DNA of 64,000 nt. It comes from a virus. Made by a program: the position numbers and the translations under genes. Below are positions 1 to 64,000 of the stretch, one piece after another; position 1 is the stretch's first letter; each line of letters opens with the position of its first letter. Where the stretch lies: positions 1-64,000 of IMG/VR virus record IMGVR_UViG_3300009702_000026. One strand, written 5' to 3'. The notes beneath the pieces are model-generated. The model had not been told where the DNA came from. It made no database searches and saw only the letters and a program-made list of their open reading frames with translations.

Positions 1-4
1 TCGG

Positions 5-631
5 GTGCTCGATCCGACGCGCTGGTCTTTCGAGGCGGTCCCGCCGTACATTTTTCTCGGAGTGGATCCGGAGAACTACGACTGGGGCGGGCAGCACTGG
101 AGGCGGGCTACGAGGCCGCCCCCTCCCGCGGACGACTCGGAGGTCGAACAGACTACCCTTCGGCTCTCTCGGGGCGCCCTGGACCAGCTCAACGGGCTTC
201 TCGGGCGCAAGCCCTCGTCGACCTTCACCAACGCTCAGGTCTTCTGGCTCTCGAACGCCCCCTATGAGGATCTCTACCCCCACGCGCGGGAGTTCTACGA
301 ATCGCTCAGGGTACGGGGGCTGATCGGGTACGTTCCGATCGACCATCTGAGGATGGACCAGACCTCCTACGTACCGCCCGCGCCAGAGCGCTCGGAGCGC
401 TCACCGGTGGTGCAGGCCGCGGTGGACCTGCTCGCGCGGGCAGCCTTCGGTCGCACACCGCGGAAGGGTCAGTGCGTCATCTGCCGATCGACCCAGATGG
501 CCCCCGGGGACTTCCGGGATGAAATCTCTCTCCGCGAGTCGAGGATCAGCTACCAGTGTCAGGCGTGCCAGGACACGACCGATGCGCAGCTCAAGGCGCT
601 CGAAGAGGACGAGGAGGAGTTCGGCCTGTGA
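5..631 (+). CDS. Hypothetical protein with two CxxC pairs (possibly 5'-truncated)
   Basis: Unrecognised protein of 208 residues as read here. The frame is open to the left edge of the window, so the gene may start further upstream; the first usable start is GTG at 5. Cysteines C157/C160 and C185/C188 form two CxxC pairs suitable for one zinc ribbon, and the last ten residues are nearly all acidic. Its stop overlaps the GTG start of the next gene, so the two are probably co-translated. Function unknown. Confidence 0.65.
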   Translation: MLDPTRWSFEAVPPYIFLGVDPENYDWGGQHWRRATRPPPPADDSEVEQTTLRLSRGALDQLNGLLGRKPSSTFTNAQVFWLSNAPYEDLYPHAREFYESLRVRGLIGYVPIDHLRMDQTSYVPPAPERSERSPVVQAAVDLLARAAFGRTPRKGQCVICRSTQMAPGDFRDEISLRESRISYQCQACQDTTDAQLKALEEDEEEFGL

Positions 632-1056
632 CGCGCCGCAAGCCCTGTCCCAACTGCCCGTTCCGGAAGGACGCCAAGCTCGCGTACTGGCACCCGACCA
701 TGTACCTGATGCTAAGAGACATCGAGGTAGCCGAGGGTGACTTCTTTTCAGCGAGATCTTTCGGCTGCCACCAGGACCGGCACAAGCCCAAGAAGGAAGT
801 CGAGCCGTGCGTGGGCTGGCTCCTCAACCAGCGTGAGCACCGAGTGCCCAACATCGCGTTGCGGCTTACACTCATGACGAAGCCGGAGGTCCTCGCACAG
901 TTCGAGGAGAGCGAAGCCGACGGCGAGCTTTACGAGACGGTCGACGAGTTGGTCCAGACTAACCTGGACCAAGATCGGCTTCTCTTCCCTGAGCGTTACA
1001 ACGCCGAGGGCGAGTACATAGGAGACTCAGACGATGCCAACCTTCAAGATCGATGA
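628..1056 (+). CDS. DUF6283-like small cysteine-rich protein
   Basis: A 142-residue protein. I chose the GTG at 628 because it overlaps the previous stop (GTGA) and puts the conserved motif at the N terminus; a longer reading from 556 would overlap the upstream gene. The N-terminal CPNCPFR motif (C7, C10) followed by GCHQD (C47, H48) and C61 matches my memory of the DUF6283 family, small phage and actinobacterial proteins presumed to bind metal through these residues. The rest is helical and acidic. No biochemical role is known. Confidence 0.7.
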   Translation: MTRRKPCPNCPFRKDAKLAYWHPTMYLMLRDIEVAEGDFFSARSFGCHQDRHKPKKEVEPCVGWLLNQREHRVPNIALRLTLMTKPEVLAQFEESEADGELYETVDELVQTNLDQDRLLFPERYNAEGEYIGDSDDANLQDR

Positions 1057-1729
1057 TGTGAAACCCTATTGCGGGGCGTCCATGGAAACTGCCGAGGCAC
1101 GACAGCACGTCCAGACCCGCTACCGTTGCCACGACTACAGCCGCGGGGTGTGCAACACACAGATCGTTCACGCTGCCTCGAAGAAGGACCTCGTGATCGA
1201 GATGCAGGGCAACCCGTTCCTCGCAGCGATGGCGACCGCTCACAACGAGCACCTCCCTCTTTCGATCTCTCCTGACAGCGTTTGGCTTTGCATCGCGCAA
1301 GGCTTCGCGACCCACATCGTGGAGAACGCCGAGGCCCTCCGTCACCACTTCGTCGAACATGAAGGGAAGGAAAAGCTCGTCGTCGATCTCCCTCACTCGA
1401 ACGCGGAAAAGATGGACTGGCCCGCAGCACTGCACCGGTTTTCTAAGGCCATCGCCGAGCACATCGGCAAGAAACGTGACCTCTTTGTCGCCGACTTCAG
1501 CACAACCGGGGAGGACGAGAGGCTCGCGTCCGAGATCGTGATGATGAAGGCGCTGAGCGAGTACTTCAGCTACGGGATGCGCACGTTGTGCGGATTCCCT
1601 CTGATCACTCTCGAAGGCACAGTCGCCGACTGGGTCAGCGTGCGAGATCGGTTCCGGGCGTTAGCGGAGTTCGAGGCCACAAGCGAGGGTGGTGTTGTCA
1701 TCCCCCTCGAAGGCGGGCTCCGGTGGTAG
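1034..1729 (+). CDS. DUF4419 protein, N-terminal part, ended by in-frame amber
   Basis: The 231 residues match the N-terminal two thirds of DUF4419: a segment reading NPFLAAMATAHNEHLPL, then SPDSVWLCIAQGF, then HFVEHEGKEKLVV, as in that family. The start at ATG 1034 has AGGAG about ten bases upstream and overlaps the previous gene by 23 bases. Translation stops at TAG 1727-1729, directly after a TGG codon, at a place where I recall the family having two tryptophans; the remaining domain continues in the same frame. DUF4419 has no assigned biochemical function. Either the gene is inactivated, or the amber is read through, or two polypeptides are made. Confidence 0.7.
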   Translation: MPTFKIDDVKPYCGASMETAEARQHVQTRYRCHDYSRGVCNTQIVHAASKKDLVIEMQGNPFLAAMATAHNEHLPLSISPDSVWLCIAQGFATHIVENAEALRHHFVEHEGKEKLVVDLPHSNAEKMDWPAALHRFSKAIAEHIGKKRDLFVADFSTTGEDERLASEIVMMKALSEYFSYGMRTLCGFPLITLEGTVADWVSVRDRFRALAEFEATSEGGVVIPLEGGLRW

Positions 1730-1741
1730 TCCGATGCGCTT

Positions 1742-2134
1742 ATGCCTGTGCTCGATCAGCTCGTTGCAACTGCCAAGGGTAAGATCGACGTTGAGTTTTG
1801 GCGCTCAGCCTACAAGAACGGAGGAGGCTCAGGCGGCCCCTTCGTCAACGGTTGGGTCAACACCCTCTTTCCGTTCCTCCCTCACCCGCGGGAGGGCAGC
1901 GTGCGCAACCCTTACGTGATCACGCTGTCGGAGACCGGGCGGATGCCACACCAAGGCCCCTGCTACTCCGGCTTCCCCGAGGGTCTGGTGAGCGTTGACT
2001 GCGAGTGGAAGGACCTCGGGCGCAAACGAGACCTACAGTTCCACGGGGGGCTCCTGGGAATCTCTCAGGCTGAGGACCTCACCCTGCGTGCTGAATGCGG
2101 CTGGGCACTGTCCGAGAAGATCGAGTGCGGTTGA
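1742..2134 (+). CDS. DUF4419 protein, C-terminal part after the amber
   Basis: In the same frame as the preceding reading frame and separated from it by one stop and four codons. The 130 residues contain the family's C-terminal landmarks: PVLDQLV, FWRSAYK, GGSGGPFVNGW and a final GWAL segment. ATG 1742 lies inside what should be an internal helix and has no convincing ribosome binding site, which argues for a disrupted gene rather than a natural second gene. A single G-to-A change (TGG to TAG) would account for the split. Confidence 0.55.
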   Translation: MPVLDQLVATAKGKIDVEFWRSAYKNGGGSGGPFVNGWVNTLFPFLPHPREGSVRNPYVITLSETGRMPHQGPCYSGFPEGLVSVDCEWKDLGRKRDLQFHGGLLGISQAEDLTLRAECGWALSEKIECG

Positions 2135-2159
2135 CGGTCAAGGGGAAACGTGCTAGACC
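2131..2159 (+). promoter_or_regulatory. Promoter P1 with leader hairpin
   Basis: TTGACG at 2131-2136, 17 bases, then TAGACC at 2154-2159. A hairpin follows at 2168-2185 (stem AGTGGGA with TCCCGCT, one G-U pair, loop AGCG), then AGGAG and ATG 2199. The layout matches the other promoter-hairpin units of this genome. Confidence 0.6.
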
Positions 2160-2198
2160 GGCTCCGAAGTGGGAAGCGTCCCGCTAGGAGCTGAGCCT

Positions 2199-3404
2199 AT
2201 GTCTGATCTGATCCCCGTTCCTACCCTCGATGACTTCAAGCGCGCGTCTAGGCGCGCGTTCAAGGCGTGGGAGGCTGGCGAGCCGGTCCACCGGCAGATG
2301 GCAGTGATCCGCCTCATGAGCGCCATCGTCGCCTGCGAGGGGGACCTCCCCGAGACGACATGGTTTGCTGACTGCCTCGACCCCGAGCACCCCGCCTATG
2401 AGGGGTTTTCCCGCATATGGGGGAACCGAGCGCTCGACCTGCGGGGCACCGACTCCTGGCTCAATGCAGCCCTGCACTACTCCGCGCTGCGACAGCTCGG
2501 CGTAGCCCAGTCGCCGACCTGGTTCAGCCTCTCCGAAGCGCTCGCGCTGCGACTGCTCACCACGGAGATCCGAGGCGTCTACGCGCAGGACGTGAAGACC
2601 CCGTTCGAGGGGTTCTTGATCGAGTTGCCGCCCAGGCTCCTGTGGTGGGACCACGCGGAGACGGGGCGCCATGAGGTCCGGTCGATCTCCGTCGTTGAAG
2701 GTCACTGCAAGCCCGCCATGACGCGCTACTCCGACGTCGCCCAGCACCCGGGGCGCAGGCTGTTCGTCATGTGCTACTGCGAGCCCAACCAGCACAGCGT
2801 CGATCCCGCCGACGACAATCTTGCCTACCTATCCGTTCCGCTCTTCGACGGCTCGATGACCGTCGAGGAGATGTTCGCGCTGGACCGCGCGTCCGTCGAG
2901 GCCCGAGGGGACCATCGGGTCCTCGCACACGACAGCGACATCAACGGGCGCTTTGGTGGCATCGAGCTGACCAACCGCCAACTACGCGAACTGGTCAGGC
3001 AGTTCGTGGTCAACGTCCTGCTCTACCTCAGCTCCCCCAATGCGGACGTCATCCACGTGAACGAGGAGAGGGCCCGAAAGATCCGGAAGCAGAAGGCCAA
3101 GAGCAAGAAGGCCCGCGAGCAGCGCAAGCGGCGCGTCCAGGCCGTGCTCGCGGAGCGGAGCTGGCTCGTCGGCTCTCGGGTGCTGATCGACCACAACCTG
3201 AAGCGAGCCGTCTCGGAGGGTCGAGGACAGGGTGGAAAGCTGAGGTTCAAGAGCCTCGTGCGCGGACACTGGCGCAACCAGGCCTACGGTCCGAAGTGGA
3301 GCCTGCGGAAGGTCCTCTGGATCGAGCCGCACGTGCGGGGCGGCGAGCTGGAGGGTCCGTTGCTCGGGCACCAGTACGACGTGCAGGGGAAGAAGACCCG
3401 ATGA
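2199..3404 (+). CDS. Hypothetical protein with basic C-terminal RGHWRNQ motif
   Basis: A 401-residue protein. ATG 2199 was chosen over an upstream GTG at 2169 because AGGAG lies 9-10 bases before it and promoter P1 precedes it. The N-terminal ~300 residues are mixed helix/strand and unrecognised. A lysine/arginine-rich helix (about residues 290-320) leads into a C-terminal stretch with RGHWRNQAYGPKWSLRK followed by WIEPHVRG. I recall this RGHWR-x-Q ... W-I-x-P ending from uncharacterised phage and plasmid proteins, usually after a basic linker; it suggests nucleic-acid contact but no function is established. A 13-codon coupled reading frame follows. Confidence 0.8.
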   Translation: MSDLIPVPTLDDFKRASRRAFKAWEAGEPVHRQMAVIRLMSAIVACEGDLPETTWFADCLDPEHPAYEGFSRIWGNRALDLRGTDSWLNAALHYSALRQLGVAQSPTWFSLSEALALRLLTTEIRGVYAQDVKTPFEGFLIELPPRLLWWDHAETGRHEVRSISVVEGHCKPAMTRYSDVAQHPGRRLFVMCYCEPNQHSVDPADDNLAYLSVPLFDGSMTVEEMFALDRASVEARGDHRVLAHDSDINGRFGGIELTNRQLRELVRQFVVNVLLYLSSPNADVIHVNEERARKIRKQKAKSKKAREQRKRRVQAVLAERSWLVGSRVLIDHNLKRAVSEGRGQGGKLRFKSLVRGHWRNQAYGPKWSLRKVLWIEPHVRGGELEGPLLGHQYDVQGKKTR

Positions 3405-3442
3405 GCGGACCGGGCAAGCCCCGGCGAAGGAGATCGAGATGA
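3401..3442 (+). CDS. 13-residue coupling micro-ORF (tentative)
   Basis: Starts in an ATGA overlap with the previous stop and ends in an ATGA overlap with the next start, so ribosomes could pass directly between the flanking genes. The peptide is MSGPGKPRRRRSR. It covers a hairpin (CCGGG/CCCGG, loop CAAGC) and the GAAGGAG of the next gene. It may be purely a translational coupling device; no independent evidence of a product. Confidence 0.3.
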   Translation: MSGPGKPRRRRSR

Positions 3443-3663
3443 CGAAGGAAGAGGTCGGCCCGACGGGGGAGTTTCCCAAGGGCAAGATGAACGCGCACGA
3501 CGAAGGGGAGCTGGTGCTGAGAGTCGGACGCACCGAGGAGGGTAAGGTCGTCCTGGAGTTCGGGAAGTCGATCGCCTGGCTGGGGATGGACCCCGAGGAT
3601 GCGAAGGCCCTCGCCGAAAGCCTCGTGACCCACGCCGCCGAAGCTGAGAAGATGCGCGGATGA
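3439..3663 (+). CDS. Small hypothetical protein
   Basis: A 74-residue protein with a good GAAGGAG ribosome binding site. It reads as two beta strands (LVLRVGRTEEGKVVLEFGKS) followed by a helix ending AESLVTHAAEAEKMRG. This strand-strand-helix pattern with a DPEDAKALAESL segment resembles small phage proteins seen elsewhere without a function. Its stop overlaps the next ATG (ATGA). Confidence 0.7.
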   Translation: MTKEEVGPTGEFPKGKMNAHDEGELVLRVGRTEEGKVVLEFGKSIAWLGMDPEDAKALAESLVTHAAEAEKMRG

Positions 3664-4013
3664 GCAACATCACTCAGTACATCAACCGCGTCGTCATCGA
3701 CTCCGAGTCCAGGGAGTGGTCGGAGCGCGAAGGGAAACTGTTCCTCGATCGCTCCGTCATGATTGGGGACAGCATCCTCCTGGAGTCCAGCGATGAGCAG
3801 TCCTGGAGGAGCCGTCGAATCCTGGTCGGTCCGGGAGGGGAGGCCCATCTCTACCTCCACCCCGATTGTCTGAGACTGACTACGATCGAGGCATGGGAGC
3901 CCCCGGAGAGCACCGAGGGGCCCCTGTCCAGCATCGAGGATCTGAGGAGGCAGATGGTCGAGGCGAAGGCGAGGATCAAGCGGATAGAGGAAGCTCTCGA
4001 CAAGTACACGTAG
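3660..4013 (+). CDS. Hypothetical protein with C-terminal coiled coil
   Basis: A 117-residue protein, translationally coupled to the preceding gene by an ATGA overlap. Residues 1-80 look like a small beta-rich domain; residues ~88-115 form an amphipathic helix (IEDLRRQMVEAKARIKRIEEALDKY) typical of a coiled coil. It is the last gene before the tail-fibre-like cluster and may be a small virion or chaperone component, but this is position-based inference only. Confidence 0.65.
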   Translation: MSNITQYINRVVIDSESREWSEREGKLFLDRSVMIGDSILLESSDEQSWRSRRILVGPGGEAHLYLHPDCLRLTTIEAWEPPESTEGPLSSIEDLRRQMVEAKARIKRIEEALDKYT

Positions 4014-4078
4014 TACGCGGGCTCGAACTTGCCTGAGGGGGGCTCCACGGGTCAGGATGAGGTAGCAGGAGATCGACC

Positions 4079-5119
4079 ATGGCCCGCACCTTCGCCCGAC
4101 CTGATGAGCAGATCCGCAACTCGGACGTCTATGACGACACGATTGCTGCCGGGCTCACCATGGAGACCGGCGCGACGTCGATCGAGGACGACCTCAACAA
4201 CCTCCGCTCGCAGTTGAAGCGCCTGAGTGGGGAGGTAAACTGGCACGACCCCCTGAGCGGCAACGACCTGCTCACCACGAGCACCAGCGTCGGCTCGCTG
4301 AACACGAAGGGGATGCTGTTCCGCACGCAGGTCCTCACTGATATCACGGTGACCGCTGCACAGAACTGGGAGGTGCTGAGCGTGTCCGGGTCGGAAACTC
4401 CGACGGAGACGGCAGCGGTTGGTGCGGTCACGACCTCGGGGGCGGTCGTCGCTGCTCACGGCGGCACGTTCGGTACGCACTCGCTGGCAGTCGTCGCAGG
4501 TCTGAACGCCCTTCGTCCAGTCAACCTCTGCGTCGTGCGCGATGCGGCGACCGGGCAGCCGATTCAGAGCGGTGGCAAGGGCATCTGGGCGCTCCTCCAG
4601 TCGGAGATCGCTACGGACAGCCACACCTTCAACGACACGACTCAGCGCGTGCAGTTGAGTTTTGTGATCGAGAACACGACTGGCGATGGCCTCCTGGCTT
4701 GTCCAGTGGGGGACATCGCAGGCGCGACGATCAACTACTCCTATGTTCGGCGCCTGGACTGGTCGAGCGTGCCCGAGAGCGCGTTCCTCGATGGCATCTT
4801 CGTGGACCAGGCGGCGGCTTCGGCGAGCGCACGGGTCACGAAGGTCTTCGCGAACGTCATCGCGAACGTCAACGCAGACACGGACGTGGGCGGGTCAGGG
4901 GGCGGTACCAACCTCGACGTGCAGTTGCCGGACCTGAGCACGGGAGCGTTCCTCGCCGACTACGACGTGTACCTCAACGGCGAGCTGTTGCGCCCCGGCG
5001 CCGACGCGACCGCCAACAACGACTACTACCCCGGCACCTCGTTGGCGCTCGGTCAGTTGAAGTTCGAGTTCAAACTCAAGGCGAACAAGGACGTGATCGC
5101 CGTGGTAGCCTACGCCTGA
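4079..5119 (+). CDS. Virion structural protein, tail-fibre/appendage type
   Basis: A 346-residue protein preceded by AGCAGGAG. The N-terminal helix (SIEDDLNNLRSQLKRLSGEVNWHD, read in two pieces) is a hallmark I recall from appendage proteins of large environmental phages, where it precedes a beta-rich body. The rest is low in charged residues and rich in T, S, G, A and V with repeated strand-turn patterns, and ends with a YDVYLNGELLRPG...YYPGTSLALGQLKFEF block common at the tips of phage fibre proteins. It starts a run of overlapping genes to 8596. Receptor binding or decoration is inferred, not shown. Confidence 0.7.
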   Translation: MARTFARPDEQIRNSDVYDDTIAAGLTMETGATSIEDDLNNLRSQLKRLSGEVNWHDPLSGNDLLTTSTSVGSLNTKGMLFRTQVLTDITVTAAQNWEVLSVSGSETPTETAAVGAVTTSGAVVAAHGGTFGTHSLAVVAGLNALRPVNLCVVRDAATGQPIQSGGKGIWALLQSEIATDSHTFNDTTQRVQLSFVIENTTGDGLLACPVGDIAGATINYSYVRRLDWSSVPESAFLDGIFVDQAAASASARVTKVFANVIANVNADTDVGGSGGGTNLDVQLPDLSTGAFLADYDVYLNGELLRPGADATANNDYYPGTSLALGQLKFEFKLKANKDVIAVVAYA

Positions 5120-5592
5120 TGGAGCGCACAGAGATCAAGATGAGCACAGCCTCGACCATCGGGTCGAAGCTGGAGGACATGGCGGAGGCCGCTCAGGGGG
5201 TCGCACACCGGCTGGAGGGGGCCCACGGCGCACTAGTACGAGCGGGCCAACAGATGGAGGCGTTGCTCGCGTCCGCGGACACGCAAGTGGATGCAGGGGA
5301 ACTCGGGCTCGACGAAGCGAGGCTCGTGAAGGTCACGGTGACCAAGTGCATCGCGGTGACGGCTCAAGCCGCACGCGAGGCGTTGCAGCAATCCCTCGGC
5401 GCCAATGGTCGAGTCGCTGGATTGCGATCTGCGGTCGCGGCGACGAAGGTGATCTACGACGCCGAAGCCTCTAGGCTGAGGGGTAACTCGGAAGGCACTG
5501 CTCACGGTAGGCGGCAAGCCGGCGTTCGTCCCGTGTCGAAGCTGGCGGAGAGGCGAGCGGAGGCGGAAGCGGCGAAGGCGGAGAAGCTATGA
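5119..5592 (+). CDS. Alanine-rich coiled-coil protein in tail cluster
   Basis: A 157-residue, mostly helical protein. The ATG at 5119 shares its first base with the preceding stop (TGATG); a second ATG at 5140 region (about residue 8) has no better ribosome site. Residues 10-120 are heptad-rich and alanine-rich, and the C terminus (AERRAEAEAAKAEKL) is strongly coiled-coil. Likely a small structural or assembly partner of the neighbouring appendage proteins. Confidence 0.65.
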   Translation: MERTEIKMSTASTIGSKLEDMAEAAQGVAHRLEGAHGALVRAGQQMEALLASADTQVDAGELGLDEARLVKVTVTKCIAVTAQAAREALQQSLGANGRVAGLRSAVAATKVIYDAEASRLRGNSEGTAHGRRQAGVRPVSKLAERRAEAEAAKAEKL

Positions 5593-5876
5593 GCACCCGC
5601 GACGAGGTCGTCAGCGACCTGTTGATGCTGGATCAAACTCCCGAGGGCCCTCCGGCAGAGGAGGGCCTCGTTCGGCTCGTCAGCGGCGACCTGGTGGCCT
5701 TCGTTGGAGGACAGGTGAGGAGCCTCACGCAGCAAGGAGGGGGTGCTCTCCCGCCTGCGACTCAGGTGGGACAGGTGTTGTTTTCCGCTGACGGCACCTC
5801 GTTCACCGTGGAAGTTCCCATCACGAGCTGTGACGGGTGGCTTGTGAATGACGACGGCGTGCTATTGGTGGTGTGA
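5589..5876 (+). CDS. Small tail-cluster protein
   Basis: A 95-residue protein overlapping its neighbours by four bases on each side. It contains short beta-strand patterns (GLVRLVSGDLVAFVGGQVRSL) similar to modules that link domains in fibre proteins, and a hydrophobic C terminus (DDGVLLVV). No family recognised; role inferred from context. Confidence 0.6.
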   Translation: MSTRDEVVSDLLMLDQTPEGPPAEEGLVRLVSGDLVAFVGGQVRSLTQQGGGALPPATQVGQVLFSADGTSFTVEVPITSCDGWLVNDDGVLLVV

Positions 5877-6079
5877 TGCTGATCGACCGCGGACAAGAAG
5901 GCGAGATGCTCCTGACGCACTCGGGGCAGACCTCGGGCTGCACGTTGGTGCTCACGTTGGGGGACGAAACGCAGTTCGAGTCGCAGCGTGATGGTGTGGT
6001 GCAGATCAGACTGAAGCGCGAAGACGTGCTGAGGGTCATGCAAACTCTTGCAGCCATGCTTCGGGAGGGTCAGCCATGA
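5873..6079 (+). CDS. Small tail-cluster protein
   Basis: A 68-residue protein starting at GTG 5873 (overlapping the previous stop, GTGA) or ATG 5876. It appears to be strand-rich in the middle (CTLVLTLGDETQF) with a C-terminal helix (REDVLRVMQTLAAMLREG). Not recognised. The four-base overlaps suggest strict co-translation with 5589-5876 and 6076-6696. Confidence 0.6.
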   Translation: MMLIDRGQEGEMLLTHSGQTSGCTLVLTLGDETQFESQRDGVVQIRLKREDVLRVMQTLAAMLREGQP

Positions 6080-6696
6080 CCGTAGCGCGGCATAAGGATC
6101 AAGGGCCGAACGAGGGCATCCACGTCATCCACAACTGGGATGTCGCGGACGCTACGGCCCGACTCGCGCTGAGCGTAGTTGCGGCTGACGTTGGCAAGGT
6201 TGCGTACCAGCAGTCCGACGCGACCTTCTGGGTTCTCGCATCGGTTACCCCTGTCACTTGGGCAGAGATCACGGCGGGCGGCGCGGCGGCTCCGGTCTTC
6301 GGAACCGAGTTTGTGAAGGCCGAGGCCCCCGGAGGTTCAACCACGACGAGCACCGCGTGGCAGACCAAGGCGACGCTGAACGTCCCGGCTGTGATCGGAG
6401 GTACATACCGCGTAGGAATCAACTACGTCTGGAACCACGATAGTAGGACTAACGACTTCGAGGGTCGTGTTCAGGTTGACGGCGTAACGCAAGGTGAGAT
6501 CCACAAGCAAGAGCCGAAGGACGCGGCGGGGGCTGACCCATCTGGAACGACGCAACGCTACCTCGCATCACGAGTTCTCTATCTCACGCTATCCCCCGGC
6601 GCTGCGCCCGTGATCACTGTGGACTGGCGAACGGACAGCGGCGGAAACGCCTCCACAATCTACGACGCGACGGTTGAGTTCTGGAGGGTCGCGTGA
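6076..6696 (+). CDS. Tail-fibre-like protein with beta-sandwich C-terminal domain
   Basis: A 206-residue beta-rich protein. Residues ~35-65 (LALSVVAADVGKVAYQQSD...FWVLASVTPVTWAEI) match the short 'transparent display' module common in phage fibre proteins. Residues ~85-206 form a beta-sandwich-like domain (TTTSTAWQTKATLNV...GGTYRVGINYVW...EFWRVA) that is repeated, diverged, in the next gene. Probably a distal fibre or baseplate appendage part. Confidence 0.65.
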   Translation: MTVARHKDQGPNEGIHVIHNWDVADATARLALSVVAADVGKVAYQQSDATFWVLASVTPVTWAEITAGGAAAPVFGTEFVKAEAPGGSTTTSTAWQTKATLNVPAVIGGTYRVGINYVWNHDSRTNDFEGRVQVDGVTQGEIHKQEPKDAAGADPSGTTQRYLASRVLYLTLSPGAAPVITVDWRTDSGGNASTIYDATVEFWRVA

Positions 6697-7487
6697 ACTA
6701 TTCCTACCCGTTGTCAGCCTTCACTTCCGTAGGTCAAGGGGTTCCCAACTTGACCCTGTTGACGTCGGAGATCGCAGTATCTTCCATCGCTTCTGCGCTT
6801 GACGGGATCAACCTTGAAGGCCCGACGTACACGTTCGTCTTCCTCGGTACGCTCACGTCGGCAGAGCAAACTACTCTGGACGGCATCGTAGCGGCTCACA
6901 CGGGTGAGGCCACGCCAGCGGAGCAGTTCGCGGAGACGGCGCATACCGTGCCTCCATCGGTGCTTGATGGCGCCTCGCAGGGGTACGTCTTGGGGTCACG
7001 GTGGTTCGTGGGATCGGATCTGTACGTCTGCACCGACACAACTTCCAGGGCTGCGGTCTGGGTTCGCACCACTGTGCCGAGGTTTGAGCCGGAGCGATTC
7101 TATTCGGAAGTCCCCAAGCCCAATACGCACACGTCGACCTCGATGCTCGCGGCCAACACGCTCAACGCCACGGTCGAGGGCGGGACGTACTCGCTCGACT
7201 GGTACTACGAGTGGGCTCTAAACTACTACTACTATGCCTTCAAGGCCGAGGTTCTTGTGGACGGTGTAGTGGTCGCACGCCATGTTCAAAACCCATGGGA
7301 TCTTGGAGGGGGAATAAGTGTGTCCGGAAGCCGGTCGGGTACGAACAAAATACATCCCGTGCAGGGTTTCTGGGAGGGGATGCTCTCGCCAGGTGCCCAC
7401 ACTATCAAGCTCCTTTTCGCGACGGGTAGCAGCTACTACCAAGCAACGGTCTACCAGTCGCGACTGAGACTCACGAGGGTCGGATGA
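6693..7487 (+). CDS. Tail-fibre-like protein, two-domain mosaic
   Basis: A 264-residue protein, coupled by ATGA-type overlap (GTGA) to the previous gene. Residues 1-70 (YSYPLSAFTSVGQG, LTLLTSEI, TLTSAEQTTLDGIVAAHTGE) are homologous by eye to residues 1-70 of the next gene. Residues ~135-264 (NTLNATVEGGTYSLDWYYEW ... ATVYQSRLRLTRVG) are homologous to the C-terminal domain of the previous gene. Thus this protein joins the two modules held by its neighbours. Likely a virion appendage protein. Confidence 0.65.
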   Translation: MNYSYPLSAFTSVGQGVPNLTLLTSEIAVSSIASALDGINLEGPTYTFVFLGTLTSAEQTTLDGIVAAHTGEATPAEQFAETAHTVPPSVLDGASQGYVLGSRWFVGSDLYVCTDTTSRAAVWVRTTVPRFEPERFYSEVPKPNTHTSTSMLAANTLNATVEGGTYSLDWYYEWALNYYYYAFKAEVLVDGVVVARHVQNPWDLGGGISVSGSRSGTNKIHPVQGFWEGMLSPGAHTIKLLFATGSSYYQATVYQSRLRLTRVG

Positions 7488-8596
7488 CGGACTACAGCTA
7501 CCTACTAACGGATTTCACGTCCCTCGATCCCTCAGTGACCGGGCCATCTTTGAGCCAGCTCACGCAGGAGATTCGGGACAGCGCCATCACTGTCGCGCTT
7601 GACCACCTGTACGGGGACACTGTCGTCGTGTTCAAGGCCGCCCTGACGTCGCAGGAAAAGCTCCTTCTCGACCAGCTCGTGGCAGCACACACAGGACTCG
7701 GCATTCAGGACCCTACGAACGCAGCGGGCGTCCCCTACACGGTGCTTTCTGGCGACCAGAACGTGGTGCAGATCGCCGGGCGCAAGGGCTCCGACTTGAT
7801 CGCCGCCACGCACAACTTCGCTGACTCCACAACATGGTTCCAGGCGAGCACGCGCACCACAGACACGCTCACGGACTCCGGTGACGGGCTGACCTTCAAC
7901 GGCCACCACCCGAACTGGATCGACCTGACGCACGGCAAGTACCTCTACGAGCGCAACTTGGTTGCGGACGCCATCGCGGCGGGTGGCAACGGCTGGGCTG
8001 TCTCGGTCACAGTGGATGGCGTGCCCAAGACGCAGCGTGCGCCTTTCGCCACGAGCGGCGGAGATTTCACGGTCGACTACGCGGCCGGGACCATCACCTT
8101 CGCAGCGGCGCAAACGGGCGTGGTCGTCGCGGAGTACAGCTACGCAGGGTCGAGCCAGTGGGAGCTGGTGCCGGACACAGGCAAGGAACTGGAGATCATC
8201 GACTCCGAGCTTCAGTTCTCGCTCGACGCACAGCTCCAGTCAGCCATCGTCTACGAGATCGTGGGTCCGGTGGAGGTGTTCGCTCCGACGCTCGCGGTGA
8301 GTAGCGGCGGCCCGCTGCCTGACGGGACGCTCATCCGGCTTGGCGGGAAAGATTACGACACCATCGATCAACTGATCGACGATGCGCGTGGCGCCTACCC
8401 GCAGATCCCTGCGATGCCCGGTCCTCGTGGGTTCACACAACCGCGCATCGGCTTCCCCTTCTGGTACGGCACGATCAACGAGCTGTACTCCAGCCAAGGA
8501 ATGCGCCTGCGCGTGCGCCTTGAGAGCGATGTCCCCGTGCTCGGGGAGAGAGGGACGGGCACGATGTACTGTTTGAGCAAGACGGAGAGCACCTGA
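7484..8596 (+). CDS. Tail-fibre-like protein
   Basis: A 370-residue protein. Residues 1-70 repeat the N-terminal module of the preceding gene (YSYLLTDFTSLD, LSQLTQEI, ALTSQEKLLLDQLVAAHTGL). The middle has a receptor-fibre-like beta pattern (VTVDGVPKTQRAPF, DFTVDYAAGTITFAAAQTGVVVAEYSYAG). A C-terminal block (residues ~270-370) is unrecognised. Overlaps neighbours by four bases and one base. Function inferred as host-facing appendage. Confidence 0.65.
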   Translation: MTDYSYLLTDFTSLDPSVTGPSLSQLTQEIRDSAITVALDHLYGDTVVVFKAALTSQEKLLLDQLVAAHTGLGIQDPTNAAGVPYTVLSGDQNVVQIAGRKGSDLIAATHNFADSTTWFQASTRTTDTLTDSGDGLTFNGHHPNWIDLTHGKYLYERNLVADAIAAGGNGWAVSVTVDGVPKTQRAPFATSGGDFTVDYAAGTITFAAAQTGVVVAEYSYAGSSQWELVPDTGKELEIIDSELQFSLDAQLQSAIVYEIVGPVEVFAPTLAVSSGGPLPDGTLIRLGGKDYDTIDQLIDDARGAYPQIPAMPGPRGFTQPRIGFPFWYGTINELYSSQGMRLRVRLESDVPVLGERGTGTMYCLSKTEST

Positions 8597-8988
8597 TGGT
8601 CTGGGAATACTACGCGAAGGTGCTGAAGGTCGTGGATGGGGACACCCTCGATCTGCGGGTGGACTTGGGGTTCACGGCATCCGTGGACATTCGTGTGCGG
8701 CTACACGGGATCAACACCCCCGAGATTCACGGTGTGAAGCAGGAGAGCCTGGAGTACGCAGCGGGCCTTGCTGCCGAGAGCTTCGTGATCGACTGGCTCG
8801 TTGAGGCTGCCAAGGGCCTTGGGACAGTGCTCGATGCGCCCGTGCGCATCGTCTCCCATGACGGGGACAAGTTGCACACCGGGAAGTACGGTCGTTGGAT
8901 CGCCGAGATCTACCGAGATGGGGACCTTGTCAGCCTCAACGCTGCGCTGGTCGGAGCAGGACACGCGGAGCTTGTAGAGTACGGCTGA
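8596..8988 (+). CDS. Staphylococcal-nuclease-like (thermonuclease) protein
   Basis: A 130-residue single-domain protein of the SNase (TNase) family. It shows the family pattern: VVDGDTLDLRVDLGF (catalytic-site aspartates), RVRLHGINTPEIHG (the RL-G-I-x-x-PE element with the first catalytic arginine), then GKYGRWIAEIY with the second arginine, and a terminal LNAALVGAGHAELVEYG. Members cleave DNA or RNA with calcium. There is no signal peptide, so it acts in the cytoplasm; degradation of host or unprotected nucleic acid is plausible. Starts at ATG 8596 in a TGATG overlap. Confidence 0.9.
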   Translation: MVWEYYAKVLKVVDGDTLDLRVDLGFTASVDIRVRLHGINTPEIHGVKQESLEYAAGLAAESFVIDWLVEAAKGLGTVLDAPVRIVSHDGDKLHTGKYGRWIAEIYRDGDLVSLNAALVGAGHAELVEYG

Positions 8989-9017
8989 CCTCGGTCGTCT
9001 CCAGGCACCGCAGGGGC

Positions 9018-9075
9018 TTGACTATCCCCTGCTAGTTGGTACAAAAGGGGTCTTGATTCCGCATGGAGTGCGGGA
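9018..9075 (+). promoter_or_regulatory. Promoter P2 with leader hairpin
   Basis: TTGACT 9018-9023, 16 bases, TACAAA 9040-9045. Hairpin at 9057-9075 (stem TTCCGCA with TGCGGGA, one wobble pair), directly followed by AGGAGG and, after 12 bases, ATG 9091. Its spacer is nearly identical to that of P3 at 13234. Confidence 0.8.
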
Positions 9076-9090
9076 AGGAGGACGACCTCG

Positions 9091-9408
9091 ATGGAAAAGG
9101 TAGATGAGCACATGCACCGAGCGGCTGAGGGCTTCCCGTGCCCGAGCTGCGGTTCGGTCCTCGATGCGGCAAGCGGTCCGAACGGTGCGGTTCCGCGGCC
9201 TGGAGATTTCTCGATCTGCGCTTACTGCGGCGTGACCCTTCGCTTCGAGGATCCGCTGCCGCAGACCCGCCTCGCGACCGACGAGGACCTCGCGGAGCTG
9301 GATGACGAAGGCCGGAAAGGCATGGAGCAGGCCCGCTCCCTCGTGGAAGACATGCGTGCAGTCCGAGCGATCAAGGACACCTTCATGAAGCACTTCGGGA
9401 CGGAGTGA
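9091..9408 (+). CDS. Small zinc-ribbon protein
   Basis: A 105-residue protein. CPSCGSVLD near residue 17 and CAYCGVTLRF near residue 46 form a classic four-cysteine zinc ribbon, followed by an acidic helical half (DEDLAELDDEGRKGMEQARSLVEDMRA). Such proteins often bind nucleic acid or protein partners, but no specific family is recognised. It is the first gene after promoter P2 and overlaps the next by four bases. Confidence 0.75.
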   Translation: MEKVDEHMHRAAEGFPCPSCGSVLDAASGPNGAVPRPGDFSICAYCGVTLRFEDPLPQTRLATDEDLAELDDEGRKGMEQARSLVEDMRAVRAIKDTFMKHFGTE

Positions 9409-9743
9409 TCATGGCCAAAGAGAACGAGCTTGAGGGTCGCAAGGCGAAGGTACGGCGAAGGCTGTCCACTGCGCTCACGGATATCGGGCGTCTGGTGTTC
9501 ACCGTGCCCGAGGGCAAGGAGATCCGCGAGCTGGACATCGTCCGAGGCGTAGATCAGCTCGTCCAGTCCGAGAGGCGTCTCAGGAAGGCCCTCCAGCGGC
9601 TCCTAGACGCCCGCGTGTCCGGGACGGTGTCGGCTGAGGAGAAGGCCCAGGCGCGGGGCGAGGCGGCCCTCAGAGAGGGCTTCGCGGCTCAGAGAGAAGC
9701 TGCCGAGGCTCTCGCAACATCCAGGAAGGAGCAGGTCGAATGA
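9405..9743 (+). CDS. Helical hypothetical protein
   Basis: A 112-residue, highly charged helical protein starting at GTG 9405 (GTGA overlap) or ATG 9411. Long amphipathic helices suggest a coiled-coil dimer. Not recognised. It is in the P2 operon. Confidence 0.65.
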   Translation: MIMAKENELEGRKAKVRRRLSTALTDIGRLVFTVPEGKEIRELDIVRGVDQLVQSERRLRKALQRLLDARVSGTVSAEEKAQARGEAALREGFAAQREAAEALATSRKEQVE

Positions 9744-10105
9744 CGGGATGGAAGATCAGCGTGCCTGATGCGGTGCCCGAAGATCAATCCGCGCACCCTG
9801 CGGTAGCGCGCACGTACTCATGCGCGGAGGAGCACAATCTCCGATACCCGGAGGGCTACGCCTGGGACTTGCTCTCAGCGCTCTGGTATGCCTACCAGGC
9901 GGCTGATTGCGACTCCCCGCAGGAGACCTTCTACAGTGAGACGATGGACAAGATCGACCCTCGTTGGGAGGACGACTGGGGACCGAACGAGGTGACCTGG
10001 GAGCCTGTCGAGAAGGACGGCTCTACGACGGATGCGTCGATATATCCGCACACCCGAGAGATGCCCACGGCGTTCTTCGAGCGGCTGGATCGGATGCAGG
10101 GATGA
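9740..10105 (+). CDS. Hypothetical protein
   Basis: A 121-residue acidic protein rich in aromatic residues (YPEGYAWDLLSALWYAYQA, EDDWGPNEVTWEP). ATG 9740 overlaps the preceding stop (ATGA). No known domain seen; fourth-position context within the P2 operon gives no functional clue. Confidence 0.6.
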   Translation: MTGWKISVPDAVPEDQSAHPAVARTYSCAEEHNLRYPEGYAWDLLSALWYAYQAADCDSPQETFYSETMDKIDPRWEDDWGPNEVTWEPVEKDGSTTDASIYPHTREMPTAFFERLDRMQG

Positions 10106-10440
10106 GGGTCGGGGCGAGGGTCGGGGCGATCTGCGGCACCGACGAGTCGACCAAGACGGTCGAGATCTTCGGCTTCGGGGTCTACGAGGGCGACCACGTG
10201 GCCGGTGCGGGGGACCCGATGCCGGTAGGCTGGGTCGCCGACATGATGCAGAAGTTCTCGCGCCCCAACCCCCGAATCCGGCTGGACAGTGGGAAGGTGG
10301 TCTGGGGCTGTGAGTGCTGGTGGGCCCCCGAGGAACAGGTCCAGAGAAAGCTGGAGCGCCTCAAGACGGAGGGCTACTCGGTGGTCGAGGTGGACATCGA
10401 GGCCGAGCGTGCGGCCTCGCAGGCCTCACAGACGGAGTAG
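10102..10440 (+). CDS. Hypothetical protein
   Basis: A 112-residue protein from ATG 10102, which overlaps the preceding TGA (ATGA); upstream in-frame starts would lie in the previous gene. It looks alpha/beta (GARVGAICGTDESTKTVEIFGFGVYEG, SGKVVWGCECWWAPEEQVQRKLERL). I recall similar short phage proteins beginning with this 'VGAI...TVEIFGFGVYEGDEVP' pattern, all uncharacterised. Its 3' 67 bases overlap a probable minus-strand gene. Confidence 0.65.
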   Translation: MRVGARVGAICGTDESTKTVEIFGFGVYEGDHVAGAGDPMPVGWVADMMQKFSRPNPRIRLDSGKVVWGCECWWAPEEQVQRKLERLKTEGYSVVEVDIEAERAASQASQTE

Positions 10441-10568
10441 CCGGGGAGAGGCTCGGTGCTCGATTCCATGAGCATCTCGGGCGAGGGTTCCCCGCAGAGG
10501 GCCTCCCATTCGTCGTCGGGGTGCGCGAGGTGGACGGGCCAGGTGAAGAGCTGAATGACGTTGGACAT
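10374..10568 (-). CDS. Small cysteine protein on the minus strand
   Basis: A 64-residue protein and the only minus-strand gene I support. The pattern VHLAHPDDEWEALCG followed about 25 residues later by VCEACEAAR is the layout of small phage proteins in which an ALCG cysteine and a CxxC pair bind metal. The plus strand from 10441 to 10625 has no gene of its own, which makes room for it. GAGAGGG lies ~9 bases before its ATG at 10568 on that strand. It converges on 10102-10440 and overlaps its end. Confidence 0.5.
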   Translation of the reverse strand: MSNVIQLFTWPVHLAHPDDEWEALCGEPSPEMLMESSTEPLPGYSVCEACEAARSASMSTSTTE

Positions 10569-10625
10569 GGAGAGACCCTCTCAGATCGATTCGAGGGGGT
10601 CCAAAAAACGACAAGGACGCAGGCG
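10569..10625. other. Short divergent gap between minus- and plus-strand genes
   Basis: Contains an inverted repeat (GACCCTC ... GAGGGGGTC) and an A6 run just before the plus-strand gene. No promoter boxes convincing on either strand. It may hold the start signals of both divergent genes. Confidence 0.3.
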
Positions 10626-10988
10626 ATGAAGTGGAAGACAGTAGGGCTCATCCCGAAGGACGGAATGGAGATCAAGGTCGATGACTACGAGATGACGCTG
10701 CGAGGTGCAGTGGGGAAAGCTGTCGTGATGGCTCTCCCTCCGTGCCTGTTCAAGGGAGGGGCTCCATTCCAGTCGGTGATCCGCCGAGCGCGAGCGATCG
10801 CTCAGGAGTCCACGGGGATCGAGGATGTCCTAGCGGTCGAGGAGGGGATAGAGTTTCTTCGCCTGGTTCCCGTAGACTTGGACGAGAGGATCTCCAAAGC
10901 ACTGGGGGAGTGCGACGCATGTTGCCTGAACGACGAGACGGATCGAAAGAGAGTCTTCGAGGCTCTCAAGTCAGCGCTGACCGAGTAG
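10626..10988 (+). CDS. Hypothetical protein
   Basis: A 120-residue protein from ATG 10626, with AAGGA eleven bases upstream; earlier in-frame codons would run through the minus-strand gene and the previous gene. Residues 1-50 look like a small beta domain (VGLIPKDGMEIKVDDYEMTLRGAVG); the rest is helical with DACCLNDETD near the end. Not recognised. Confidence 0.65.
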   Translation: MKWKTVGLIPKDGMEIKVDDYEMTLRGAVGKAVVMALPPCLFKGGAPFQSVIRRARAIAQESTGIEDVLAVEEGIEFLRLVPVDLDERISKALGECDACCLNDETDRKRVFEALKSALTE

Positions 10989-11239
10989 TGCCCGTGATGA
11001 TGGATGGCGGGTGCTACGCCGACCTCAACGCCGACCAGACGGCCTGGTTGGAGCGGTGCTCCATCCACGTCGAAAGTCTTGATCTGCCTGACGGGGTCTG
11101 GCGCGTCACGGTGACGCAGGAGTCGGAGGTCCTGATGAGGGACATCGCTTACGGATCGACAGATGACACAGACGAGGCTGGGCGAAAGCTCGCTTACCGC
11201 GCAGCGCTCGCCTATTGCACCGGCCCGAGCGCCGGGTAG
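10988..11239 (+). CDS. Small hypothetical protein
   Basis: A protein of about 83 residues from GTG 10988, which overlaps the previous TAG by one base; ATG 10997 is an alternative. It carries a DQTAWLERCSIHVESLDLPDG segment and a beta-rich core. Unrecognised. Confidence 0.55.
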   Translation: MPVMMDGGCYADLNADQTAWLERCSIHVESLDLPDGVWRVTVTQESEVLMRDIAYGSTDDTDEAGRKLAYRAALAYCTGPSAG

Positions 11240-11248
11240 GGTTTCGAT

Positions 11249-11902
11249 ATGGGCGACCTGGTAGCTATGCAGCGCAAGATCAACGTCTCGGTCAGTCGGT
11301 TCGGCCGGGTCTTCGCGTTGGAGTGGAAGGCGGGTCGTACCCCGCGCATGTGTGAGCCCGCAGCCACGCTGACAGTGAACGGGGAGTTCCTCGCATGGTG
11401 TGCGATCGCGTTCCACGATCCCGACGACTGGAGCGAGGTGTACGTCTCGCTCTCCGATGACTACCGGCTACTCCACCCCAACGACCTGGGGATCTCCGAG
11501 TCGACCGAAGACGACATGGACTTTCACTTCCTTGCGGAAGCGGAGGACTATGTGATGGGGCTGATCAACGAGGCGCTCGCACAAAAGCTCTCAGACACCG
11601 CTCGGGAGCCTGGGGCCGAAGACGAGGAGCCGAGCGAGGAGAATGACCCGCTCGCGCTGACGCCCCTCGACCGGGGCAAGCGGGTGGTGAGCGTCTGGCA
11701 CAACCATGGCGAGCGGAAGGACCAACTTCCCGACCTCATCTCGATTGAGCTTTACGACGCCCTCCAGTGTGTGGGGTTGGCGCTTGGAGACGTGCTCGAT
11801 GCGGACCAGGGTGTTCCCCGAGACCAGTGCGGCGCGCATGTGCGCGAGACGGTCGCGGAGGCCTTGGAGACGTGGCGCGCGGCGGACCTAGAATCGGATT
11901 GA
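11249..11902 (+). CDS. Acidic hypothetical protein
   Basis: A 217-residue protein. Residues 1-110 are mixed alpha/beta with many aromatics (EVYVSLSDDYRLLHPNDLG); residues ~125-140 are an acidic linker (GAEDEEPSEEND); the C-terminal part is helical (LISIELYDALQCVGLALGDVLD). No family recognised. Its 3' end contains the -35 box of promoter P4. Confidence 0.65.
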   Translation: MGDLVAMQRKINVSVSRFGRVFALEWKAGRTPRMCEPAATLTVNGEFLAWCAIAFHDPDDWSEVYVSLSDDYRLLHPNDLGISESTEDDMDFHFLAEAEDYVMGLINEALAQKLSDTAREPGAEDEEPSEENDPLALTPLDRGKRVVSVWHNHGERKDQLPDLISIELYDALQCVGLALGDVLDADQGVPRDQCGAHVRETVAEALETWRAADLESD

Positions 11903-11954
11903 CTATCCGGGGGCTTGTTGATACGGTTTCGAGCCAAGCCGGATGAGATCTGGC
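11899..11954 (+). promoter_or_regulatory. Promoter P4 with leader hairpin
   Basis: TTGACT 11899-11904, 17 bases, TACGGT 11922-11927. Hairpin 11938-11954 (GCCGGAT with ATCTGGC, loop GAG, one wobble), then AGAAGGAG and ATG 11970. The -35 overlaps the end of the upstream gene. Confidence 0.8.
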
Positions 11955-11969
11955 TAGAAGGAGTAGGTG

Positions 11970-12518
11970 ATGGCGAAGTTTCAAGTGGATGTACCTGAGG
12001 AGGAGCCTGAGGAGCGTCCGGGGTTCTCGTTCCGCGGTGCGGATCCGGTCCCGGTGGGTGGGGCGAAGACTCCCGAAGGGAGCCCCCGGCAGAAGACCCT
12101 GGAGGCGACGATGGCGGTTCTCGTGCGCGCGCACGAGCAGATCCAGAACGCCGACACGCAGCTCTTCCTCCTTGCTGAGTTCGTCGCGGGGCTGAAGACA
12201 GGTGACCGTCCGATCGAGGACAACATGGGTCGAGGTGCGAGGATGATCGAGGCAGTACGGAAGCAGTTGATCAACTCCGTTGTCGCGCTCGACCACACGG
12301 CCCTCGTGATCGACCTCGAAGAGCGTGGTGTCCTGGGTCGGCACGACGGTCGGGAGTTCGCTCGGCTCGGCGTCAAGTTGCTCGAACAGACCCAAGAGGA
12401 GTACGAGCGGTGGGGGCTCTCTGCCGAGGCCCCGGGACTTCCCGAGGAGGCGGTCGAGCTGATGCGTCAGGCGGCAGCTCAGTTGGAGTCCGAGGAAGAG
12501 AAGGTGTCCGATGAATAG
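11970..12518 (+). CDS. Helical hypothetical protein
   Basis: A 182-residue protein. ATG 11970 is preferred to GTG 11967 because of its spacing from AGAAGGAG. Residues 45-180 are predicted long helices (MAVLVRAHEQIQNADTQLFLLAEFVAGL; ALVIDLEERGVLG), possibly a helical bundle. First gene after P4. It overlaps the next gene by eight bases. Unrecognised. Confidence 0.65.
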   Translation: MAKFQVDVPEEEPEERPGFSFRGADPVPVGGAKTPEGSPRQKTLEATMAVLVRAHEQIQNADTQLFLLAEFVAGLKTGDRPIEDNMGRGARMIEAVRKQLINSVVALDHTALVIDLEERGVLGRHDGREFARLGVKLLEQTQEEYERWGLSAEAPGLPEEAVELMRQAAAQLESEEEKVSDE

Positions 12519-12969
12519 CAGGAGCAAGAGGGTCGTCGAGGGCATTCGGAGGCAGGTGAAGGACAAGCTCCTCGCCGACTTCCATGAGGCCCTCCAGAAG
12601 TCCGAGGCCGAGGCGCGATCGAAGGGTGCTCCGTTCGGGGAGGGCCACCGGCTGGAGATCATGATGGGCTTCGCTCAGGGCTGCATCGCGGCCGGCGCGG
12701 AGGTCGCAGCACAGTCCGGCATACCGTACCTCCACTACCTCTCCGTCTGTGCGTGCATCGGCTCGAAGGCCCGCTCGGTCATGGGGGAGGGCGAGGAGTC
12801 CCTGCACCAGCTCTTTCACAAGCTCATGAGCACGTTCCCGGGTGGGGACCTCCCGGCGAGTGTGGTCTTCGACTCCGCCGACAGCCCGGTCGAGCTGCTC
12901 GAAATGCTGAGAGCGGTCGGTGTTCCCGATCCGCCGATCGCCCCGAAGACCTCAACTGATGCGGCTTGA
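12511..12969 (+). CDS. Hypothetical protein
   Basis: A 152-residue protein that starts eight bases inside the previous gene. Helical with a central GHRLEIMMGFAQGCIAAGAEVAAQSG stretch and cysteines in SVCACIGSKARS. No known family. Likely translated from the P4 transcript. Confidence 0.6.
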   Translation: MNSRSKRVVEGIRRQVKDKLLADFHEALQKSEAEARSKGAPFGEGHRLEIMMGFAQGCIAAGAEVAAQSGIPYLHYLSVCACIGSKARSVMGEGEESLHQLFHKLMSTFPGGDLPASVVFDSADSPVELLEMLRAVGVPDPPIAPKTSTDAA

Positions 12970-13237
12970 CGATACCGACCTCCCTGAGGAGTTGAGCGGG
13001 CAGGGGGTCGATCAGCTCGTGCGGGCTGTCGCGGTGGCGGCCAAGCCCTACTTCGACGAGGGGAGCGACCACGTGGTCGTAGCGCGCCACTGCGGGACGC
13101 TGTACGTCGGGACCCTCGTTCCGAAGCGCTGTGGGAGCTGCGGCGAGGCGGACCCCGAGGCGCTCCGGATCGTGTATGCGCGGCCCGACGAAGAGGGTCC
13201 TCACGGCATCCTAATGTTTCGTGAAGATCCCTCTTGA
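12959..13237 (+). CDS. Small CxxC protein
   Basis: A 92-residue protein from ATG 12959, inside the end of the previous gene; in-frame upstream ATG 12920 would deepen the overlap. RCGSCGEADPEAL carries a single CxxC, with another cysteine at ARHCG. It includes one copy of the 16-base palindromic repeat at 13065. Unrecognised. Confidence 0.6.
   Translation: MRLDDTDLPEELSGQGVDQLVRAVAVAAKPYFDEGSDHVVVARHCGTLYVGTLVPKRCGSCGEADPEALRIVYARPDEEGPHGILMFREDPS
13065..13080. repeat. 16-base palindromic repeat, copy 1
   Basis: GCGACCACGTGGTCGT inside the gene at 12959. Identical to the copy at 24125-24140. Confidence 0.7.
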
Positions 13238-13289
13238 CAATCTCTCGCTAGTTGGTACAAGTGGTTTCGATTCCGCACGTGGTGCGGGA
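13234..13289 (+). promoter_or_regulatory. Promoter P3 with leader hairpin
   Basis: TTGACA 13234-13239, 16 bases, TACAAG 13256-13261. Hairpin 13273-13287 (CCGCAC, loop GTG, GTGCGG, perfect), then AAGGAGG before ATG 13301. This cassette and P2 share both spacer words (CGCTAGTTGGTACAA) and the leader layout. Confidence 0.85.
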
Positions 13290-13300
13290 AGGAGGACGCG

Positions 13301-13657
13301 ATGATGGAGCTGAGAAGCAAGCCGATCGCTGAGGCGATCACCAAGGACCGGGACCTACAGGGCGGCTCTCGGTTCATCGAGTACTGTCCTGGGGACGGTA
13401 CGCGCTACGAGCTGGTGTTCACCCCGGTGGGTGATGCCCCTTCGGGCACGTCTGATTCGGTACTCGTGACCCTGGTCAACTTTTCTCATAGCCCCTCGAT
13501 GCTCGTGGAGCGGGGGCACGGATTCCTCGCGGTCCAGTTCGTCGAGGAGAAGCTGGGGATCCGCGGCGCGTCCGCGATCACCCTCACGGAGATCATCGCC
13601 CGGTTCACGGACCGCGATGCCCTCAGCCCGGAGCACTACCGGGCGCAACACGGATGA
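13301..13657 (+). CDS. Hypothetical protein
   Basis: A 118-residue protein starting at ATG 13301 (or the next ATG, 13304). Beta-rich N-terminal half (YELVFTPVGDAP, VLVTLVNFSHSPSMLVERG) and a helical end (LTEIIARFTDRDALSPEHYRAQHG). It is directly under promoter P3. Not recognised. Confidence 0.65.
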   Translation: MMELRSKPIAEAITKDRDLQGGSRFIEYCPGDGTRYELVFTPVGDAPSGTSDSVLVTLVNFSHSPSMLVERGHGFLAVQFVEEKLGIRGASAITLTEIIARFTDRDALSPEHYRAQHG

Positions 13658-13660
13658 TCC

Positions 13661-13677
13661 GCCGAGTCCCGGCGGAA
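13661..13677 (+). promoter_or_regulatory. Leader hairpin before the AAA ATPase gene
   Basis: CCGCC ... GGCGG with a 7-base loop just after the preceding stop and about 20 bases before ATG 13700. It occupies the position the hairpins hold in the promoter cassettes, but no -35/-10 pair is visible before it, so it may protect a processed transcript or attenuate readthrough. Confidence 0.4.
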
Positions 13678-13699
13678 GAAAGATAGAAAGGCACACAGA

Positions 13700-15250
13700 A
13701 TGGCAAGCAGTAAGAAGGCAAGAGACGCCGAGGCGGCACCCGACCTCGACAAGCTCGGCAAGCACGGGATCCTCCAGGTCGCTGCGGAACGGGTCGACGG
13801 TGTTCGGGTCCGCGACAAGATCGTGGACGTCCAGCACTCGAAGCAGACGAAGCAGATCACGTTGCCCGACGGCATGGCTGCGGACGACGCGATCGTCTGG
13901 CTGATGCGGAAGGACCACGAGGAGAACAGAATCGTCACGATCAAGGAGTACGTGGATGCGTACCCCCTCGATGGTGCCTACGCGCTGGCGAAGGCGATGG
14001 CGCGCACCTACGGGTGGACGAACCTGATCCCGACCCCCGGCTTCTTCGGGCCCAACCCGCCCGAGATGGTCGGCGTTCAGATCAGCCCCGACTCGAACGA
14101 CGTCGTGCAGGTCCCGTGGGGCCGCATGGAGGTCCCCGGCGTCGATGGCTTCATCCAGTGCGGGATGTTCCTCAAGGACAACCTGCGACCCGTCTTCCTG
14201 ATCACCGGTCAGGTGAAGAGGAAGCACGAGAAGGAGATCAGCAAGCTCGCTCAGTCCTGTCGTGACATCGTGCGCGACGAGAGCATCTACCGGGGCGAGG
14301 CGATCCGAGTCCACTTCCCCGACCCCGAGGAGGCCCAACCCGACGACTTCAACCCGAGGTTCATCGACCTCTCGGGCGTGAAGGCGGAAGAGCTGATCTT
14401 CAAGAAGGACACGATGGACCTGATCAGGACCAACCTGTTCACCCCCATCGAGAAGACGCAGCTTTGCCGCGACCACGGTATCCCGTTGAAGCGCGGGGTC
14501 CTGCTCGCCGGCCCCTACGGCGTCGGCAAGACGCTCACGGCCCACGTCGCCGCGAAGAAGTGCCAGGACAACGGCTGGACCTTCATCTATCTCGATCACA
14601 TCGAGGACCTCCAGGCTGCGATCTACTTCGCGCAGCAATACAGCCCGGCCATGGTCTTCGCGGAGGACATCGATCGCCTCGTCGCCACCGATCGGGACGA
14701 CAAGGTCAACGCGATCCTCAACGTCATCGACGGCGTGGACACCAAGCACTCCGAGGTGCTCATCGCGCTGACGACGAACCACGTCGACAAGATCAACCAA
14801 GCGCTCCTGCGCCCCGGTCGACTCGATGCGGTGGTCTCGGTCGGTCCGCCCGACGCTGAGGCCGCACAGCGACTCGTGCGCCAGTACGGGCGAGGGCTCG
14901 TGGCGAGCGAGGAGGACCTCACGAAGGTGGGCGACAAGCTCGCGGGCAACATCCCAGCGGTGATCCGCGAGGTGGTCGAGCGCGCGAAGCTGGCTGCCAT
15001 CGACCGGACCAACCCCGGAGAGCCCTTCTCGATCTCGGGGTCCGACCTCGTGATCTCGGTGGACTCGATGCTCACTCATCTGGAGCTGCTCGCGCCTCAG
15101 CCCGAGGACGCTCGCTCCGACGTCGAGAAGGCCGCCGAGACCCTCGGAGAGCGCGTGCTCACCGGTATGGTCCAGGCTGCCGAGCAGCGGGTCAGTGGCG
15201 TCGCCAAGAAGCAGAACCACGGCTCCAACGGAGCCTCCGTCTCTGCGTGA
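13700..15250 (+). CDS. AAA+ ATPase of the classical AAA (FtsH/CDC48-like) group
   Basis: A 516-residue protein. The ATPase core begins near residue 260: GVLLAGPYGVGKT (Walker A), PAMVFAEDIDRL (Walker B, DE/ED acidic pair), ALTTNHVDKIN (sensor 1 region) and LLRPGRLDAVVSVG (arginine-finger/second-region-of-homology signature). The first ~250 residues are a substrate-specific domain not recognised. No transmembrane segment or protease motif is present, so it is a stand-alone unfoldase/remodeller rather than FtsH. It ends in a strong triple-hairpin terminator, making it the last gene of its unit. A role in DNA transactions or assembly is possible but not shown. Confidence 0.85.
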   Translation: MASSKKARDAEAAPDLDKLGKHGILQVAAERVDGVRVRDKIVDVQHSKQTKQITLPDGMAADDAIVWLMRKDHEENRIVTIKEYVDAYPLDGAYALAKAMARTYGWTNLIPTPGFFGPNPPEMVGVQISPDSNDVVQVPWGRMEVPGVDGFIQCGMFLKDNLRPVFLITGQVKRKHEKEISKLAQSCRDIVRDESIYRGEAIRVHFPDPEEAQPDDFNPRFIDLSGVKAEELIFKKDTMDLIRTNLFTPIEKTQLCRDHGIPLKRGVLLAGPYGVGKTLTAHVAAKKCQDNGWTFIYLDHIEDLQAAIYFAQQYSPAMVFAEDIDRLVATDRDDKVNAILNVIDGVDTKHSEVLIALTTNHVDKINQALLRPGRLDAVVSVGPPDAEAAQRLVRQYGRGLVASEEDLTKVGDKLAGNIPAVIREVVERAKLAAIDRTNPGEPFSISGSDLVISVDSMLTHLELLAPQPEDARSDVEKAAETLGERVLTGMVQAAEQRVSGVAKKQNHGSNGASVSA

Positions 15251-15252
15251 GG

Positions 15253-15278
15253 ACCTGCGGGCGCCCCTGCCCGCAGGT
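15253..15278 (+). terminator. First of three tandem hairpins after the AAA gene
   Basis: Perfect 10-bp stem ACCTGCGGGC / GCCCGCAGGT with a six-base loop. No T tract follows. Confidence 0.5.
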
Positions 15279-15288
15279 GTGCCTAGAG

Positions 15289-15321
15289 CGCCCGGAGGTA
15301 GGACCATCCTGCCTCCGGGCG
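15289..15321 (+). terminator. Second tandem hairpin
   Basis: Ten-bp perfect outer stem CGCCCGGAGG / CCTCCGGGCG, extended by AGGA/TCCT inside. Very stable; no T tract directly after it. Confidence 0.5.
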
Positions 15322-15333
15322 TTCACTTTGATG

Positions 15334-15360
15334 AGGCCGGCCTTCCCAGGTCGGCCTTTT
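15334..15360 (+). terminator. Rho-independent terminator
   Basis: Stem AGGCCGGCCT / AGGTCGGCCT (one wobble) with loop TCCC, followed by TTTTCTC. The best terminator in the window. Confidence 0.8.
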
Positions 15361-15392
15361 CTCTGGCATCCTTCTGAAAACTCGGAGGAACG

Positions 15393-16244
15393 ATGCTCAA
15401 AGGAACAGCTCTCTACATTCGGCGCTACTCGAAGAAACGCCACGGCACCCCGAAGCAGCTCGCGAAGAAGTTCGCCGACCATGGCGCGAGCTGGGTCGCG
15501 ATCGGGGGCCCTTGGCATGAGAAGCGCGGGAACAAGATCAGTACGGGCGTTATGAACTCCCCCGAGACCTGCAAGAAACTGTGCGACGCCTTCTACGAGA
15601 AGGACGTTGACCCGTTCATCTGGGGCTACCCCTGGCAGGGCACTGAGGAGAAGTTCGCCGACCAAATGGATGCGTGCGCCGGAGAGTACAACCTGGGACT
15701 GCTCGATCCCGAGCTGGGTAGCAACCCCCAGCGCGCGTCGAAGGGCCTGGGGAAGCGATGGGCCGACGCGCACGCGGAGAAGGTCGTCAAACTCATGGCC
15801 GAGCGGTTCGCAGGAGGGATCGTCGGACTGAGCACCTACGGGTCGGGGGTGCGTATGGGGTTCTTCCCCCTCTACGCATTCGCCAAGGCCCTCGCAAAGC
15901 ACTTCCCAGGCGCAGCCTTTCTCGGGGGCCAGACCTACACGAATGACGCCAGTGTCGATCCGAGCATCGCGGACTTCTTGAAGGCCATCGAGAAGTGCGG
16001 CGGCCTCGACGTGCTCCAGCTCGTTCCGAACTTCGGGACCTACAAGCGCGTGACCCGAGGGGGCAAGCGGCGAGCCGTCGCGAAAACGGGCCCGGAGCTG
16101 TACAGCCACTTCGGCGAGTTCATCGACGAGGGCGAACCGGTTCACGCCATGATCGGTTGGGCTGAAAACTTCATGAACGCTGAACTGTGGCGAGTTTTCG
16201 CCCGAATGAGCGAGCAGATCGACCGCGGCGCATGTAGCCTGTAA
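15393..16244 (+). CDS. Candidate TIM-barrel glycosidase / endolysin-like protein
   Basis: A 283-residue protein with a GGAGG site before ATG 15393. Its alternation of strands and helices (WVAIGGPW, DPFIWGYPW, YNLGLLDPELGS, GIVGLSTYGSG, GAAFLGGQTY, LDVLQLVPNFG, HAMIGWAENF) fits a (beta/alpha)8 barrel, with acidic residues at strand ends (LLDPELG) as in glycoside-hydrolase-like lysins. It begins a new unit after a terminator and lies among non-virion genes. I cannot name a family with confidence; a peptidoglycan hydrolase is one reading, a sugar-binding barrel another. Confidence 0.6.
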   Translation: MLKGTALYIRRYSKKRHGTPKQLAKKFADHGASWVAIGGPWHEKRGNKISTGVMNSPETCKKLCDAFYEKDVDPFIWGYPWQGTEEKFADQMDACAGEYNLGLLDPELGSNPQRASKGLGKRWADAHAEKVVKLMAERFAGGIVGLSTYGSGVRMGFFPLYAFAKALAKHFPGAAFLGGQTYTNDASVDPSIADFLKAIEKCGGLDVLQLVPNFGTYKRVTRGGKRRAVAKTGPELYSHFGEFIDEGEPVHAMIGWAENFMNAELWRVFARMSEQIDRGACSL

Positions 16245-16281
16245 CCCGTCGGAATCGCCGGGGTTCTGGCATATATTTGGC

Positions 16282-16338
16282 TTGAGCCCTAAGGGTCTTC
16301 ATGTTACAGTAGTCCCTATATGCGGGATGCTTCCCGCA
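16282..16338 (+). promoter_or_regulatory. Promoter P5 with leader hairpin
   Basis: TTGAGC 16282-16287, 17 bases, TACAGT 16305-16310. Perfect 7-bp hairpin at 16321-16338 (TGCGGGA, loop TGCT, TCCCGCA), then GGGAG and ATG 16351. It lies in the ~105-base gap after 15393-16244. Confidence 0.85.
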
Positions 16339-16350
16339 GGGAGACTGCAC

Positions 16351-17169
16351 ATGACGATCCGAGTACCACAACCCCCCGAGAAGCACGGCTACTTGCACCC
16401 CGCGAGTGCCTTCGGCTTCATGTCCGCTGACGGCCGCTGGTGGTCTTATGTCAAGCTGTGGATGACCTGCAACTTCCCACCTGCGGGGAAAGCTACTGAC
16501 ACGTATCTGATGCCGAGTGTGATCGACGCACTGCGGCTGAAGTTCGCCTTCAACCACGACATCCGGAAGGCCTTGGTCGGCACGGGCAAGACGGAGATCC
16601 GATCGGGCAAGAAGGGTCAGGATCACTGGCTCGGCCACGCGCTGATGCAGATCAGGCGCGAGTTCCAGTCGGGCGACTGGGCACTGACTGTGCCCTGGAC
16701 GCCGTTCACCGAGGCGACCTTCCAACAATCCACGACGGATCAACTCGTCCGGACGGCGCACGGCGAGGGCTACGTGGGCGTATTCCTGAACAGCCGCTAT
16801 CAGGTAGTGATCTCGCAAGAGCGCGTCGAGGGCTTCTCCGGTCCGGTCGACCACCTCTCGATCAAGCGCTGGGACAAGGCGCCAGCGCGAGATTGGCGAG
16901 AGATGCAGCGCATCAAGAACACGCTGTGCGGGAAGAGCCGCGAAGCGTGCGAGCTGTACCCCGCCGAGGATCGACTCGTAGATACCGCCAACCAATATCA
17001 CTTGTGGGTGCTGCCACCGAAGACGAGGTTCCCCTTCGGCTTCTCCGAGCGTCTGGTCGTCAAGGAGGGCGAGGGGATGCTCGCACCCGGCTCGAAGCAA
17101 CGGGAGTTCGAGGCGGCCCCTGAGGACGCCCTCACGCCCGAGGAGCTGGACACCAAGGCGCTGGGCTGA
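16351..17169 (+). CDS. DUF7694-like protein
   Basis: A 272-residue protein. ATG 16351 fits the GGAG site and promoter P5; an in-frame TTG at 16282 would lie in the -35 box. Residues ~145-230 contain the family landmarks YQVVISQE, HLSIKRWDKAPARDWREMQRIKN, and ELYPAEDRLVDTANQYHLWV, which I associate with DUF7694, an uncharacterised phage/bacterial domain. The N-terminal ~135 residues are a separate alpha/beta region. The C terminus is acidic and disordered. No catalytic residues can be assigned. Confidence 0.75.
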   Translation: MTIRVPQPPEKHGYLHPASAFGFMSADGRWWSYVKLWMTCNFPPAGKATDTYLMPSVIDALRLKFAFNHDIRKALVGTGKTEIRSGKKGQDHWLGHALMQIRREFQSGDWALTVPWTPFTEATFQQSTTDQLVRTAHGEGYVGVFLNSRYQVVISQERVEGFSGPVDHLSIKRWDKAPARDWREMQRIKNTLCGKSREACELYPAEDRLVDTANQYHLWVLPPKTRFPFGFSERLVVKEGEGMLAPGSKQREFEAAPEDALTPEELDTKALG

Positions 17170-17585
17170 TGGGAGGGTTCTCCTTCCGTAGCCTCCGGAG
17201 CGGCCCCATCGCCTGGACGACCGTCGGGCTCCAACAGCGGCGCCTCGTGCTCGAAGCGATGGTGGCCTCGGGTGCCGGCTGGGAGGTCTCCGGGGAGTCC
17301 TGCCCCGAGTGCATGTACGCTCACGTTACGCGCGCAAGCGCACTCAAGGCGCTGGAGAAGGCGAGGCTTCACGCCTTTCGCAACCCTACCTTCCTCGCAG
17401 ATGATCCGGTCGCATGGAAGAGCGGGAAATCTTCTCGCGAGGTGTTCTTCGAGATCCTCAAGGTGCTCCTCGAAGAGCTGGCCGCGATCGAGGATGAGGT
17501 GATCGTGATCGAGGACGACTACCTCCACTGCACACACCCGAAGATGACATCGCCGAAGGATCGGCGAAGGAGCAAGAAGCGATGA
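17169..17585 (+). CDS. Hypothetical protein
   Basis: A 138-residue protein whose ATG overlaps the preceding TGA. Helix-rich with a CPECMYAHV motif near residue 43 and a basic C terminus (SPKDRRRSKKR). Unrecognised. Part of the P5 operon reaching at least to 18699 through four-base overlaps. Confidence 0.65.
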   Translation: MGGFSFRSLRSGPIAWTTVGLQQRRLVLEAMVASGAGWEVSGESCPECMYAHVTRASALKALEKARLHAFRNPTFLADDPVAWKSGKSSREVFFEILKVLLEELAAIEDEVIVIEDDYLHCTHPKMTSPKDRRRSKKR

Positions 17586-18073
17586 ATACCTACACAACCG
17601 AGATGGTGGTCGAAGAGGTCGAGCCCGACCGAGAGAGGCTGCTGGAGGACCTCGTAGATGCGGAGGTCCCCTCGTTCCTCAAGTCCCTTGCGCCGTTCCA
17701 GGATGCCTGGTGCGCAGGGGGCTGGCTGCGCGCGAAGCTGGTCGCGAACGACTGCCCCGAAGAGCGCGTCAGGCGCATCGTCTTCGAGCACGGTCAGCGG
17801 TCCTTCCATGACAACCCCTACACGTGCGCAGCGACGATGTTCAACGCCTTCGTCGAGGGGACTCTCCAGGAGCGGCCCGGGGATGAGCTGGCCCTGGAGC
17901 TGATTGGGCACCACATCGAGCGGCAAGGGGATGCCCTCGTGCTCAAGGTCGGGAGCCCCGAAGTCAAAGCTCGGCTGGAGGAACTGATCGACCGGCTCAA
18001 GGGTCTATCGCCTGAGGAGGTGGAAGCGGAGAAGGAACGCATGGCCCGAGAGTTCGGATTCAAGATCCCATGA
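17582..18073 (+). CDS. Hypothetical protein
   Basis: A 163-residue acidic helical protein with cysteines scattered (DAWCAGGWLRAKLVANDCPEERV). Four-base overlaps at both ends. Its C terminus (LKGLSPEEVEAEKERMAREFGFKIP) is a charged helix. No family recognised. Confidence 0.65.
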   Translation: MNTYTTEMVVEEVEPDRERLLEDLVDAEVPSFLKSLAPFQDAWCAGGWLRAKLVANDCPEERVRRIVFEHGQRSFHDNPYTCAATMFNAFVEGTLQERPGDELALELIGHHIERQGDALVLKVGSPEVKARLEELIDRLKGLSPEEVEAEKERMAREFGFKIP

Positions 18074-18699
18074 CCCCGGAACCGAAGCTGACCACCGCAC
18101 CCACCGCGGAGGTGCTGGAGAGCTTTCCTGGGCTCATCGCGTTGCAGGTGATCTACGAGACCCATGTGTACGGCTGCACCAAGTGCGGCCTGCACGAAGG
18201 GCGCACGAAGATCGTCTTCGGCTCAGGCAACAGCGAGGGGCCTCCGATCGCTTTCGTGGGCGAGGGCCCCGGCAAAGCGGAGGACGAATCGGGCCACCCC
18301 TTTGTTGGCGCGTCGGGAGAGCTGCTCACGAAGATGATCGAGGCGATGGGACTGGCGCGGGGCGAGGTCTACCTCTGCAACTCCGTGGCGTGCCGACCCC
18401 CGGGCAATCGGAACCCCTCGAAGGTTGAGCTTGCAGCGTGCTGGCCAGTGATGGCCTCGCAGCTCAGGACGGTCCGGCCCCAGGTCATCGTGGCGCTGGG
18501 CTCGACCGCCTGTCGCCAGCTCCTCCAGACGTCCTCGGGGGTAGGCGACCTGCGAAGGGCCTGGCACACCTGGGATGGAATCCCCGTCCGCGCGACGTAC
18601 CATCCGGCCTACCTGCTCAGGAAGCCAGAGATGAAGGCCCGGGCCTGGACCGACATGAAGGTGGTGCTGGCCAAGCTCGGACGGGAGATCCCTACATGA
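18070..18699 (+). CDS. Family 4 uracil-DNA glycosylase (Fe-S type)
   Basis: A 209-residue protein of the UDG superfamily, family 4. Motif 1 reads GEGPGKAEDESGHPFVGASG (active-site loop with the catalytic E/D region), motif 3 is HPAYLL. The four [4Fe-4S] ligands are placed as in the family: C36 and C39 (CTKC), C108 in VACRPPGNRNP, and C124 in LAACWP. Such enzymes excise uracil from DNA. In a phage with its own polymerase I, it could repair cytosine deamination. It sits in the P5 operon, coupled to 17582-18073 by an ATGA overlap. Confidence 0.92.
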   Translation: MTPEPKLTTAPTAEVLESFPGLIALQVIYETHVYGCTKCGLHEGRTKIVFGSGNSEGPPIAFVGEGPGKAEDESGHPFVGASGELLTKMIEAMGLARGEVYLCNSVACRPPGNRNPSKVELAACWPVMASQLRTVRPQVIVALGSTACRQLLQTSSGVGDLRRAWHTWDGIPVRATYHPAYLLRKPEMKARAWTDMKVVLAKLGREIPT

Positions 18700-18720
18700 G
18701 ACGCATTGTGGCTGGCAGCT

Positions 18721-18972
18721 ATGCCCCGTATAGTCAATCCCGTGGACGAACCGAAACGATGTGTCGTGTGTGGGAAGGCAATCCGAGCCAGGCAGCGTGC
18801 CTACCGAATCTCCACAGGGGCGATGAAGCCTCGGGGCTTCGGCGAGCGGGCTCTCTGGGGCTTCGCGCACCATGCGTGCTTCGCGCAGGCGGTGGACTCT
18901 CCCAACGCGGTGCTCTCCGAGCTGAAGCGAGCCGCCGCTAGTGAGCCGGGAGCTGGAGCAGCTACGGGCTGA
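18721..18972 (+). CDS. Small zinc-binding protein
   Basis: A protein of about 83 residues if started at ATG 18721. RCVVCGKAI (CxxC) near residue 11 and HHACFAQ 30 residues later form a CxxC...HxxC metal site. The rest is basic. Among three overlapping frames here this is the one with a recognisable motif. It overlaps the next gene by 32 bases. Function unknown. Confidence 0.6.
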   Translation: MPRIVNPVDEPKRCVVCGKAIRARQRAYRISTGAMKPRGFGERALWGFAHHACFAQAVDSPNAVLSELKRAAASEPGAGAATG

Positions 18973-19150
18973 CCTCGAAGCCTCTGGACTCAAGCCCGGC
19001 AGTCCTGCGTTCGAGCGCGAGGAATGCCGTCAGAAGGTCGAGATGTGCAAGGCCCGGCAAGGGGTTCACTCGTGCTGGGACTGCCGGGCCTTCGACCACT
19101 GCAAGCTGATCAAGGCGCACCTGAGAAATCTCCACAATGTCCGTCCGTAG
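18941..19150 (+). CDS. Small cysteine-containing protein
   Basis: A 69-residue protein from GTG 18941. It has four cysteines in CRQKVEMCKA and SCWDCRAFDHC, possibly one metal site. Helical N terminus. Overlaps both neighbours. Not recognised. Confidence 0.5.
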   Translation: MSRELEQLRADLEASGLKPGSPAFEREECRQKVEMCKARQGVHSCWDCRAFDHCKLIKAHLRNLHNVRP

Positions 19151-19427
19151 AAAAATCATCGAGATGCCGAAGGTCCTCCCCCTGGAGGACTCCGTCCTGC
19201 TCCTCGAAGTCGCCCGCTCGCTGGTAGACCACCCAGCGGAGGTGAAGGTCCATCGCGAGGACAACCCGACGTACAAGACACTCACGCTCACGCTCGATGT
19301 CCTCCCAGCCGACCGAGGGAGAGTCATCGGAAGGAAGGGGCGGACGATCTCAGCGATCCGGAACCTGTTCTCAGCCATCGGGCTGATGGACGGGCGGCGA
19401 GTCCTCATCAAACTGCGGGAGGATTGA
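19137..19427 (+). CDS. KH-domain RNA-binding protein, KhpA-like
   Basis: A 96-residue single KH domain. LPLEDSVLLLEVARSLVDHPAEVKV is followed by a strand pair and the GxxG loop in RVIGRKGRTISAIRNLF (G65-R-K-G68), then a final strand GRRVLIKLRED. Order and length match bacterial KhpA, a small protein that binds RNA, often with KhpB, and affects many transcripts. A phage copy could stabilise or regulate phage mRNAs. It ends within the -35 box of promoter P6, and precedes a hairpin-leader gene. Confidence 0.85.
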   Translation: MSVRRKIIEMPKVLPLEDSVLLLEVARSLVDHPAEVKVHREDNPTYKTLTLTLDVLPADRGRVIGRKGRTISAIRNLFSAIGLMDGRRVLIKLRED

Positions 19428-19481
19428 CTAGCCGGAGACTATTTGGTACGACAAGGAATCAGGTCGGGCTCGACGAGTCCG
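19424..19481 (+). promoter_or_regulatory. Promoter P6 with leader hairpin
   Basis: TTGACT 19424-19429, 17 bases, TACGAC 19447-19452. Hairpin 19465-19481 (CGGGCTC, loop GAC, GAGTCCG, one wobble), followed by AAGGAGA before ATG 19494. Confidence 0.85.
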
Positions 19482-19493
19482 AAGGAGACAGAC

Positions 19494-20072
19494 ATGTACG
19501 AAGCGATCGAAGAATGGATGGACGCTGAGCTGCACCCGTTGGTAACGGGGCACGCGATGACCGGCGACCTACGAGACATGGGCGAGGAAGAGATCCTCCA
19601 AGCCTGGACACTGCTCCGCTGTGCGGGCGACTTCATCGCGAAGCGCCTGGACGAGATTCGAGCTGTGCTGCTCAAGGAGGCCGCGGAGTTCGGTCAGGAC
19701 ACGGACAAGGGCGGGCAGCGACTCTACGTGGGCCGACATCTGGTGCTGCGCGAGAAGCGCGTGGCGAAGCTGCCGGAGGCCGACAAGTTCAAAGCGCTCA
19801 TGGAGACGGCTGGTCTGAAGTTGGACCAGGCGTACACCAAGAAGACGACGACGGTTCTCGACCCCTCGAAGATCGAGAACCTGATCAACTTGGGCAAGCT
19901 CAACACCAAGGCCGTAGACAAGATCAAGAAGGTCACATGGGCCCTGCGTGTGAAGCCCGACCCAGACCTGGAGACGGTGCTTGACGAGGCGTTCGGTCCT
20001 GGTGAAGACAAGCTGCCTGACGTGCAGCCGCGAGCAAAGCGCTCCACCGCGGAGGGGGGTCGTAAGTCATGA
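19494..20072 (+). CDS. Hypothetical protein
   Basis: A 192-residue, mostly helical protein from ATG 19494. Residues 20-70 (LRDMGEEEILQAWTLLRCAGDFIAKRLDEIRAVLL) form long helices; then a strand pair (QRLYVGRHLVLREKRVAKLPEADKFKALMETAGL) and a conserved-looking KKTTTVLDPSKIENLINLGKLN. The tail is basic and disordered. Unrecognised. First gene after P6 and coupled to the next by ATGA. Confidence 0.65.
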   Translation: MYEAIEEWMDAELHPLVTGHAMTGDLRDMGEEEILQAWTLLRCAGDFIAKRLDEIRAVLLKEAAEFGQDTDKGGQRLYVGRHLVLREKRVAKLPEADKFKALMETAGLKLDQAYTKKTTTVLDPSKIENLINLGKLNTKAVDKIKKVTWALRVKPDPDLETVLDEAFGPGEDKLPDVQPRAKRSTAEGGRKS

Positions 20073-20785
20073 CCGACCAAGAAACCCCGGACCTCCTCAA
20101 GATGATCGAAGCTCTCCGCGCTGCGGGCGTTCCGATCCCCGACGACGCCAACCCTGTCCAGCTCCTCACAGCCCTGCTCGCGGCAAAGGCCGAGCAGAAG
20201 GGGGAGGACTCCTGGACTCACTGGGAGGGCTTCCCCAGCCTCCTCGGGGATGACTTCCCGATCGTCCTCCTCGATGACATGATGAAGAACGAGTACCTCC
20301 CCAAGTTCCGACGCAATCTCTTGGAGCACGGGTCGTTGCAGCCCGTCGGCTTCGTCTTCGCCCGGCACGCCCCTTACAGCCCCACCCGGAGGGTGAAGCT
20401 GGGGCAGGCCCGTCACATCATCCTCGGGGCCCAGGGGTCCTTTGAGCCGGAAGAGAAGCAGAAGTTCGCGCACGCCCTGAAGCTGCTCGCATGGAAGACC
20501 GACGCGGCGGCCGTGGTCTTTGGATGCGAGGCCTGGATGTTGAAGCGCGTCGAGGCCGAAATGGCTGAGGAGTATGAGGGCCGCCTCGACGAGCACCCTA
20601 ATCGCATCGAGGTGATCATGGTCCACTACGAGCGCGAGCGTGAGTGTGCCTACTACACCGCGCAGATCCATCGAGACGGGGAGGGCAACATCGACCACCT
20701 AGACGACTGGGAGTGCCAACCAGAGGCCTCGCAGGCTACGGGCCGTTTCACCCACTTCATGCTCCAGAACGAGGTGCGACCGTGA
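20069..20785 (+). CDS. Hypothetical protein
   Basis: A 238-residue alpha/beta protein. No motif recognised. Notable stretches are WTHWEGFPSLLGDDFPIVLLDDMM and VVFGCEAWMLKRVEAEMAEEYEGRLDEHPNRIEVIMVHYE, which suggest a small enzyme-like or binding fold. It is sandwiched between 19494-20072 and the MoxR-type ATPase with four-base overlaps, so it may serve the MoxR-VWA system, but nothing in sequence proves it. Confidence 0.65.
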   Translation: MTDQETPDLLKMIEALRAAGVPIPDDANPVQLLTALLAAKAEQKGEDSWTHWEGFPSLLGDDFPIVLLDDMMKNEYLPKFRRNLLEHGSLQPVGFVFARHAPYSPTRRVKLGQARHIILGAQGSFEPEEKQKFAHALKLLAWKTDAAAVVFGCEAWMLKRVEAEMAEEYEGRLDEHPNRIEVIMVHYERERECAYYTAQIHRDGEGNIDHLDDWECQPEASQATGRFTHFMLQNEVRP

Positions 20786-21603
20786 TCACCATCGAACGGC
20801 TCCAGGCGGAGGACTTCACGCCCGACACCTCCCTGACCTACATCGACACGAACCAGCTCTATCCGATCTTCGACAAGCTCGCGTTCCGGGCGAACGTCAT
20901 CCTGGTTGGACCGAAGGGCATCGCGAAGACGCTCAGCATCGCCTCATGGGCTGCGCAGCGTAGTTGCCCGATCCTCACGTTCGACTGCTCGGAGGACGTG
21001 CGGCGTAGCCACCTGATCGGGAACTACATCTTGCGCGGGGACGAGACGCCGTTCGTGCTCGGACCCCTGACCACGGCGATCGAGATCGCGAACGAGCGGG
21101 GGGAGTGCATCCTCTGCCTTGAGGAGATCAACGCCCTGACACCGCAGATGCAGAAGGTGCTCAACCCCCTCGGCGACTTCCGGCGACGCATCGAGGTGCC
21201 GGAGTGCAGCAAGGTCTTCCGCCTGCGTGAGGACGCGCGGCTCTGGCTCTGCGGCACGATGAACACTTCGGTCTACGGGGGCGTGTACGAGTTGAACGAG
21301 GACCTCAAGAGCCGCTTCCGAATGGTCCCTCTCAACTACCCGACCAAGAAAGCTGAGGAGGCGATCATCGCGGAGGTCGTAAAGGCCTCGACGGTTCCGA
21401 AGGCGACCATCAAGTCGATCCTCACGCTCGCGCACGAGACTCGGCAGAAGAGCCTCGACTACGCACTGTCCACGCGCGACGTGGTGCAGATCATCGAGGA
21501 CATCGAGGCCTCGGACTTGGACACGGCGCTGCGCTTGGCGAGCGGCAAGTTCGAGGGCCAGGACCGGGACGTGTTCCTCAAGCGCGCGAAGTCGACCTTC
21601 TGA
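20782..21603 (+). CDS. MoxR/CobS-like AAA+ ATPase
   Basis: A 273-residue protein from GTG 20782 (GTGA overlap with the preceding stop); the upstream in-frame codons lie in the previous gene. Walker A is GPKGIAKT near residue 42, Walker B is CLCLEEINALTPQMQ, and ELNEDLKSRFRMVPL carries the arginine-finger segment. This is the layout of MoxR-family ATPases, including CobS. Such proteins act with a VWA-domain partner, encoded immediately downstream, to remodel or insert metal into a target. Phage-borne CobS/CobT-like pairs are known in other large phages with no proven target. Confidence 0.88.
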   Translation: MITIERLQAEDFTPDTSLTYIDTNQLYPIFDKLAFRANVILVGPKGIAKTLSIASWAAQRSCPILTFDCSEDVRRSHLIGNYILRGDETPFVLGPLTTAIEIANERGECILCLEEINALTPQMQKVLNPLGDFRRRIEVPECSKVFRLREDARLWLCGTMNTSVYGGVYELNEDLKSRFRMVPLNYPTKKAEEAIIAEVVKASTVPKATIKSILTLAHETRQKSLDYALSTRDVVQIIEDIEASDLDTALRLASGKFEGQDRDVFLKRAKSTF

Positions 21604-21604
21604 G

Positions 21605-23530
21605 ATGGCAGGCGCGTCCGAGAAGGCGCTGGCCTACAAGACGGTAGAGATCTTCGCGGGCATCACCGGCCGAAAGCTCTACTTGAAGGACGGGTCAGTC
21701 CCCAAGACGAACGGGTGGGTCATCGAGGTCCCCATGAGGGACCCCGACATGTACACCCTCGTGGAGCACGAAATCAGTCACCCGCTGTTCGGCTCCGATC
21801 CCACTGCCAAGGCGCTCTTCGTCGAGGAGTACTCCAGGAAGATTACCCTCGTGGCTGCGCGGCGCGAAGTCCACCTCAATCGTCGATCGCTGCGAGTCGC
21901 ACTCAACCTCTTCGTGGGCATCCTCGAAGACGAGCGGGTGATCTCCCTCTGGGGCTTGCTCTACCGCGGCTCCGAGCGACGCCTTCGCGAGATGGCAGCG
22001 ACGGACACGGAGACGCAGCTCCCGCACGCACACGAGAACCTAGTCAGCCAGTTCGCGGCAATCGCGGGGGGCCACGACCCGGGAGAGGGCAAGCTCCGGC
22101 GATTCGAGCCCTACTTCCGGGAGGCTCTTCGCAAGGTCCACCTGCGGGACTTCACGGCGACGCTGATCACGGCCAAGTGGCTGGTCACGATGCTTGTGTC
22201 GGAAGTCATTCGGCAGAGCCGGGGCGAACCGCCGCCCAAGGACGGCGACTCCTTCGACGGTGCGAGCCCGGCACCGGGCCTGGGGCCCCCTGAGAGCGGC
22301 TCTGAGGGCTCCCAGGCTCTATCAGACCCGGATACCGCTCAGGAGGACGAGGACGGCCCTGGAGGCCACGGAGAGGGTCCCTGGCAGCCTCCCGAGGTGA
22401 AGGCCAGCGCGGATGAGCGCACAGAGGCCCTCCAGAGCATGGTGGACCAGCTCGGAGCAGCCCCGCGCCAGCTCCGTGAGCGCTTCGATGACTTCGAGGA
22501 ATCCAAGTACAAGAACCGGTGGGCGGAGCAGGAAGCAAAGCGCAAGGCGAAGCGTGCGATGGACGCCTCGGTCAAGGATGGAGACCAGCTCGAACGCAAG
22601 CTCGAACAGTCCCGCGCGAAGATGCGGGAGATCATCCATCGGGTGCGCACGGCGACCGCCAACGTCGAGATCCAAGACGACCGCATTCGGCGCGAAGCCT
22701 TCGCCAAGGTGACCTTCACTGACATCCGGCCTGAAGACATCACGACGGAGGTCCGCATGTCGGTCGAGGATGAGGACACGGTGCGGCGACTGTGCGCGAT
22801 GTTCATCCGCGTCATGGGCCGGAGGAAATCGGTGCTCGATCACCAGGGCATGGCGATCGACATACCGGCTTACATCGAGCGCCGACTGACCCACACCGCG
22901 CTGCCCGTTTTCAAGTCGGAGGGCTCCGGTCGGGGCTTCAAGGCGCTCGTCCTGATCGACCGCAGCTCCTCGATGTCGGGGGCTCGCACGAAGCAGGCGG
23001 AGCGAGCTTGTCGAATCGTCTCCCGTGCGCTCGACTTCCCGTTCGTCGAGACCTGCATCTGGGGGTTTCAGGGCCTTGGCAGAAACGAAGTCGGAATCAC
23101 CCGCTTCGAGAAGGGGGTCGAGGTCTTCGACACGTCGAAGAGCCGCGTGAAGGGGTTCACGCCACTGCACATCGCCATGCGTGTGGCTGCGAACTTCCTC
23201 CAAGAGGGGAACGAGGTGAAGCAGCTCATCGTGATCTCCGACGGCTTCCCGACCCACGTCTCGACCCGAGGGCTGTCCAGCACCAAGGCCCTGATCAACT
23301 TCGTGCGCACGGAGGTGTACCGTGCGCGAAGGCTGGGCATCCATGTCACCGGCGTCATGATCGGTACGGACTCGGCTCGGGGAGGGGTGAGAGGCGAGGT
23401 CTCTCCAGCCATGATGCGTAGGATGTTCGGAGGGACGAGGTACTGGCGCCTCATGGGAGGGCGCAATCTCAATCAAGGGCTCGTGCAGCTCGTCTCGCAG
23501 TCCTTCGTGGACTATCTGAGATCGCCATGA
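21605..23530 (+). CDS. VWA-domain protein, CobT-like partner of MoxR ATPase
   Basis: A 641-residue protein starting one base after the MoxR gene stop. The N-terminal ~200 residues contain HEISHPLFGSD and VGILEDERV, a pair that resembles the HE-x-x-H ... N/LED arrangement of CobT-like metallopeptidase-derived domains. Residues ~220-265 are an acidic, proline-rich linker. Residues ~440-641 form a VWA domain: VLIDRSSSMSGARTK (MIDAS DxSxS), GFTPLHIAMRVA (threonine), VISDGFPTH (aspartate). Typically binds the ATPase. The target in this phage is unknown. Confidence 0.88.
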   Translation: MAGASEKALAYKTVEIFAGITGRKLYLKDGSVPKTNGWVIEVPMRDPDMYTLVEHEISHPLFGSDPTAKALFVEEYSRKITLVAARREVHLNRRSLRVALNLFVGILEDERVISLWGLLYRGSERRLREMAATDTETQLPHAHENLVSQFAAIAGGHDPGEGKLRRFEPYFREALRKVHLRDFTATLITAKWLVTMLVSEVIRQSRGEPPPKDGDSFDGASPAPGLGPPESGSEGSQALSDPDTAQEDEDGPGGHGEGPWQPPEVKASADERTEALQSMVDQLGAAPRQLRERFDDFEESKYKNRWAEQEAKRKAKRAMDASVKDGDQLERKLEQSRAKMREIIHRVRTATANVEIQDDRIRREAFAKVTFTDIRPEDITTEVRMSVEDEDTVRRLCAMFIRVMGRRKSVLDHQGMAIDIPAYIERRLTHTALPVFKSEGSGRGFKALVLIDRSSSMSGARTKQAERACRIVSRALDFPFVETCIWGFQGLGRNEVGITRFEKGVEVFDTSKSRVKGFTPLHIAMRVAANFLQEGNEVKQLIVISDGFPTHVSTRGLSSTKALINFVRTEVYRARRLGIHVTGVMIGTDSARGGVRGEVSPAMMRRMFGGTRYWRLMGGRNLNQGLVQLVSQSFVDYLRSP

Positions 23531-24012
23531 GTGGCAGGCGTGCGGCCCGGCCGCTCGTTTACGAGGGGCCGAAGGGGTTGTGCGGTTGCTGCGATCGGAA
23601 GACGGAGATCGCCATCGGCTCCACCGGGGGTGAGCCCTCCTTGGCAACGTGGATAGTCGCGGAGGAAACCCTGCGAGTCGTCTACTCGGGCATAGGCCCC
23701 CTCATCCGCTCGAAGCAGACCAAGGACGGGCGGACCCGCTACTACCTCTACGACCCTCAGGCGTTCATGACCGGGCGCCCGATCCGAAGGAACAAGCTCT
23801 ACTTCGTCGAAGGCGACGAGGGCAGCATCGCAGGACCGTTTGGCCCAGAAGGGCTCAAGGTCTTCTTCGGTCAGGTCGGCCGTGACGACCAACGCATCTA
23901 CGTGGTCTCGACAACCCATCGAAGCCTCAGCATCATTCGCAACTCCCCCCTCCAGCACTCGACTACCGAGGCGCTGGACGCCGTGGAGGGGGACGGAGAG
24001 GACCTGTACTGA
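23527..24012 (+). CDS. Hypothetical protein downstream of MoxR-VWA pair
   Basis: A 161-residue protein in ATGA overlap with the VWA gene. Beta-rich with a GLCGCCDRKTEIAIGS start. It could be the third component of the MoxR-VWA system; no family seen. Confidence 0.6.
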   Translation: MSGRRAARPLVYEGPKGLCGCCDRKTEIAIGSTGGEPSLATWIVAEETLRVVYSGIGPLIRSKQTKDGRTRYYLYDPQAFMTGRPIRRNKLYFVEGDEGSIAGPFGPEGLKVFFGQVGRDDQRIYVVSTTHRSLSIIRNSPLQHSTTEALDAVEGDGEDLY

Positions 24013-24152
24013 TGAGCCTTTGGGAATACACAAGAGTCGCGCTGCCGGCGCTCGCAGGGGCGTTCGTCGCGACGTTCGTGCTGGTCGAGGTCCTCAACGG
24101 GGTCTGGTACGTGGTGAAGCGCCTGCGACCACGTGGTCGTGACGAGGGGTAG
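24012..24152 (+). CDS. 46-residue single-pass membrane protein
   Basis: Starts at ATG 24012, sharing one base with the preceding TGA, and ends TAG 24150-24152. The peptide has a short N terminus (MSLWEYTR), one hydrophobic stretch of about 20 residues (VALPALAGAFVATFVLVEVL) and a basic end (VVKRLRPRGRDEG), so an N-out/C-in single membrane span is likely. It could be a holin-like or membrane-anchoring peptide. One 16-base palindromic repeat (24125-24140) lies in its C-terminal codons. Confidence 0.6.
   Translation: MSLWEYTRVALPALAGAFVATFVLVEVLNGVWYVVKRLRPRGRDEG
24125..24140. repeat. 16-base palindromic repeat, copy 2
   Basis: GCGACCACGTGGTCGT in the membrane-peptide gene, read in another frame than copy 1, so it is not a shared protein motif. 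Confidence 0.7.
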
Positions 24153-24193
24153 GGGGCTGGTCAGACCTGGAGCCCCGCTCTACGGAAACTCAT

Positions 24194-24775
24194 ATGGGAG
24201 ACAGGTTCAGCCTCACTGACGAAGAGTTCCGCAAACGCTACCCCGCGCTCTGGAAGCGGCATGAGCGGAAGAACGCCTCCAAGCCGCCCCCGCCGCCGAC
24301 ACGAGTCGAGAAAGCGGTCGTCGCTCGAAAGAGGAACCGCTCGAAGGTCGAGCGCCATGGGTGCCGATGGACCGAGGAAGAGGATCACTACCTCTGGAAG
24401 CACTGGGGTGTGCGCAGTTTGGAGGTCATGGGTCGAGAGTTGGGTCGATCCGGTAGGGCCCTTTACGAGCGAGCGCGGGATCTCGATCTGCGCATTGAAC
24501 GCGAAGACATGTCCCTCTCCGCTTTTGCAAAGTACTCAGGCTTCGACCGATCGAAGGTCCGCAACGCCTGTACGGTGCTAGGGCTCAAACTCAGGCGCGG
24601 AACAAGGGCCCGTAAATGGAAGAAGTCCGCCTCCAGGAAGGCCTCCGGATCAAGTCGAACGACCAACCGTTTGTTCGTCCCGATCGACATCCAAGAAGAG
24701 CTGCTCGCGTTCCTCCTGGAGAACGCTGAGAAGCGTATTCAGGTACGGCGCCGGACGCGCTCGAAACCGCCTTGA
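24194..24775 (+). CDS. SANT/Myb-like DNA-binding protein
   Basis: A 193-residue, very basic protein. Residues ~57-98 (CRWTEEEDHYLWKHWGVRSLEVMGRELGRSGRALYERARDLDL) have the SANT/Myb-like three-helix pattern with the spaced W residues and a second-helix 'GRS..A...RA..L' typical of phage GcrA/SANT-like DNA binders. A second HTH-like segment (LSAFAKYSGFDRSKVRNACTVLGLKL) follows. A probable sequence-specific regulator or DNA-structuring protein. Confidence 0.7.
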   Translation: MGDRFSLTDEEFRKRYPALWKRHERKNASKPPPPPTRVEKAVVARKRNRSKVERHGCRWTEEEDHYLWKHWGVRSLEVMGRELGRSGRALYERARDLDLRIEREDMSLSAFAKYSGFDRSKVRNACTVLGLKLRRGTRARKWKKSASRKASGSSRTTNRLFVPIDIQEELLAFLLENAEKRIQVRRRTRSKPP

Positions 24776-24828
24776 CTATCCCTCGCTATGTGAGAAGGTG
24801 GACGCCTGCTTCAGCCCTGCGAGGCTGA
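24772..24828 (+). promoter_or_regulatory. Promoter P7 (weak -10) with leader hairpin
   Basis: TTGACT 24772-24777 followed by the same ATCCCTCGCTA word as P2 and P3, but the -10 position reads GAAGGT, a poor match. Perfect hairpin 24811-24828 (TCAGCC, loop CTGCGA, GGCTGA), then GGAAGGAGG and ATG 24849. Included because the cassette layout is conserved even though the -10 is degenerate. Confidence 0.5.
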
Positions 24829-24848
24829 TGGAAGGAGGACGGGAATCG

Positions 24849-25136
24849 ATGAAGCTGATCGTGTTGAGCGAGTCGGAGTTCAAGGACATCCGACACTTCG
24901 TCGAGACCGGACGGCGCCTTGAAGATCTTCACGCCACCGACGCTTGGGTAGAGAAAGCTCTGGAGCGATGCGCATCGGAGATCGCGGAACTGGAGGACCG
25001 AATCGACATCTTCCAGGAGACCGCTGAGACGTGCGTGAACGCTCGTTCTGCGGGGCTGAAGATCTACAGGGCGTGGCGCAAGGGCGAGCTGACCAACGAC
25101 ATGATGAAGGCGTTCGGGAAGGTGTTGCGCTCGTGA
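24849..25136 (+). CDS. Small helical hypothetical protein
   Basis: A 95-residue helical protein. Its heptad pattern (WVEKALERCASEIAELEDRIDIFQETAETC) suggests a coiled coil. ATG 24849 follows AAGGAGG by 10 bases. Unrecognised. Confidence 0.65.
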   Translation: MKLIVLSESEFKDIRHFVETGRRLEDLHATDAWVEKALERCASEIAELEDRIDIFQETAETCVNARSAGLKIYRAWRKGELTNDMMKAFGKVLRS

Positions 25137-25233
25137 CCGATCCGAGTAAGGCTCCGGGCTCATACCACATAGCCGCTCGGATCTCGTTTGCGCCCTCGCG
25201 CTCGATCCTGGGACCGGCCTATAGGAGGTTCGT

Positions 25234-26244
25234 ATGAGACCTGTCGCCGTTGCGATCGCCGCGCTTCTCTGCGCGTGTCAGCCCATCGAGTCAGCCGACC
25301 CCGTTGAGTCCGAGTTCCTGCCCGAGTCCGGGAGTCCGCGCGACGGGTCTCCCAACGAGGACGAAAACTTCCTCACCGAAGAGGCCGAAGCCGGAGAGCC
25401 CCTTCCCGCGGCTGCGACCATCCCGGCCAACATCGCTGCGAGCACTGCCGGCGCCCGGCGCACCCAACGCCTTCGCGAGGGTCGTCTCCCAGTTCCTACC
25501 GATCGGGACGAGCTGCGAGCGCGCACCATCGAGGCGTTACTCCGTGTTGCGATCAGCGAGGAGGGCTGGGCGAACGAGATCGGCATGAAGGCGATATGGC
25601 AGGTGGCCCGGGCTACCCGCGGTTGCCTCGACGAGAACAACGTCCACGTCTCCTGTCGTGACCCCCGTTCAACCCGTCGTCGGGCGCCTCCCCTTGCAGG
25701 CCTCTGGCGCAACTCCCCGAGAGCGACTGGAAATCTCCCGCCCGTGGGTCGCCGTGGGGCGTGGGTCCGTTCGATCACTGTCGACTGCGAGCAGCCCACC
25801 GAGTGGCCCAAGCGAACGCGCCGAGGGTCCCCCTACGCGCAGTGGGTCAGCTACCAGGGCCACTGCGAGGACCTGGTGCGAGCCGCCGAGGCGATCGTGG
25901 ATGGCAAGGACCACATCCAGGCGTGCCCTTCAGGTTCGCGCCCGATCGCGTGGGGATGCGATCCCGAGCGCCGACGAGCCATCCGCGAGGTGCTCGGCCG
26001 CAACCGCCCGGTCAACGGCTGCAACGACTCCCCGATCGCGAGGCGTCGTCAACTCCAGCGGCTCGACTGCGGGGAGACGGAGAACGCCTACTGGTGCCGA
26101 CCGGGGACTCCCCACTGCGGCACCCTACCAGCGTCGGAACGAGCGCTTCGGAGCCTCGACCCTGAGGAGGGGGGCAGCGAAGATCGTGCGGAGGGCGAAA
26201 ACTCCACGGATACGGGCTTGACTCAGGAGGTCATGTCGTCGTAA
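25234..26244 (+). CDS. Secreted lipoprotein with lysozyme/SleB-like region
   Basis: A 336-residue exported protein. MRPVAVAIAALLCACQPIES is a signal peptide ending in a lipobox-like LCAC, so lipidation at C15 is likely. A disordered acidic linker follows. Residues ~90-260 contain ISEEGWANEIGMKAIWQVARATRG, then a WVRSITVDCEQPTEW stretch, and a helix EDLVRAAEAIVDG, an order that resembles SleB-type cell-wall hydrolases and lytic transglycosylases, with a candidate catalytic glutamate. Ten-odd cysteines may form disulfides, fitting an extracytoplasmic site. Cell-wall entry, lysis or superinfection exclusion are possible roles. AGGAGG precedes ATG 25234. Family assignment is tentative. Confidence 0.6.
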   Translation: MRPVAVAIAALLCACQPIESADPVESEFLPESGSPRDGSPNEDENFLTEEAEAGEPLPAAATIPANIAASTAGARRTQRLREGRLPVPTDRDELRARTIEALLRVAISEEGWANEIGMKAIWQVARATRGCLDENNVHVSCRDPRSTRRRAPPLAGLWRNSPRATGNLPPVGRRGAWVRSITVDCEQPTEWPKRTRRGSPYAQWVSYQGHCEDLVRAAEAIVDGKDHIQACPSGSRPIAWGCDPERRRAIREVLGRNRPVNGCNDSPIARRRQLQRLDCGETENAYWCRPGTPHCGTLPASERALRSLDPEEGGSEDRAEGENSTDTGLTQEVMSS

Positions 26245-26269
26245 CAACATCGTCCATCCAGTTCGACCA

Positions 26270-26482
26270 GGTGCCCACCCCCGGCGAACCGAAGACTCTC
26301 AACATGCGTCATTTACTGTGCTACGATTCTGACCTCACGGGCCTTCTAGGGGTTCCGGTACGAGGACCTGAGAGCTTGGCCTAAGGGCCTGCCCGCCAAG
26401 GAGATCGACGTCACAGCGTCGGTCACCGCATGTTGGGAGTCCTCGATTCACCGGGTGGGCACCCCTAGAAGGCCCGCTCTTT
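26270..26482 (+). promoter_or_regulatory. Bistable structured leader upstream of replication initiator
   Basis: The leader has three related segments. X (26270-26308) pairs with Z (26427-26463) over 37 positions: 11 perfect pairs, a two-base bulge, then 22 standard pairs, one wobble and three C-A mismatches. Y (26338-26367) pairs with the other half of Z: 26338-26353 with 26461-26476 (16 perfect pairs), 26355-26359 with 26450-26454, and 26361-26367 with 26439-26445 (7 perfect). X-Z and Y-Z overlap, so they largely exclude each other. Y-Z hides AGAAGG (26467-26472), ten bases before ATG 26483. Two small hairpins lie inside (26375-26400 and 26406-26421). Another stem, 26471-26477 with 26485-26491, surrounds the start codon. 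Alternative: a replication origin. Confidence 0.65.
26299..26327 (+). promoter_or_regulatory. Promoter inside the leader region
   Basis: TCAACA 26299-26304, 17 bases, TGC-TACGAT (extended -10, 26319-26327). Start would be near 26334, just before segment Y, so transcripts from here would lack segment X. Confidence 0.5.
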
Positions 26483-27751
26483 ATGCGGGCCGGGAGGCCC
26501 GTATTGAAACCGTCTGACGAGAAAACTCGAAGCGAGCGCCAGCGCTTCATCAACCCCTGGCGCCGGTACGTCGGATCGTTCGTTCCGAACTGGTTGCTGT
26601 GCCGCCACGAGGTATCCGCACAGGCGAAGTTGCTCTACGCCCGCCTCGCTCAGTACGCGGGGCAGAAGGGCGTCGCATACCCCCGGCAAGACACCCTCGC
26701 CCGAGAGCTGGGCAGTCTCTCGGAGCGCACTGTGAGGCGCTACGTGGCTGAGCTGCGCGAGCACGGGCTCATTCACGTCGAAGACCGGCGGAACAAGAAC
26801 TTCCCCAACAAGTACAAGTTTTTGGACCATCCCTGGCAGCACGAGGGCGATGTCATCGATGACGATGAATCACCGATGAGTCCCCCGGATGAGCACAGGA
26901 CAGAACTGTCCTCAGGTACAGGGGGACCACAGGACAAGGTTGTCCTATCCGGACAGGACAAGGTTGTCCTCTCTAGAAGAGACTCACTAGAAGAGAATAA
27001 CTCACAAGAAGAGAATCACACTGCCGGAGCTACCCGCTCCGGCCGTATTCGGGCGAGAAAACCCCCGAAGCCTCCTCCGCGCCCGAAGGTCTTCGAGGAC
27101 ACTCCCTCCCTCGGGAGTGAAGGAGAGGACTCCTCGGGCGAAGACCCAGGAGAAGGGGCCGCAAAACCGGCCGCTCGTCCGAAAGCTCGGAGGCGCCTGA
27201 CGAAGTCCCAGAAGATCGCTGAGGAAGCCGCGGAGAGGGCCAAGGCGCAGGTCTCGGCCAACACGCAGAAGCGCTTGAAGGCTGCGGAGGTGCAGGAGCA
27301 GCGGCAGAAGAACCTGGCAAGCAAGGGTCCGAGGGATCCGGGAGTGCGGGCCTTGGAACAGCTCTGGTACGAGCTGATGGAGAGGGACCTACCATCGTTG
27401 ACTATCGCCCGCTGGGGCGGGAAGGAGCGCGGTCAAGCCCGGAAGTTGCAGGACAAATACGGCGTGCAGATCGCTCTCGATGCGCTACGCTATGTGGTAG
27501 CAAACTGGAACGGAATCAACGAGCGGATCTTCAAAGGGCGGGCGAGCCACCCCACGATCGGGATGGTTTTGAAGCTCCACGAGACGCTGGTCATCGAGGC
27601 GCAGAAGTGGTCACAGCACGAGCAAACGATCTCCGAATGGGAGGCCTGGACTAGGGAGAACCCCTACTCGCTAAACGCACCTGGAGATCTCGATGAGAGG
27701 TATCAGCGGGCGATGAAGGAGCTAGAGGCCCTCGGAATCGTAGGGTCCTGA
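26483..27751 (+). CDS. Helix-turn-helix replication initiator-like protein
   Basis: A 422-residue protein. Residues ~30-110 form a winged HTH (LLCRHEVSAQAKLLYARLAQYAGQKG, then YPRQDTLARELG-SLSERTVRRYVAELREHGLI) like DnaD/replication-initiator and phage O-type proteins. A long charged linker (~120-260) leads to a C-terminal helical domain (WYELMERDLPSLTIARWGGKERGQARKLQDKYG). It is directly followed by a DnaC-like loader and DnaB-like helicase, so it probably recognises the phage origin. ATG 26483 depends on AGAAGG in the leader; TTG 26504 with GGGAGG is an alternative start. Confidence 0.75.
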   Translation: MRAGRPVLKPSDEKTRSERQRFINPWRRYVGSFVPNWLLCRHEVSAQAKLLYARLAQYAGQKGVAYPRQDTLARELGSLSERTVRRYVAELREHGLIHVEDRRNKNFPNKYKFLDHPWQHEGDVIDDDESPMSPPDEHRTELSSGTGGPQDKVVLSGQDKVVLSRRDSLEENNSQEENHTAGATRSGRIRARKPPKPPPRPKVFEDTPSLGSEGEDSSGEDPGEGAAKPAARPKARRRLTKSQKIAEEAAERAKAQVSANTQKRLKAAEVQEQRQKNLASKGPRDPGVRALEQLWYELMERDLPSLTIARWGGKERGQARKLQDKYGVQIALDALRYVVANWNGINERIFKGRASHPTIGMVLKLHETLVIEAQKWSQHEQTISEWEAWTRENPYSLNAPGDLDERYQRAMKELEALGIVGS

Positions 27752-27769
27752 TGCTTGAAGGATGCGAAA

Positions 27770-28387
27770 ATGAGTACGGCGATGTTCAAACGGAAGCTCG
27801 ATGCGGAGGACCTGAGGCGGATGAACCTGCCGGAGGAGTTCTGGCGCACCCGCGTGGACCAAGCTCCCGAGGCTGTCCGCCCGGCTGTTGCCCGGTATCT
27901 GCGGCGAATCGACCAGATGGCCCAGCAAGGGGTGGGGCTGTTCGTCACGGGCAAGAGCGGGGTGGGCAAGAGCGCCATCGCGGCGTTGGTCGTGAAGGAG
28001 GCACGGTCGCGCGGCTACACGGCCTACTACACTTCGTTCTGGGAGCTGCGGGAGATGGTCCGATCGAAGATCATGTTCGACGACGAGACCTCGATGCTGG
28101 GACGCTGTCAGCGGGTGGATGTCCTGGTGCTGGACGGGATGCGCGAGGAGGACGCTCAGGAGAAGTGGTTCGGGCTCAAGGAGGCTGCGGAGCTGGTTCG
28201 CTATCGGGGGAACAAGCACCTCGTGACGCTCATCACGACTCAGCTCGGGTTCAAGGAGCTGAAGCGCTTCCCCTTCCGGAGTTTGCTCGATGCCAGTCAG
28301 GGGCACCTGGTCCAGTTCCCAGTCGAGGGGCCGAATCGGCACGAGCAGCGGCAGAACAACCTACGTCGCGCCGTCTTCGGCGACTGA
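27770..28387 (+). CDS. DnaC/IstB-like helicase loader ATPase
   Basis: A 205-residue AAA+ ATPase. ATG 27770 follows GAAGGA; a TTG at 27755 is an alternative. Walker A is GKSGVGKS near residue 60, Walker B VLVLDGMREEDAQEKW, and sensor-like TLITTQLGFKEL follows. This is the DnaC/DnaI/IstB arrangement; such proteins load the replicative helicase onto origin DNA. Its position between initiator and helicase genes supports this. The third motif shows a Q (TTQL) rather than the usual N (TSN). Confidence 0.85.
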   Translation: MSTAMFKRKLDAEDLRRMNLPEEFWRTRVDQAPEAVRPAVARYLRRIDQMAQQGVGLFVTGKSGVGKSAIAALVVKEARSRGYTAYYTSFWELREMVRSKIMFDDETSMLGRCQRVDVLVLDGMREEDAQEKWFGLKEAAELVRYRGNKHLVTLITTQLGFKELKRFPFRSLLDASQGHLVQFPVEGPNRHEQRQNNLRRAVFGD

Positions 28388-28406
28388 CCGATCGAGGGGC
28401 TGAGGC

Positions 28407-29771
28407 ATGGACCTCGATCTGATCTTCGTGGCGTCCATCCTGAAGGGTGGGCAGGACGCGGTGCGGGACGCGCTGGAGAAGGTTCCTGAGGACCTGCTCC
28501 AAGGCGAGGGGCTGACTGCCTACAAGTTCGTGCGCGAGTACGTGCGCGACTACAAGGCGATCCCGGACCCGGGGATGGTCCACGGCAAGACCAACGTGAA
28601 GCTGCCGGACCCTCCTCCGGCGCCGCCGCTCTTCTTCATCGATGAGATCCTGAATCGACAGCTCCACGGCGAGCTGGGCAAGTACCTCAAGGAGATCATC
28701 GGTCACTACGAGGCGCGCGATCCGAAGCAGGCGTACCAGGCCTACGAGGAGGGGCTGCGAGAGCTTCGGAAACTCGACACGGGTCAGGCCAAGACCATCG
28801 CCCTGCCCTCGCTCGCGCCGGAGTTCCTGGACTACTACGACAGGCTCAAGGCGGGCGAGACGGGCATCCTCACGCCGTGGCCGACCATCAACGAGGCGAC
28901 GCTAGGGTTCTGGCCCGAGGACTTCGTGCTCTTCGTTGCACGTCTGGGAGTCGGTAAGACCTGGACGCTGGTCTTGCTCGCGAACTACGCCTGGCACGTC
29001 TGCAAGAAGAAGGTCCTCTTCGCGACGACGGAGATGAGTCGTATCAAGATCCTCCAACGCTGGGTCGCGGTTCACTACCGGCTGGCCTACAACGACCTCC
29101 GTCGCGGCCGTCTCGATGCCTTCGCCGAGAAGAAGATGCGCGATGGGCTGGAAGCGATTCAGGATGCGGAGGGGCTCGACATCATCGGCGGTGACTTCGA
29201 CTTCCGCATCGAGAGTTTGGAGGCGGCCATCGAGTACGCCGAGCCCGACATCCTCTTCGTGGATGGTGCGTACCTCCTGCGTACTTCGGGCGACGGGCGC
29301 TTCGAGAAGGCGGCCAACTCTTTCGACGAGCTGAAGCGCGTGGCGAAGCGGAACGGGATCCCGGTCGTCAGCTCGACGCAGTTCAACCGTCAGGTGAAGC
29401 AGGACAAGGTCAACTCCGCGTCGGTCGAGAAGATCGCTATGTCGGATGCCGCAGGCTGGAACGCGGACTTGATCTATGCGCTCCTCCAGTCCGAGGACAT
29501 GAAGAAGGACCGGCGGATGCTGTTCAAGCCGATGAAGTTCCGAGAGGGGTCCGGCGAGGAGGTCGAGACCTGGTGGGACTTCGAGGTCATGAACTTCGAT
29601 GAGCTGCCGAAGGGCCCGAGCGGTCCCGGGCCTGCCATCCCTTCGGGCACAAGTGGGGGTGGAGGTGGGGGCGGTAGTACAAGCTCGGATGAGGACGACC
29701 CCTTCGGGACTGGAGCGCTCGACTTCGGTGATGACGACAAGAAGCCGAGCGATGCGGACGTGCCGTTCTAA
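28407..29771 (+). CDS. DnaB-like replicative helicase
   Basis: A 454-residue protein. The C-terminal RecA-like domain (from ~150) has FVARLGVGKTWTLVLLA (Walker A), the H1a-like TTEMSRIKILQRW, ILFVDGAYLL (Walker B), and VVSSTQFNR (the conserved Q/N sensor). This is the DnaB arrangement; the N-terminal helical domain is atypical. It unwinds the replication fork and contacts primase, encoded two genes on. The C terminus (PSDADVPF) is an acidic proline-phenylalanine tail like that of SSB proteins. TAATG overlaps the next gene. Confidence 0.9.
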   Translation: MDLDLIFVASILKGGQDAVRDALEKVPEDLLQGEGLTAYKFVREYVRDYKAIPDPGMVHGKTNVKLPDPPPAPPLFFIDEILNRQLHGELGKYLKEIIGHYEARDPKQAYQAYEEGLRELRKLDTGQAKTIALPSLAPEFLDYYDRLKAGETGILTPWPTINEATLGFWPEDFVLFVARLGVGKTWTLVLLANYAWHVCKKKVLFATTEMSRIKILQRWVAVHYRLAYNDLRRGRLDAFAEKKMRDGLEAIQDAEGLDIIGGDFDFRIESLEAAIEYAEPDILFVDGAYLLRTSGDGRFEKAANSFDELKRVAKRNGIPVVSSTQFNRQVKQDKVNSASVEKIAMSDAAGWNADLIYALLQSEDMKKDRRMLFKPMKFREGSGEEVETWWDFEVMNFDELPKGPSGPGPAIPSGTSGGGGGGGSTSSDEDDPFGTGALDFGDDDKKPSDADVPF

Positions 29772-30238
29772 TGGCTTCTGGTGACATTCCGATTCTGGTG
29801 AGGCATGTGGCGCTCGCGATCTACAAGAGCGGGGACGTAAGGGGTGCCAGCACCCTGGAGAAGGCGATCGGGGCGTTCGACATCGCGAGGCACCGACTCA
29901 CCGAGTATGGCTTCCTCAGGAAGGGCTCTGAGAAGGGCAAGCCCTCCAAGATCAAGATGACGGTGAAGGGTCACAAGGCGGACGCCAAGCACCGGAGCGA
30001 GGTGGGGTCGAAGACCAAGACGAAGGAGTGGGACAAACTCTATTCGTTGATCTCGGAGGCGGAAGAGGAACCGGTCGACAGCGGTGCGATGAACGAGGTG
30101 AGCGGTCTCCCCGCGGCGTCGAGCAAGCCGGGACCGAAGGCGCGGAAGAAGCAGGATCAGGTACGACGGGCGCGGGTAGCGAAGAGACGGACGACGAGAG
30201 CGCGCGTGCCACGCGCGAAGAAGGCGAAGCGAGGATGA
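29771..30238 (+). CDS. Basic hypothetical protein between helicase and primase
   Basis: A 155-residue protein. Residues 1-60 are a helical domain (GASTLEKAIGAFDIARHRLTEYGFLRKGSEKG), which looks like a winged-helix core; the last 45 residues are lysine/arginine-rich and disordered (PKARKKQDQVRRARVAKRR). Such a tail is expected to contact DNA. Overlaps the helicase gene by one base. May be a helicase or primase accessory factor; unrecognised. Confidence 0.65.
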   Translation: MASGDIPILVRHVALAIYKSGDVRGASTLEKAIGAFDIARHRLTEYGFLRKGSEKGKPSKIKMTVKGHKADAKHRSEVGSKTKTKEWDKLYSLISEAEEEPVDSGAMNEVSGLPAASSKPGPKARKKQDQVRRARVAKRRTTRARVPRAKKAKRG

Positions 30239-31288
30239 ATGGACGCGGGAAAGGCTCAGGAGTTCTTGCAGCTCATCGGGTGCAGGAAGATCAGCGTAGG
30301 TGCGGGCTGGGTGAGGTCGACTTGCCCCTTGGAGTACAGACACTCAGGAGGGCATGACAAGCAACCCTCATTCGCGATCAGCATCCGATCGGGTGACAGT
30401 AGCGGTTGCCGCTGTCAGGGCTGCGGGTACGCCACGGAGATCCTCCACCAGCTCCTTTGGAAACTCTCCATCGAGCGCGGGAAGGACGTAGAGCGAGCGT
30501 CGGCGTTCCTCCTGAAGCACGACCAGATCGGAGTGGACTGGCTAGAGGCCAACGCCGACCGCAAGCCGGATGACAAGGACCTGATGGGCCGAGTCGTCCA
30601 CGCGCGTACATATGTGAGCAGCTTCGACCGGCACAGCAACTTCGTCCATCCGAACGACGAGCCCCAACCTGAGGTCCCGGACGAGGTGCTCCAGAGGATG
30701 ATCAAGGATCTGACCGACCACGTGCGGGAGTACCTCAAGCGGACACCCGACAAGATCAACGGGGTCGAAGGTCGGGCCCTGGACGAGCTGACGATCGCGG
30801 AGTGGGAACTAGGGTGGCACCGGTTGAAGGGCCGGATCTGCATCCCGATTCGAGACGAAACAGGAAAGCTCGTCTCGGTCTCGGGGCGGAAGTTCGATGA
30901 GTCGGGATGGGGCCCGAAGTACCTGCACTCCCCGTTCAAGCGGAACCGCGTCCTCTTCGGCTCGCATCGGCTGAACAAGGGGATCCGCAAGGGCTACTTG
31001 CTGGAGGGTTTTTTCCAAACCATCCGCCTCGCGCAGCTCGGATACCCGAACCCCCTCGGGCGTATGGGCTCGCACCTCTCGAAGCAACAGGCGGACCTTC
31101 TGGTGGAGTGGTTCGATCATTTGGTCATCGTCCCGGATGGAGACAAGGCCGGATACGAGTCCGCGGAAATCGCCCGCCTGATGCTGGTGGATCGGATTGA
31201 GCGGATCGACGTTGCGGAGATGCCAAGAGGCAAGGACGCGGACAGCCTAAAGCCCTTTCAGTTGCGGGATATCCTCGATCCTATTTGA
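30239..31288 (+). CDS. DNA primase (zinc domain plus TOPRIM)
   Basis: A 349-residue primase. The N-terminal zinc-binding domain has a CPLEYRHSGGH pair and CRCQGCG near residue 58. The core contains ICIPIRDETGKLVSVSGRKF, and the TOPRIM signature is YLLEGFFQTIRLAQLG (catalytic glutamate) with VIVPDGDKAGYESA (DxD). Size and order fit phage DnaG-like primases. It makes RNA primers for lagging-strand synthesis and is placed with the helicase gene, with which it likely functions. Confidence 0.9.
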   Translation: MDAGKAQEFLQLIGCRKISVGAGWVRSTCPLEYRHSGGHDKQPSFAISIRSGDSSGCRCQGCGYATEILHQLLWKLSIERGKDVERASAFLLKHDQIGVDWLEANADRKPDDKDLMGRVVHARTYVSSFDRHSNFVHPNDEPQPEVPDEVLQRMIKDLTDHVREYLKRTPDKINGVEGRALDELTIAEWELGWHRLKGRICIPIRDETGKLVSVSGRKFDESGWGPKYLHSPFKRNRVLFGSHRLNKGIRKGYLLEGFFQTIRLAQLGYPNPLGRMGSHLSKQQADLLVEWFDHLVIVPDGDKAGYESAEIARLMLVDRIERIDVAEMPRGKDADSLKPFQLRDILDPI

Positions 31289-31292
31289 GTGG

Positions 31293-31363
31293 TTGACAAT
31301 CAAAAGCTCATGGGGTACGACCGCTTTCTGCCGTGATGGCCAATGAGTTTGCCCGGTGGGCCA
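31293..31363 (+). promoter_or_regulatory. Promoter P8 with leader hairpin
   Basis: TTGACA 31293-31298, 17 bases, TACGAC 31316-31321. A nested hairpin follows (TGGCC 31337-31341 with GGCCA 31359-31363; inside, GCCC GGT GGGC), then AGGAGG and ATG 31377. Confidence 0.85.
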
Positions 31364-31376
31364 CTAGGAGGAACAG

Positions 31377-32090
31377 ATGACAGTACGAGCGACGATGATC
31401 CGCACCTGTGACAGGTGCATGAAGGTGTTCGATGAGAAGCACCTAAAGCCAGGCCAGGAGATCCCGAAGATCAAGCAGAAGGGTCTGGTCGTAGTCGAGA
31501 CCCGAGGCGCCGCGAACGACGATGATGAGCGCAAGACGGACGTGCTCTTCGCGTTCGAGGACATGTGCCCGAAGTGCGAGGAGGCAGTCGTCAAGCTCCT
31601 CGATCGACTGCGGCTGGATGGGAAGGTCCAGAAGAAGACCCGCAAGCCCCGCAAGTCCCGCAAGAAGCCGGCCGAGGCGGCACCGAAGGTCGAGGAGTAC
31701 TCCGAGGGGACTGCCCCCGAGAAGCCGAAGGCTGACGAGTCCAAGGTCGCCAAGGCGGCGGCTGTGAAGGTGGTCGAGGCGGCCAAGAAGAACGGCAAGG
31801 CGGCGGCTGCTCCCGCGGCCGAGGAAACTCAGCAGAGCGAGGGAGGTGGGGAGGCCGAAGGTGCCTCCACCAAAAGCGGTTCGGATGATGCTGGTGCAGA
31901 AGTACCCGAAGGCGGATCCGAAGGCGATCGAGCGGATGCTTCAGCGGAGGCTGGAGCGGGCCGCGAGCTGATCGAGGACCCCGAGACGGGGGATGCCTAC
32001 GACGCAAAAACCGGAGAGTTGGTCCGGGAGGGCACGAAGTCCTCGAAGTCCAACGGAGCTGTAGCGGGTGCTGCCGAGCACCCGTTCTGA
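31377..32090 (+). CDS. Zinc-binding protein with long acidic/alanine tail
   Basis: A 237-residue protein. Residues ~10-70 form a four-cysteine domain (TCDRCMKVF ... DMCPKCEEAVVKLLDRL). The rest is low complexity: lysine-rich (KKTRKPRKSRKKP), then alanine/glutamate-rich, ending with an acidic-aromatic tip EHPF. It lies under promoter P8 just before the SSB-like gene, so a nucleic-acid or replisome link is likely. Unrecognised. Confidence 0.7.
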   Translation: MTVRATMIRTCDRCMKVFDEKHLKPGQEIPKIKQKGLVVVETRGAANDDDERKTDVLFAFEDMCPKCEEAVVKLLDRLRLDGKVQKKTRKPRKSRKKPAEAAPKVEEYSEGTAPEKPKADESKVAKAAAVKVVEAAKKNGKAAAAPAAEETQQSEGGGEAEGASTKSGSDDAGAEVPEGGSEGDRADASAEAGAGRELIEDPETGDAYDAKTGELVREGTKSSKSNGAVAGAAEHPF

Positions 32091-32132
32091 TCGGATGATC
32101 CAACCAATAACAATGAGGCAAAGAGGTAACCG

Positions 32133-32930
32133 ATGAGCTGGTATGACACAGGGTTCGATGGGATGGACAAGGAGCAGCAAAGGCTCGACTCGCAAGGCGG
32201 GCCGGGCAGGCTGTGGATCCCCTCGGGAGCGAGCAAGGACATCGTCGCGGTGGACGATGACCCCTTCTGCGTTCACGAGCACAACCCGAAGATGAATGGG
32301 AACTACCGCAACTGGCTGACGTGTCTGCGCAACGCCTACGACGAGGTCGTGTGCTGCCAGGTGCTCGGGCCAAACTCACGGTACTACTGCGGGTACATCA
32401 CTTCGGTCGACTGCTCGAAGTGGACCGACAACCGGGGCAACGAGCACCAGTACGAGATGCGGCTCATTCAGCTCAAAATGAAGTCGCTCAAGAAGTTCCG
32501 TCGGAAGAAGGAGGACAAGGGCTCGCTCGTCGGGACCATGTGGAACTTCCACCGGGAGGACAATCGCTCGCCGACCTGTGGTGACGAGTGGGAGTTCAAG
32601 CGCGACGTCGACATGGACAAGCTCTTCAACTTCGTTCGCTACCGCGGCAAGAAGCTGGCCGATCTTTGGGACGAGGCCGAGGAGAAGGCGGAGGTGATGC
32701 AGCGCGTCCAGAGCTGGTTCCAGATCAAGCCGGACGACAACGGGAAGCTCCCGAGGATCGTTCCCGCCTTCAACTACATGGAGGTCCTCAAGCCCATGTC
32801 GCCGAAGGACGCTCGACTGCACCTCGGCGCGGTCGAGCCCGATGATGACTCCTCGTCCTTCTCGGACGGAGGGAGTAAGTCCAACGGGGCTTCCTCCGGA
32901 ACGGCGGCGCAGGACGACGTGCCGTTCTGA
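32133..32930 (+). CDS. Phage single-stranded DNA-binding protein (SSB-like, acidic tail)
   Basis: A 265-residue protein with a recognisable phage SSB-type core: WYDTGFDGMDKEQQRL, LWIPSGASKDIVAVDDDPFCVHEHNP, SPTCGDEWEFKRDVDMDKLF. I associate this with ssDNA-binding proteins of large siphophages. The end, QDDVPF after a serine-rich linker, mirrors the DDDIPF tip of bacterial SSB that recruits replication proteins. It follows 31377-32090 by 42 bases and ends the P8 unit at a hairpin. It is longer than classical SSB and distinct from the OB-fold SSB at 40842. Confidence 0.8.
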   Translation: MSWYDTGFDGMDKEQQRLDSQGGPGRLWIPSGASKDIVAVDDDPFCVHEHNPKMNGNYRNWLTCLRNAYDEVVCCQVLGPNSRYYCGYITSVDCSKWTDNRGNEHQYEMRLIQLKMKSLKKFRRKKEDKGSLVGTMWNFHREDNRSPTCGDEWEFKRDVDMDKLFNFVRYRGKKLADLWDEAEEKAEVMQRVQSWFQIKPDDNGKLPRIVPAFNYMEVLKPMSPKDARLHLGAVEPDDDSSSFSDGGSKSNGASSGTAAQDDVPF

Positions 32931-32941
32931 GACGAACCTGT

Positions 32942-32972
32942 AGCCCCCGGCCGCTTCGTGCGCCCGGGGGCT
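32942..32972 (+). terminator. Hairpin, putative terminator
   Basis: Nine-bp perfect stem AGCCCCCGG / CCGGGGGCT with a 13-base loop, ending just after the SSB-like gene. No clean T tract follows (TTCGGG), so termination may be partial. A TATACT box at 32978-32983 follows but has no good -35. Confidence 0.55.
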
Positions 32973-33001
32973 TCGGGTATACTGAAAACTCGTTCATGTA
33001 G

Positions 33002-33238
33002 GTGTTGCACGTGAAAGCAGATCAGAAGCCCTGTGTGAGGTGCAAGAAGCGCCCGCAGCGGCTCAAGCACCGGTACTGCAAGGAGTGCCATGCGGAGTAC
33101 ATGCGGGAGTATCGTCGGCAGGAGAAGCTCAAGCAGAAGAAGTTGGAGATGACGCACTGCCCGCACTGCGGGAAGGCGTTGCTCGGAGAAGCACCGGAGA
33201 GCGACCATGTGGTCGCAAAGGAGATGGACAATGGCTGA
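33002..33238 (+). CDS. Small zinc-finger protein
   Basis: A 78-residue protein from GTG 33002 (or GTG 33011). Eight cysteines or histidines: CVRCKKRPQRLKHRYCKECHAEYMREYRR and HCPHCGKAL, two zinc-ribbon-like sites. Basic in the middle. Carries one 16-base palindromic repeat at 33201-33216. Overlaps the next ATG. Function unknown. Confidence 0.65.
   Translation: MLHVKADQKPCVRCKKRPQRLKHRYCKECHAEYMREYRRQEKLKQKKLEMTHCPHCGKALLGEAPESDHVVAKEMDNG
33201..33216. repeat. 16-base palindromic repeat, copy 3
   Basis: GCGACCATGTGGTCGC just before the VWA gene start. Arms GCGACCA / TGGTCGC with a two-base centre. Confidence 0.7.
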
Positions 33239-33992
33239 GGCGTACACAGACATCACGATGGTGGTGGACAAGTCGTCTTCGATGGCGAACCAGGTCAGTT
33301 CGACGATCGAGGGATTCAACACCTTCCTGCACCAACAGAAGGAGGCGGAGGGGAAGGCAACGATCACGCTGATTCAGTTCGGCAGCGACATCCAGACAGA
33401 CTACGAAGGCCTCGACGTGCAGGATGCGCCTGAGCTTTCGGAGGGGTTCTACGTCCCGAACGGTATGACGGCTCTCAACGACGCGGTCGGCTCAGCCATC
33501 CTCCAGGCTCAGAAGCGGCACCGGGCGATGGCGGAGGCGGAGCGCCCGCACAAGGTGGTCGTTGTGGTGCTCACGGACGGGCAGGAGAACCAGTCCAAGG
33601 AGTTCGCGGGCCCGCAGGGACTCCACAACTTGAAGACGCTGATCGAGCGTCAGCAAACCGAGGGTTGGGAGTTCGTTTTCCTCGGTCAGGACCTCGACGC
33701 GCAGGCGGTCGCACAGACCTATGCGATCCCTCAGGGCCAGGCGCTCTCCTACAGGGGCTCCAGTCGGGGAATCGAGCACGCCTACGTTGCAACCAGCCAC
33801 GCGATTGCGGACTCACGTATGGCGCTCAACGACGTCGTGCGAGCGCATGACGGCGACGACTTGCTGTTCATGGAGCAGGCGCGGGAGGTCTCTGTCGCGT
33901 TCCGCGACGAGGACCTCGTGAAGAACGACGAGATCGTCAACGGAGAGGCCGATGCCGCACCGAGCGCGACGACCAGCTCTTCCGGCACCTGA
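33231..33992 (+). CDS. VWA-domain protein (YegL/TerY-like)
   Basis: A 253-residue protein with a full VWA fold: VVDKSSSMANQV (MIDAS DxSxS), NGMTALNDAVG (MIDAS threonine), and VVLTDGQEN (MIDAS aspartate). VWA proteins of this type bind proteins through a divalent metal. It belongs to a different family from the CobT-like VWA at 21605. A 50-residue acidic end follows. ATG 33231 overlaps the previous gene. Confidence 0.85.
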   Translation: MAEAYTDITMVVDKSSSMANQVSSTIEGFNTFLHQQKEAEGKATITLIQFGSDIQTDYEGLDVQDAPELSEGFYVPNGMTALNDAVGSAILQAQKRHRAMAEAERPHKVVVVVLTDGQENQSKEFAGPQGLHNLKTLIERQQTEGWEFVFLGQDLDAQAVAQTYAIPQGQALSYRGSSRGIEHAYVATSHAIADSRMALNDVVRAHDGDDLLFMEQAREVSVAFRDEDLVKNDEIVNGEADAAPSATTSSSGT

Positions 33993-34221
33993 GCGGCGGC
34001 CCAAACTTCTCTTCGTCCGCATCTACCTGGAAGAGAGCCGGATGGATGTGGGCGTCGAGGACCCGCTCTGGAACAAGCGCCGAGTCATTCGCTACCGCTG
34101 GATGCAGAAGGACTCCAAGAGTGTCCCGCCCGAACACTGGTTCGAGGCGATCTGCGGTGAGGTGGAGTTCCAGCGTCAAGAGGACTTCGACAAGAAGACC
34201 GGAAGGAAGATCGAGTTGTGA
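33952..34221 (+). CDS. Small hypothetical protein
   Basis: An 89-residue protein overlapping the VWA gene by 41 bases, with GGAGAGG eight bases before ATG 33952. It contains a beta-rich segment (KLLFVRIYLEESRMDVGVEDPLWNKRRVIRY) and a charged C terminus. Unrecognised. Confidence 0.55.
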   Translation: MPHRARRPALPAPERRPKLLFVRIYLEESRMDVGVEDPLWNKRRVIRYRWMQKDSKSVPPEHWFEAICGEVEFQRQEDFDKKTGRKIEL

Positions 34222-34580
34222 GAAAGATGATGAAGCCTGACCCCGAAGAGTTCCGACGACTGGGTAAGGAGGTTGGAGAGTTGGTCGCCCAGAAGAACGA
34301 GGCCTATGGAAACTCGTTCTCAACCGCGGGTGAAGCGCTGAGGCTGCTCTACCCCGACGGCATCCGGTCCAACCAGTACTCAGACGCCCTCGCGATCGTG
34401 CGCGTGTGGGACAAGATGATGCGGATTGCGACGGACCGGGATGCGATGGGGGAGAGCCCCTACCGCGACATCGCCGGCTACGGGCTCCTGGGGGCCGAGA
34501 GAGCCGAGCGAGAGCGTGCCCTGGCCGAAGTGCGCGAGGGGTTCCCTAAGGGCTCTCTGGGGGCTTCTGAGGGCCCCTGA
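34218..34580 (+). CDS. All-alpha NTP pyrophosphatase-like / DUF1599-type protein
   Basis: A 120-residue helical protein from GTG 34218. The segment AQKNEAYGNSF ... LRLLYPDGIRSNQYSDALAIVRVWDKMMRIATDRDAMGESPYRDIAGYGLLGAER resembles the K-N-x-x-Y-G ... D-x-L...R-x-x-DK-x-x-R ... D-x-x-GY-x-L pattern of DUF1599-type proteins in the all-alpha (MazG-like) nucleotide pyrophosphatase superfamily. It may hydrolyse dNTPs or modified nucleotides. Coupled on both sides by short overlaps. Confidence 0.7.
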   Translation: MRKMMKPDPEEFRRLGKEVGELVAQKNEAYGNSFSTAGEALRLLYPDGIRSNQYSDALAIVRVWDKMMRIATDRDAMGESPYRDIAGYGLLGAERAERERALAEVREGFPKGSLGASEGP

Positions 34581-35953
34581 TGGAGGTTCTGGTCAATGGC
34601 TGGGCCTGGCTGCCCAAGGCGGAGCTGACCCCGCGGCAGATCGTGGGCCTCAAGGATACGCTCACGGTGCAGCCGCGCCGCACGTCGGAGGAGCAGAAGG
34701 AGGACCCTGAGCCCATCCCCTTGTGGACCGAGGACGAGACGCACCTCGGCATCGCGCGCGAGTACTTCTTTCAGCATCGGCGCCCGGTCCACTCCGTAAA
34801 GTGGGATGTGACCAGGGGCTCGAAGCACTGGCACCCTGCCGAGTTTGAGGGCCAGCTCCGACCCGAGCAGAAGACCGCGCTCGAAGAGGTGCTTCGGCGC
34901 TTCCGGGCAGGGCAGCTCGGTGGGATCGTCCAAGCAAAGCCCGGTTGGGGAAAGACGGTCACGGCGCTCGCGATCGCGGCGGAGCTGGGAGTTCCAACGC
35001 TCGTGGTCGTCCACAAGAAGTTCCTGATGGACCAGTGGATCGAGCGCATCCAAGGGGTCCAGGACCCCGACCCTAAGAAGTGCCTACCGGCCTTCCTACC
35101 GGACGCCCGTGTCGGGCGTGTGCAACAGGACGAGTGCGACTTCCAGGACAAGACCGTCGTTCTGGGGATGGTTCACTCGCTGGGTTCGCGAAACTACCCC
35201 GAGGAGTTCTATCGCTGGCCGGGGCTGATCATCGTGGACGAGTGCCATCGCATCGGTGCGCGCACGTGGGCGCCTGTGCCCGCGCGTTTCCACGCGAAGT
35301 ACCGGCTGGGGTTCAGCGCGACTCCGAGGCGCAAGGACGGGGCGGACCCTGTCTTCTGGAATCACCTGGGACCCGTGTTGTTCGTCGGCAAAGAGCAGAG
35401 GCTCACTCCGAAGATCAAGAGGGTGTGGACTCGGTTCAAGCTCGTGAAGACCGATCGCTTCAACCCGAGGCTGGCGAACCGCAACCTGCTCCTTCGGTTC
35501 CTGTGCGCGAGCAACCATCGCAACGATGCGATCGCTAACCAGATCATCAAGGCGGTTGCGGCTGGGCGGAAGTGCCTCGTTCTGAGCGAGCGCATCGTGC
35601 AACTGGAGAGGGTCGAGGCCCGGCTTCTCAAGACATGGCCGAACCAGTACGGGTCTCCGCCCACGACCGACTTCTACATCGGGGGCCGGAAGAAGCAGGA
35701 GTACGATGAGGCCGCTAAGGCGCAGGTGATCTTTGCGACGTCTCAGTACGCTGCCGAGGGCCTCGACATTCCGGCGCTCGACACCCTGCTTCTAATCTCT
35801 CCGATGAGCGACGTGGAGCAGGCTGTCGGTAGAATCCAACGACCGCACCCGGGCAAGAAGGACCCGATCGTCGTGGACTTCCGGGATGACACGATTCCCA
35901 TGTTCGCGGCTCAGGGCCGGAAGCGTGAGCGCTTCTATGAGCGGGTGACCTGA
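34580..35953 (+). CDS. Superfamily 2 DNA helicase (DEAD-like)
   Basis: A 457-residue protein with SF2 motifs: IVQAKPGWGKTVTALAIA (Walker A), IIVDECHRIGARTW (DECH), LGFSATPRRKDG (SAT), and a C-terminal VIFATSQYAAEGLDIPALDTLLLISPMSDVEQAVGRIQRPHPGK (motifs V and VI). This resembles UvsW/type III restriction-like helicases that act in recombination, repair and replication restart. Located right before the regulator and RecA genes, a role in recombination-dependent replication fits. Confidence 0.88.
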   Translation: MEVLVNGWAWLPKAELTPRQIVGLKDTLTVQPRRTSEEQKEDPEPIPLWTEDETHLGIAREYFFQHRRPVHSVKWDVTRGSKHWHPAEFEGQLRPEQKTALEEVLRRFRAGQLGGIVQAKPGWGKTVTALAIAAELGVPTLVVVHKKFLMDQWIERIQGVQDPDPKKCLPAFLPDARVGRVQQDECDFQDKTVVLGMVHSLGSRNYPEEFYRWPGLIIVDECHRIGARTWAPVPARFHAKYRLGFSATPRRKDGADPVFWNHLGPVLFVGKEQRLTPKIKRVWTRFKLVKTDRFNPRLANRNLLLRFLCASNHRNDAIANQIIKAVAAGRKCLVLSERIVQLERVEARLLKTWPNQYGSPPTTDFYIGGRKKQEYDEAAKAQVIFATSQYAAEGLDIPALDTLLLISPMSDVEQAVGRIQRPHPGKKDPIVVDFRDDTIPMFAAQGRKRERFYERVT

Positions 35954-36768
35954 TGAGACAAGGAATGGCAGTGTCCGACGACAAAAACTCGTATTTCAAG
36001 GACTGGTATGAAGACAACGCCGAGGACTTGAACGCGCGTCGGCGCAGCCGGTACCAGAGCGACATCGCCTACCGGGACAAGGTCCAAGGCTGGAACCGTC
36101 GGGCGCGTAATAAGCGGAACAAAGAGCGGTCCCAGGAACAGCGGGCCGAGCGTAAGGCGAAGAAGATGGCGACGTCAGGAGCATGGAAGACCGTGGAGAT
36201 CGAGGTGGACGGCGTGAAGCGCTGTATGTTCACCATCGGCGCCCTTGCCAAGGTGCTCGGAAGAGGGGTCTCCACGATCCGCGTCTGGGAGCGCTTCGGG
36301 ATTCTTCCCGAGACCCCGTACCGGTCCAATAAGGGTGACCGCCTCTATAGCGTCGAGATGGTCGAGGGCATCCGCGAGCAGCTCCAGGAGCAGGGCAAAC
36401 TCAGTCCGGAGAAGTTGAAGCGCAAGGTGAAGCCCTCCTACGTGGTGCGCACCGTGCGGTACTCGGACGGTACGAAGGCTAAGGTTCAGCTCTTCAAGAT
36501 CGGGTCGTTGGCCAAGGCGGTCAGCCGGACGGTGGTCGCGTTGACTCAGATGGAGAAGCGAGGGCACCTACCCCGCACGCCACTGTTGGCATCGAGGATC
36601 CAATACCGGCTCTACACGGTCGACATGATCCAGGCGGTGCAGGAGGCCCTGGAGAAGCGGGGAGGACGAGTTCGAGGGCACTCGGAGTGGATGGATTTCT
36701 ATTCTGAGATCAAGGAAGCATGGACGGAGCTACGGCTCATGGAAGCGAGGCTGATGGATGAAGGCTAA
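35953..36768 (+). CDS. Tandem MerR-like winged-helix regulator
   Basis: A 271-residue protein with a basic N-terminal helix and two MerR-like winged-helix units: residues ~92-143 (FTIGALAKVLGRGVSTIRVWERFGILPETPYR) and ~180-230 (FKIGSLAKAVSRTVVALTQMEKRGHLPRTPLL). They share the A-L-A-K and G-x-LP-x-TP-x positions, so they arose by duplication. A DNA-binding regulator is likely; the second unit has lost some turn residues. Starts at an ATGA/TGATG overlap with the helicase gene. Confidence 0.75.
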   Translation: MRQGMAVSDDKNSYFKDWYEDNAEDLNARRRSRYQSDIAYRDKVQGWNRRARNKRNKERSQEQRAERKAKKMATSGAWKTVEIEVDGVKRCMFTIGALAKVLGRGVSTIRVWERFGILPETPYRSNKGDRLYSVEMVEGIREQLQEQGKLSPEKLKRKVKPSYVVRTVRYSDGTKAKVQLFKIGSLAKAVSRTVVALTQMEKRGHLPRTPLLASRIQYRLYTVDMIQAVQEALEKRGGRVRGHSEWMDFYSEIKEAWTELRLMEARLMDEG

Positions 36769-37198
36769 GGTGGTCCCGGAGGGGACGAAAACTCTCGAAG
36801 ATGAACGGCGGGAGAACCTGGAGGACCTCGACGCTCCGAAGGCGGACGAGGAGCTGGAGGCGGTTACGCATGTTCCCACGAAGGTGCTCGTCAAGCGGTC
36901 GTTCAAGAACAGCTACTACAAGACGGAGCGTGAGGAGATCGAAGACGAGGTTCTCACGGTGCGCCCGTTCGTTGTGGAGGCGGCCGAGGTGAGCCTCACT
37001 CGGGGGCTCACAGTCAACCTTGGCAACTACGAGTCCGCGCGGATCGATGTCGGCCTCAAGGTGCCCTGCTACCTGGAGGAGGCTGCCGACGCTTACAAGT
37101 TTGCTCAGCGGTGGACTACGGAGCGGGTCGAGTCCGAGAAGAGGATGATCATTGGGGGCCAGGCACGGAAGCACCTCAAGCAAGAGGACCCGTTCTGA
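36758..37198 (+). CDS. Hypothetical protein with acidic-phenylalanine tail
   Basis: A 146-residue protein starting inside the previous gene. The core (FVVEAAEVSLTRGLTVNLGNYESARIDVGLKVPCYLEEAADAYKFA) is a compact alpha/beta domain that I recall from uncharacterised phage proteins next to recA genes. Ends KQEDPF, like the SSB tail. Coupled to RecA by TGATG. Possibly an accessory to RecA. Confidence 0.65.
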   Translation: MKAKVVPEGTKTLEDERRENLEDLDAPKADEELEAVTHVPTKVLVKRSFKNSYYKTEREEIEDEVLTVRPFVVEAAEVSLTRGLTVNLGNYESARIDVGLKVPCYLEEAADAYKFAQRWTTERVESEKRMIIGGQARKHLKQEDPF

Positions 37199-38316
37199 TG
37201 GCGGAGCAAAACCGGTTCGAGAAGCTGCTCGCGAGCGACCTTCTCAAGAAGATCCAGAAGAAGCACGGAAAGGCCATCCTCACCCGTGCGGACGACGCGA
37301 AGATCCAGAGGGTGCCGCGTATCCCTTCGGGGATCTTCGAGCTGGATGCTGCTCTCGGGGGAGGCTTCCCTGCGGGCCGCGTCAACATCGTCTGGGGCAA
37401 CAAGTCCACGGGCAAGAGCGTGATCTGTACTCGGACGATGGGGAGCGCCCAGAAGCTCTGCGCGAACTGTTGCAGCGGGGAGTTCGTTGACGAGGAGGGT
37501 GAGGTGCATCCGTGCGAGTGCGGAGATTTCCGCGAGTGCGTCTGTGCGTACCTCGACGTCGAGGGCACCTGGGATCAGGAGTGGGCGCGTGCGATGGGGG
37601 TCCATACCGACAAGGTGCTGCTCTCTGTTCCGGAGTACGCGGAGCAGACGCTCGACATCGCTGAGGCGCTCCTCCGTTCGGGCGAGGTCGACTTCTTGGT
37701 CCTCGACTCGATTGCATTCCTCACTCCGGCCAAGGAGATCGAGGAGTCCTCGGGCAAGGCCCTTCAGGCGGAGCAGGCCCGCGTGCTGGGTCGGGGCATC
37801 CGGAAGTTCACGGCCGCGCTCAACTACATGGGCAACCACTTCGGGCGGCGCCCTACCATCATGTTCACCAACCAGATCCGAATGAAGATCGGAATGATGT
37901 TCGGGAACCCGGAAACTCAGCCCGGAGGCAAGGCCAGTGGGTTCAGTGCGACGACGGAGGTGAAGACCTACGGCGGCTCGACCAGGGCCTACAAGATGGA
38001 CGACGTCACGGGGCGCCCGCTCTACACAGACCTGGCCTTTCGGGTCGAGAAGAACAAATCGTCCCCCGCCAAGATGGAGGGGGAGTGGCGGCTGGTGCTC
38101 GCGGACATGGAGCACAAGACGAAGGGCGACATCTACGAAGAGCCCCGGATGGTCGAGATCGGAATCAAGATCGGTCTGATCGAGAAGAACGGGAGCAACT
38201 GGACGTGCTTCGGCGAGAAGTACCGGGCCAAGTCGCTGGTCGTGAAGAGGCTGCTCCAGGATGCCGAGTTCGCGCAGACCTATAGGCACTCCCTGATGAC
38301 GGTGCTGACGGCATGA
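37198..38316 (+). CDS. RecA/UvsX-like recombinase
   Basis: A 372-residue recombinase from ATG 37198 (TGATG overlap with 36758-37198). Walker A is GNKSTGKS near residue 67. A cysteine-rich insert (CANCCSGEF ... HPCECGDFRECVCAYLDVEG) sits between Walker A and the catalytic segment, then VDFLVLDSIAFLTP (Walker B) and IMFTNQIRMKIGMMF. It drives strand exchange in recombination and recombination-dependent replication. Unlike RecA it lacks a long C-terminal domain. The insert probably binds zinc. Confidence 0.9.
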   Translation: MAEQNRFEKLLASDLLKKIQKKHGKAILTRADDAKIQRVPRIPSGIFELDAALGGGFPAGRVNIVWGNKSTGKSVICTRTMGSAQKLCANCCSGEFVDEEGEVHPCECGDFRECVCAYLDVEGTWDQEWARAMGVHTDKVLLSVPEYAEQTLDIAEALLRSGEVDFLVLDSIAFLTPAKEIEESSGKALQAEQARVLGRGIRKFTAALNYMGNHFGRRPTIMFTNQIRMKIGMMFGNPETQPGGKASGFSATTEVKTYGGSTRAYKMDDVTGRPLYTDLAFRVEKNKSSPAKMEGEWRLVLADMEHKTKGDIYEEPRMVEIGIKIGLIEKNGSNWTCFGEKYRAKSLVVKRLLQDAEFAQTYRHSLMTVLTA

Positions 38317-38726
38317 GCGAAGGCCCTCGACCGAAGGTCTTCGACGCCAACCACGACCGGTACAAGAAGTCGAAGCGGGAGGAGGACCGCATCGCGGCCA
38401 AACTCGGGGGTCAACGCCTTCCCCGCTCCGGCGGCCTGTCTTGGTCTGCGCATGACAAGACGACGGATGGCGGCGACTTGAAGGGCCGGCACATGTTGGT
38501 CGAGCACAAGCGCGTCTCGGAAGGCGTGAAGTCGATCGGCGTGAAGCGGGACTGGTTGGCCAAGGTGACGAAGGGTGCGTCGAGGCGCACGGACAAGGTA
38601 CCGGCGCTTGTCATCTCCTTCGAGAACCCTCGGGGGCACGCTCAGGACTGGCTCATGATCCCCTTGGACATCGCGAAGCGGCTGATGGACGTTCAGCTAG
38701 AGGAAGGCGATGATGGCGAAGGGTAA
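38313..38726 (+). CDS. Hjc/PD-(D/E)XK-type Holliday-junction resolvase-like nuclease
   Basis: A 137-residue protein coupled by ATGA to RecA. It has E at KREEDRIAAKLGGQRL, a GG-D-L segment (GGDLKGRHMLVEHKR with the D and E-x-K of the nuclease core) and a following K. This reproduces the E ... D ... E-x-K pattern of the PD-(D/E)XK superfamily, including archaeal-type Hjc resolvases. It would resolve junctions made by RecA. Confidence 0.7.
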   Translation: MSEGPRPKVFDANHDRYKKSKREEDRIAAKLGGQRLPRSGGLSWSAHDKTTDGGDLKGRHMLVEHKRVSEGVKSIGVKRDWLAKVTKGASRRTDKVPALVISFENPRGHAQDWLMIPLDIAKRLMDVQLEEGDDGEG

Positions 38727-39096
38727 GCCGGTCTTTCTCTTGGATCTGTTGAAGATGCGAGGGGACCTTGCGGTGGACGCCCGAGGCAGTCTGAGGGTCA
38801 TCCTCGACCCGACCCCTTCGGGGAAGCTCCATATTGCGCTAGAGTGCTGCGCGTGTGAAGAGATGCTGGAGTGGGATCACCACGCGACGTGGTGGTTCTG
38901 TCCTAGTTGCGAGCAAGAGTTTACGGATACGGAAGTGGAAGGGCTGCTAGTAGCCTGTGCGAAGGCCTTCGTTGCGGGCACCCGGGACGATCAGCCGACG
39001 GATGAGGGGCCGGACAACGAGCCGGCTGAAACGGACGAAGGAAGAGAGGACGGACGATGGGGCGGTCGAATCATGAGCTGGATCAAGGGTCGCTGA
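38710..39096 (+). CDS. Zinc-ribbon protein
   Basis: A 128-residue protein with a CCACEEM ... FCPSCEQEF four-cysteine ribbon at residues ~45-76 and a strongly acidic C-terminal part (TDEGPDNEPAETDEGREDG). ATG 38710 lies inside the previous gene. Unrecognised. May be a nucleic-acid or protein adapter. Confidence 0.65.
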   Translation: MMAKGKPVFLLDLLKMRGDLAVDARGSLRVILDPTPSGKLHIALECCACEEMLEWDHHATWWFCPSCEQEFTDTEVEGLLVACAKAFVAGTRDDQPTDEGPDNEPAETDEGREDGRWGGRIMSWIKGR

Positions 39097-39914
39097 AGCC
39101 CCTCATCGCGGAGGCACTGTTCGAGGATCGAGCGGTGCCTATGTTGACGCCCGACTCCTGGCTGCGAGTCTCAGCGCTCGCGGGGCTGTGCGCGCGTGAG
39201 GAGGTCATCTGCTCGGTGGATGAGCTGGTCCGCAAGGACCCGATTTCTTCCGACCTGATGATGATCTTCGAGCACGGTCACTCGCTGCACTGGGGCCTCC
39301 AGAATAGGGTGCTCCCGAAAACTCACACGATCCATGGGCGGTGGCGTTGCATCATGTGCGGCCACGTGCGCGGCGGCGCGGACACGTGGGTGCTTCCGCT
39401 CCCCGAGGACTTCCACGCGCGACAGCTCCTCCGAGGTGACCGCTGTCCGAACTGCGACGCCGAGCAGAACGCCGATACCTGCATCTATGTCGAGCAGTGG
39501 TTCAAGAACGAGGAGTTCCGCATCGCCGGACATCCGGACGGCTTCCTCCGCATCCCGTCCCTCGAAGGGCCCGGAGTCCTGGAGGGGAAGTCGATTAGCT
39601 CCAGGGGCGCCTGGGAGGTGCGGAGCGTACCGAAGATGGACCATGTCGTTCAGGCGATGACGTACATGTGGTTGACCGGGTGCAGGTGGGGAAAGATCGT
39701 CTATTGGAACAAGGGCGGGTACGGCAAGGACACCCTGATCGAGCACCACATCGAGTACGACGAGGACCATGTGGAGTCCATCCAAGAGTTGATCCGTAGC
39801 ATCTGGAACGGTGTACGCGACGGGAAACTCCCCGAGAGGATCTGCGGTGACTCGGGCTGCAAGCGCGCGAAGGCCTGCTTCGTGACGGACGAGTGCTTCG
39901 GAAGGGGCGACTGA
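39057..39914 (+). CDS. Cas4/PD-(D/E)XK nuclease with Fe-S ligands
   Basis: A 285-residue nuclease. The core reads FEHGHSLHWGLQ (H), GHPDGFLRI (D), GVLEGKSISSRG (E-x-K) and a PKMDHVVQAMTYMWLTG helix (Q), the Cas4/RecB order. A zinc-ribbon-like insert (CIMCGHVRGG ... DRCPNCD) sits before the core, and the C terminus RICGDSGCKRAKACFVTDECFG has four cysteines typical of an [4Fe-4S] cluster. A DNA end-processing or recombination role is likely. It overlaps the previous gene by 40 bases. Confidence 0.8.
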   Translation: MGRSNHELDQGSLKPLIAEALFEDRAVPMLTPDSWLRVSALAGLCAREEVICSVDELVRKDPISSDLMMIFEHGHSLHWGLQNRVLPKTHTIHGRWRCIMCGHVRGGADTWVLPLPEDFHARQLLRGDRCPNCDAEQNADTCIYVEQWFKNEEFRIAGHPDGFLRIPSLEGPGVLEGKSISSRGAWEVRSVPKMDHVVQAMTYMWLTGCRWGKIVYWNKGGYGKDTLIEHHIEYDEDHVESIQELIRSIWNGVRDGKLPERICGDSGCKRAKACFVTDECFGRGD

Positions 39915-40288
39915 TGAGTCCCCACAAGCCCCTGATCGTTGACAGCCAGTACCTCCGGCCGCTCCCGAAGGCCATGTGGGACACGGCCTGCGAGCGGTGC
40001 GACAAGCGGCAAGCGAAGTGGTCCTTCTTACCGTCCGAAGCCGCACCCCCCTCGGGGGACTACCCCATGTGCTCGCTCTGTTGGCTCTACGAGTCCGAGT
40101 GGGGCAAGGGGCGACGCGAGGACCTCGACAAGATGATCCTCGACGTCCAGAGGGCGAAGGGGAGGATCTTTCAGCGCGCCAAGGGCAACAAGCTCTGGTC
40201 GTGCAAGGACGCGGACGTGATCCTCGGCGCCATCGTGATGACGTCTCGGATCTTCGAGATCCAGGCTAGGGCAAGGAGTGGCGAGTGA
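39914..40288 (+). CDS. Small zinc-binding protein
   Basis: A 124-residue protein from ATG 39914 (TGATG overlap). CERCDKRQ and MCSLCWLYESEWGKG form a four-cysteine site in the N-terminal half; the C-terminal half is helical. Coupled to the RuvC-like gene. Unrecognised. Confidence 0.65.
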   Translation: MSPHKPLIVDSQYLRPLPKAMWDTACERCDKRQAKWSFLPSEAAPPSGDYPMCSLCWLYESEWGKGRREDLDKMILDVQRAKGRIFQRAKGNKLWSCKDADVILGAIVMTSRIFEIQARARSGE

Positions 40289-40845
40289 GCGGTGAGGTCT
40301 ATGTGCTCGGGCTCGACCCCGGCTTCGCGTCTTTCGGCTACTCCGTTCTACGGTTCACCCCGGAGGGCGAAGAGGTAGTCGCGGTCAATGTGATCCGCAC
40401 GAAGAAAACTGGGAAGAAGCGGAACGTGCTCGCGTCCGACGACAACTTCCGACGCGCTCGTGCGATCGCCTCGGTGCTGCGCGAGGTCGTCGTAGGCTTC
40501 CAGCCCCGTGCCCTCGCCGCGGAGGCCCTCTCCCTGCCACGAAACGCGAGCGCCGCGGCAAAGGTCGCGATGTCTTGGGGCATCCTCGCGGACATCGTCG
40601 AGGAGTTCCAGATCCCGCTGGTTCAACAGAGCCCGCAGGGCATCAAGAAGACGCTGTGCGGCAAAGTCTCAGCGACCAAGGTCGAGGTCCAAGAGGTGGT
40701 CATGAAACGCTATCCGGGAGCTTTCCAGCCCTTCATGGACGCGACGCCGAAGGGTCAGTGGGAGCACGGGTTCGACTCGGTCTCCGCGGTTCTCGCGACG
40801 ATTGACAGTGACGTGCTACGGGCGGTTCGGGGGGCGACCCGATGA
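40285..40845 (+). CDS. RuvC-like Holliday-junction resolvase
   Basis: A 186-residue protein from GTG 40285. It has the RuvC/RNase H pattern: YVLGLDPGFASFGYSVL (first catalytic aspartate), ALAAEALSLPRN (glutamate), and a later helix with EHGFDSVSAVLATIDS (C-terminal aspartate). LCGKVSATKVEVQEVV matches the RuvC segment around the K-x-x-V helix. It would cut four-way junctions, adding to the Hjc-like enzyme at 38313. Confidence 0.85.
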   Translation: MSGEVYVLGLDPGFASFGYSVLRFTPEGEEVVAVNVIRTKKTGKKRNVLASDDNFRRARAIASVLREVVVGFQPRALAAEALSLPRNASAAAKVAMSWGILADIVEEFQIPLVQQSPQGIKKTLCGKVSATKVEVQEVVMKRYPGAFQPFMDATPKGQWEHGFDSVSAVLATIDSDVLRAVRGATR

Positions 40846-41144
40846 GAGGCGTCAACAGTGTGATCCTCTCGGGGAATGTGGGGAAGGTCAACTTCGGCAC
40901 GATGAACAGCGGCGCCGACGTGCTCTCGTTCACGGTCGCTTCCGACCGCTACGGCAACGGTGACAAGATCACAGTCTGGGTGAAGATCAACGTCTACGTC
41001 GAGAACCTGATTCGCATCTGCAAGTCGAAGCTGTCCAGGGGCGGCTACGTGATCGTTCAGGGCGAGCTGATGAACCGGGAGGGTCAGCACGGGGAGCTAA
41101 CAGAGGTACGGGCCCGTGAGGTCATTTTTGTAGGAGGTCGATGA
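40842..41144 (+). CDS. Single-stranded DNA-binding protein (OB fold)
   Basis: A 100-residue OB-fold protein: MRGVNSVILSGNVGK (first strand), then SFTVASDRYGNGDKITVWVKINVYVENL and LSRGGYVIVQGELM, matching bacterial SSB. It lacks the long acidic C-terminal tail of SSB, so it may act in tandem with the tail-bearing proteins. It is coupled to ruvC by ATGA. Confidence 0.85.
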   Translation: MRGVNSVILSGNVGKVNFGTMNSGADVLSFTVASDRYGNGDKITVWVKINVYVENLIRICKSKLSRGGYVIVQGELMNREGQHGELTEVRAREVIFVGGR

Positions 41145-41995
41145 TGAAGCAGCCGTATTTCATAGGGAATCTCAAGTTGAAGGACACGGACACTCCGGGC
41201 TCCGAGAACTGGAGCATCAAGGTCCGGCGTCGCGCACGCACGCTCATGAAGACCCTCGATGTCGGGTACATGGAGCTGGCCGAGATTCTCTACCTGGTCA
41301 ACGAGATGACCATCGATGGGGATCCGAGAAAGGCTGCGGTCTTCAACGCCTGGGGCTACGACACCTTTGCCGAGTGGGCTGAGGACGAGCTGAACCTCCA
41401 TCGTCGGAAGGCCGAGCGGCTGCGTCGCATCTTCTACGACATCAACCTGTTGGATCAGGACGGTCTCGAACCGAAGGTCCGCAAGCGGCTGATCGAGCTG
41501 GGATGGTCGAAGGTGCGAGACCTGCTTCGGGTTGTTAGCGTGAAGAATGCGGAGCAGTGGATCGATATGGGTGAAAATCTTAGCTATCCGGAGCTGATGG
41601 TCGCCATCGCCAAGGCGGTCGAGGAGGCCGAAAAGAAGAATCCCGGCGAGAAGGACCCGAAGCCTGCGCCCGTAAGTCTCCCCATAGACTTCAAGGACGT
41701 GAAGACCCTTTCCTTTCCTGTCTTCCCTGGTCAGAGGCAGACCATCAAGGATGCGCTGGTTCGCGCCCAGCAAGTGACGGGGTCGAAGATCCGCGGTCAC
41801 AACCTGGAGATGATCTGTACCGACTACCTTGCGACCAACGACTTCCGCCTCGCAGACGATCCGAAGTCCGCGCTTCGGTACCTCGCCAAGATCGAGAAGC
41901 TGACTCGGAAGAAACTCATCATCGTGGACCCCGAAACGCTCGACGTGGAGTACGGCATTGGCGTGCTTGAAGACATGGCGAAGGAGGAGGACTGA
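41141..41995 (+). CDS. Hypothetical protein, helical
   Basis: A 284-residue protein with an N-terminal helical domain (RARTLMKTLDVGYMELAEILYLVNEMTIDGDPRKAAVFNAWGYDTFAEWAEDELNLHRRKAERLRRIFYDIN) that looks like a DNA-binding helical bundle. A proline-rich linker separates it from a C-terminal alpha/beta part. Coupled to SSB by ATGA. Not recognised. Confidence 0.65.
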   Translation: MMKQPYFIGNLKLKDTDTPGSENWSIKVRRRARTLMKTLDVGYMELAEILYLVNEMTIDGDPRKAAVFNAWGYDTFAEWAEDELNLHRRKAERLRRIFYDINLLDQDGLEPKVRKRLIELGWSKVRDLLRVVSVKNAEQWIDMGENLSYPELMVAIAKAVEEAEKKNPGEKDPKPAPVSLPIDFKDVKTLSFPVFPGQRQTIKDALVRAQQVTGSKIRGHNLEMICTDYLATNDFRLADDPKSALRYLAKIEKLTRKKLIIVDPETLDVEYGIGVLEDMAKEED

Positions 41996-42234
41996 TGGCC
42001 GAAGGCATCACGATGCCGGTGCATCCGGACACGTTCCACAAGGACCTGGAGCACATGGCGGAGATCGTCATCAAGTGGCGCGACCGCGTGGGGAAGGAGG
42101 GCATCCCTGGGGTGGACCAGCCCGCGGCCGATGCGGAGCTGCGATACGACCGGTTCATCCGCGAGTTTACCGGGGAGCTGCTCTACGTCTCCGGTAAGGC
42201 CCAGAACATCGCCTTGATCCTGAGCGAACGGTGA
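41995..42234 (+). CDS. Small helical hypothetical protein
   Basis: A 79-residue protein from ATG 41995 (TGATG with the previous stop). Helical, slightly acidic (VHPDTFHKDLEHMAEIVIKWRDRVGKEG). Overlaps the start of the ParB-like gene. Not recognised. Confidence 0.65.
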   Translation: MAEGITMPVHPDTFHKDLEHMAEIVIKWRDRVGKEGIPGVDQPAADAELRYDRFIREFTGELLYVSGKAQNIALILSER

Positions 42235-43049
42235 ACGACCAGATCCCTATCGAGTACCGGCTCGTTGACGTCGACCTTCTGGAGAACAACTCTTGGAACC
42301 CGAACTCGATGGAGCAGGCCGACTTCGATCGCCTCATCGAGGAGATCAAGGACGTAGGCTTCCTCGACCCGGTAGCGGTGGTGGAGTTGGAGAACGGGCG
42401 CTACCGGCTCATCGGGGGAGAGCACCGAAGTGCGGCGGCGCGAGACCTGAAGATGGAGCAGGTTCCCGCGGTCGTGCTCCAGGGGGCGAAGTTCGCGACC
42501 GAGGAGCTACAGAAGCTCCTGACGGTTCGCTTCAACGTGCTCTCGGGCAAGACGAACCCGGAGAAGATGGCCTTGCTCTACAACGAGATGGCCAAGAAGC
42601 ACGGGGAGGACAAACTCCAACATCTCTTCGCGTTCACCGACAAGCACGGCTGGAAGAAGCTGGTCTCGCAGATCAAGCGCGGGCTCTCGAACGTGAAGCT
42701 GCCGAAGGAGCAGCGCGACAAGTTCGATGAGGAGGTCAAGGAGGCCAAGACCCTCCACGACCTGGAGAAGATCCTGAACAACATGTGGTCGAGCTACGGC
42801 GACACCATCGGTCAGTCGTTCATGATCTTCACCTTCGGGACCCGTGAGCACATCTACGTCGCGATGGACAAGCAGACACGCGATGCGGTCAAGAAGATCA
42901 CGAAGCACTGCAAGGCCGAGGGCAAGGACATCAACGCGGTGCTGGCTCCCGCGCTCCAGGCCCTCGGAGAGGTCCTCGCCAAGCGGACTTCCAAGGAGCC
43001 CGCCAAGAAGCCCACCGGGGTCAAGCAGGAAGATGCAGTCGAGTTCTAG
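42231..43049 (+). CDS. ParB-like N-terminal domain protein
   Basis: A 272-residue protein from GTG 42231. Residues ~1-90 have the ParB/Srx-like core: YRLVDVDLLENNSWNPN, DFDRLIEEIKDVGFLDPVAVVE, YRLIGGEHRSAAARDL (the GxHR box). Later residues are helical with no ParB HTH. Phage ParB-like proteins often act as nucleases or modulators. It ends DAVEF, an acidic-aromatic tip. Terminal gene before the giant protein. Confidence 0.82.
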   Translation: MNDQIPIEYRLVDVDLLENNSWNPNSMEQADFDRLIEEIKDVGFLDPVAVVELENGRYRLIGGEHRSAAARDLKMEQVPAVVLQGAKFATEELQKLLTVRFNVLSGKTNPEKMALLYNEMAKKHGEDKLQHLFAFTDKHGWKKLVSQIKRGLSNVKLPKEQRDKFDEEVKEAKTLHDLEKILNNMWSSYGDTIGQSFMIFTFGTREHIYVAMDKQTRDAVKKITKHCKAEGKDINAVLAPALQALGEVLAKRTSKEPAKKPTGVKQEDAVEF

Positions 43050-43058
43050 TCGTGGTAG

Positions 43059-43087
43059 CTGACTTTGGCCCCTCGGCGCAGTAAACT
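43059..43087 (+). promoter_or_regulatory. Promoter before the giant-protein gene
   Basis: CTGACT 43059-43064, 17 bases, TAAACT 43082-43087. The leader to ATG 43108 would be only about 14 bases, containing GAGGA; no clear hairpin. Confidence 0.5.
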
Positions 43088-43107
43088 CGTCGAGATCGAG
43101 GACCCGG

Positions 43108-46100
43108 ATGCTTCTTGAGCCCCATCGACCCTGGCGCCACCGCGCACTTATCCCGCTCGCCCTGACCGAGGCGGTCAAGACCGTCTACGTCGCCAAGTGG
43201 ACTGACAAGCGCGTCACGGTCTACGTGCCCGACGGCAAAGGGGGCGTGAAGAAGGTTGCGGTCGCCCATAAGAACCTCGGCAAGTATGCCCACAAGACGG
43301 TCGATCCCCCTCCCGGGCAGAAGCCTGTCGGCTTCGTTGCCGACCCCTCGAAGTACACGGGACCGAAGGACATTATCTCGGTTTCCGCGCCCAGCGCTGT
43401 ACCTACGAGCGCGCCCGCGCCTGCGAAGAAGGCGAAGTTCATCCCGGTCTTCGACTGGGGTGAGAAGTCGGTCTGGGTCTGGGTGAAGAAGTCCGGGGGT
43501 CAGCCGGTCCTGACGGAGATCCCGCACAAGAAGATCAAGGGGTACGCGAAGCGTCTTGGTTGGGTGACTCAGAAGGTCAAACTCGTAGGAAAGATCGACC
43601 CTACCAGCTACTCCGGGCCTGAGGACATCTACCCCCTCGACTGGGATCCGGGGGACGGGTCTCCTGGGTTCATTCCGACGGTGACCAACTCGATCTCCAC
43701 GGAGTTCGTTCCGGAGTACGAGGACGAGAAGGCGGTGCCAGCGGCCGAGCCGGAGCAGGTCGTGATCAAGCCGATCACGGACCCCAGTGTCCCGAAGCTG
43801 AACATCCCTGCCGAGTTTGAGACCCTGAGCAAGACGGACCCGAACGGGTTCCCGCAGGTCAAGCACAAGGGCTCCGGCTTGCACTACTCCGTGATCTCCT
43901 CGGGCTCTCTCGCGGTCTGGGACAAGGACGTAGGCAAGTACCTACCGATCAAGAAGACGAGTGGCGGTTGGGACTTCGACCACGACGCGCCGATCATCTC
44001 TCCCAAGACCTTGAAGAAGACCCAAGAGGTCGAGTCCGGCAAGTTCTCGGGCCCTCCGGACGACCCGAAGAAGGGCATCAAGCGCGACGGTGAGGACCCG
44101 AACGGCCTTCCCGCGTACAAGATCACAGACCCCGAGCCGTTCCCCGGAAGCGTTCCGGGCTCGATTGTCTATCTCCCTTCCGGGGAGTGGGCCTACCTGG
44201 ACGGCTCGACCTACTACACGCTGGAGTGGGAAGACGGCGAGTGGTGGGAGGGCGACGCGGAGTACTCCGCCTCCGCGGTCGCGAAGATGAAGCCGACTGT
44301 GCTGCCCAAGGGGTTCAAACTCCCTGGCGACGGCTACAAGGTCAAGACGGCCACGAAGGACTACGTCGTCGTCCTGACGCCCGACGGTGAGTCCATCAAG
44401 TGGGACGCCAAGCAGCACGCCTGGTTCCTCATGGACGAGCCCTGGAAGGAGTGGAGTCCACCGGTGCTCGGGAGTAAGCCGCAGCCCGTTCCGGGCACGG
44501 ACGTCCCGGATGGTGCCCCGACTCCCCCGCCCGGCTTTACGGTGACCAGCGGTCCGAACAAGGCGGGCGCGTGGCCGCTCAGCACGAAGGACTTCCACGA
44601 CGCCTCCAACTGGTTCCTCCTGCCCAACGGCAAGCTCGCCAAGTACGACGACTACAAGGGCACCTACGAGACCTACACCTACTCCGCGAAGGGCCTTGTG
44701 CTCGACAACGCCCCCGGGCTGACATCGGTCTCGGTGAAGATGCAGCAGTATTATCCGGAGCCGCTGCCGGTCCCTGACGGGTATCAGCTCGCAGGCTACG
44801 ACCTGAACGGGCTGCCACAGGTCAATCAGGGCAAGGGCACGAAGCTGGTCACACTGCTCCCGAACGGGATGACTGCGGTGTGGTCGCCCTCGAAGGAGGC
44901 GTACAAGACGCAGACTGGATCGAGCCTAACGCTCGGGCAGGTTCTCGTTGGGGACTTCGGATCGCTGTCCATTCCGAAGACCACGGTGGCCAAGGCTCCT
45001 GAGGAGGGCGCCTACGCGACGAAGTTCCTCGACAAACTCGACCCGAACGGGTTCCCGATGGTCGACGAGGTAGACCCCGATGATCCGGAGTCTCCCTACA
45101 CGGCCACAGACCTGACGCTGATGCCCGACCAGACAGTCGCGAGACTGTCCACAGCCGGGTACTACCTGCTGTACAAGTGGGATACGGACGAGGGGTACAT
45201 CCAGACCCACACCTCCCTCCCGGTGCAGGACGTGGAGCGCCTCCAGGCGTCCCTGGGGCTGACTGTCCAGGACTTCCGGTACCACAAGGTCGTGCAGGTC
45301 GGGGACGAGTCCTCTGTCGAAGCTGGGGGGCCTCCAGGGTTCGAGCTGCTCACTCCTACGCCCGAGCAGAAGGGGCTGATCCCCGCCAAAGCACTCGCAA
45401 CGGGTAAGACCTACTTCCTACTTCCCGGGAATCTCTCAGCTCTCTACGACGAATCGTTTGTCGCCATCGGGTTGTACCCCCTCTACCAGGTCGGGCCCGG
45501 TGGGAAACTCACACACCTCAACAAGAGTGCCACGATCGAGATGCTCCGTGCGATGACCCAGGGGTATGATCCCGAGCCCCCTGATCACACGAAGTACGTC
45601 CAAGGCTCGAAGGCGTTCGACAAGCACGGTTACCCCCATGTCGTCGACGTCGAGGGGGAGAGGCTGACCCTACTTCCGAATGGCGAGGTCGCGAAGTGGG
45701 ACAAGCCGACCAAGACCTATGAGATCTGGGCCTACGACTACGGGTTCGAGGGCTATTACCCTCGGCATCCTGAGAAGGCTTACACGCTGAAGCAGGTCGA
45801 GAAGTTGAAGCTGAAGAAGCTGAAAAACTTCAAGAGCGTGTCGCCCACCAAGATCCCCGAGCCGAAGGTGGCGCCACCATCGACCGCGGTCACCCCCGAA
45901 GAGCAGAAGGGGGTTCCAGTACCTACGGGGGCCAAGGACCTGAACGGCTACGCCGTCTACAAGTACGGCGATGGACAACCCTTTTCAAAGATCCCGATCG
46001 ATACGGGGTGGGGTACGTGGAAGTCTGATGTGGGCGCCTATGCGATCAGGTACTACAACCAGACCACTGATACGTTCAACACCCAGCACAAGGGCTTCTT

Positions 46101-49100
46101 CATCGCGTATTGGTACCCGGGGGATACTCAGTCGCACGCCGGGCTGAAGAAGGGTGTGAAGGGCATCCCGAAGTGGAAGTTCGTTCCGAGCGCCAAGAAG
46201 GACCCGCACGGCTACCCGATGGTCCACCTAGCGCTCAATGGCAAGCGGCATAGCACCTATGTGCAGCTTCCTACGGGAGATCTCGGCAGGTGGTCGACTG
46301 CCAACAAGGCGTATCTAATCCACACGATCGACAAGAACCCGATCCCTCCAGAGGCCATTCCGGTCTACAGCACGTCCGAGTTTTTCAAGCCTAAGATCGA
46401 CGTTGGGGGGTACAAGTACCCATTCGAGGTGAAGTGGAAGCTCCCGAAGGAGTGGAAGCCGAAGGAGAACGACGACCTGAGCGCGAAGGTGTATGGTTCC
46501 TGGAAGTACTCCAAGGGTACGACCACGGCGGAGCTGAAGCCGGATGGGGAGATCTACGTGACCTCAACCACCACCATCCCAGGGGTCCCGGAGCTATACG
46601 ACCCCACCATCGGCTTCTATATTTCTGTCTGGGATCCGATGGTGGGTTACCTCGAAACCCCCTTCACTCCGAAGAAGAAGGTTCCTCCGAAGCCGCTAGG
46701 TATCGATCCGAAGCAGGTCGAGAAGGATGCGGCGGCGGCCGACAAGCCCACAGGTAAGGGGGCTTCGCAGCTCATCGCCGACCTGGCCGGAAAGCTCCCC
46801 GACATCGACGCGCTCACCTACAAGGGTGATGGAGGGCATCTTGGGGGTGCGGGCCAGAAGAGCATCTTCGAGGATCCAACCACCGGCATGAAGTTCATCT
46901 TCAAGCCTGCACTGCCCAAGGGCGGGTCGAAGACCGAGGCCTTCCGCGCGCACGCTCAGGAGGCGTTCTCCGCGCTCGCTACGAGGGTGCGCGAAGACCA
47001 CATCCCGATCAAGACGGTTACCTACAAGGGCAAGTTGGGCACGCTCCAGCCGATGGTCGAGCTGGACGCGAAGCAGTCGGACCTGAAGAAGGCCGGCGGC
47101 ATGGCGCCCGAGCAGCTAACGCCTCAGCAACAGGAGGACGTTGGCACCGAGCACATGCTCTCGTGGCTGATGAGCCAGCACGACGACCACCGCGGGAACC
47201 TGCTCAAGACCAAGGATGGTCGGATCATCTCCGTCGACAAGGAGCAGGGCTGGAAGTACTTCGACTTCGACAAACTCGACGTCGACTTCCATCCGAATAG
47301 CAAGTACGGCGAAGAGGAGCCGTTCTACAACAAGTTCTGGCGTGCGTTCTCCACGGGGAAGATCGACTTCGACCCCATGACGCTCAGGAAGCCCCTCACG
47401 AAGATCGAGGACATGGCTTCGGAGGACTACCTGAAGACCCTCAACGGGTACGCGCAAGCCTCCTTCCCGGGTGATGAGGTGAAGCAGTACCGGTTCCGCC
47501 AGAAGGCCCTCAAGCGGAAGCTCCGTCTGCGCAAGGACTTCGAGGACTTCATCACGAAGCTCTTCGAGAAGCGCACGGGGAGCAAGGGGACGTTCAACTT
47601 CGAGGAGGGTTGGCTCTCGGAGGGGGACAAGCAGACCAAGAAGTACAAGACGATCACCATCGAGGCGAAGGACCTCATTCCGCCGCCCGGTCAGAAGTCC
47701 ACGCCGAAGACGGTGGAGGCCCAGCAAAAGTTCGGCATCGACATCCGTGTCTACCCCTACGAGTTTGTCGATCCCACTACGAAGCAGAAGACGGCCGACC
47801 CGACAAGGCTGACGCTAAAGATCCCCACGGGAGGGTCGAAGACGAAGTTCCTGGAGTTCTTGGATCAGCTCGGCCTGAAGCCGATCCCGTTCCCCAACGG
47901 CGAGGACACCCTTGTGGGCCAGGCGTATTTCATGGCGGCCGTCAACAGGGCGGAGTTCGAGAAGGCGTCCATCACGAAGAAGGTTCTCATCACGGGGGCG
48001 TTTGGTTCGACGCCCGCCAAGCCGCGCTACTGGCCAGAGCTGCCTGAGCCCGCAAAGATGAAGCCTACGCTGGAGAAGGACCTCAAGGAGCTGGACAGCA
48101 AGAAGCTGGGGCGCGAGGGGCACGCCATGCTCTCCGATGGTTCGGGAGTCGAAGGCCAGGCTGCGAAGGCGAAGCGGTGGAAGGACAAGAAAGGAGAGTT
48201 CTACTTCCTGACATTCAAGCTCAGGCCGAAGCTCTGGGAGAAGATCAAGTCATCCGGGAACACCACAAGCGCTTCGTACAAGTTTCACGAGGCTGACTAC
48301 GATCCGAAGAAGGACCTCTTTGTTGAGCAGCCATCTAGCAGCTCGTCAGACACCGGTTACGAGTGGCAGTACGAGGGGGTTGAGTGCTTCCTTGCAACGG
48401 GCAAGTACACGTACCGCGGTCAGGTCTACATGAAGATGCGAGGTGTTAGCAGCTCTCAGATCCTCTCCAAGGCCAAGGCTGCGCTCAACTATGCCACCAG
48501 CGGTGTAGGTGACGATGTCTTCCGAGATCCTACGCCCGAGGATCGAGAGGTCATGAAGATGATGCGTCTCCTCTGGGCGCTGAGGCCACAGACTGCCGAC
48601 AAACTCCCTGAGGAGGACCGGACGATTCCGAAGTTGAGGGCCCGACTCAAGAAGCTGGGAGCGCTTTCGGACCTGGGTAAGATCGAGGAGCAGGAGGTCT
48701 TCAAGGGTTATCACAGCCACGTGATCCCCGGCCGCTGGAAGGAGATGGAGGGCCTCCTCTTTGTCTGGAACGGTATTGGCTCGCAGGAAGCCGCGCTCTC
48801 GATCATGCGGTCCGGGCTCATGTCCATCCACGAGCGCAATCTGGCCGGTATAGCCCGGTTCGGTACCTCGTATTCCTCCGATGAGGGGACGGGTTCGGGT
48901 GACGGCTCGATCTGCCGTGTCGCGGTGAAGAAGGGGTCGTCACACTCCTTCAGCGGCCACCACGGGGCTGGTAAATATCAGGCGATCTTGCACCCGGACG
49001 TGATGGACCGTCTTGATCCCTATATGCACTCGACGGATCGGTTCGGGAACTGCGATCCTAACAATGGCAACTATGGCTCCGCTTGGCGCAACCGTAAGCC

Positions 49101-49356
49101 CGTGGATAAGACGGTCGCAAGCCTGAATAAGTCCTACTCGTCCGGGAATGAGATTTCCTTCCGGAAGGGTATTCACAAGTCCAAGATCGTCAGGATCACC
49201 TGTAGCTCGGAGGGTAACCGGAAGAGCCTGATCACGGCGGCCCGAGACGAGGGGTTTGAAGAGGTCAATGGTATCCCCATCGACGATTTTGTGGTGGTAG
49301 CCTCCAGCTTCGGAGATGCCTATAGTAGGTATGTGAAGCCTCTTCTGGGGGCTTAG
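43108..49356 (+). CDS. Giant multidomain protein: repeats, kinase-like domain, ART-like tail
   Basis: A 2082-residue protein, by far the largest here. Residues ~22-95 and ~110-180 are two related modules (V-x-x-W-x-x-K ... K-x-V-G ... Y-x-GP-x-DI). From ~240 to ~1170, about ten diverged repeats of ~85-100 residues share DPNG(F/Y)P, LLPNG and WD motifs. Residues ~1215-1440 form a kinase-like domain: GGHLGGAGQKSIFEDP, KFIFKPAL (lysine), SQHDDHRGNLL (catalytic loop), SVDKEQGW (metal aspartate). Residues ~1880-2082 (LFVWNGIGSQEAALSIMRSGL, SYSSDEGTGSGD) resemble PARP/ART enzymes. No signal peptide. A large virion-associated effector is plausible; position between modules gives no proof. Confidence 0.85.
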   Translation: MLLEPHRPWRHRALIPLALTEAVKTVYVAKWTDKRVTVYVPDGKGGVKKVAVAHKNLGKYAHKTVDPPPGQKPVGFVADPSKYTGPKDIISVSAPSAVPTSAPAPAKKAKFIPVFDWGEKSVWVWVKKSGGQPVLTEIPHKKIKGYAKRLGWVTQKVKLVGKIDPTSYSGPEDIYPLDWDPGDGSPGFIPTVTNSISTEFVPEYEDEKAVPAAEPEQVVIKPITDPSVPKLNIPAEFETLSKTDPNGFPQVKHKGSGLHYSVISSGSLAVWDKDVGKYLPIKKTSGGWDFDHDAPIISPKTLKKTQEVESGKFSGPPDDPKKGIKRDGEDPNGLPAYKITDPEPFPGSVPGSIVYLPSGEWAYLDGSTYYTLEWEDGEWWEGDAEYSASAVAKMKPTVLPKGFKLPGDGYKVKTATKDYVVVLTPDGESIKWDAKQHAWFLMDEPWKEWSPPVLGSKPQPVPGTDVPDGAPTPPPGFTVTSGPNKAGAWPLSTKDFHDASNWFLLPNGKLAKYDDYKGTYETYTYSAKGLVLDNAPGLTSVSVKMQQYYPEPLPVPDGYQLAGYDLNGLPQVNQGKGTKLVTLLPNGMTAVWSPSKEAYKTQTGSSLTLGQVLVGDFGSLSIPKTTVAKAPEEGAYATKFLDKLDPNGFPMVDEVDPDDPESPYTATDLTLMPDQTVARLSTAGYYLLYKWDTDEGYIQTHTSLPVQDVERLQASLGLTVQDFRYHKVVQVGDESSVEAGGPPGFELLTPTPEQKGLIPAKALATGKTYFLLPGNLSALYDESFVAIGLYPLYQVGPGGKLTHLNKSATIEMLRAMTQGYDPEPPDHTKYVQGSKAFDKHGYPHVVDVEGERLTLLPNGEVAKWDKPTKTYEIWAYDYGFEGYYPRHPEKAYTLKQVEKLKLKKLKNFKSVSPTKIPEPKVAPPSTAVTPEEQKGVPVPTGAKDLNGYAVYKYGDGQPFSKIPIDTGWGTWKSDVGAYAIRYYNQTTDTFNTQHKGFFIAYWYPGDTQSHAGLKKGVKGIPKWKFVPSAKKDPHGYPMVHLALNGKRHSTYVQLPTGDLGRWSTANKAYLIHTIDKNPIPPEAIPVYSTSEFFKPKIDVGGYKYPFEVKWKLPKEWKPKENDDLSAKVYGSWKYSKGTTTAELKPDGEIYVTSTTTIPGVPELYDPTIGFYISVWDPMVGYLETPFTPKKKVPPKPLGIDPKQVEKDAAAADKPTGKGASQLIADLAGKLPDIDALTYKGDGGHLGGAGQKSIFEDPTTGMKFIFKPALPKGGSKTEAFRAHAQEAFSALATRVREDHIPIKTVTYKGKLGTLQPMVELDAKQSDLKKAGGMAPEQLTPQQQEDVGTEHMLSWLMSQHDDHRGNLLKTKDGRIISVDKEQGWKYFDFDKLDVDFHPNSKYGEEEPFYNKFWRAFSTGKIDFDPMTLRKPLTKIEDMASEDYLKTLNGYAQASFPGDEVKQYRFRQKALKRKLRLRKDFEDFITKLFEKRTGSKGTFNFEEGWLSEGDKQTKKYKTITIEAKDLIPPPGQKSTPKTVEAQQKFGIDIRVYPYEFVDPTTKQKTADPTRLTLKIPTGGSKTKFLEFLDQLGLKPIPFPNGEDTLVGQAYFMAAVNRAEFEKASITKKVLITGAFGSTPAKPRYWPELPEPAKMKPTLEKDLKELDSKKLGREGHAMLSDGSGVEGQAAKAKRWKDKKGEFYFLTFKLRPKLWEKIKSSGNTTSASYKFHEADYDPKKDLFVEQPSSSSSDTGYEWQYEGVECFLATGKYTYRGQVYMKMRGVSSSQILSKAKAALNYATSGVGDDVFRDPTPEDREVMKMMRLLWALRPQTADKLPEEDRTIPKLRARLKKLGALSDLGKIEEQEVFKGYHSHVIPGRWKEMEGLLFVWNGIGSQEAALSIMRSGLMSIHERNLAGIARFGTSYSSDEGTGSGDGSICRVAVKKGSSHSFSGHHGAGKYQAILHPDVMDRLDPYMHSTDRFGNCDPNNGNYGSAWRNRKPVDKTVASLNKSYSSGNEISFRKGIHKSKIVRITCSSEGNRKSLITAARDEGFEEVNGIPIDDFVVVASSFGDAYSRYVKPLLGA

Positions 49357-49364
49357 GACCAAGA

Positions 49365-49736
49365 ATGAGTCTCGTTTTCAACCAGGTCTACTTGTTGACC
49401 AATCCTGCACTTCCACGTGAGGAGAGCTTCCACCTCATCGCGCTCGGCCCTCGCACGCGCATAGACGACTACGGGTCGATGCTTCAGGTCCTCACTAACG
49501 ACGGCATCGGGAGCCACGGGTTTAGGGTGCGGGAGACTCTACGCGACGAGATTCAAACTGGCGTGGTGGAGCTACGGGACGAGCACGACATCGTGTGGCG
49601 GTTCGAGCCTCTGACGGTGGAGGCGTTTCGACGTCTCGAAGGTTACCCTGAGTCCCTCCGCCGCTATGAGGAGGATGAGGACCTGCGGAGCTACTTTCGC
49701 GAGCAGCTCCTCCAAGATTGGTGGACGGAGACGTAG
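49365..49736 (+). CDS. Small hypothetical protein
   Basis: A 123-residue protein starting nine bases after the giant gene. Mixed alpha/beta (MSLVFNQVYLLTNPALPREESFHLIALGPRT), with an acidic helical end. Possibly a chaperone or immunity-like partner of the giant protein by position, but nothing in the sequence shows this. Confidence 0.65.
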   Translation: MSLVFNQVYLLTNPALPREESFHLIALGPRTRIDDYGSMLQVLTNDGIGSHGFRVRETLRDEIQTGVVELRDEHDIVWRFEPLTVEAFRRLEGYPESLRRYEEDEDLRSYFREQLLQDWWTET

Positions 49737-50030
49737 GTGCCTTCGGCTCTAGGTGTGCTTGCGTGTTGTGACGCTGACGAGACAGGGCTGGCGATTGTCC
49801 CCTCGGTCCGCGTGAGCGCCCGTGAGTTCGCCTTGATTCTCGCAGCCAACGGTGTGAGTGTCCGCCCTCTCGGACAGGGGTCGGCACAGGTGTGCGATTC
49901 CCAGGGTCGAAGGGCCCGCGTCGGAGGCGTAGTGATCATCGCGGCCAGGTCGTCGGAGGTCAGAAAGCTGAAGACGCACGCCCGGTTGTGCGGGGTCACG
50001 GTGATCCCTGTGCGTGTGGAGAGTCCTTGA
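49737..50030 (+). CDS. Small hypothetical protein
   Basis: A 97-residue protein from GTG 49737, directly abutting the previous TAG. Reads as strand-helix repeats (GLAIVPSVRVSAREFALILAANGVSVRPLG) like a small alpha/beta domain. Its 3' end overlaps promoter P9. Unrecognised. Confidence 0.55.
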   Translation: MPSALGVLACCDADETGLAIVPSVRVSAREFALILAANGVSVRPLGQGSAQVCDSQGRRARVGGVVIIAARSSEVRKLKTHARLCGVTVIPVRVESP

Positions 50031-50084
50031 TCGACGACCGATCTGTGGTACGGTGGGGCACACGTTGAGCGGTGACTCCGCTCA
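50027..50084 (+). promoter_or_regulatory. Promoter P9 with leader hairpin
   Basis: TTGATC 50027-50032, 16 bases, TACGGT 50049-50054. Perfect 7-bp hairpin 50066-50084 (TGAGCGG, loop TGACT, CCGCTCA), then AGGAG and ATG 50105. Confidence 0.85.
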
Positions 50085-50104
50085 TGGAACTAGGAGATGG
50101 ACAG

Positions 50105-50620
50105 ATGGCAAAGAACGAATCGACGAAGGTGAAGGGCGTGAAAGAGGCCCTAGCAGCGGTCAAAAAGGCGGGTGCCAAGAAGGCTCCGGCCAAGGCGAAG
50201 GCGGTCAAGAAGAAGGCTGCCAAGAAGGCCCCCGCTAAGACGAGGGCAAAGGCGAAGAAGGCTCCCGCCAAGAAGGCGGCGAAGGCCCCGGCCAAGAAGG
50301 CAGCACCGAAGCAGGCGGGCAGGTCGTCCAGCGGGCAGGGCGGTACGTCGCTCGATCTTCCGATCGAGAAGATCTCGGCCAAGGAGATGCGCGTGGTCGA
50401 CGTGCTCAACGGCGCGGGGTCCGGCACTCGGGAAATCTGGACCATCGCCGATCTGGCGGCTGCGGCCTGGAAGAGCAAGTCCCGGAAGCAGGCCAACTCG
50501 TGGGTTCGCAACAGTCTCCGCCGCCTCATCCGAGGGGGCATCGTGGAGAAGGTCGAGCGCGGTAAGTTCCGGGTCTCCGATTCGGGCCGCAAGAAGCTGG
50601 CACGCGCGGAAGCCGCCTGA
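50105..50620 (+). CDS. Histone-H1-like KAPAKK protein with winged-helix end
   Basis: A 171-residue protein from ATG 50105. Residues ~18-70 are lysine/alanine/proline-rich repeats (KKAPAK..., KKAAKKAPAKK) as in eukaryotic H1 tails and bacterial H1-like proteins. Residues ~85-171 read as a winged helix (ISAKEMRVVDVLNGAGSG, WTIADLAAAAW, ANSWVRNSLRRLIRGGIVEKVERGKFRVSDSG). It should bind and condense DNA, possibly phage or host chromatin. It has its own hairpin-leader promoter P9. Confidence 0.8.
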   Translation: MAKNESTKVKGVKEALAAVKKAGAKKAPAKAKAVKKKAAKKAPAKTRAKAKKAPAKKAAKAPAKKAAPKQAGRSSSGQGGTSLDLPIEKISAKEMRVVDVLNGAGSGTREIWTIADLAAAAWKSKSRKQANSWVRNSLRRLIRGGIVEKVERGKFRVSDSGRKKLARAEAA

Positions 50621-50678
50621 GACCTAAGGACAAACCTGTCCTTTGAAGACCCTCTAGGCTCCGAGGTAGGATTCATTC

Positions 50679-53477
50679 GTGCGCTACGAGTACGTCACGG
50701 ATGCGTCCGCCCTCGGAGCCGTCGCGAACCGCGTCGAGCAGGCGAAGCTGATCGGCTTCGACATCGAGACCACGAGCCTCAACCCGCGCGACGGGAAGAT
50801 CAGGTTGGTCCAGCTCGCGATGGGGGATCCGGCAGATCCGGACATCTACGTCATCGACCTCTGGCAGACGGAAGGGCTCGGACCCGTGCTCGATGCGATG
50901 AGGGCGACGAAAGCTCTCTTCATCATCCACAACGCGAAGTTCGAGCAGAAGTGGTTCTGGTGGTTCCACCGCTTCGAGTTCTGGCCGGTCTTCTGCACGT
51001 TCCGCGCGAGTGCGATCCTCTACAACGGCCGGCGAGAGCTGAGGCACAATCTTGACTCGGTCATCGTTCGTGAGCTGCAAGAGCAGCCCTCGAATGTGGG
51101 GCAGGGGGGCTCCGACTGGACCAGGCCGAACCTCGGGAGCGAGCAGCTCGACTACGCGGCCGAGGACGTTCTTCGCCTCATGCGTCTCTACAAGGCGCTG
51201 AGGCAGAAACTCGTCCAGTACGGACTGCTCAAGTGCGCATTGATCGAGTTCGGAGTGATCCTCCCAGAATGTCGCACGGAGCTGAACGGCTTCCACCTCG
51301 CGAAGGACAAGTGGCTCGCGCTCGCCGAGGCCAACCTGCTCAACTCCAAGCGGCTCAAGGAGGAGCTGCTCGCGGAGCTGCCGCACCCGATGGGGCAGAT
51401 GGCGCTGCCGGGGATGACCCCCGGATGGAACCTGGGGTCGCCGAAGCAGATGCTCGGGTCGCTCCATCGGATCCGAGGTCTCCATGAGCTGGAGGACACG
51501 AAGGAGATCACGCTCGCCATGGAGGCGGGGCGCTTCCCGATCATCAAGAAGATCCTGGAGTGGCGCGGCTACAACCAGCGGGTGAAGACCTTCGGTCCAA
51601 ACTACCTCCGGTGGGTCCGATCAGACACCGGCAGGATCCACACCGAGTACTACGCGCTCCTCGCGGCCGGACGCTACAGCTCGTCGAAGCCGAACCTGCA
51701 ACAGATCCCTCGCGATGCCGACTACCGCGACTGCTTCACGGCGCCCCCTGGGCGAGTTTTGATCCTCGCCGACTACTCGGGCATCGAGATGCGCATCGTC
51801 GCGGAGATCAGCAACGACCCTGAACTCATCAAGGTCTTCACCAGTGGGGACGATGCCCACTACGCGACGGCGGCTATCATCTTGGAGAAGCCCGTCTCCG
51901 AGGTGACCAAGGCCGAGCGGCAGTTCGCGAAGCCAGTGAACTTCGGACTGATCTACGGGATGATGCCGGCCAAGCTCGTCCTCTACGCGCAGTCCGGCTA
52001 CGGCGTCGCGATGAGCCTCGGCCAGGCAGAGCGCTACCACAAGCGCTACTTCGACCGCTTCCGCGGAGTCGCCCGCTGGCACAACAAGGTGTCGCGGGAC
52101 GGCCGGCGGCAAGGCATCAGCCGCACCCTCTCCGGGCGTCTGCGCTGGCTCGACCCCCAGAAGAGCTGGAACGAGTTCAAGAACTGCTTGGACGCCAAGA
52201 CTGAAGCCCTGACGCTACGTGGGTGGGTTCCGGGGATGGAGCTTTCAAACGACGACGTGTTGTTGACGAAGAACATCGACACAGGTCGATTGGAGTGGCA
52301 AAAGGCGACCGAGATCAAGAAGTGGCCAGACTATGAAGGGCCCTTGATCGAGTTCCGAAGTCGATCTTTCAACGCCGTGTCGACGCCGGACCACCGCTGG
52401 ATGGTCACGGAGAAGCACTCAGGGCGGGCGGTGTGTCGGACGACGGAGCGGGTCTCCTTACACGGGGACGACCGAATCCACCGCACGGGGGACTATGTCG
52501 GGCCGGAGCGCTCGGAGTTCACGGATGCCGAAGTGGAGTTGGTGGGCTGGCTCGTGACGGACGGCTCAATCGTCCCTGTCCGTGATCGTGGTGGCAGGCC
52601 TAAGGTCGTGCTGTCCCAATCGGAGCGTGCGAAACCTGAGAACGTGGCTCGAATCGACGCCGCCCTAAATGCGATGGGGTGGGGTCATTCCCGCCATGTT
52701 GCGAGGCGCACTGAGTGTGTGACCTGGCATCTCCACAAGGCGGAGTCCGCCCGTCTTGCTGCTATGTTTCCAGGGCGTCTTCTCTCGGGAGTTTTTCTTA
52801 GGCAGCTCTCTAGGGATCAGATCAACCTCTTGTTCGAGACCATGGTTCGAGGGGATGGGCATCGTGAGGAAGGCGGGAAGACGACTTTCTACGCGGGCAC
52901 GAAGGAGGCTGCGGATGCGTTTGGGATGGTGGCTACGCTAGCGGGGTTTGCCACGAACACCCGGGTGCGCGATATGAGCCAGTACAGGCCGAAGTCGGAC
53001 AAACTCCTGAATGTTCCGAAGATGGGTTTGATCTGGGTCGTGACGGTGTTGGCCCGGACGACCGCTCAAGTACTTGAAACGCAACGCAGGGACTTCCGTT
53101 CCAAGCAGCCGATCTGGTGCCCTATCGTGCCCAACACATTTTTCGTGGCGCGGCGTGAAGGTCAGGTGTTCGTCACCGGTAACACTCCAGTGCAGGGCAC
53201 GGGCGCGGACGCGCTCAAGACCTCGATGCGGCTCGTCCAAGATCGGATCGACAAGACCTTCGGAGTTTCCGCCGCCGAGACGATGGACGGGCCGGTGGCG
53301 ATCTGCCACCACGTGCATGACGAGATCATATTGGAGTGCGACGAGGACGAGGAGATGAAGCGAGAGGCCTCGAAGCAGCTCCACGATGGGATGCACGAGG
53401 GCATGAGCCGGTTCCTCGACAAGGTCCCCGTGGTCGTTGACCCCTCGTCGGGTAGAAGCTGGGCGGAAGCAAAATGA
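50679..53477 (+). CDS. polA: DNA polymerase I (family A) with intein
   Basis: A 932-residue precursor from GTG 50679. The 3'-5' exonuclease domain starts at FDIETTSLNPRDG. Family A polymerase motifs follow: LADYSGIEMRIVAEIS (motif A, ~362), RQFAKPVNFGLIYG (motif B, ~415) and VHDEIILECD (motif C, ~877). Residues 503-835 are an intein inserted before TPVQGTGADALK, a conserved active-site segment. The spliced enzyme would be ~599 residues with no 5'-nuclease domain, as expected for phage replicative pols. A 110-base histone-to-pol gap holds no feature beyond the start. Confidence 0.93.
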   Translation: MRYEYVTDASALGAVANRVEQAKLIGFDIETTSLNPRDGKIRLVQLAMGDPADPDIYVIDLWQTEGLGPVLDAMRATKALFIIHNAKFEQKWFWWFHRFEFWPVFCTFRASAILYNGRRELRHNLDSVIVRELQEQPSNVGQGGSDWTRPNLGSEQLDYAAEDVLRLMRLYKALRQKLVQYGLLKCALIEFGVILPECRTELNGFHLAKDKWLALAEANLLNSKRLKEELLAELPHPMGQMALPGMTPGWNLGSPKQMLGSLHRIRGLHELEDTKEITLAMEAGRFPIIKKILEWRGYNQRVKTFGPNYLRWVRSDTGRIHTEYYALLAAGRYSSSKPNLQQIPRDADYRDCFTAPPGRVLILADYSGIEMRIVAEISNDPELIKVFTSGDDAHYATAAIILEKPVSEVTKAERQFAKPVNFGLIYGMMPAKLVLYAQSGYGVAMSLGQAERYHKRYFDRFRGVARWHNKVSRDGRRQGISRTLSGRLRWLDPQKSWNEFKNCLDAKTEALTLRGWVPGMELSNDDVLLTKNIDTGRLEWQKATEIKKWPDYEGPLIEFRSRSFNAVSTPDHRWMVTEKHSGRAVCRTTERVSLHGDDRIHRTGDYVGPERSEFTDAEVELVGWLVTDGSIVPVRDRGGRPKVVLSQSERAKPENVARIDAALNAMGWGHSRHVARRTECVTWHLHKAESARLAAMFPGRLLSGVFLRQLSRDQINLLFETMVRGDGHREEGGKTTFYAGTKEAADAFGMVATLAGFATNTRVRDMSQYRPKSDKLLNVPKMGLIWVVTVLARTTAQVLETQRRDFRSKQPIWCPIVPNTFFVARREGQVFVTGNTPVQGTGADALKTSMRLVQDRIDKTFGVSAAETMDGPVAICHHVHDEIILECDEDEEMKREASKQLHDGMHEGMSRFLDKVPVVVDPSSGRSWAEAK
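52185..53183 (+). mobile_element. Intein with LAGLIDADG homing endonuclease in DNA polymerase
   Basis: Residues 503-835 of the polymerase (333 aa). Starts with C (CLDAKTEALTLRGWVPG, block A), has block B VSTPDHRWMV, and ends with FVARREGQVFVTGN before T+1. LAGLIDADG-type motifs are ELVGWLVTDGSI and INLLFETMVRGDGH, so it likely encodes a DNA endonuclease that spreads the intein. The penultimate residue is glycine where a histidine is usual, so splicing chemistry is atypical. Confidence 0.92.
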
Positions 53478-53507
53478 CCCTGTGGAGCGTTCGTAGCGAG
53501 GACTGGG

Positions 53508-53618
53508 GTGGCTGCGGCTCTGGAAAACTTCAACTTCAAGGGGGTCGATTCTGACCCCGAGAGTGTTGCAACTGCTCGTGCGCGGATCCTGCACGCGAGG
53601 TCTGGAGGTGTCCCATGA
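53508..53618 (+). CDS. 36-residue small protein (tentative)
   Basis: GTG 53508 has GAGGAC seven bases upstream. The peptide is helical (AAALENFNFKGVDSDPESVATARARILHARSGGVP), with a plausible amphipathic helix. It overlaps the next gene by four bases (ATGA). No recognisable function. Confidence 0.45.
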   Translation: MAAALENFNFKGVDSDPESVATARARILHARSGGVP

Positions 53619-53761
53619 CGATGAGTTTCCCGACCATTGGCCCGGAGGGGGTCTCCGACCTCATCTACGCCCTCCTCTCGATGTGGATCCGAGCGCATGA
53701 GCTGGCCTTCAGCCTCATCGACTTTCTCGTGATCGCGATCCTCGGGGAGGGCTGGGTCTAA
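53615..53761 (+). CDS. 48-residue hydrophobic/amphipathic protein
   Basis: ATG 53615 overlaps the previous TGA (ATGA) and has GGAGG upstream. One possible membrane helix (LIYALLSMWIRAHELAFSLIDFLVIAILG) spans most of the peptide. Candidate holin/antiholin or membrane peptide; unverified. Confidence 0.5.
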   Translation: MTMSFPTIGPEGVSDLIYALLSMWIRAHELAFSLIDFLVIAILGEGWV

Positions 53762-53803
53762 CCTACATCGCCCTACCTGTCTCACTTATTTGAACGTTTC
53801 CCC

Positions 53804-53859
53804 TTGACGGCCCACGCGGATCGGCCCATAGTGATCTCACATCGGAGATGGTTCTCCGA
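53804..53859 (+). promoter_or_regulatory. Promoter P10 with leader hairpin
   Basis: TTGACG 53804-53809, 17 bases, CATAGT 53827-53832. Perfect 6-bp hairpin 53842-53859 (TCGGAG, loop ATGGTT, CTCCGA), then AGGAAGG and ATG 53877. Confidence 0.8.
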
Positions 53860-53876
53860 AGGAAGGTCAGAATCAG

Positions 53877-54398
53877 ATGAGCTACGAATCCGCCCCCGCC
53901 ACCCAACTGGTCGCCACGCACTGTTGCGCGTGCAACCGCCCCCTCGTGGACGCCAAGTCCGTGGAGCTAGGCATCGGCCCCGTGTGCCGCAAGAAGCACG
54001 GCTTCGACATGCCCGTGGACGACGCCACGCGGAAGGCCGCCAACGCGCTCGTGTACCAGATCGCGGCTGCGCCCCAGGGCCTCCAATGCCTGGAGAAGAT
54101 TGCCCAAGTTCGCGAGCTGGGCTTCGCCGTCCTCGCGGACCGGCTGGAGTCCCGCGTTGCTCGGGTGCGCGTCGCCATGGTCGACGGTCGCGTCCGCCTC
54201 ACGACCCCCTACGATGCGGCGTTCGTCGACTCGATTCGCCAGATCCAGGGGCGCAAGTGGCACAAGCAGGAGAAGGTCTGGTCCTTCCCCCTGTCCGCCC
54301 GCGCGGCCCTGTGGAGCGCGCTTCGCCTTCACTTCGAGGGCGCGCTGGCCATCGGCCCGAAGGGGCCCTTCAAGATCGAGCTGGCTGCCGCTGCCTGA
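53877..54398 (+). CDS. DUF6011 zinc domain fused to HARP-like domain
   Basis: A 173-residue protein. Residues ~15-45 (HCCACNRPLVDAKSVELGIGPVCRKKHG) match DUF6011, a small zinc domain. Residues ~100-160 (GRVRLTTPYDAAFVDSIRQIQGRKWHKQEKVWSFPLSARAALWSALRLHF) match the HARP domain, named for HepA-related/SMARCAL1 annealing helicase, where it binds DNA forks. There is no helicase here, so it may act as a fork-binding adapter, perhaps with the SF2 helicase at 34580. Regulated by promoter P10. Confidence 0.85.
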   Translation: MSYESAPATQLVATHCCACNRPLVDAKSVELGIGPVCRKKHGFDMPVDDATRKAANALVYQIAAAPQGLQCLEKIAQVRELGFAVLADRLESRVARVRVAMVDGRVRLTTPYDAAFVDSIRQIQGRKWHKQEKVWSFPLSARAALWSALRLHFEGALAIGPKGPFKIELAAAA

Positions 54399-54424
54399 GC
54401 GGCTCTAAGCCCCCGCGGCGCCAC

Positions 54425-54456
54425 GAAGGCCCGTTCCCTCCTGGGAGCGGGCCTTC
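54425..54456 (+). terminator. Strong intergenic hairpin, terminator-like
   Basis: Stem GAAGGCCCGTTCCC with GGGAGCGGGCCTTC (one mismatch or bulge) between the HARP gene and the terminase genes. Followed by TGCC, so no T tract. A second inverted repeat (GGAGGG ... CCCTCC) follows at 54465-54486. Confidence 0.6.
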
Positions 54457-54500
54457 TGCCATCTGGAGGGCTCCTGTGGCCCTCCGTGGCAGGTTCTCGT

Positions 54501-55184
54501 ATGATGGTCAAGATGGCCAAGCGGAAGCCGATGAAGCCCCGGAGATCCAACCGGTACAAGAAGTTGCGCGCGCTCGCGTGCTACGAGGCCGCCTACGCGC
54601 GGATCTGCGACGGGTGGGCTGCGACCGAGGTCGCGCGCTTCATCCAGGAGGAGCACAAGGAGTACACGGAAATCTCGCGCACGGGGTTGGAGCGGATGCT
54701 GAACGACTTCCGCGCTCAGGAGGTTCCGGCGGGTGACTTGGTCAAGAAGCGCTTCCCGGAGGTCTATGATGCCGCCAAGGATAAGATCGAGAAGGGGATC
54801 GACGAGGTCGAGGAGCTGGAGGAGCTGTACCGCATCCAGATGCACCGGGTCTCCACCGACTTCAAGACCGAGAAGGCGATCGGAAAACTCCTGCCCTCGA
54901 TGACTTCGGAGATCAAGGAGGCGCGGCAGCTCTTGGAGTCGCTCGCCAACCTGAAGATGGAGCTGGGCCTCGCCTCTCGGGCGCCCCAGGAGCACAAGCA
55001 CGACGTCAATGTCGGAGTCTCTGTTGAGGCGACACTGGGCCAAGAGCTTTCCCAACACTTCAGCTCGGAGGCGGTCAAAGACGTTCTCCAGGACCCCGAG
55101 TCGCGGCACCGAGTGCAGGGCGTGATCGACCGCTTCTTGAAGCTGGCCCCGCCCAAGGGGGAGCCGGCAGGCGATGTCGGGTAG
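54501..55184 (+). CDS. Small terminase subunit (TerS) candidate
   Basis: A protein of about 227 residues. ATG 54501 or 54513; GTG 54486 is also in frame. The order is a basic N terminus (KRKPMKPRRSNRYKK), a HTH-like helix (ATEVARFIQEEHKEYTEISRTGLERMLNDF), then a long coiled coil (KIEKGIDEVEELEELYRIQM) and a C-terminal tail, the TerS plan. It directly precedes TerL. It should recognise packaging sites on the phage DNA. Confidence 0.75.
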   Translation: MMVKMAKRKPMKPRRSNRYKKLRALACYEAAYARICDGWAATEVARFIQEEHKEYTEISRTGLERMLNDFRAQEVPAGDLVKKRFPEVYDAAKDKIEKGIDEVEELEELYRIQMHRVSTDFKTEKAIGKLLPSMTSEIKEARQLLESLANLKMELGLASRAPQEHKHDVNVGVSVEATLGQELSQHFSSEAVKDVLQDPESRHRVQGVIDRFLKLAPPKGEPAGDVG

Positions 55185-55187
55185 ATC

Positions 55188-57200
55188 ATGACCGTCGAGT
55201 GGAAGAACGGGCACAGCCGTTCGCTCCGAACGGATGAGGAAGCTGCGAGCCTGCTCCAACAGGACGTTGAGACGCTATCCCCCGAGGAGCGCGAGGTCGT
55301 CGAGCTGATCTTGAACGGGCTCCACGACTCCGAGGGCGGCGCGGTGCTCCTGAAGACCATCAAGGAGCTGGAGTGGATCCGAACGCCGGTGTCGATGGAG
55401 GAGTTCGTGATGAACCCCTACTACCTCGGCAACACGTGCGACAATCTCTACCCGCGCCTGCTCGAAGACATGAGGGCGCTGTTCGATGGGGACTACCGCG
55501 AGGCGGTCTTCACTGGAGCGATCGGCTGGGGGAAGACATTCTCCGCGTCGATTGGAGTTTGTTACCTGCTCTACCTGTTGAGCTGCATGAGGGACCCGCA
55601 TCGGTCCTTCGGCATCGCGGCCAACTCCAACATCTCGATCGTCTGTCTCTCGGTCAACGAGGTCCTCGCCACCAAGGTGGCCTACGAGAACATCGCGACG
55701 AAGATCGAGGCGAGCCCGTACTTCCAGCAACACTTCCCGTTCGAGAAGACGAAGAAGGAGCTTCGCTTCCCGAAGAAGGTCTGGGTCGCGGCGCGCACCT
55801 CGAACGACGGGTCGGTTCTAGGACTCAACGTGATCGGTGGACTTCTCGACGAGACCAACTTCATGCCGACGCGCGGGAAGAAGTCCGACCCGAGGTTCAA
55901 TCTCGAAGACCGGGCCGAGACCCTCTACAACGCGATGCAGCGTCGGATGAAGTCGCGCTTCGGGCGCAAGGGGCGACTGCCTGGCCTCCTCTTCGTTGTC
56001 TCGTCGAAGCAGACCTCTGACGACTTCACTGCCAAGCGAATCGAGGAGGCCAAGGGCGATCCCACCATCTTCGTGCGAGATTACGCGCTCTGGGACGTCA
56101 AGCCGGAGGCTTACTACTCGGGCAAGTGGTTCCACGTCGTTGTGGGGGACGACAGCTCTCCGAGTCGTATCCTCAAGGAGGATGAGGACCCGGACCTCGT
56201 GCGCGTGACGCTCTCGGACGGGTGCGTCCTCATCAAGGTCCCGGACGACTTCAAGCAGGACTTCGAGCAGAACCTCGAAGGCGCCATTCGCGACCTGGCA
56301 GGTGTCGCGACAGTAGCGATCAGCCCGTACATTCAGCGGCGAGACAAGATCCAGGAAGCGATCGACACGAATCGGTCGCACCCCGTCAGCGTGGAATCCT
56401 GGGACCCCTCGCAGCCGATGCAGCTCTATTGGAGCAAGCTCGTCGGCCCCAACACGCAGCCGGGTATCCCTGACGTGTTGGAGCGACCTCTCCTGAACCC
56501 CAGTGCTCCTCGGCACATCCACATCGACCCCTCGCTTCGGGGGGACTCGACCGGGTTCGCGATGGGGCACGTGGCAGGGTTCACCGAGGTCGTTCGTCGG
56601 GACGATGAGGGCAACCGGTTCCCTGAGCGGGCGCCTGTCATCGTTGTCGACCTGGCTCTGAGGATCGTTCCGCCCATCGGTGGGGAGATCATCTTGGGGG
56701 ACGTGCGGCGTCTGGTGTACCAGCTCTCGAAGCGGGGCTTCATGATCACCAGCGTGTCGCTCGACTCCTGGAACTCGGCGGACGCGATTCAGAAACTCAA
56801 CCAGCGAGGCTTCAACGCGATTCAGCTCTCGGTGGACCGGACGATGGCCCCCTACGACCTGTTGAAGACCTCGCTGTACGAGGGGCGGATCCACTTCTAC
56901 GAGTACAGGCCGCTGATCAAGGAGCTACAGGAGCTAGAGCATGACCGCGTCAAGCGGAAGGTCGACCATCCCCAGAAGGGCTCGAAGGATGTTTCGGATG
57001 CAGTGGCGGGAATCGTTTACACGCTGACCGAAAACTCCCAGTACATGCCCCTGCCCATGATGAAGAGCATCCCGAAGACAGGGGACATGTGGATGGCTGA
57101 GCACCAACAGGCGGCTCTCGCGGGGGCGCACGGGAGCCCGGGTGCGCCGGATTTGTCTCCCGACACGCTACTCCCTCCGTTCCTGGTAGGCTCCGGATAA
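55188..57200 (+). CDS. Terminase large subunit (TerL)
   Basis: A 670-residue packaging motor. Walker A-like GAIGWGKTFSASIG near residue 108, a Walker B-like hydrophobic stretch (SNISIVCLSVN), and later the C-terminal nuclease with HIHIDPSLRGDSTGFAMG (aspartate). It should translocate and cut DNA into the head. ATG 55188 lies three bases after the TerS stop. No intein here, unlike many TerLs. Confidence 0.88.
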   Translation: MTVEWKNGHSRSLRTDEEAASLLQQDVETLSPEEREVVELILNGLHDSEGGAVLLKTIKELEWIRTPVSMEEFVMNPYYLGNTCDNLYPRLLEDMRALFDGDYREAVFTGAIGWGKTFSASIGVCYLLYLLSCMRDPHRSFGIAANSNISIVCLSVNEVLATKVAYENIATKIEASPYFQQHFPFEKTKKELRFPKKVWVAARTSNDGSVLGLNVIGGLLDETNFMPTRGKKSDPRFNLEDRAETLYNAMQRRMKSRFGRKGRLPGLLFVVSSKQTSDDFTAKRIEEAKGDPTIFVRDYALWDVKPEAYYSGKWFHVVVGDDSSPSRILKEDEDPDLVRVTLSDGCVLIKVPDDFKQDFEQNLEGAIRDLAGVATVAISPYIQRRDKIQEAIDTNRSHPVSVESWDPSQPMQLYWSKLVGPNTQPGIPDVLERPLLNPSAPRHIHIDPSLRGDSTGFAMGHVAGFTEVVRRDDEGNRFPERAPVIVVDLALRIVPPIGGEIILGDVRRLVYQLSKRGFMITSVSLDSWNSADAIQKLNQRGFNAIQLSVDRTMAPYDLLKTSLYEGRIHFYEYRPLIKELQELEHDRVKRKVDHPQKGSKDVSDAVAGIVYTLTENSQYMPLPMMKSIPKTGDMWMAEHQQAALAGAHGSPGAPDLSPDTLLPPFLVGSG

Positions 57201-57205
57201 CTCGC

Positions 57206-57562
57206 ATGGTAGAGAGAACGATGGTGAAAGACCTCAAGGACCAGTTGGAGGACGTGTTCGGCGGCGGAGGCCAGGTGGCCCCCGGTGGCACGGGCGCGGT
57301 TCTCACGAAGCCCTCGGGGATCGACATGGAGTTGGCCACGCAGCTCCTCAAGCAGATGTCTCTCGATGCGGTCTTTCGAGATCTCGGGGCGGTAGCTGCA
57401 CGCGAGGTGGCGGACGAGATGGACCGTCACGCTCTCAAGCCCTCGGACTTCGCCAACCTCCCCGACTTCCCAATGGTCGTCGCGAAGCGTATCGTTGCGC
57501 GCCTGGTCGGGTCCGAAGAGTTTTCCCGATCTCTCCAGAAGTACCTTGGGATGAGGGGCTGA
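57206..57562 (+). CDS. Small protein between TerL and portal
   Basis: A 118-residue protein beginning ATG 57206, six bases after TerL. Residues 1-25 are disordered; then helices (MELATQLLKQMSLDAVFRDLGAVAAREVADEM, VVAKRIVARLVGSEEFSRSLQKYLG). Possibly a head-assembly or packaging factor; unrecognised. Confidence 0.65.
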   Translation: MVERTMVKDLKDQLEDVFGGGGQVAPGGTGAVLTKPSGIDMELATQLLKQMSLDAVFRDLGAVAAREVADEMDRHALKPSDFANLPDFPMVVAKRIVARLVGSEEFSRSLQKYLGMRG

Positions 57563-57563
57563 C

Positions 57564-60371
57564 GTGGGAGCTGTTCAGAACGTAGTCGACCGCCTTCGTC
57601 AGGCATTTGTCCTCGACAAGGAGCGCGGCGGAGAACTACTCGCGAAGGGCTCGACCTCCCCCTCGTACCCGGACTCTGGGTATGACCTACTCCAGGCCTA
57701 TGGGTACGATGCGCTCTCGGACTACCTGCGGTTGGAGCACGACCTCCTCAGCCGCTACGTCGACTACGAGGAGATGGACGACTATCCGGAGGTGGCCTGT
57801 CTTGCGGGGGAGTCGGCGGTGTTCACCCTGGAAGGCGGCTGGCAGCGCATCGAGGCCCTCCCAGGGCAGGACTTCCATGTGTTGTCCTACGATCGGGTGA
57901 GGCGGTCGCTCGTGCCGGCTAAGGCGCGAGTGGCCCAGCGCACCGGAAAAGCAGGGCACAACAAGTCGATGGTCCGGGTCGTGCTCGATGACGGCTCAGC
58001 TATTCGCTGCACGGCCGACCACCTGTTCCTCACCAAGGAGGGGGCTTGGGTCGAGGCAGGGAAGCTCGGAACGGGCCAGCGTCTTATGCCGGGTGCTGCG
58101 CGTCTACGCGCGCTCAACGGGGCGGACGGCCTTTGCTACTGGCAGGTCCATCAGCCCCATGCGGACTCACAGGTACGGGCTGCGGATGGTCGTCGGTGGA
58201 CCTGGGTCCATCGCCTTGTAGGCGAGGAGCTGTTGCGAGTAGCGCCGGGGGCGGGCGACATTCTTCACCATCGAGACCACAACCCGCTCAACAACGCCCC
58301 ATCGAATCTGTCAGTCGAGGGCTTCGCATCTCACGCGCAGGAGCACATCGCAAAGCTCGATAATCGCGCGTACTTCCCGGAGTGGACTCCAGAACGGCGG
58401 GAAGCCCGCGCGAAGAGGATGCGAGGGAACTCCTTCTCGAAGGGCTGCAAGAGGTCCGAGGCCCACAAGGGGGCGATCGCGAAGGCGGCCAGGCGCCCGA
58501 AGAGCACGGAGCACCGTCATCGCATCGGCAAGGCGCAACCGAATAGGATCGACATCCCACGCGAGCGGGTCGAGGCGGCTATTCAGGGTGCGCCTACTCT
58601 GGCGGGTGCGGCGCGGGAGCTTGGGGTCTCGTGGTCCTGGGTGAAGCGGAAGGCGGTGCAGTGGGATCTTCAGGCCGACAGCGCCAACCATCGGGTGCTC
58701 CGGGTGGAGGTCCTTGAAGAGCGGCCGGACGTTTACGACATCGAGGTCCCGGGTTATCGGAACTTCGTGTGTAACGGGGTCGTGGTCCACAACTCCGCGG
58801 TGGACATCTACGCCGACGACGCCTCGCAGCCGGATACCTCTCTCGGGCGCACGGTGTGGGTCACGAGCAAGGATCGGACGCTCCAGGGGGTTCTCGACGA
58901 TCTGTTCCACAAGCGGCTGCGGCTCGACGAGGAAATCTGGGAGATCACTCGCAGCCTCGTGAAGTACGGCAACGACTACGAGGAGATGTTGGTCACCAAC
59001 GATGGGGTGGTTGGCCTCAACTTCCTCCCGGCGCCCACGGTGCGGCGTGTCGAGGGTCCGCGCGGGGAGCTGTACGGTTTCGTTCAGGACTTCAAGGGCC
59101 GCTTCGGGTACTCGCCTCAGGAGTTCCAGAAGATTCTCGCGCAGCGAACGGACGCGATCCGGAACATGGCTCAGCCGGGGACCGCGAAGCAGCCGGGGAA
59201 CATGCTCCAGCGGGTTTCCGCGATGGAGCCCTGGGAGGTATCGCACTTCCGTCTTCGCGGGAAGCACCGTCGGAGCATCTACGGGTACTCGGTGCTCGAA
59301 CCTGTTCGGTGGATCTGGAAGCGGCTGATGCTGCTCGAAGATGCTGCGATGATCTACCGGCTCCAGCGCGCGCCGGAGCGGTTCGCGTTCTACGTGGACG
59401 TCGGAGATCTCCCGCCCGCGGAGGCGTTGGCGTTCGTCAACAAGATCCGTCAGCAGCACAAGAAGAAGCGCTTCGTGAACCCCTCGACGGGGAAACTCGA
59501 CTTGAAGTTCGAGCCACTCAGTCAGGACGACGACTTTTACGTGCCCGTGCGCAAGGGTGTGGAAGGTACGAGGATCGAGGTCCTCGGGGGTCCGAGCTGG
59601 CAGCACATGGACGACGTCGAGTACTTCCAGAAGAAGATGTTCTCCGGGCTCAAGGTCCCGAAGGCCTATCTCGCTCAGGACGAGTCGGCGGCTCGGGCGG
59701 TGCTCTCCTCGGAGGATGTTCGGTTCGCTCGATCCGTCCTTCGGGTTCAGCGGGAGGTGAAGAACGGCCTGCGGAAGATCGCCCGTACTCACCTGGCCGC
59801 GCTGAATATCGACCCCTACGCCGTCGAGTACGACATCCACATGACGGTCCCGTCGGCGATTTTCGAGCTTGCCCAGTTGGAGGTTCGGAACGCTCGGGCG
59901 GACCTAGCGTCCCGCATGAAGGAGCACGTTTCCCTTCGCTGGGTGCTCACCAACGTCTACCAGCTCGCCGATGAGGACATCGAGACGGTCCTCAAGGAGC
60001 GCTCGGATGACATCAAGCGGGAGGGCGCGGCTACTGCCGAGGCTGAGAAGATGAGCCTCCGAGCGAACGCCGAGGTCGAGCGCGAGAACGCCGCTCAGGC
60101 CGGTGGAGGCGGTGGGGGTGGAGCGGCTCCTCGGTTCGCTCATGCGGGCACTCCCAAGGGTATGAAGCTCCTGGAGGCCAAGCTCGCTACCTTGCCCGAT
60201 CGAATCCGGCGTAGTATCTCAGAGTCCGAGATGAGCCGAGGATCACGAGAAGGCGAGAAGCGAGCCAACGACAAGTTGGACCGGCTCCTTCGATCCAACG
60301 ATCAGCAGGTACGCAGGATTCGGGAAGTTGGGGCCCTTCTACGCGACGTAGCGGACGCCACGAGGCGATGA
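57564..60371 (+). CDS. Portal protein (T4 gp20-type) with intein
   Basis: A 935-residue precursor from GTG 57564. After removal of the intein (79-410), the portal reads DDYPEVA-SAVDIYADDASQPD, the T4-type gp20 portal signature, followed by the stem/crown region (WEITRSLVKYGNDYEEMLV, FRLRGKHRRSIYGYSVLEPVRWIWK, VPKAYLAQDESAARAVLSSEDVRFARSVLRVQ). The mature form (~603 residues) is in the range of T4-like portals. It forms the ring for DNA entry and tail attachment. Confidence 0.92.
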   Translation: MGAVQNVVDRLRQAFVLDKERGGELLAKGSTSPSYPDSGYDLLQAYGYDALSDYLRLEHDLLSRYVDYEEMDDYPEVACLAGESAVFTLEGGWQRIEALPGQDFHVLSYDRVRRSLVPAKARVAQRTGKAGHNKSMVRVVLDDGSAIRCTADHLFLTKEGAWVEAGKLGTGQRLMPGAARLRALNGADGLCYWQVHQPHADSQVRAADGRRWTWVHRLVGEELLRVAPGAGDILHHRDHNPLNNAPSNLSVEGFASHAQEHIAKLDNRAYFPEWTPERREARAKRMRGNSFSKGCKRSEAHKGAIAKAARRPKSTEHRHRIGKAQPNRIDIPRERVEAAIQGAPTLAGAARELGVSWSWVKRKAVQWDLQADSANHRVLRVEVLEERPDVYDIEVPGYRNFVCNGVVVHNSAVDIYADDASQPDTSLGRTVWVTSKDRTLQGVLDDLFHKRLRLDEEIWEITRSLVKYGNDYEEMLVTNDGVVGLNFLPAPTVRRVEGPRGELYGFVQDFKGRFGYSPQEFQKILAQRTDAIRNMAQPGTAKQPGNMLQRVSAMEPWEVSHFRLRGKHRRSIYGYSVLEPVRWIWKRLMLLEDAAMIYRLQRAPERFAFYVDVGDLPPAEALAFVNKIRQQHKKKRFVNPSTGKLDLKFEPLSQDDDFYVPVRKGVEGTRIEVLGGPSWQHMDDVEYFQKKMFSGLKVPKAYLAQDESAARAVLSSEDVRFARSVLRVQREVKNGLRKIARTHLAALNIDPYAVEYDIHMTVPSAIFELAQLEVRNARADLASRMKEHVSLRWVLTNVYQLADEDIETVLKERSDDIKREGAATAEAEKMSLRANAEVERENAAQAGGGGGGGAAPRFAHAGTPKGMKLLEAKLATLPDRIRRSISESEMSRGSREGEKRANDKLDRLLRSNDQQVRRIREVGALLRDVADATRR
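57798..58793 (+). mobile_element. Intein with HNH homing endonuclease in portal protein
   Basis: Residues 79-410 of the portal precursor (332 aa). Begins CLAGESAVFTLEGGWQRIEAL, has block B IRCTADHLFLT, and ends YRNFVCNGVVVHN with S+1. An HNH motif (DILHHRDHNPLNNAPSNLSV) marks the endonuclease. Splicing residues (C1, TxxH, HN, S+1) are canonical. Confidence 0.93.
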
Positions 60372-60390
60372 TCTGATCGCCCTCCGTTTC

Positions 60391-60417
60391 TTGACAGCGA
60401 AATAGCAACCATATAAC
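60391..60417 (+). promoter_or_regulatory. Promoter-like sequence before 60428 gene
   Basis: TTGACA 60391-60396, 15-base spacer, TATAAC 60412-60417. The leader would be only a few bases, without hairpin or clear ribosome binding site. Weaker evidence than P1-P10. Confidence 0.4.
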
Positions 60418-60427
60418 GTCGGCAAAG

Positions 60428-61348
60428 ATGATCACGATCCAAAAACTCGTTCCCGCCTCCGAACTTCGTCGGATCAGCACAGGGTCCTACGAGGAGAAGA
60501 TCGAAGCGGTGCGCGGAGTCGTCGTGGACCACCTTCGTGAGGTTCTTGGGACCTCCGAGGTCAAGGTCGTCGCCACCCACAGCGACCATGTGGTCGCACA
60601 TGCGGGGGGTTGCTTCCACCGGGTGGACCTCAAAACGTCCGACAAGGGGGCTACACGGGTGGTTGACGTGGGGGCTCTCCAGGTCGAGACCTACGAAGAG
60701 CCGACCAAGTTTGCCACCAAGGAGGCTGAGCGGGTCGTTGACCTCTTCTTCCACGGTGCCGTGGACCAGGCACAGGAGAAGCTGGTTGGCATCATCCCCC
60801 TGGTCATCACTGACCAGAAGCGGGATGAGGACCAGCGGGTTGAGGGCGTCGAGGAGCTGATCGGGGCTGACCGGCCTTGGCGCACGCTCTTCGAGGAGCG
60901 CTCCGCCCAGCTCAAGGAGTTCATTCTCGACGAGCTGGAGGTCCTGGAAGCCCACCGGCCCCAGCCCAAATACCGGGCTCTCTACGAGGGGTCGATCGAC
61001 GAGAGCAAGCTCGGCAGCTATGCTGACCTGGTCGAAGAGGACCTGGAGATCATGCTGGATCGCATCGAGGCTGTTCGGGAGACGACGCTGACCGCGTTCA
61101 AGCGCGCACGTCCAGCTCTTCGGGAGTCGGGGGACGATGAGGTCTTCCCGATGTACGAGCAGTTCGCTGTCGACTTGATCGACGACCTCGGTACTGTACA
61201 CGAGGCGGGATCGAGGGCAGCGTTTGAGATCGAAGACGTAGGCTGTCGTGGTAAACTCCGCGACAGGCTTGCAGAATCGATCCACAACTATGAGGTCGCG
61301 AGTCGTTTCGTCGTCGCGGTAGCACAGCGCCTTACGGCCGAGGTTTAG
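60428..61348 (+). CDS. Hypothetical protein of the head module
   Basis: A 306-residue, mostly helical acidic protein from ATG 60428. Residues 1-110 look beta-rich (VRGVVVDHLREVLGTSEVKVVATHSDHVVAHAGGCFHRVDLKT), the rest helical. It carries one 16-base palindromic repeat (60582-60597). Between portal and core genes, so likely a head or head-assembly protein; no family recognised. Confidence 0.7.
   Translation: MITIQKLVPASELRRISTGSYEEKIEAVRGVVVDHLREVLGTSEVKVVATHSDHVVAHAGGCFHRVDLKTSDKGATRVVDVGALQVETYEEPTKFATKEAERVVDLFFHGAVDQAQEKLVGIIPLVITDQKRDEDQRVEGVEELIGADRPWRTLFEERSAQLKEFILDELEVLEAHRPQPKYRALYEGSIDESKLGSYADLVEEDLEIMLDRIEAVRETTLTAFKRARPALRESGDDEVFPMYEQFAVDLIDDLGTVHEAGSRAAFEIEDVGCRGKLRDRLAESIHNYEVASRFVVAVAQRLTAEV
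60582..60597. repeat. 16-base palindromic repeat, copy 4
   Basis: GCGACCATGTGGTCGC, identical to copy 3, within the head-module gene at 60428. Confidence 0.7.
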
Positions 61349-61357
61349 GAGAAACAC

Positions 61358-62365
<1,008 letters not shown>

Positions 62366-62370
62366 AGTCG

Positions 62371-62598
62371 GTGAAGCCACGGAGTCCCTTGAAGAAGGGC
62401 TCTTGGCGGCGCCGACGCTCAGCATATTCCTCGGGGCGTAAGGAGATGATCGGAGTGGAGAAGAGTTCTGTGAAGCGGAAGACGCGGAAGGTGGGCGATG
62501 GATCGCCGGCCTTCGATCGTTCAAACTTCAAAGGCTCTCTCGGCCCCGCTCTCAAGCACACCCCTTTCAAGTCCAACTTTCGGTGGAGGCGTTACTGA
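62371..62598 (+). CDS. Small basic protein in head module
   Basis: A 75-residue, very basic protein from GTG 62371 (KPRSPLKKGSWRRRRSAYSSGRKE... NFRWRRY), ending in a TGATG overlap with the protease gene. The basic charge complements the acidic core protein before it, so it may be a DNA-binding or core component. Not recognised; a start at ATG 62446 is possible. Confidence 0.55.
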   Translation: MKPRSPLKKGSWRRRRSAYSSGRKEMIGVEKSSVKRKTRKVGDGSPAFDRSNFKGSLGPALKHTPFKSNFRWRRY

Positions 62599-64000
62599 TG
62601 GGTCAGATGCTCACCGCAGCCGACAAGCAGAAGATTCTCGATGAGCTGAAGCTGATCGACGAGCAGGTCTCACACACCACCCTTGACTTGGTCGAGGGTG
62701 AGGGTGCTCAGGCAGGGAGGATCTACGCACGTGGGGAGTTTGGCCATGCCGGCAAGCCCACTGCGAACGGTCGCTTCTACCCGCCGCAGATCTGGGAATC
62801 GAACATCCGGCGGCTCTCTGCGAACCTCTCGGAGCGCAAGGTGCTTGGGGAGCTGGACCACCCTTCCGATGGGCGAACGGCTCTCCAGCGTGCCTCGCAC
62901 GTGATCACCGATCTTCGGCTCGAAGGTGATCGTGTCATCGGCGAAGCCGAGATCCTCAACACCAGCAAGGGCCGCGACCTGAAGGCCATCCTCGAAGCTG
63001 GGGTCCCCGTGGGCATTAGCTCCCGGGGGTATGGCTCGACCAAGACGGACGGTAAGGGTAAGGACGTGGTCCAAGAGGACTACAAGCTCGTCACGTTCGA
63101 CTTCGTTGCGGAGCCTGCGGACAGCACGGCATACCCGGATGTCTTTTTCGAGGGTGTCGAGTTCCCGGCGGAGGCGAAGATGGACGAGAGCACGAAGATG
63201 GACGAGGCGAAGAACGAGTACCTCACCTTCGTTGGTGAGCACGATGGTGCGCAGACCGGCCCCGCCGCTCACTTCCTGAGCAGTTGGCGTCGCGACTCCA
63301 ACGCTTTGAAGGCGATCAAGATGGCGATGAAGGGTGAGTCAGCGTCCTTCGAGGGTCCCCGCGGTCAGATCACCTTCCGGCCTGCGACTCCCAAGGAAAT
63401 CTCGGACTTCAAGAAGAAGCATGAGGACGAGCAGCTCTCTGGTGAGTCTCTCGAAGAGAGCATGGCCTCGCAGATCAGCGCCATGAGCGACGAGGAGAAG
63501 GCGCTCGCGCGGCGCTTCTTGGACGTGGCTTACGGTACTGAGACCACGAACGAGGGCAAGAGCGTCGAAGCGAAGATGAAGGCCAAGGGCTACCACTACA
63601 AGATCCCGTTGGATCCGAAGGACGGTGAGCCTCTCTACGCAAAGACCCCGCAACACGCCACGAAGATGGCGCGGGAATACGGGATCGACCCCACCAGGAT
63701 CACGAAGCTGGAGGACGTCAACACGGAGGCTCTCAAGAAAGAGTTCAGTGCTCAGATCCTCTCGAAGATTGGTGCCATGCGTGGCGACCTCGAAGAGGAG
63801 ATCCGACGCGAGATGCTGGCCGACCCTGAGGTCGGTGGCGCGAAGGGCGCGATGGAGCAGGTCGCACGTATCCTCCGCCCCTACCTCCTACCGGAGGACG
63901 TCGGCGAGGTTGTGGAGTCCAAGGACGCGGAGATCGCTGCACTCCAGCGCCAAGTGCAGGAGCAGGAGCTTCGGCATAAGGAGCTGGAGGGCTTGGTCGA
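62598..64000 (+). CDS. Prohead protease (T4 gp21/S80-type), partial, with long C-terminal extension
   Basis: Starts at ATG 62598 and is open to the right edge (467 residues visible). LGELDHPSDGRTALQRASHVITDLRL (catalytic His), GEAEILNTSKGRDLKAILEAG and VPVGISSRGYGST (catalytic Ser) are the S80/U9 prohead protease signature. Residues beyond ~200 add a long helical region (DPEVGGAKGAMEQVARILRPYLLP ... KDAEIAALQRQVQEQELRHKELEG) that resembles a scaffold, so protease and scaffold may be fused. It would cut scaffold and capsid proteins during head maturation. Confidence 0.9.
   Translation, partial: MGQMLTAADKQKILDELKLIDEQVSHTTLDLVEGEGAQAGRIYARGEFGHAGKPTANGRFYPPQIWESNIRRLSANLSERKVLGELDHPSDGRTALQRASHVITDLRLEGDRVIGEAEILNTSKGRDLKAILEAGVPVGISSRGYGSTKTDGKGKDVVQEDYKLVTFDFVAEPADSTAYPDVFFEGVEFPAEAKMDESTKMDEAKNEYLTFVGEHDGAQTGPAAHFLSSWRRDSNALKAIKMAMKGESASFEGPRGQITFRPATPKEISDFKKKHEDEQLSGESLEESMASQISAMSDEEKALARRFLDVAYGTETTNEGKSVEAKMKAKGYHYKIPLDPKDGEPLYAKTPQHATKMAREYGIDPTRITKLEDVNTEALKKEFSAQILSKIGAMRGDLEEEIRREMLADPEVGGAKGAMEQVARILRPYLLPEDVGEVVESKDAEIAALQRQVQEQELRHKELEGLV

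Follow-up and report, generated by a model that had tools for sequence, protein, structure and literature searches.

We propose, with somewhat more confidence than doubt, that positions 26258-26504 form a conserved structured leader RNA that controls a phage replication operon through alternative folding. One segment of this leader, Z, pairs both with a segment Y and with a more distant upstream segment X, and comparison of the sequences of six phages shows that compensatory changes have preserved both pairings. The leader lies in a window of 64,000 bases, the whole stretch of DNA that was analysed, which is part of the 68,254-base IMG/VR virus record IMGVR_UViG_3300009702_000026. A sequence-only reading had seen here a riboswitch or attenuator in front of the replication initiator. 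A leader with two competing folds was indeed found, and the predicted folds suggest that Y-Z is the likelier OFF state and X-Z the likelier ON state.

The leader region is non-coding DNA flanked on one side by a lipoprotein-like gene (25234-26244) and on the other by the replication initiator. HTH_36 and several PHROG families of replication initiation proteins match the N-terminal part of this initiator, and the genes 3' of it encode a DnaC-like loader, a DnaB helicase and a primase. The elements referred to throughout are as follows.

26218-26223, + strand: TTGACT, possible -35 element of P0, a putative upstream promoter that is weak in the window
26261-26289, + strand: hairpin H0, which holds the 5' part of X (GTTCG...CGAAC; arms 26261-26265 and 26285-26289)
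26270-26308, + strand: segment X, the upstream competitor strand (complementary to Z; cognate rank 1 of 720; core AACATGCG at 26301-26308)
26319-26327, + strand: extended -10 motif TGCTACGAT of a putative promoter, P1, between X and Y (predicted start ~26334)
26338-26353, + strand: segment Y, the 5' arm of helix S1 (16 bp perfect; unguided consensus fold; two-sided changes in 8 of 15 pairs)
26361-26367, + strand: 5' strand of helix S2, CGAGGAC, pairing with 26439-26445 (consensus fold; two-sided changes in 4 of 6 counted pairs)
26378-26389, + strand: inner hairpin P3 (MFE and consensus folds)
26403-26424, + strand: inner hairpin P5, GATCGACG...CGTCGGTC (MFE fold; consensus fold; matched in L064 and L059)
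26427-26463, + strand: inner part of Z, the partner of X (X:Z pairing), with the linker at 26427-26438, the 3' strand of S2 at 26439-26445 and GGGTGGGC at 26453-26460
26461-26476, + strand: Z2, the 3' arm of S1 (Y pairing, consensus fold, cognate test)
26471-26491, + strand: alternative hairpin Z2-W (GGCCCGC-TCTTTAT-GCGGGCC), which excludes S1 (X:Z-state folds)
26477-26484, + strand: T-rich stretch CTCTTTAT after S1, a degenerate terminator tail (T count)
26483-26504, + strand: W-V hairpin, covering the ribosome site and the start codon's first base (fold of -17 kcal/mol)
26492-26497, + strand: probable ribosome-binding site GGGAGG, 6 nt before TTG 26504
26504-27751, + strand: replication initiator gene (Pfam HTH_36; PHROG replication initiation protein; TTG start from comparison with L004)

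The initiator probably starts at TTG 26504, with GGGAGG at 26492-26497, rather than at ATG 26483. Its homologue in L004 starts 10 residues ahead of a conserved NPWR motif, and we prefer TTG 26504 because it lies nearer to this motif (~17 residues, against ~24 for ATG 26483), as in L004, and has GGGAGG upstream. In the relatives described below, an ATG overlapping the U-run is out of frame with a downstream GTG start. The L004 start, this out-of-frame ATG and the GGGAGG-TTG 26504 pair all oppose the earlier choice of AGAAGG (26467-26472) and ATG 26483 as ribosome site and start; AGAAGG is present, but probably serves only as part of the Z2 arm. Several other features were recorded in passing. 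The DnaB-like helicase of L004 (4132-6708) carries an apparent intein at its P-loop, and the T4-like portal gene of the window (57564-60371) also contains an intein (Pfam Intein_splicing). In L017 (2418-3946), the N-terminal HTH domain of the initiator is duplicated as a small separate gene immediately 5' of the complete initiator. Upstream of the leader, at 20704-23530, the window encodes a MoxR-like ATPase beside a CobT/VWA-like protein, an ATPase-VWA pair, and another VWA-like protein is found at 33207-33992.

X, Y and Z occupy the positions first given for them, and every pairing claimed among them is present in the sequence exactly as noted. X-Z comprises a perfect 11-bp block (26270-26280 with 26453-26463) and a 15-bp block with one wobble (26294-26308 with 26427-26441); taken as ungapped arms, 26269-26308 and 26427-26466, the two strands are 78% complementary over 40 nt. 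Y-Z is built on a perfect 16-bp block (26338-26353 with 26461-26476), which is followed by CCGGT 26355-26359 with ACCGG 26450-26454 and by CGAGGAC 26361-26367 with GTCCTCG 26439-26445. The two pairings do share bases, as had been claimed, but the 16-bp block shares only 26461-26463 with X-Z, and the real competition is over the inner helices, at 26439-26454. Full X-Z and full Y-Z at the same time would be a strained pseudoknot.

Chance folding was ruled out by the shuffle z-score, the uniqueness of the repeats, the compensation counts and a leave-one-out model match. The folding energy of 26260-26500 is -119.8 kcal/mol, against -92.7 +/- 4.8 kcal/mol for 200 shuffled sequences (z -5.6, with none as good), and the predicted leader alone, 26334-26510, reaches a z of -6.3; the + and - strands fold about equally well. 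Within 24001-28000, no long inverted repeats of the type searched occur other than X-Z and Y-Z. Elsewhere in the window, the best-folding place on the + strand is 15250-15360, a strong terminator array of three GC-rich hairpins right after an AAA ATPase gene, the last of which ends in TTTT.

Direct searches with the initiator or the helicase alone returned relatives that were too few or too distant, the initiator being too divergent, and relatives were instead gathered through an alignment of the DnaC-like helicase loader (13 at 38-51% identity). A long hairpin stands at the same place, before the replication operon, in five distinct phages, L057, L058, L059 (= L060), L061 and L064. A scan of the whole of IMG/VR with a pattern anchored on the conserved parts recovered six records, from these five phages, plus the unrelated L074, which we discarded as a chance match. 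An exact-pattern search with the Y-Z block of the window had no match, and bacterial genome contigs searched for prophages carrying the element yielded none. When the window was left out and a covariance model was built on the other five phages alone, this model matched the window at 26333-26489 on the + strand with an E-value of 4.8e-8, the next match standing at 0.12. By model search, 6 of 15 related phage records have the element, each at one place only, with a match on the + strand and a weaker one on its complement; it is absent from L063, L065, L066, L067, L068, L062, L069, L012 and L011. Two of these, L067 and L068 (= L025 2560-2663 and L026 611-712), have another long conserved hairpin at this same position before the initiator, CTCCAGAAGCGAAG.../...CTTCGCCGCTGGAG, which may represent a second class of replication leader.

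All six members have a homologous gene upstream of the element, one that was not found in those element-less relatives that were searched. In the window this is the lipoprotein-like gene at 25234-26244, to which no function was assigned and whose homologues, at 28-35% identity, were found only in leader-carrying relatives; gene and leader appear to be a linked module travelling together. A small open reading frame intervenes between leader and initiator in L059 and L061, so the element would control the head of the operon and not the initiator protein as such.

Both pairings were followed across the six phages, since homologues that lose complementarity without compensation had been named as the observation that would speak against a switch; both proved to be compensated. 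RNAalifold was given six sequences only, each running from the predicted inner start of transcription to a point shortly beyond the hairpin. Its unguided consensus comprises S1, an extension of it, S2 and the hairpins P3, P4 and P5, with two-sided compensation in 19 of 46 pairs; P4 is absent in the window. Across the five counted helices, 97.9% of cells are paired, and two-sided changes affect 24 of 40 pairs, against 11.0 in shuffles and 2-4 in slid controls.

X was located upstream of the hairpin in every member. When all X were tested against all Z, the cognate assignment ranked first of 720, with a mean duplex energy of -50 kcal/mol against -37 kcal/mol, and the cognate assignment of Y to Z2 likewise ranked first of 720. 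The core helix between X and the linker has two-sided changes in all eight of its pairs, and the phages have unrelated core sequences (AACATGCG, GCATAGCT, GGTCATGA, GCAATGAC, GCTAACCG and others). The register of the core was picked for complementarity, and a linker-shuffle control was therefore added; it gave P <= 0.003 in five of the six, while the core of L064 alone was not significant. The partners of the other X blocks (GCCCA and CGAGGA-like) are Z bases that are also paired inside the Y-Z fold. These two-partner bases are conserved in sequence, as expected because each must satisfy two partners, whereas the single-partner core drifts freely. We read this pattern of frozen and drifting bases as favouring pairing between nucleic acids over binding sites for a protein.

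A reading in which X and Z are DNA sites, either inverted sites that flank P1 and are bound by a repressor or by the initiator itself, or an origin cruciform, is unlikely, although some observations agree with it. X occupies the expected position of the P1 -35 region, and the cores of L057 and L058 are palindromic. Mismatches in X:Z show no wobble bias, with five G-U and five A-C, and the sequences therefore do not show X:Z acting as RNA rather than as DNA. The other four cores, however, are not palindromic and have no common sequence, X:Z spans 30-40 nt in three blocks of constant register, and S1, S2, P3 and P5 covary as RNA helices. Origin-like iterons also lie elsewhere, inside the initiator gene. 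A further rejected candidate was an invertible promoter, with X and Z as recombination repeats, for which they are too imperfect and variable.

The suggestion that the repeats belong to an origin is weakened by those iterons, which occur inside the initiator gene in the window and in many relatives. No iteron array was found within 26245-26500; the iterons of the window lie at 26895-26973, inside the gene. Over 26895-27019, three inverted-repeat iterons of AGGACA type precede three purine-rich repeats of CTAGAAGAGA type, and the two-part layout recurs in many relatives, with differing iteron sequences and a similar GAAGAGA-TCA motif. This arrangement, iterons and then purine-rich GAAGAGA-type repeats inside the initiator gene, is lambda-like. 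These iterons are likely to be the replication origin, and the leader is therefore probably not one. Transcription from the leader would pass through this likely origin.

The leader has no match in Rfam 15 above a family's gathering threshold, either in the window, where a relaxed threshold gave chance-level matches only, or in the relatives, which bears out the earlier remark that it belongs to no known riboswitch class. We accordingly regard it, on comparative grounds, as a new RNA family of a known kind, the replication-gene attenuator leader, in a small group of uncharacterised phages. The missing Rfam match also speaks against a ligand- or protein-sensing riboswitch in which occupancy of the S2/P3/P4/P5 junction would decide between Y-Z and X-Z. 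Such a sensor would account for a conserved core that is more elaborate than a plain terminator needs, with unpaired GCCCAAC, GACGTCAC and a GTTGGGC bulge. Conservation is nevertheless concentrated in the two-partner bases, which is explained without a ligand, and P4 is missing from the window; we consider this reading improbable. A pseudoknot between GCCCAAC and GTTGGGC in the Y-Z fold is possible, with bases that overlap P3, P4 and S1b, and is not claimed here.

The promoter motifs suggest how the two folds could be chosen. The critical extended -10 positions, TGnTAnnnT, recur in each of the six, at a distance of 10-11 nt from the Y arm on its 5' side. P1 is thus predicted to start a few bases before Y and to give short transcripts without X, and the leave-one-out model match begins at 26333, near this predicted start. 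Farther upstream, a TTGAC hexamer occurs near the stop codon of the upstream gene in six of six members, followed by CAGTAT at 17 nt in L057, L058 and L059 or by TAGGAT at 16 nt in L064. In the window, the spacing from TTGAC to the aligned CAACAT is 21 nt, which makes P0 doubtful there; X-containing RNA could instead come from read-through of the upstream gene. Strong hairpins with GCCCA(A)C at the tip occupy the place of H0 in L057, L058, L059 and L061.

At the other end of the element, the GC-rich S1 stem closes a loop of ~90-110 nt, and the 12 nt after it contain 6-8 T in the relatives and 5 in the window, a poor U-run. In most relatives, Y-Z with its U-run looks like a terminator, in keeping with an OFF state. 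That the element is a terminator or RNase III processing signal only, set between the upstream gene and the operon and with X-Z incidental, would fit this long stem and U-run, but X-Z covaries in every member, and in four of six (the window, L057, L058 and L064) the element stands directly before the initiator start with the promoter motif and ribosome site around it. We hold that simpler explanation to be very improbable.

Hairpins over the Shine-Dalgarno sequence and start comparable to W-V reach -15 to -22 kcal/mol in L057, L058, L059 and L064 and are weak in L061. This hairpin over the probable start, the promoter motif between X and Y and the U-run behind Y-Z were all missing from the earlier reading. 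RNA beginning at the inner start forms S1 in all six members, with a probability of 0.98-1.00. Co-transcriptional folding was mimicked by stepwise 3' truncation; in X-containing RNAs treated in this way, X:Z forms before the 3' arm of S1 emerges in six of six, with 13-30 Z bases held by X. S1 then displaces X:Z in L058, L059 and L061, once 12-16 nt of its 3' arm have emerged. The energies of the S1 and X:Z folds of the long RNAs, in kcal/mol, are -117.7 and -127.6 in the window, -126.9 and -124.6 in L057, -137.7 and -120.9 in L058, -124.3 and -118.5 in L059, -131.7 and -121.3 in L061, and -145.1 and -144.7 in L064. At equilibrium, S1 is thus better in five of six, by 0.4 to 17 kcal/mol, and the window alone favours X:Z, by 10 kcal/mol. 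In those five, the X:Z fold is either transient or nearly equal in energy, and X must therefore act kinetically or with a helper.

The X:Z state contains 30-34 X:Z pairs, and in the window, L057 and L059 it includes the Z2-W hairpin, for which there is no covariation support (rank 68 of 720). With S1 formed, W remains available for the hairpin that covers the ribosome site and start. The X:Z fold of the window does not make the ribosome site more open by simple unpaired probability. The linker, 26427-26438, is partnerless in the consensus Y-Z fold.

From these predictions we tentatively put forward a two-promoter switch whose input is the 5' end of the transcript itself, a possible scheme in which inner RNA folds only into the OFF state and outer RNA adds a toehold-binding X that flips the leader ON during transcription. 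RNA from P1, starting at ~26334, would contain Y and Z without X and adopt the Y-Z fold. S1 with its U-rich stretch would then end transcription, leaving a short RNA of ~150 nt, or the start site would stay shut in the W-V hairpin. RNA from farther upstream, from P0 or by read-through of the preceding gene, would bring X, which may seize the linker as a toehold the moment the linker is transcribed, and displace the inner Y-Z helices. The freed Z2 would form the small Z2-W hairpin, preventing S1 and opening the start site. Replication would in this way be set by the 5' end of the transcript and a folding race, which a protein or small RNA could bias. The promoters, termination, closure of the ribosome site, translation and the assignment of ON and OFF are all model predictions in this scheme, and we infer the decision by 5' end and linker toehold from the promoter motif and the order of folding.

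The linker could also be exposed for another purpose. A short terminated P1 RNA might act in trans, its exposed Z linker binding X on longer transcripts of the same operon and setting termination or translation there, to give superinfection or copy-number control. The linker has no partner in the Y-Z fold, and complementarity to X is all that is conserved in it; there are precedents in IsrK, which acts on its own read-through mRNA, and in the CI RNA that blocks the P4 replication genes via seqA and seqC (PMC4825925). Predicted binding is weak, however, at -9.7 kcal/mol in the window and +0.5 to -2.4 kcal/mol in the others, with a cognate rank of 56 of 720, by a method in which kissing loops cannot be scored. 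No integrase or repressor was found among the proteins tested, so that a role in immunity is unsupported. We regard action in trans as rather unlikely.

If the two-promoter switch is true, replication would be timed by promoter choice, without a ligand, an antisense RNA or a leader peptide. The leader itself adds a structured RNA family not described before, strongly supported by compensatory changes, and its conserved three-way competition, with dual-partner Z bases frozen and single-partner bases drifting, is a clean natural example of a bistable RNA. Plasmids and satellite phage P4 offer well-known examples of RNA control over the onset of replication; to our knowledge, no case has been described in tailed phages of this kind.

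Among known systems, the pT181 and pIP501 rep leaders, the P4 CI RNA and IsrK are the closest, and none matches the leader in all defining features. A more general likeness is to trp-type attenuators, in which segments 1:2, 2:3 and 3:4 form successive exclusive hairpins; here Y:Z2, Z2:W and W:V would form such a series, ending at the control site. Unlike in trp-type attenuators, no leader peptide was found, there is an extra competitor, X, and the control site includes the ribosome site.

The leaders of pT181 repC and pIP501 repR, which serve plasmid copy-number control, likewise precede an initiator and set an upstream pre-emptor against a terminator-like hairpin before the ribosome site. In those plasmids, it is the terminator's 5' arm that the pre-emptor binds, and termination is triggered by an antisense RNA transcribed from the opposite strand (PMC5703833). 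In the phage leader, by contrast, X pairs with Z, on the 3' side, no antisense gene was identified, and the context is that of a phage, with a lambda-O-like initiator and iterons. Control of the phage P4 replication genes by CI RNA involves seqA, seqB and seqC, one RNA segment being complementary to two others of the same leader, and leads to termination (PMC4825925). Our leader resembles it in preceding phage replication genes and in having one segment complementary to two others. P4 CI and P1 C4 RNAs differ in that their targets lie both upstream and downstream, while both partners of Z are upstream; the leader also has no Rfam match, and trans action of the leader RNA is a prediction with weak binding. 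In Gifsy-1, the same promoter region gives rise to IsrK, a short terminated RNA, and to a read-through mRNA, with silent and active structures (PMC4825925). IsrK acts in trans on an antirepressor/antiterminator system, whereas in the leader described here the gene concerned is a replication initiator and two proposed 5' ends would decide the fold.
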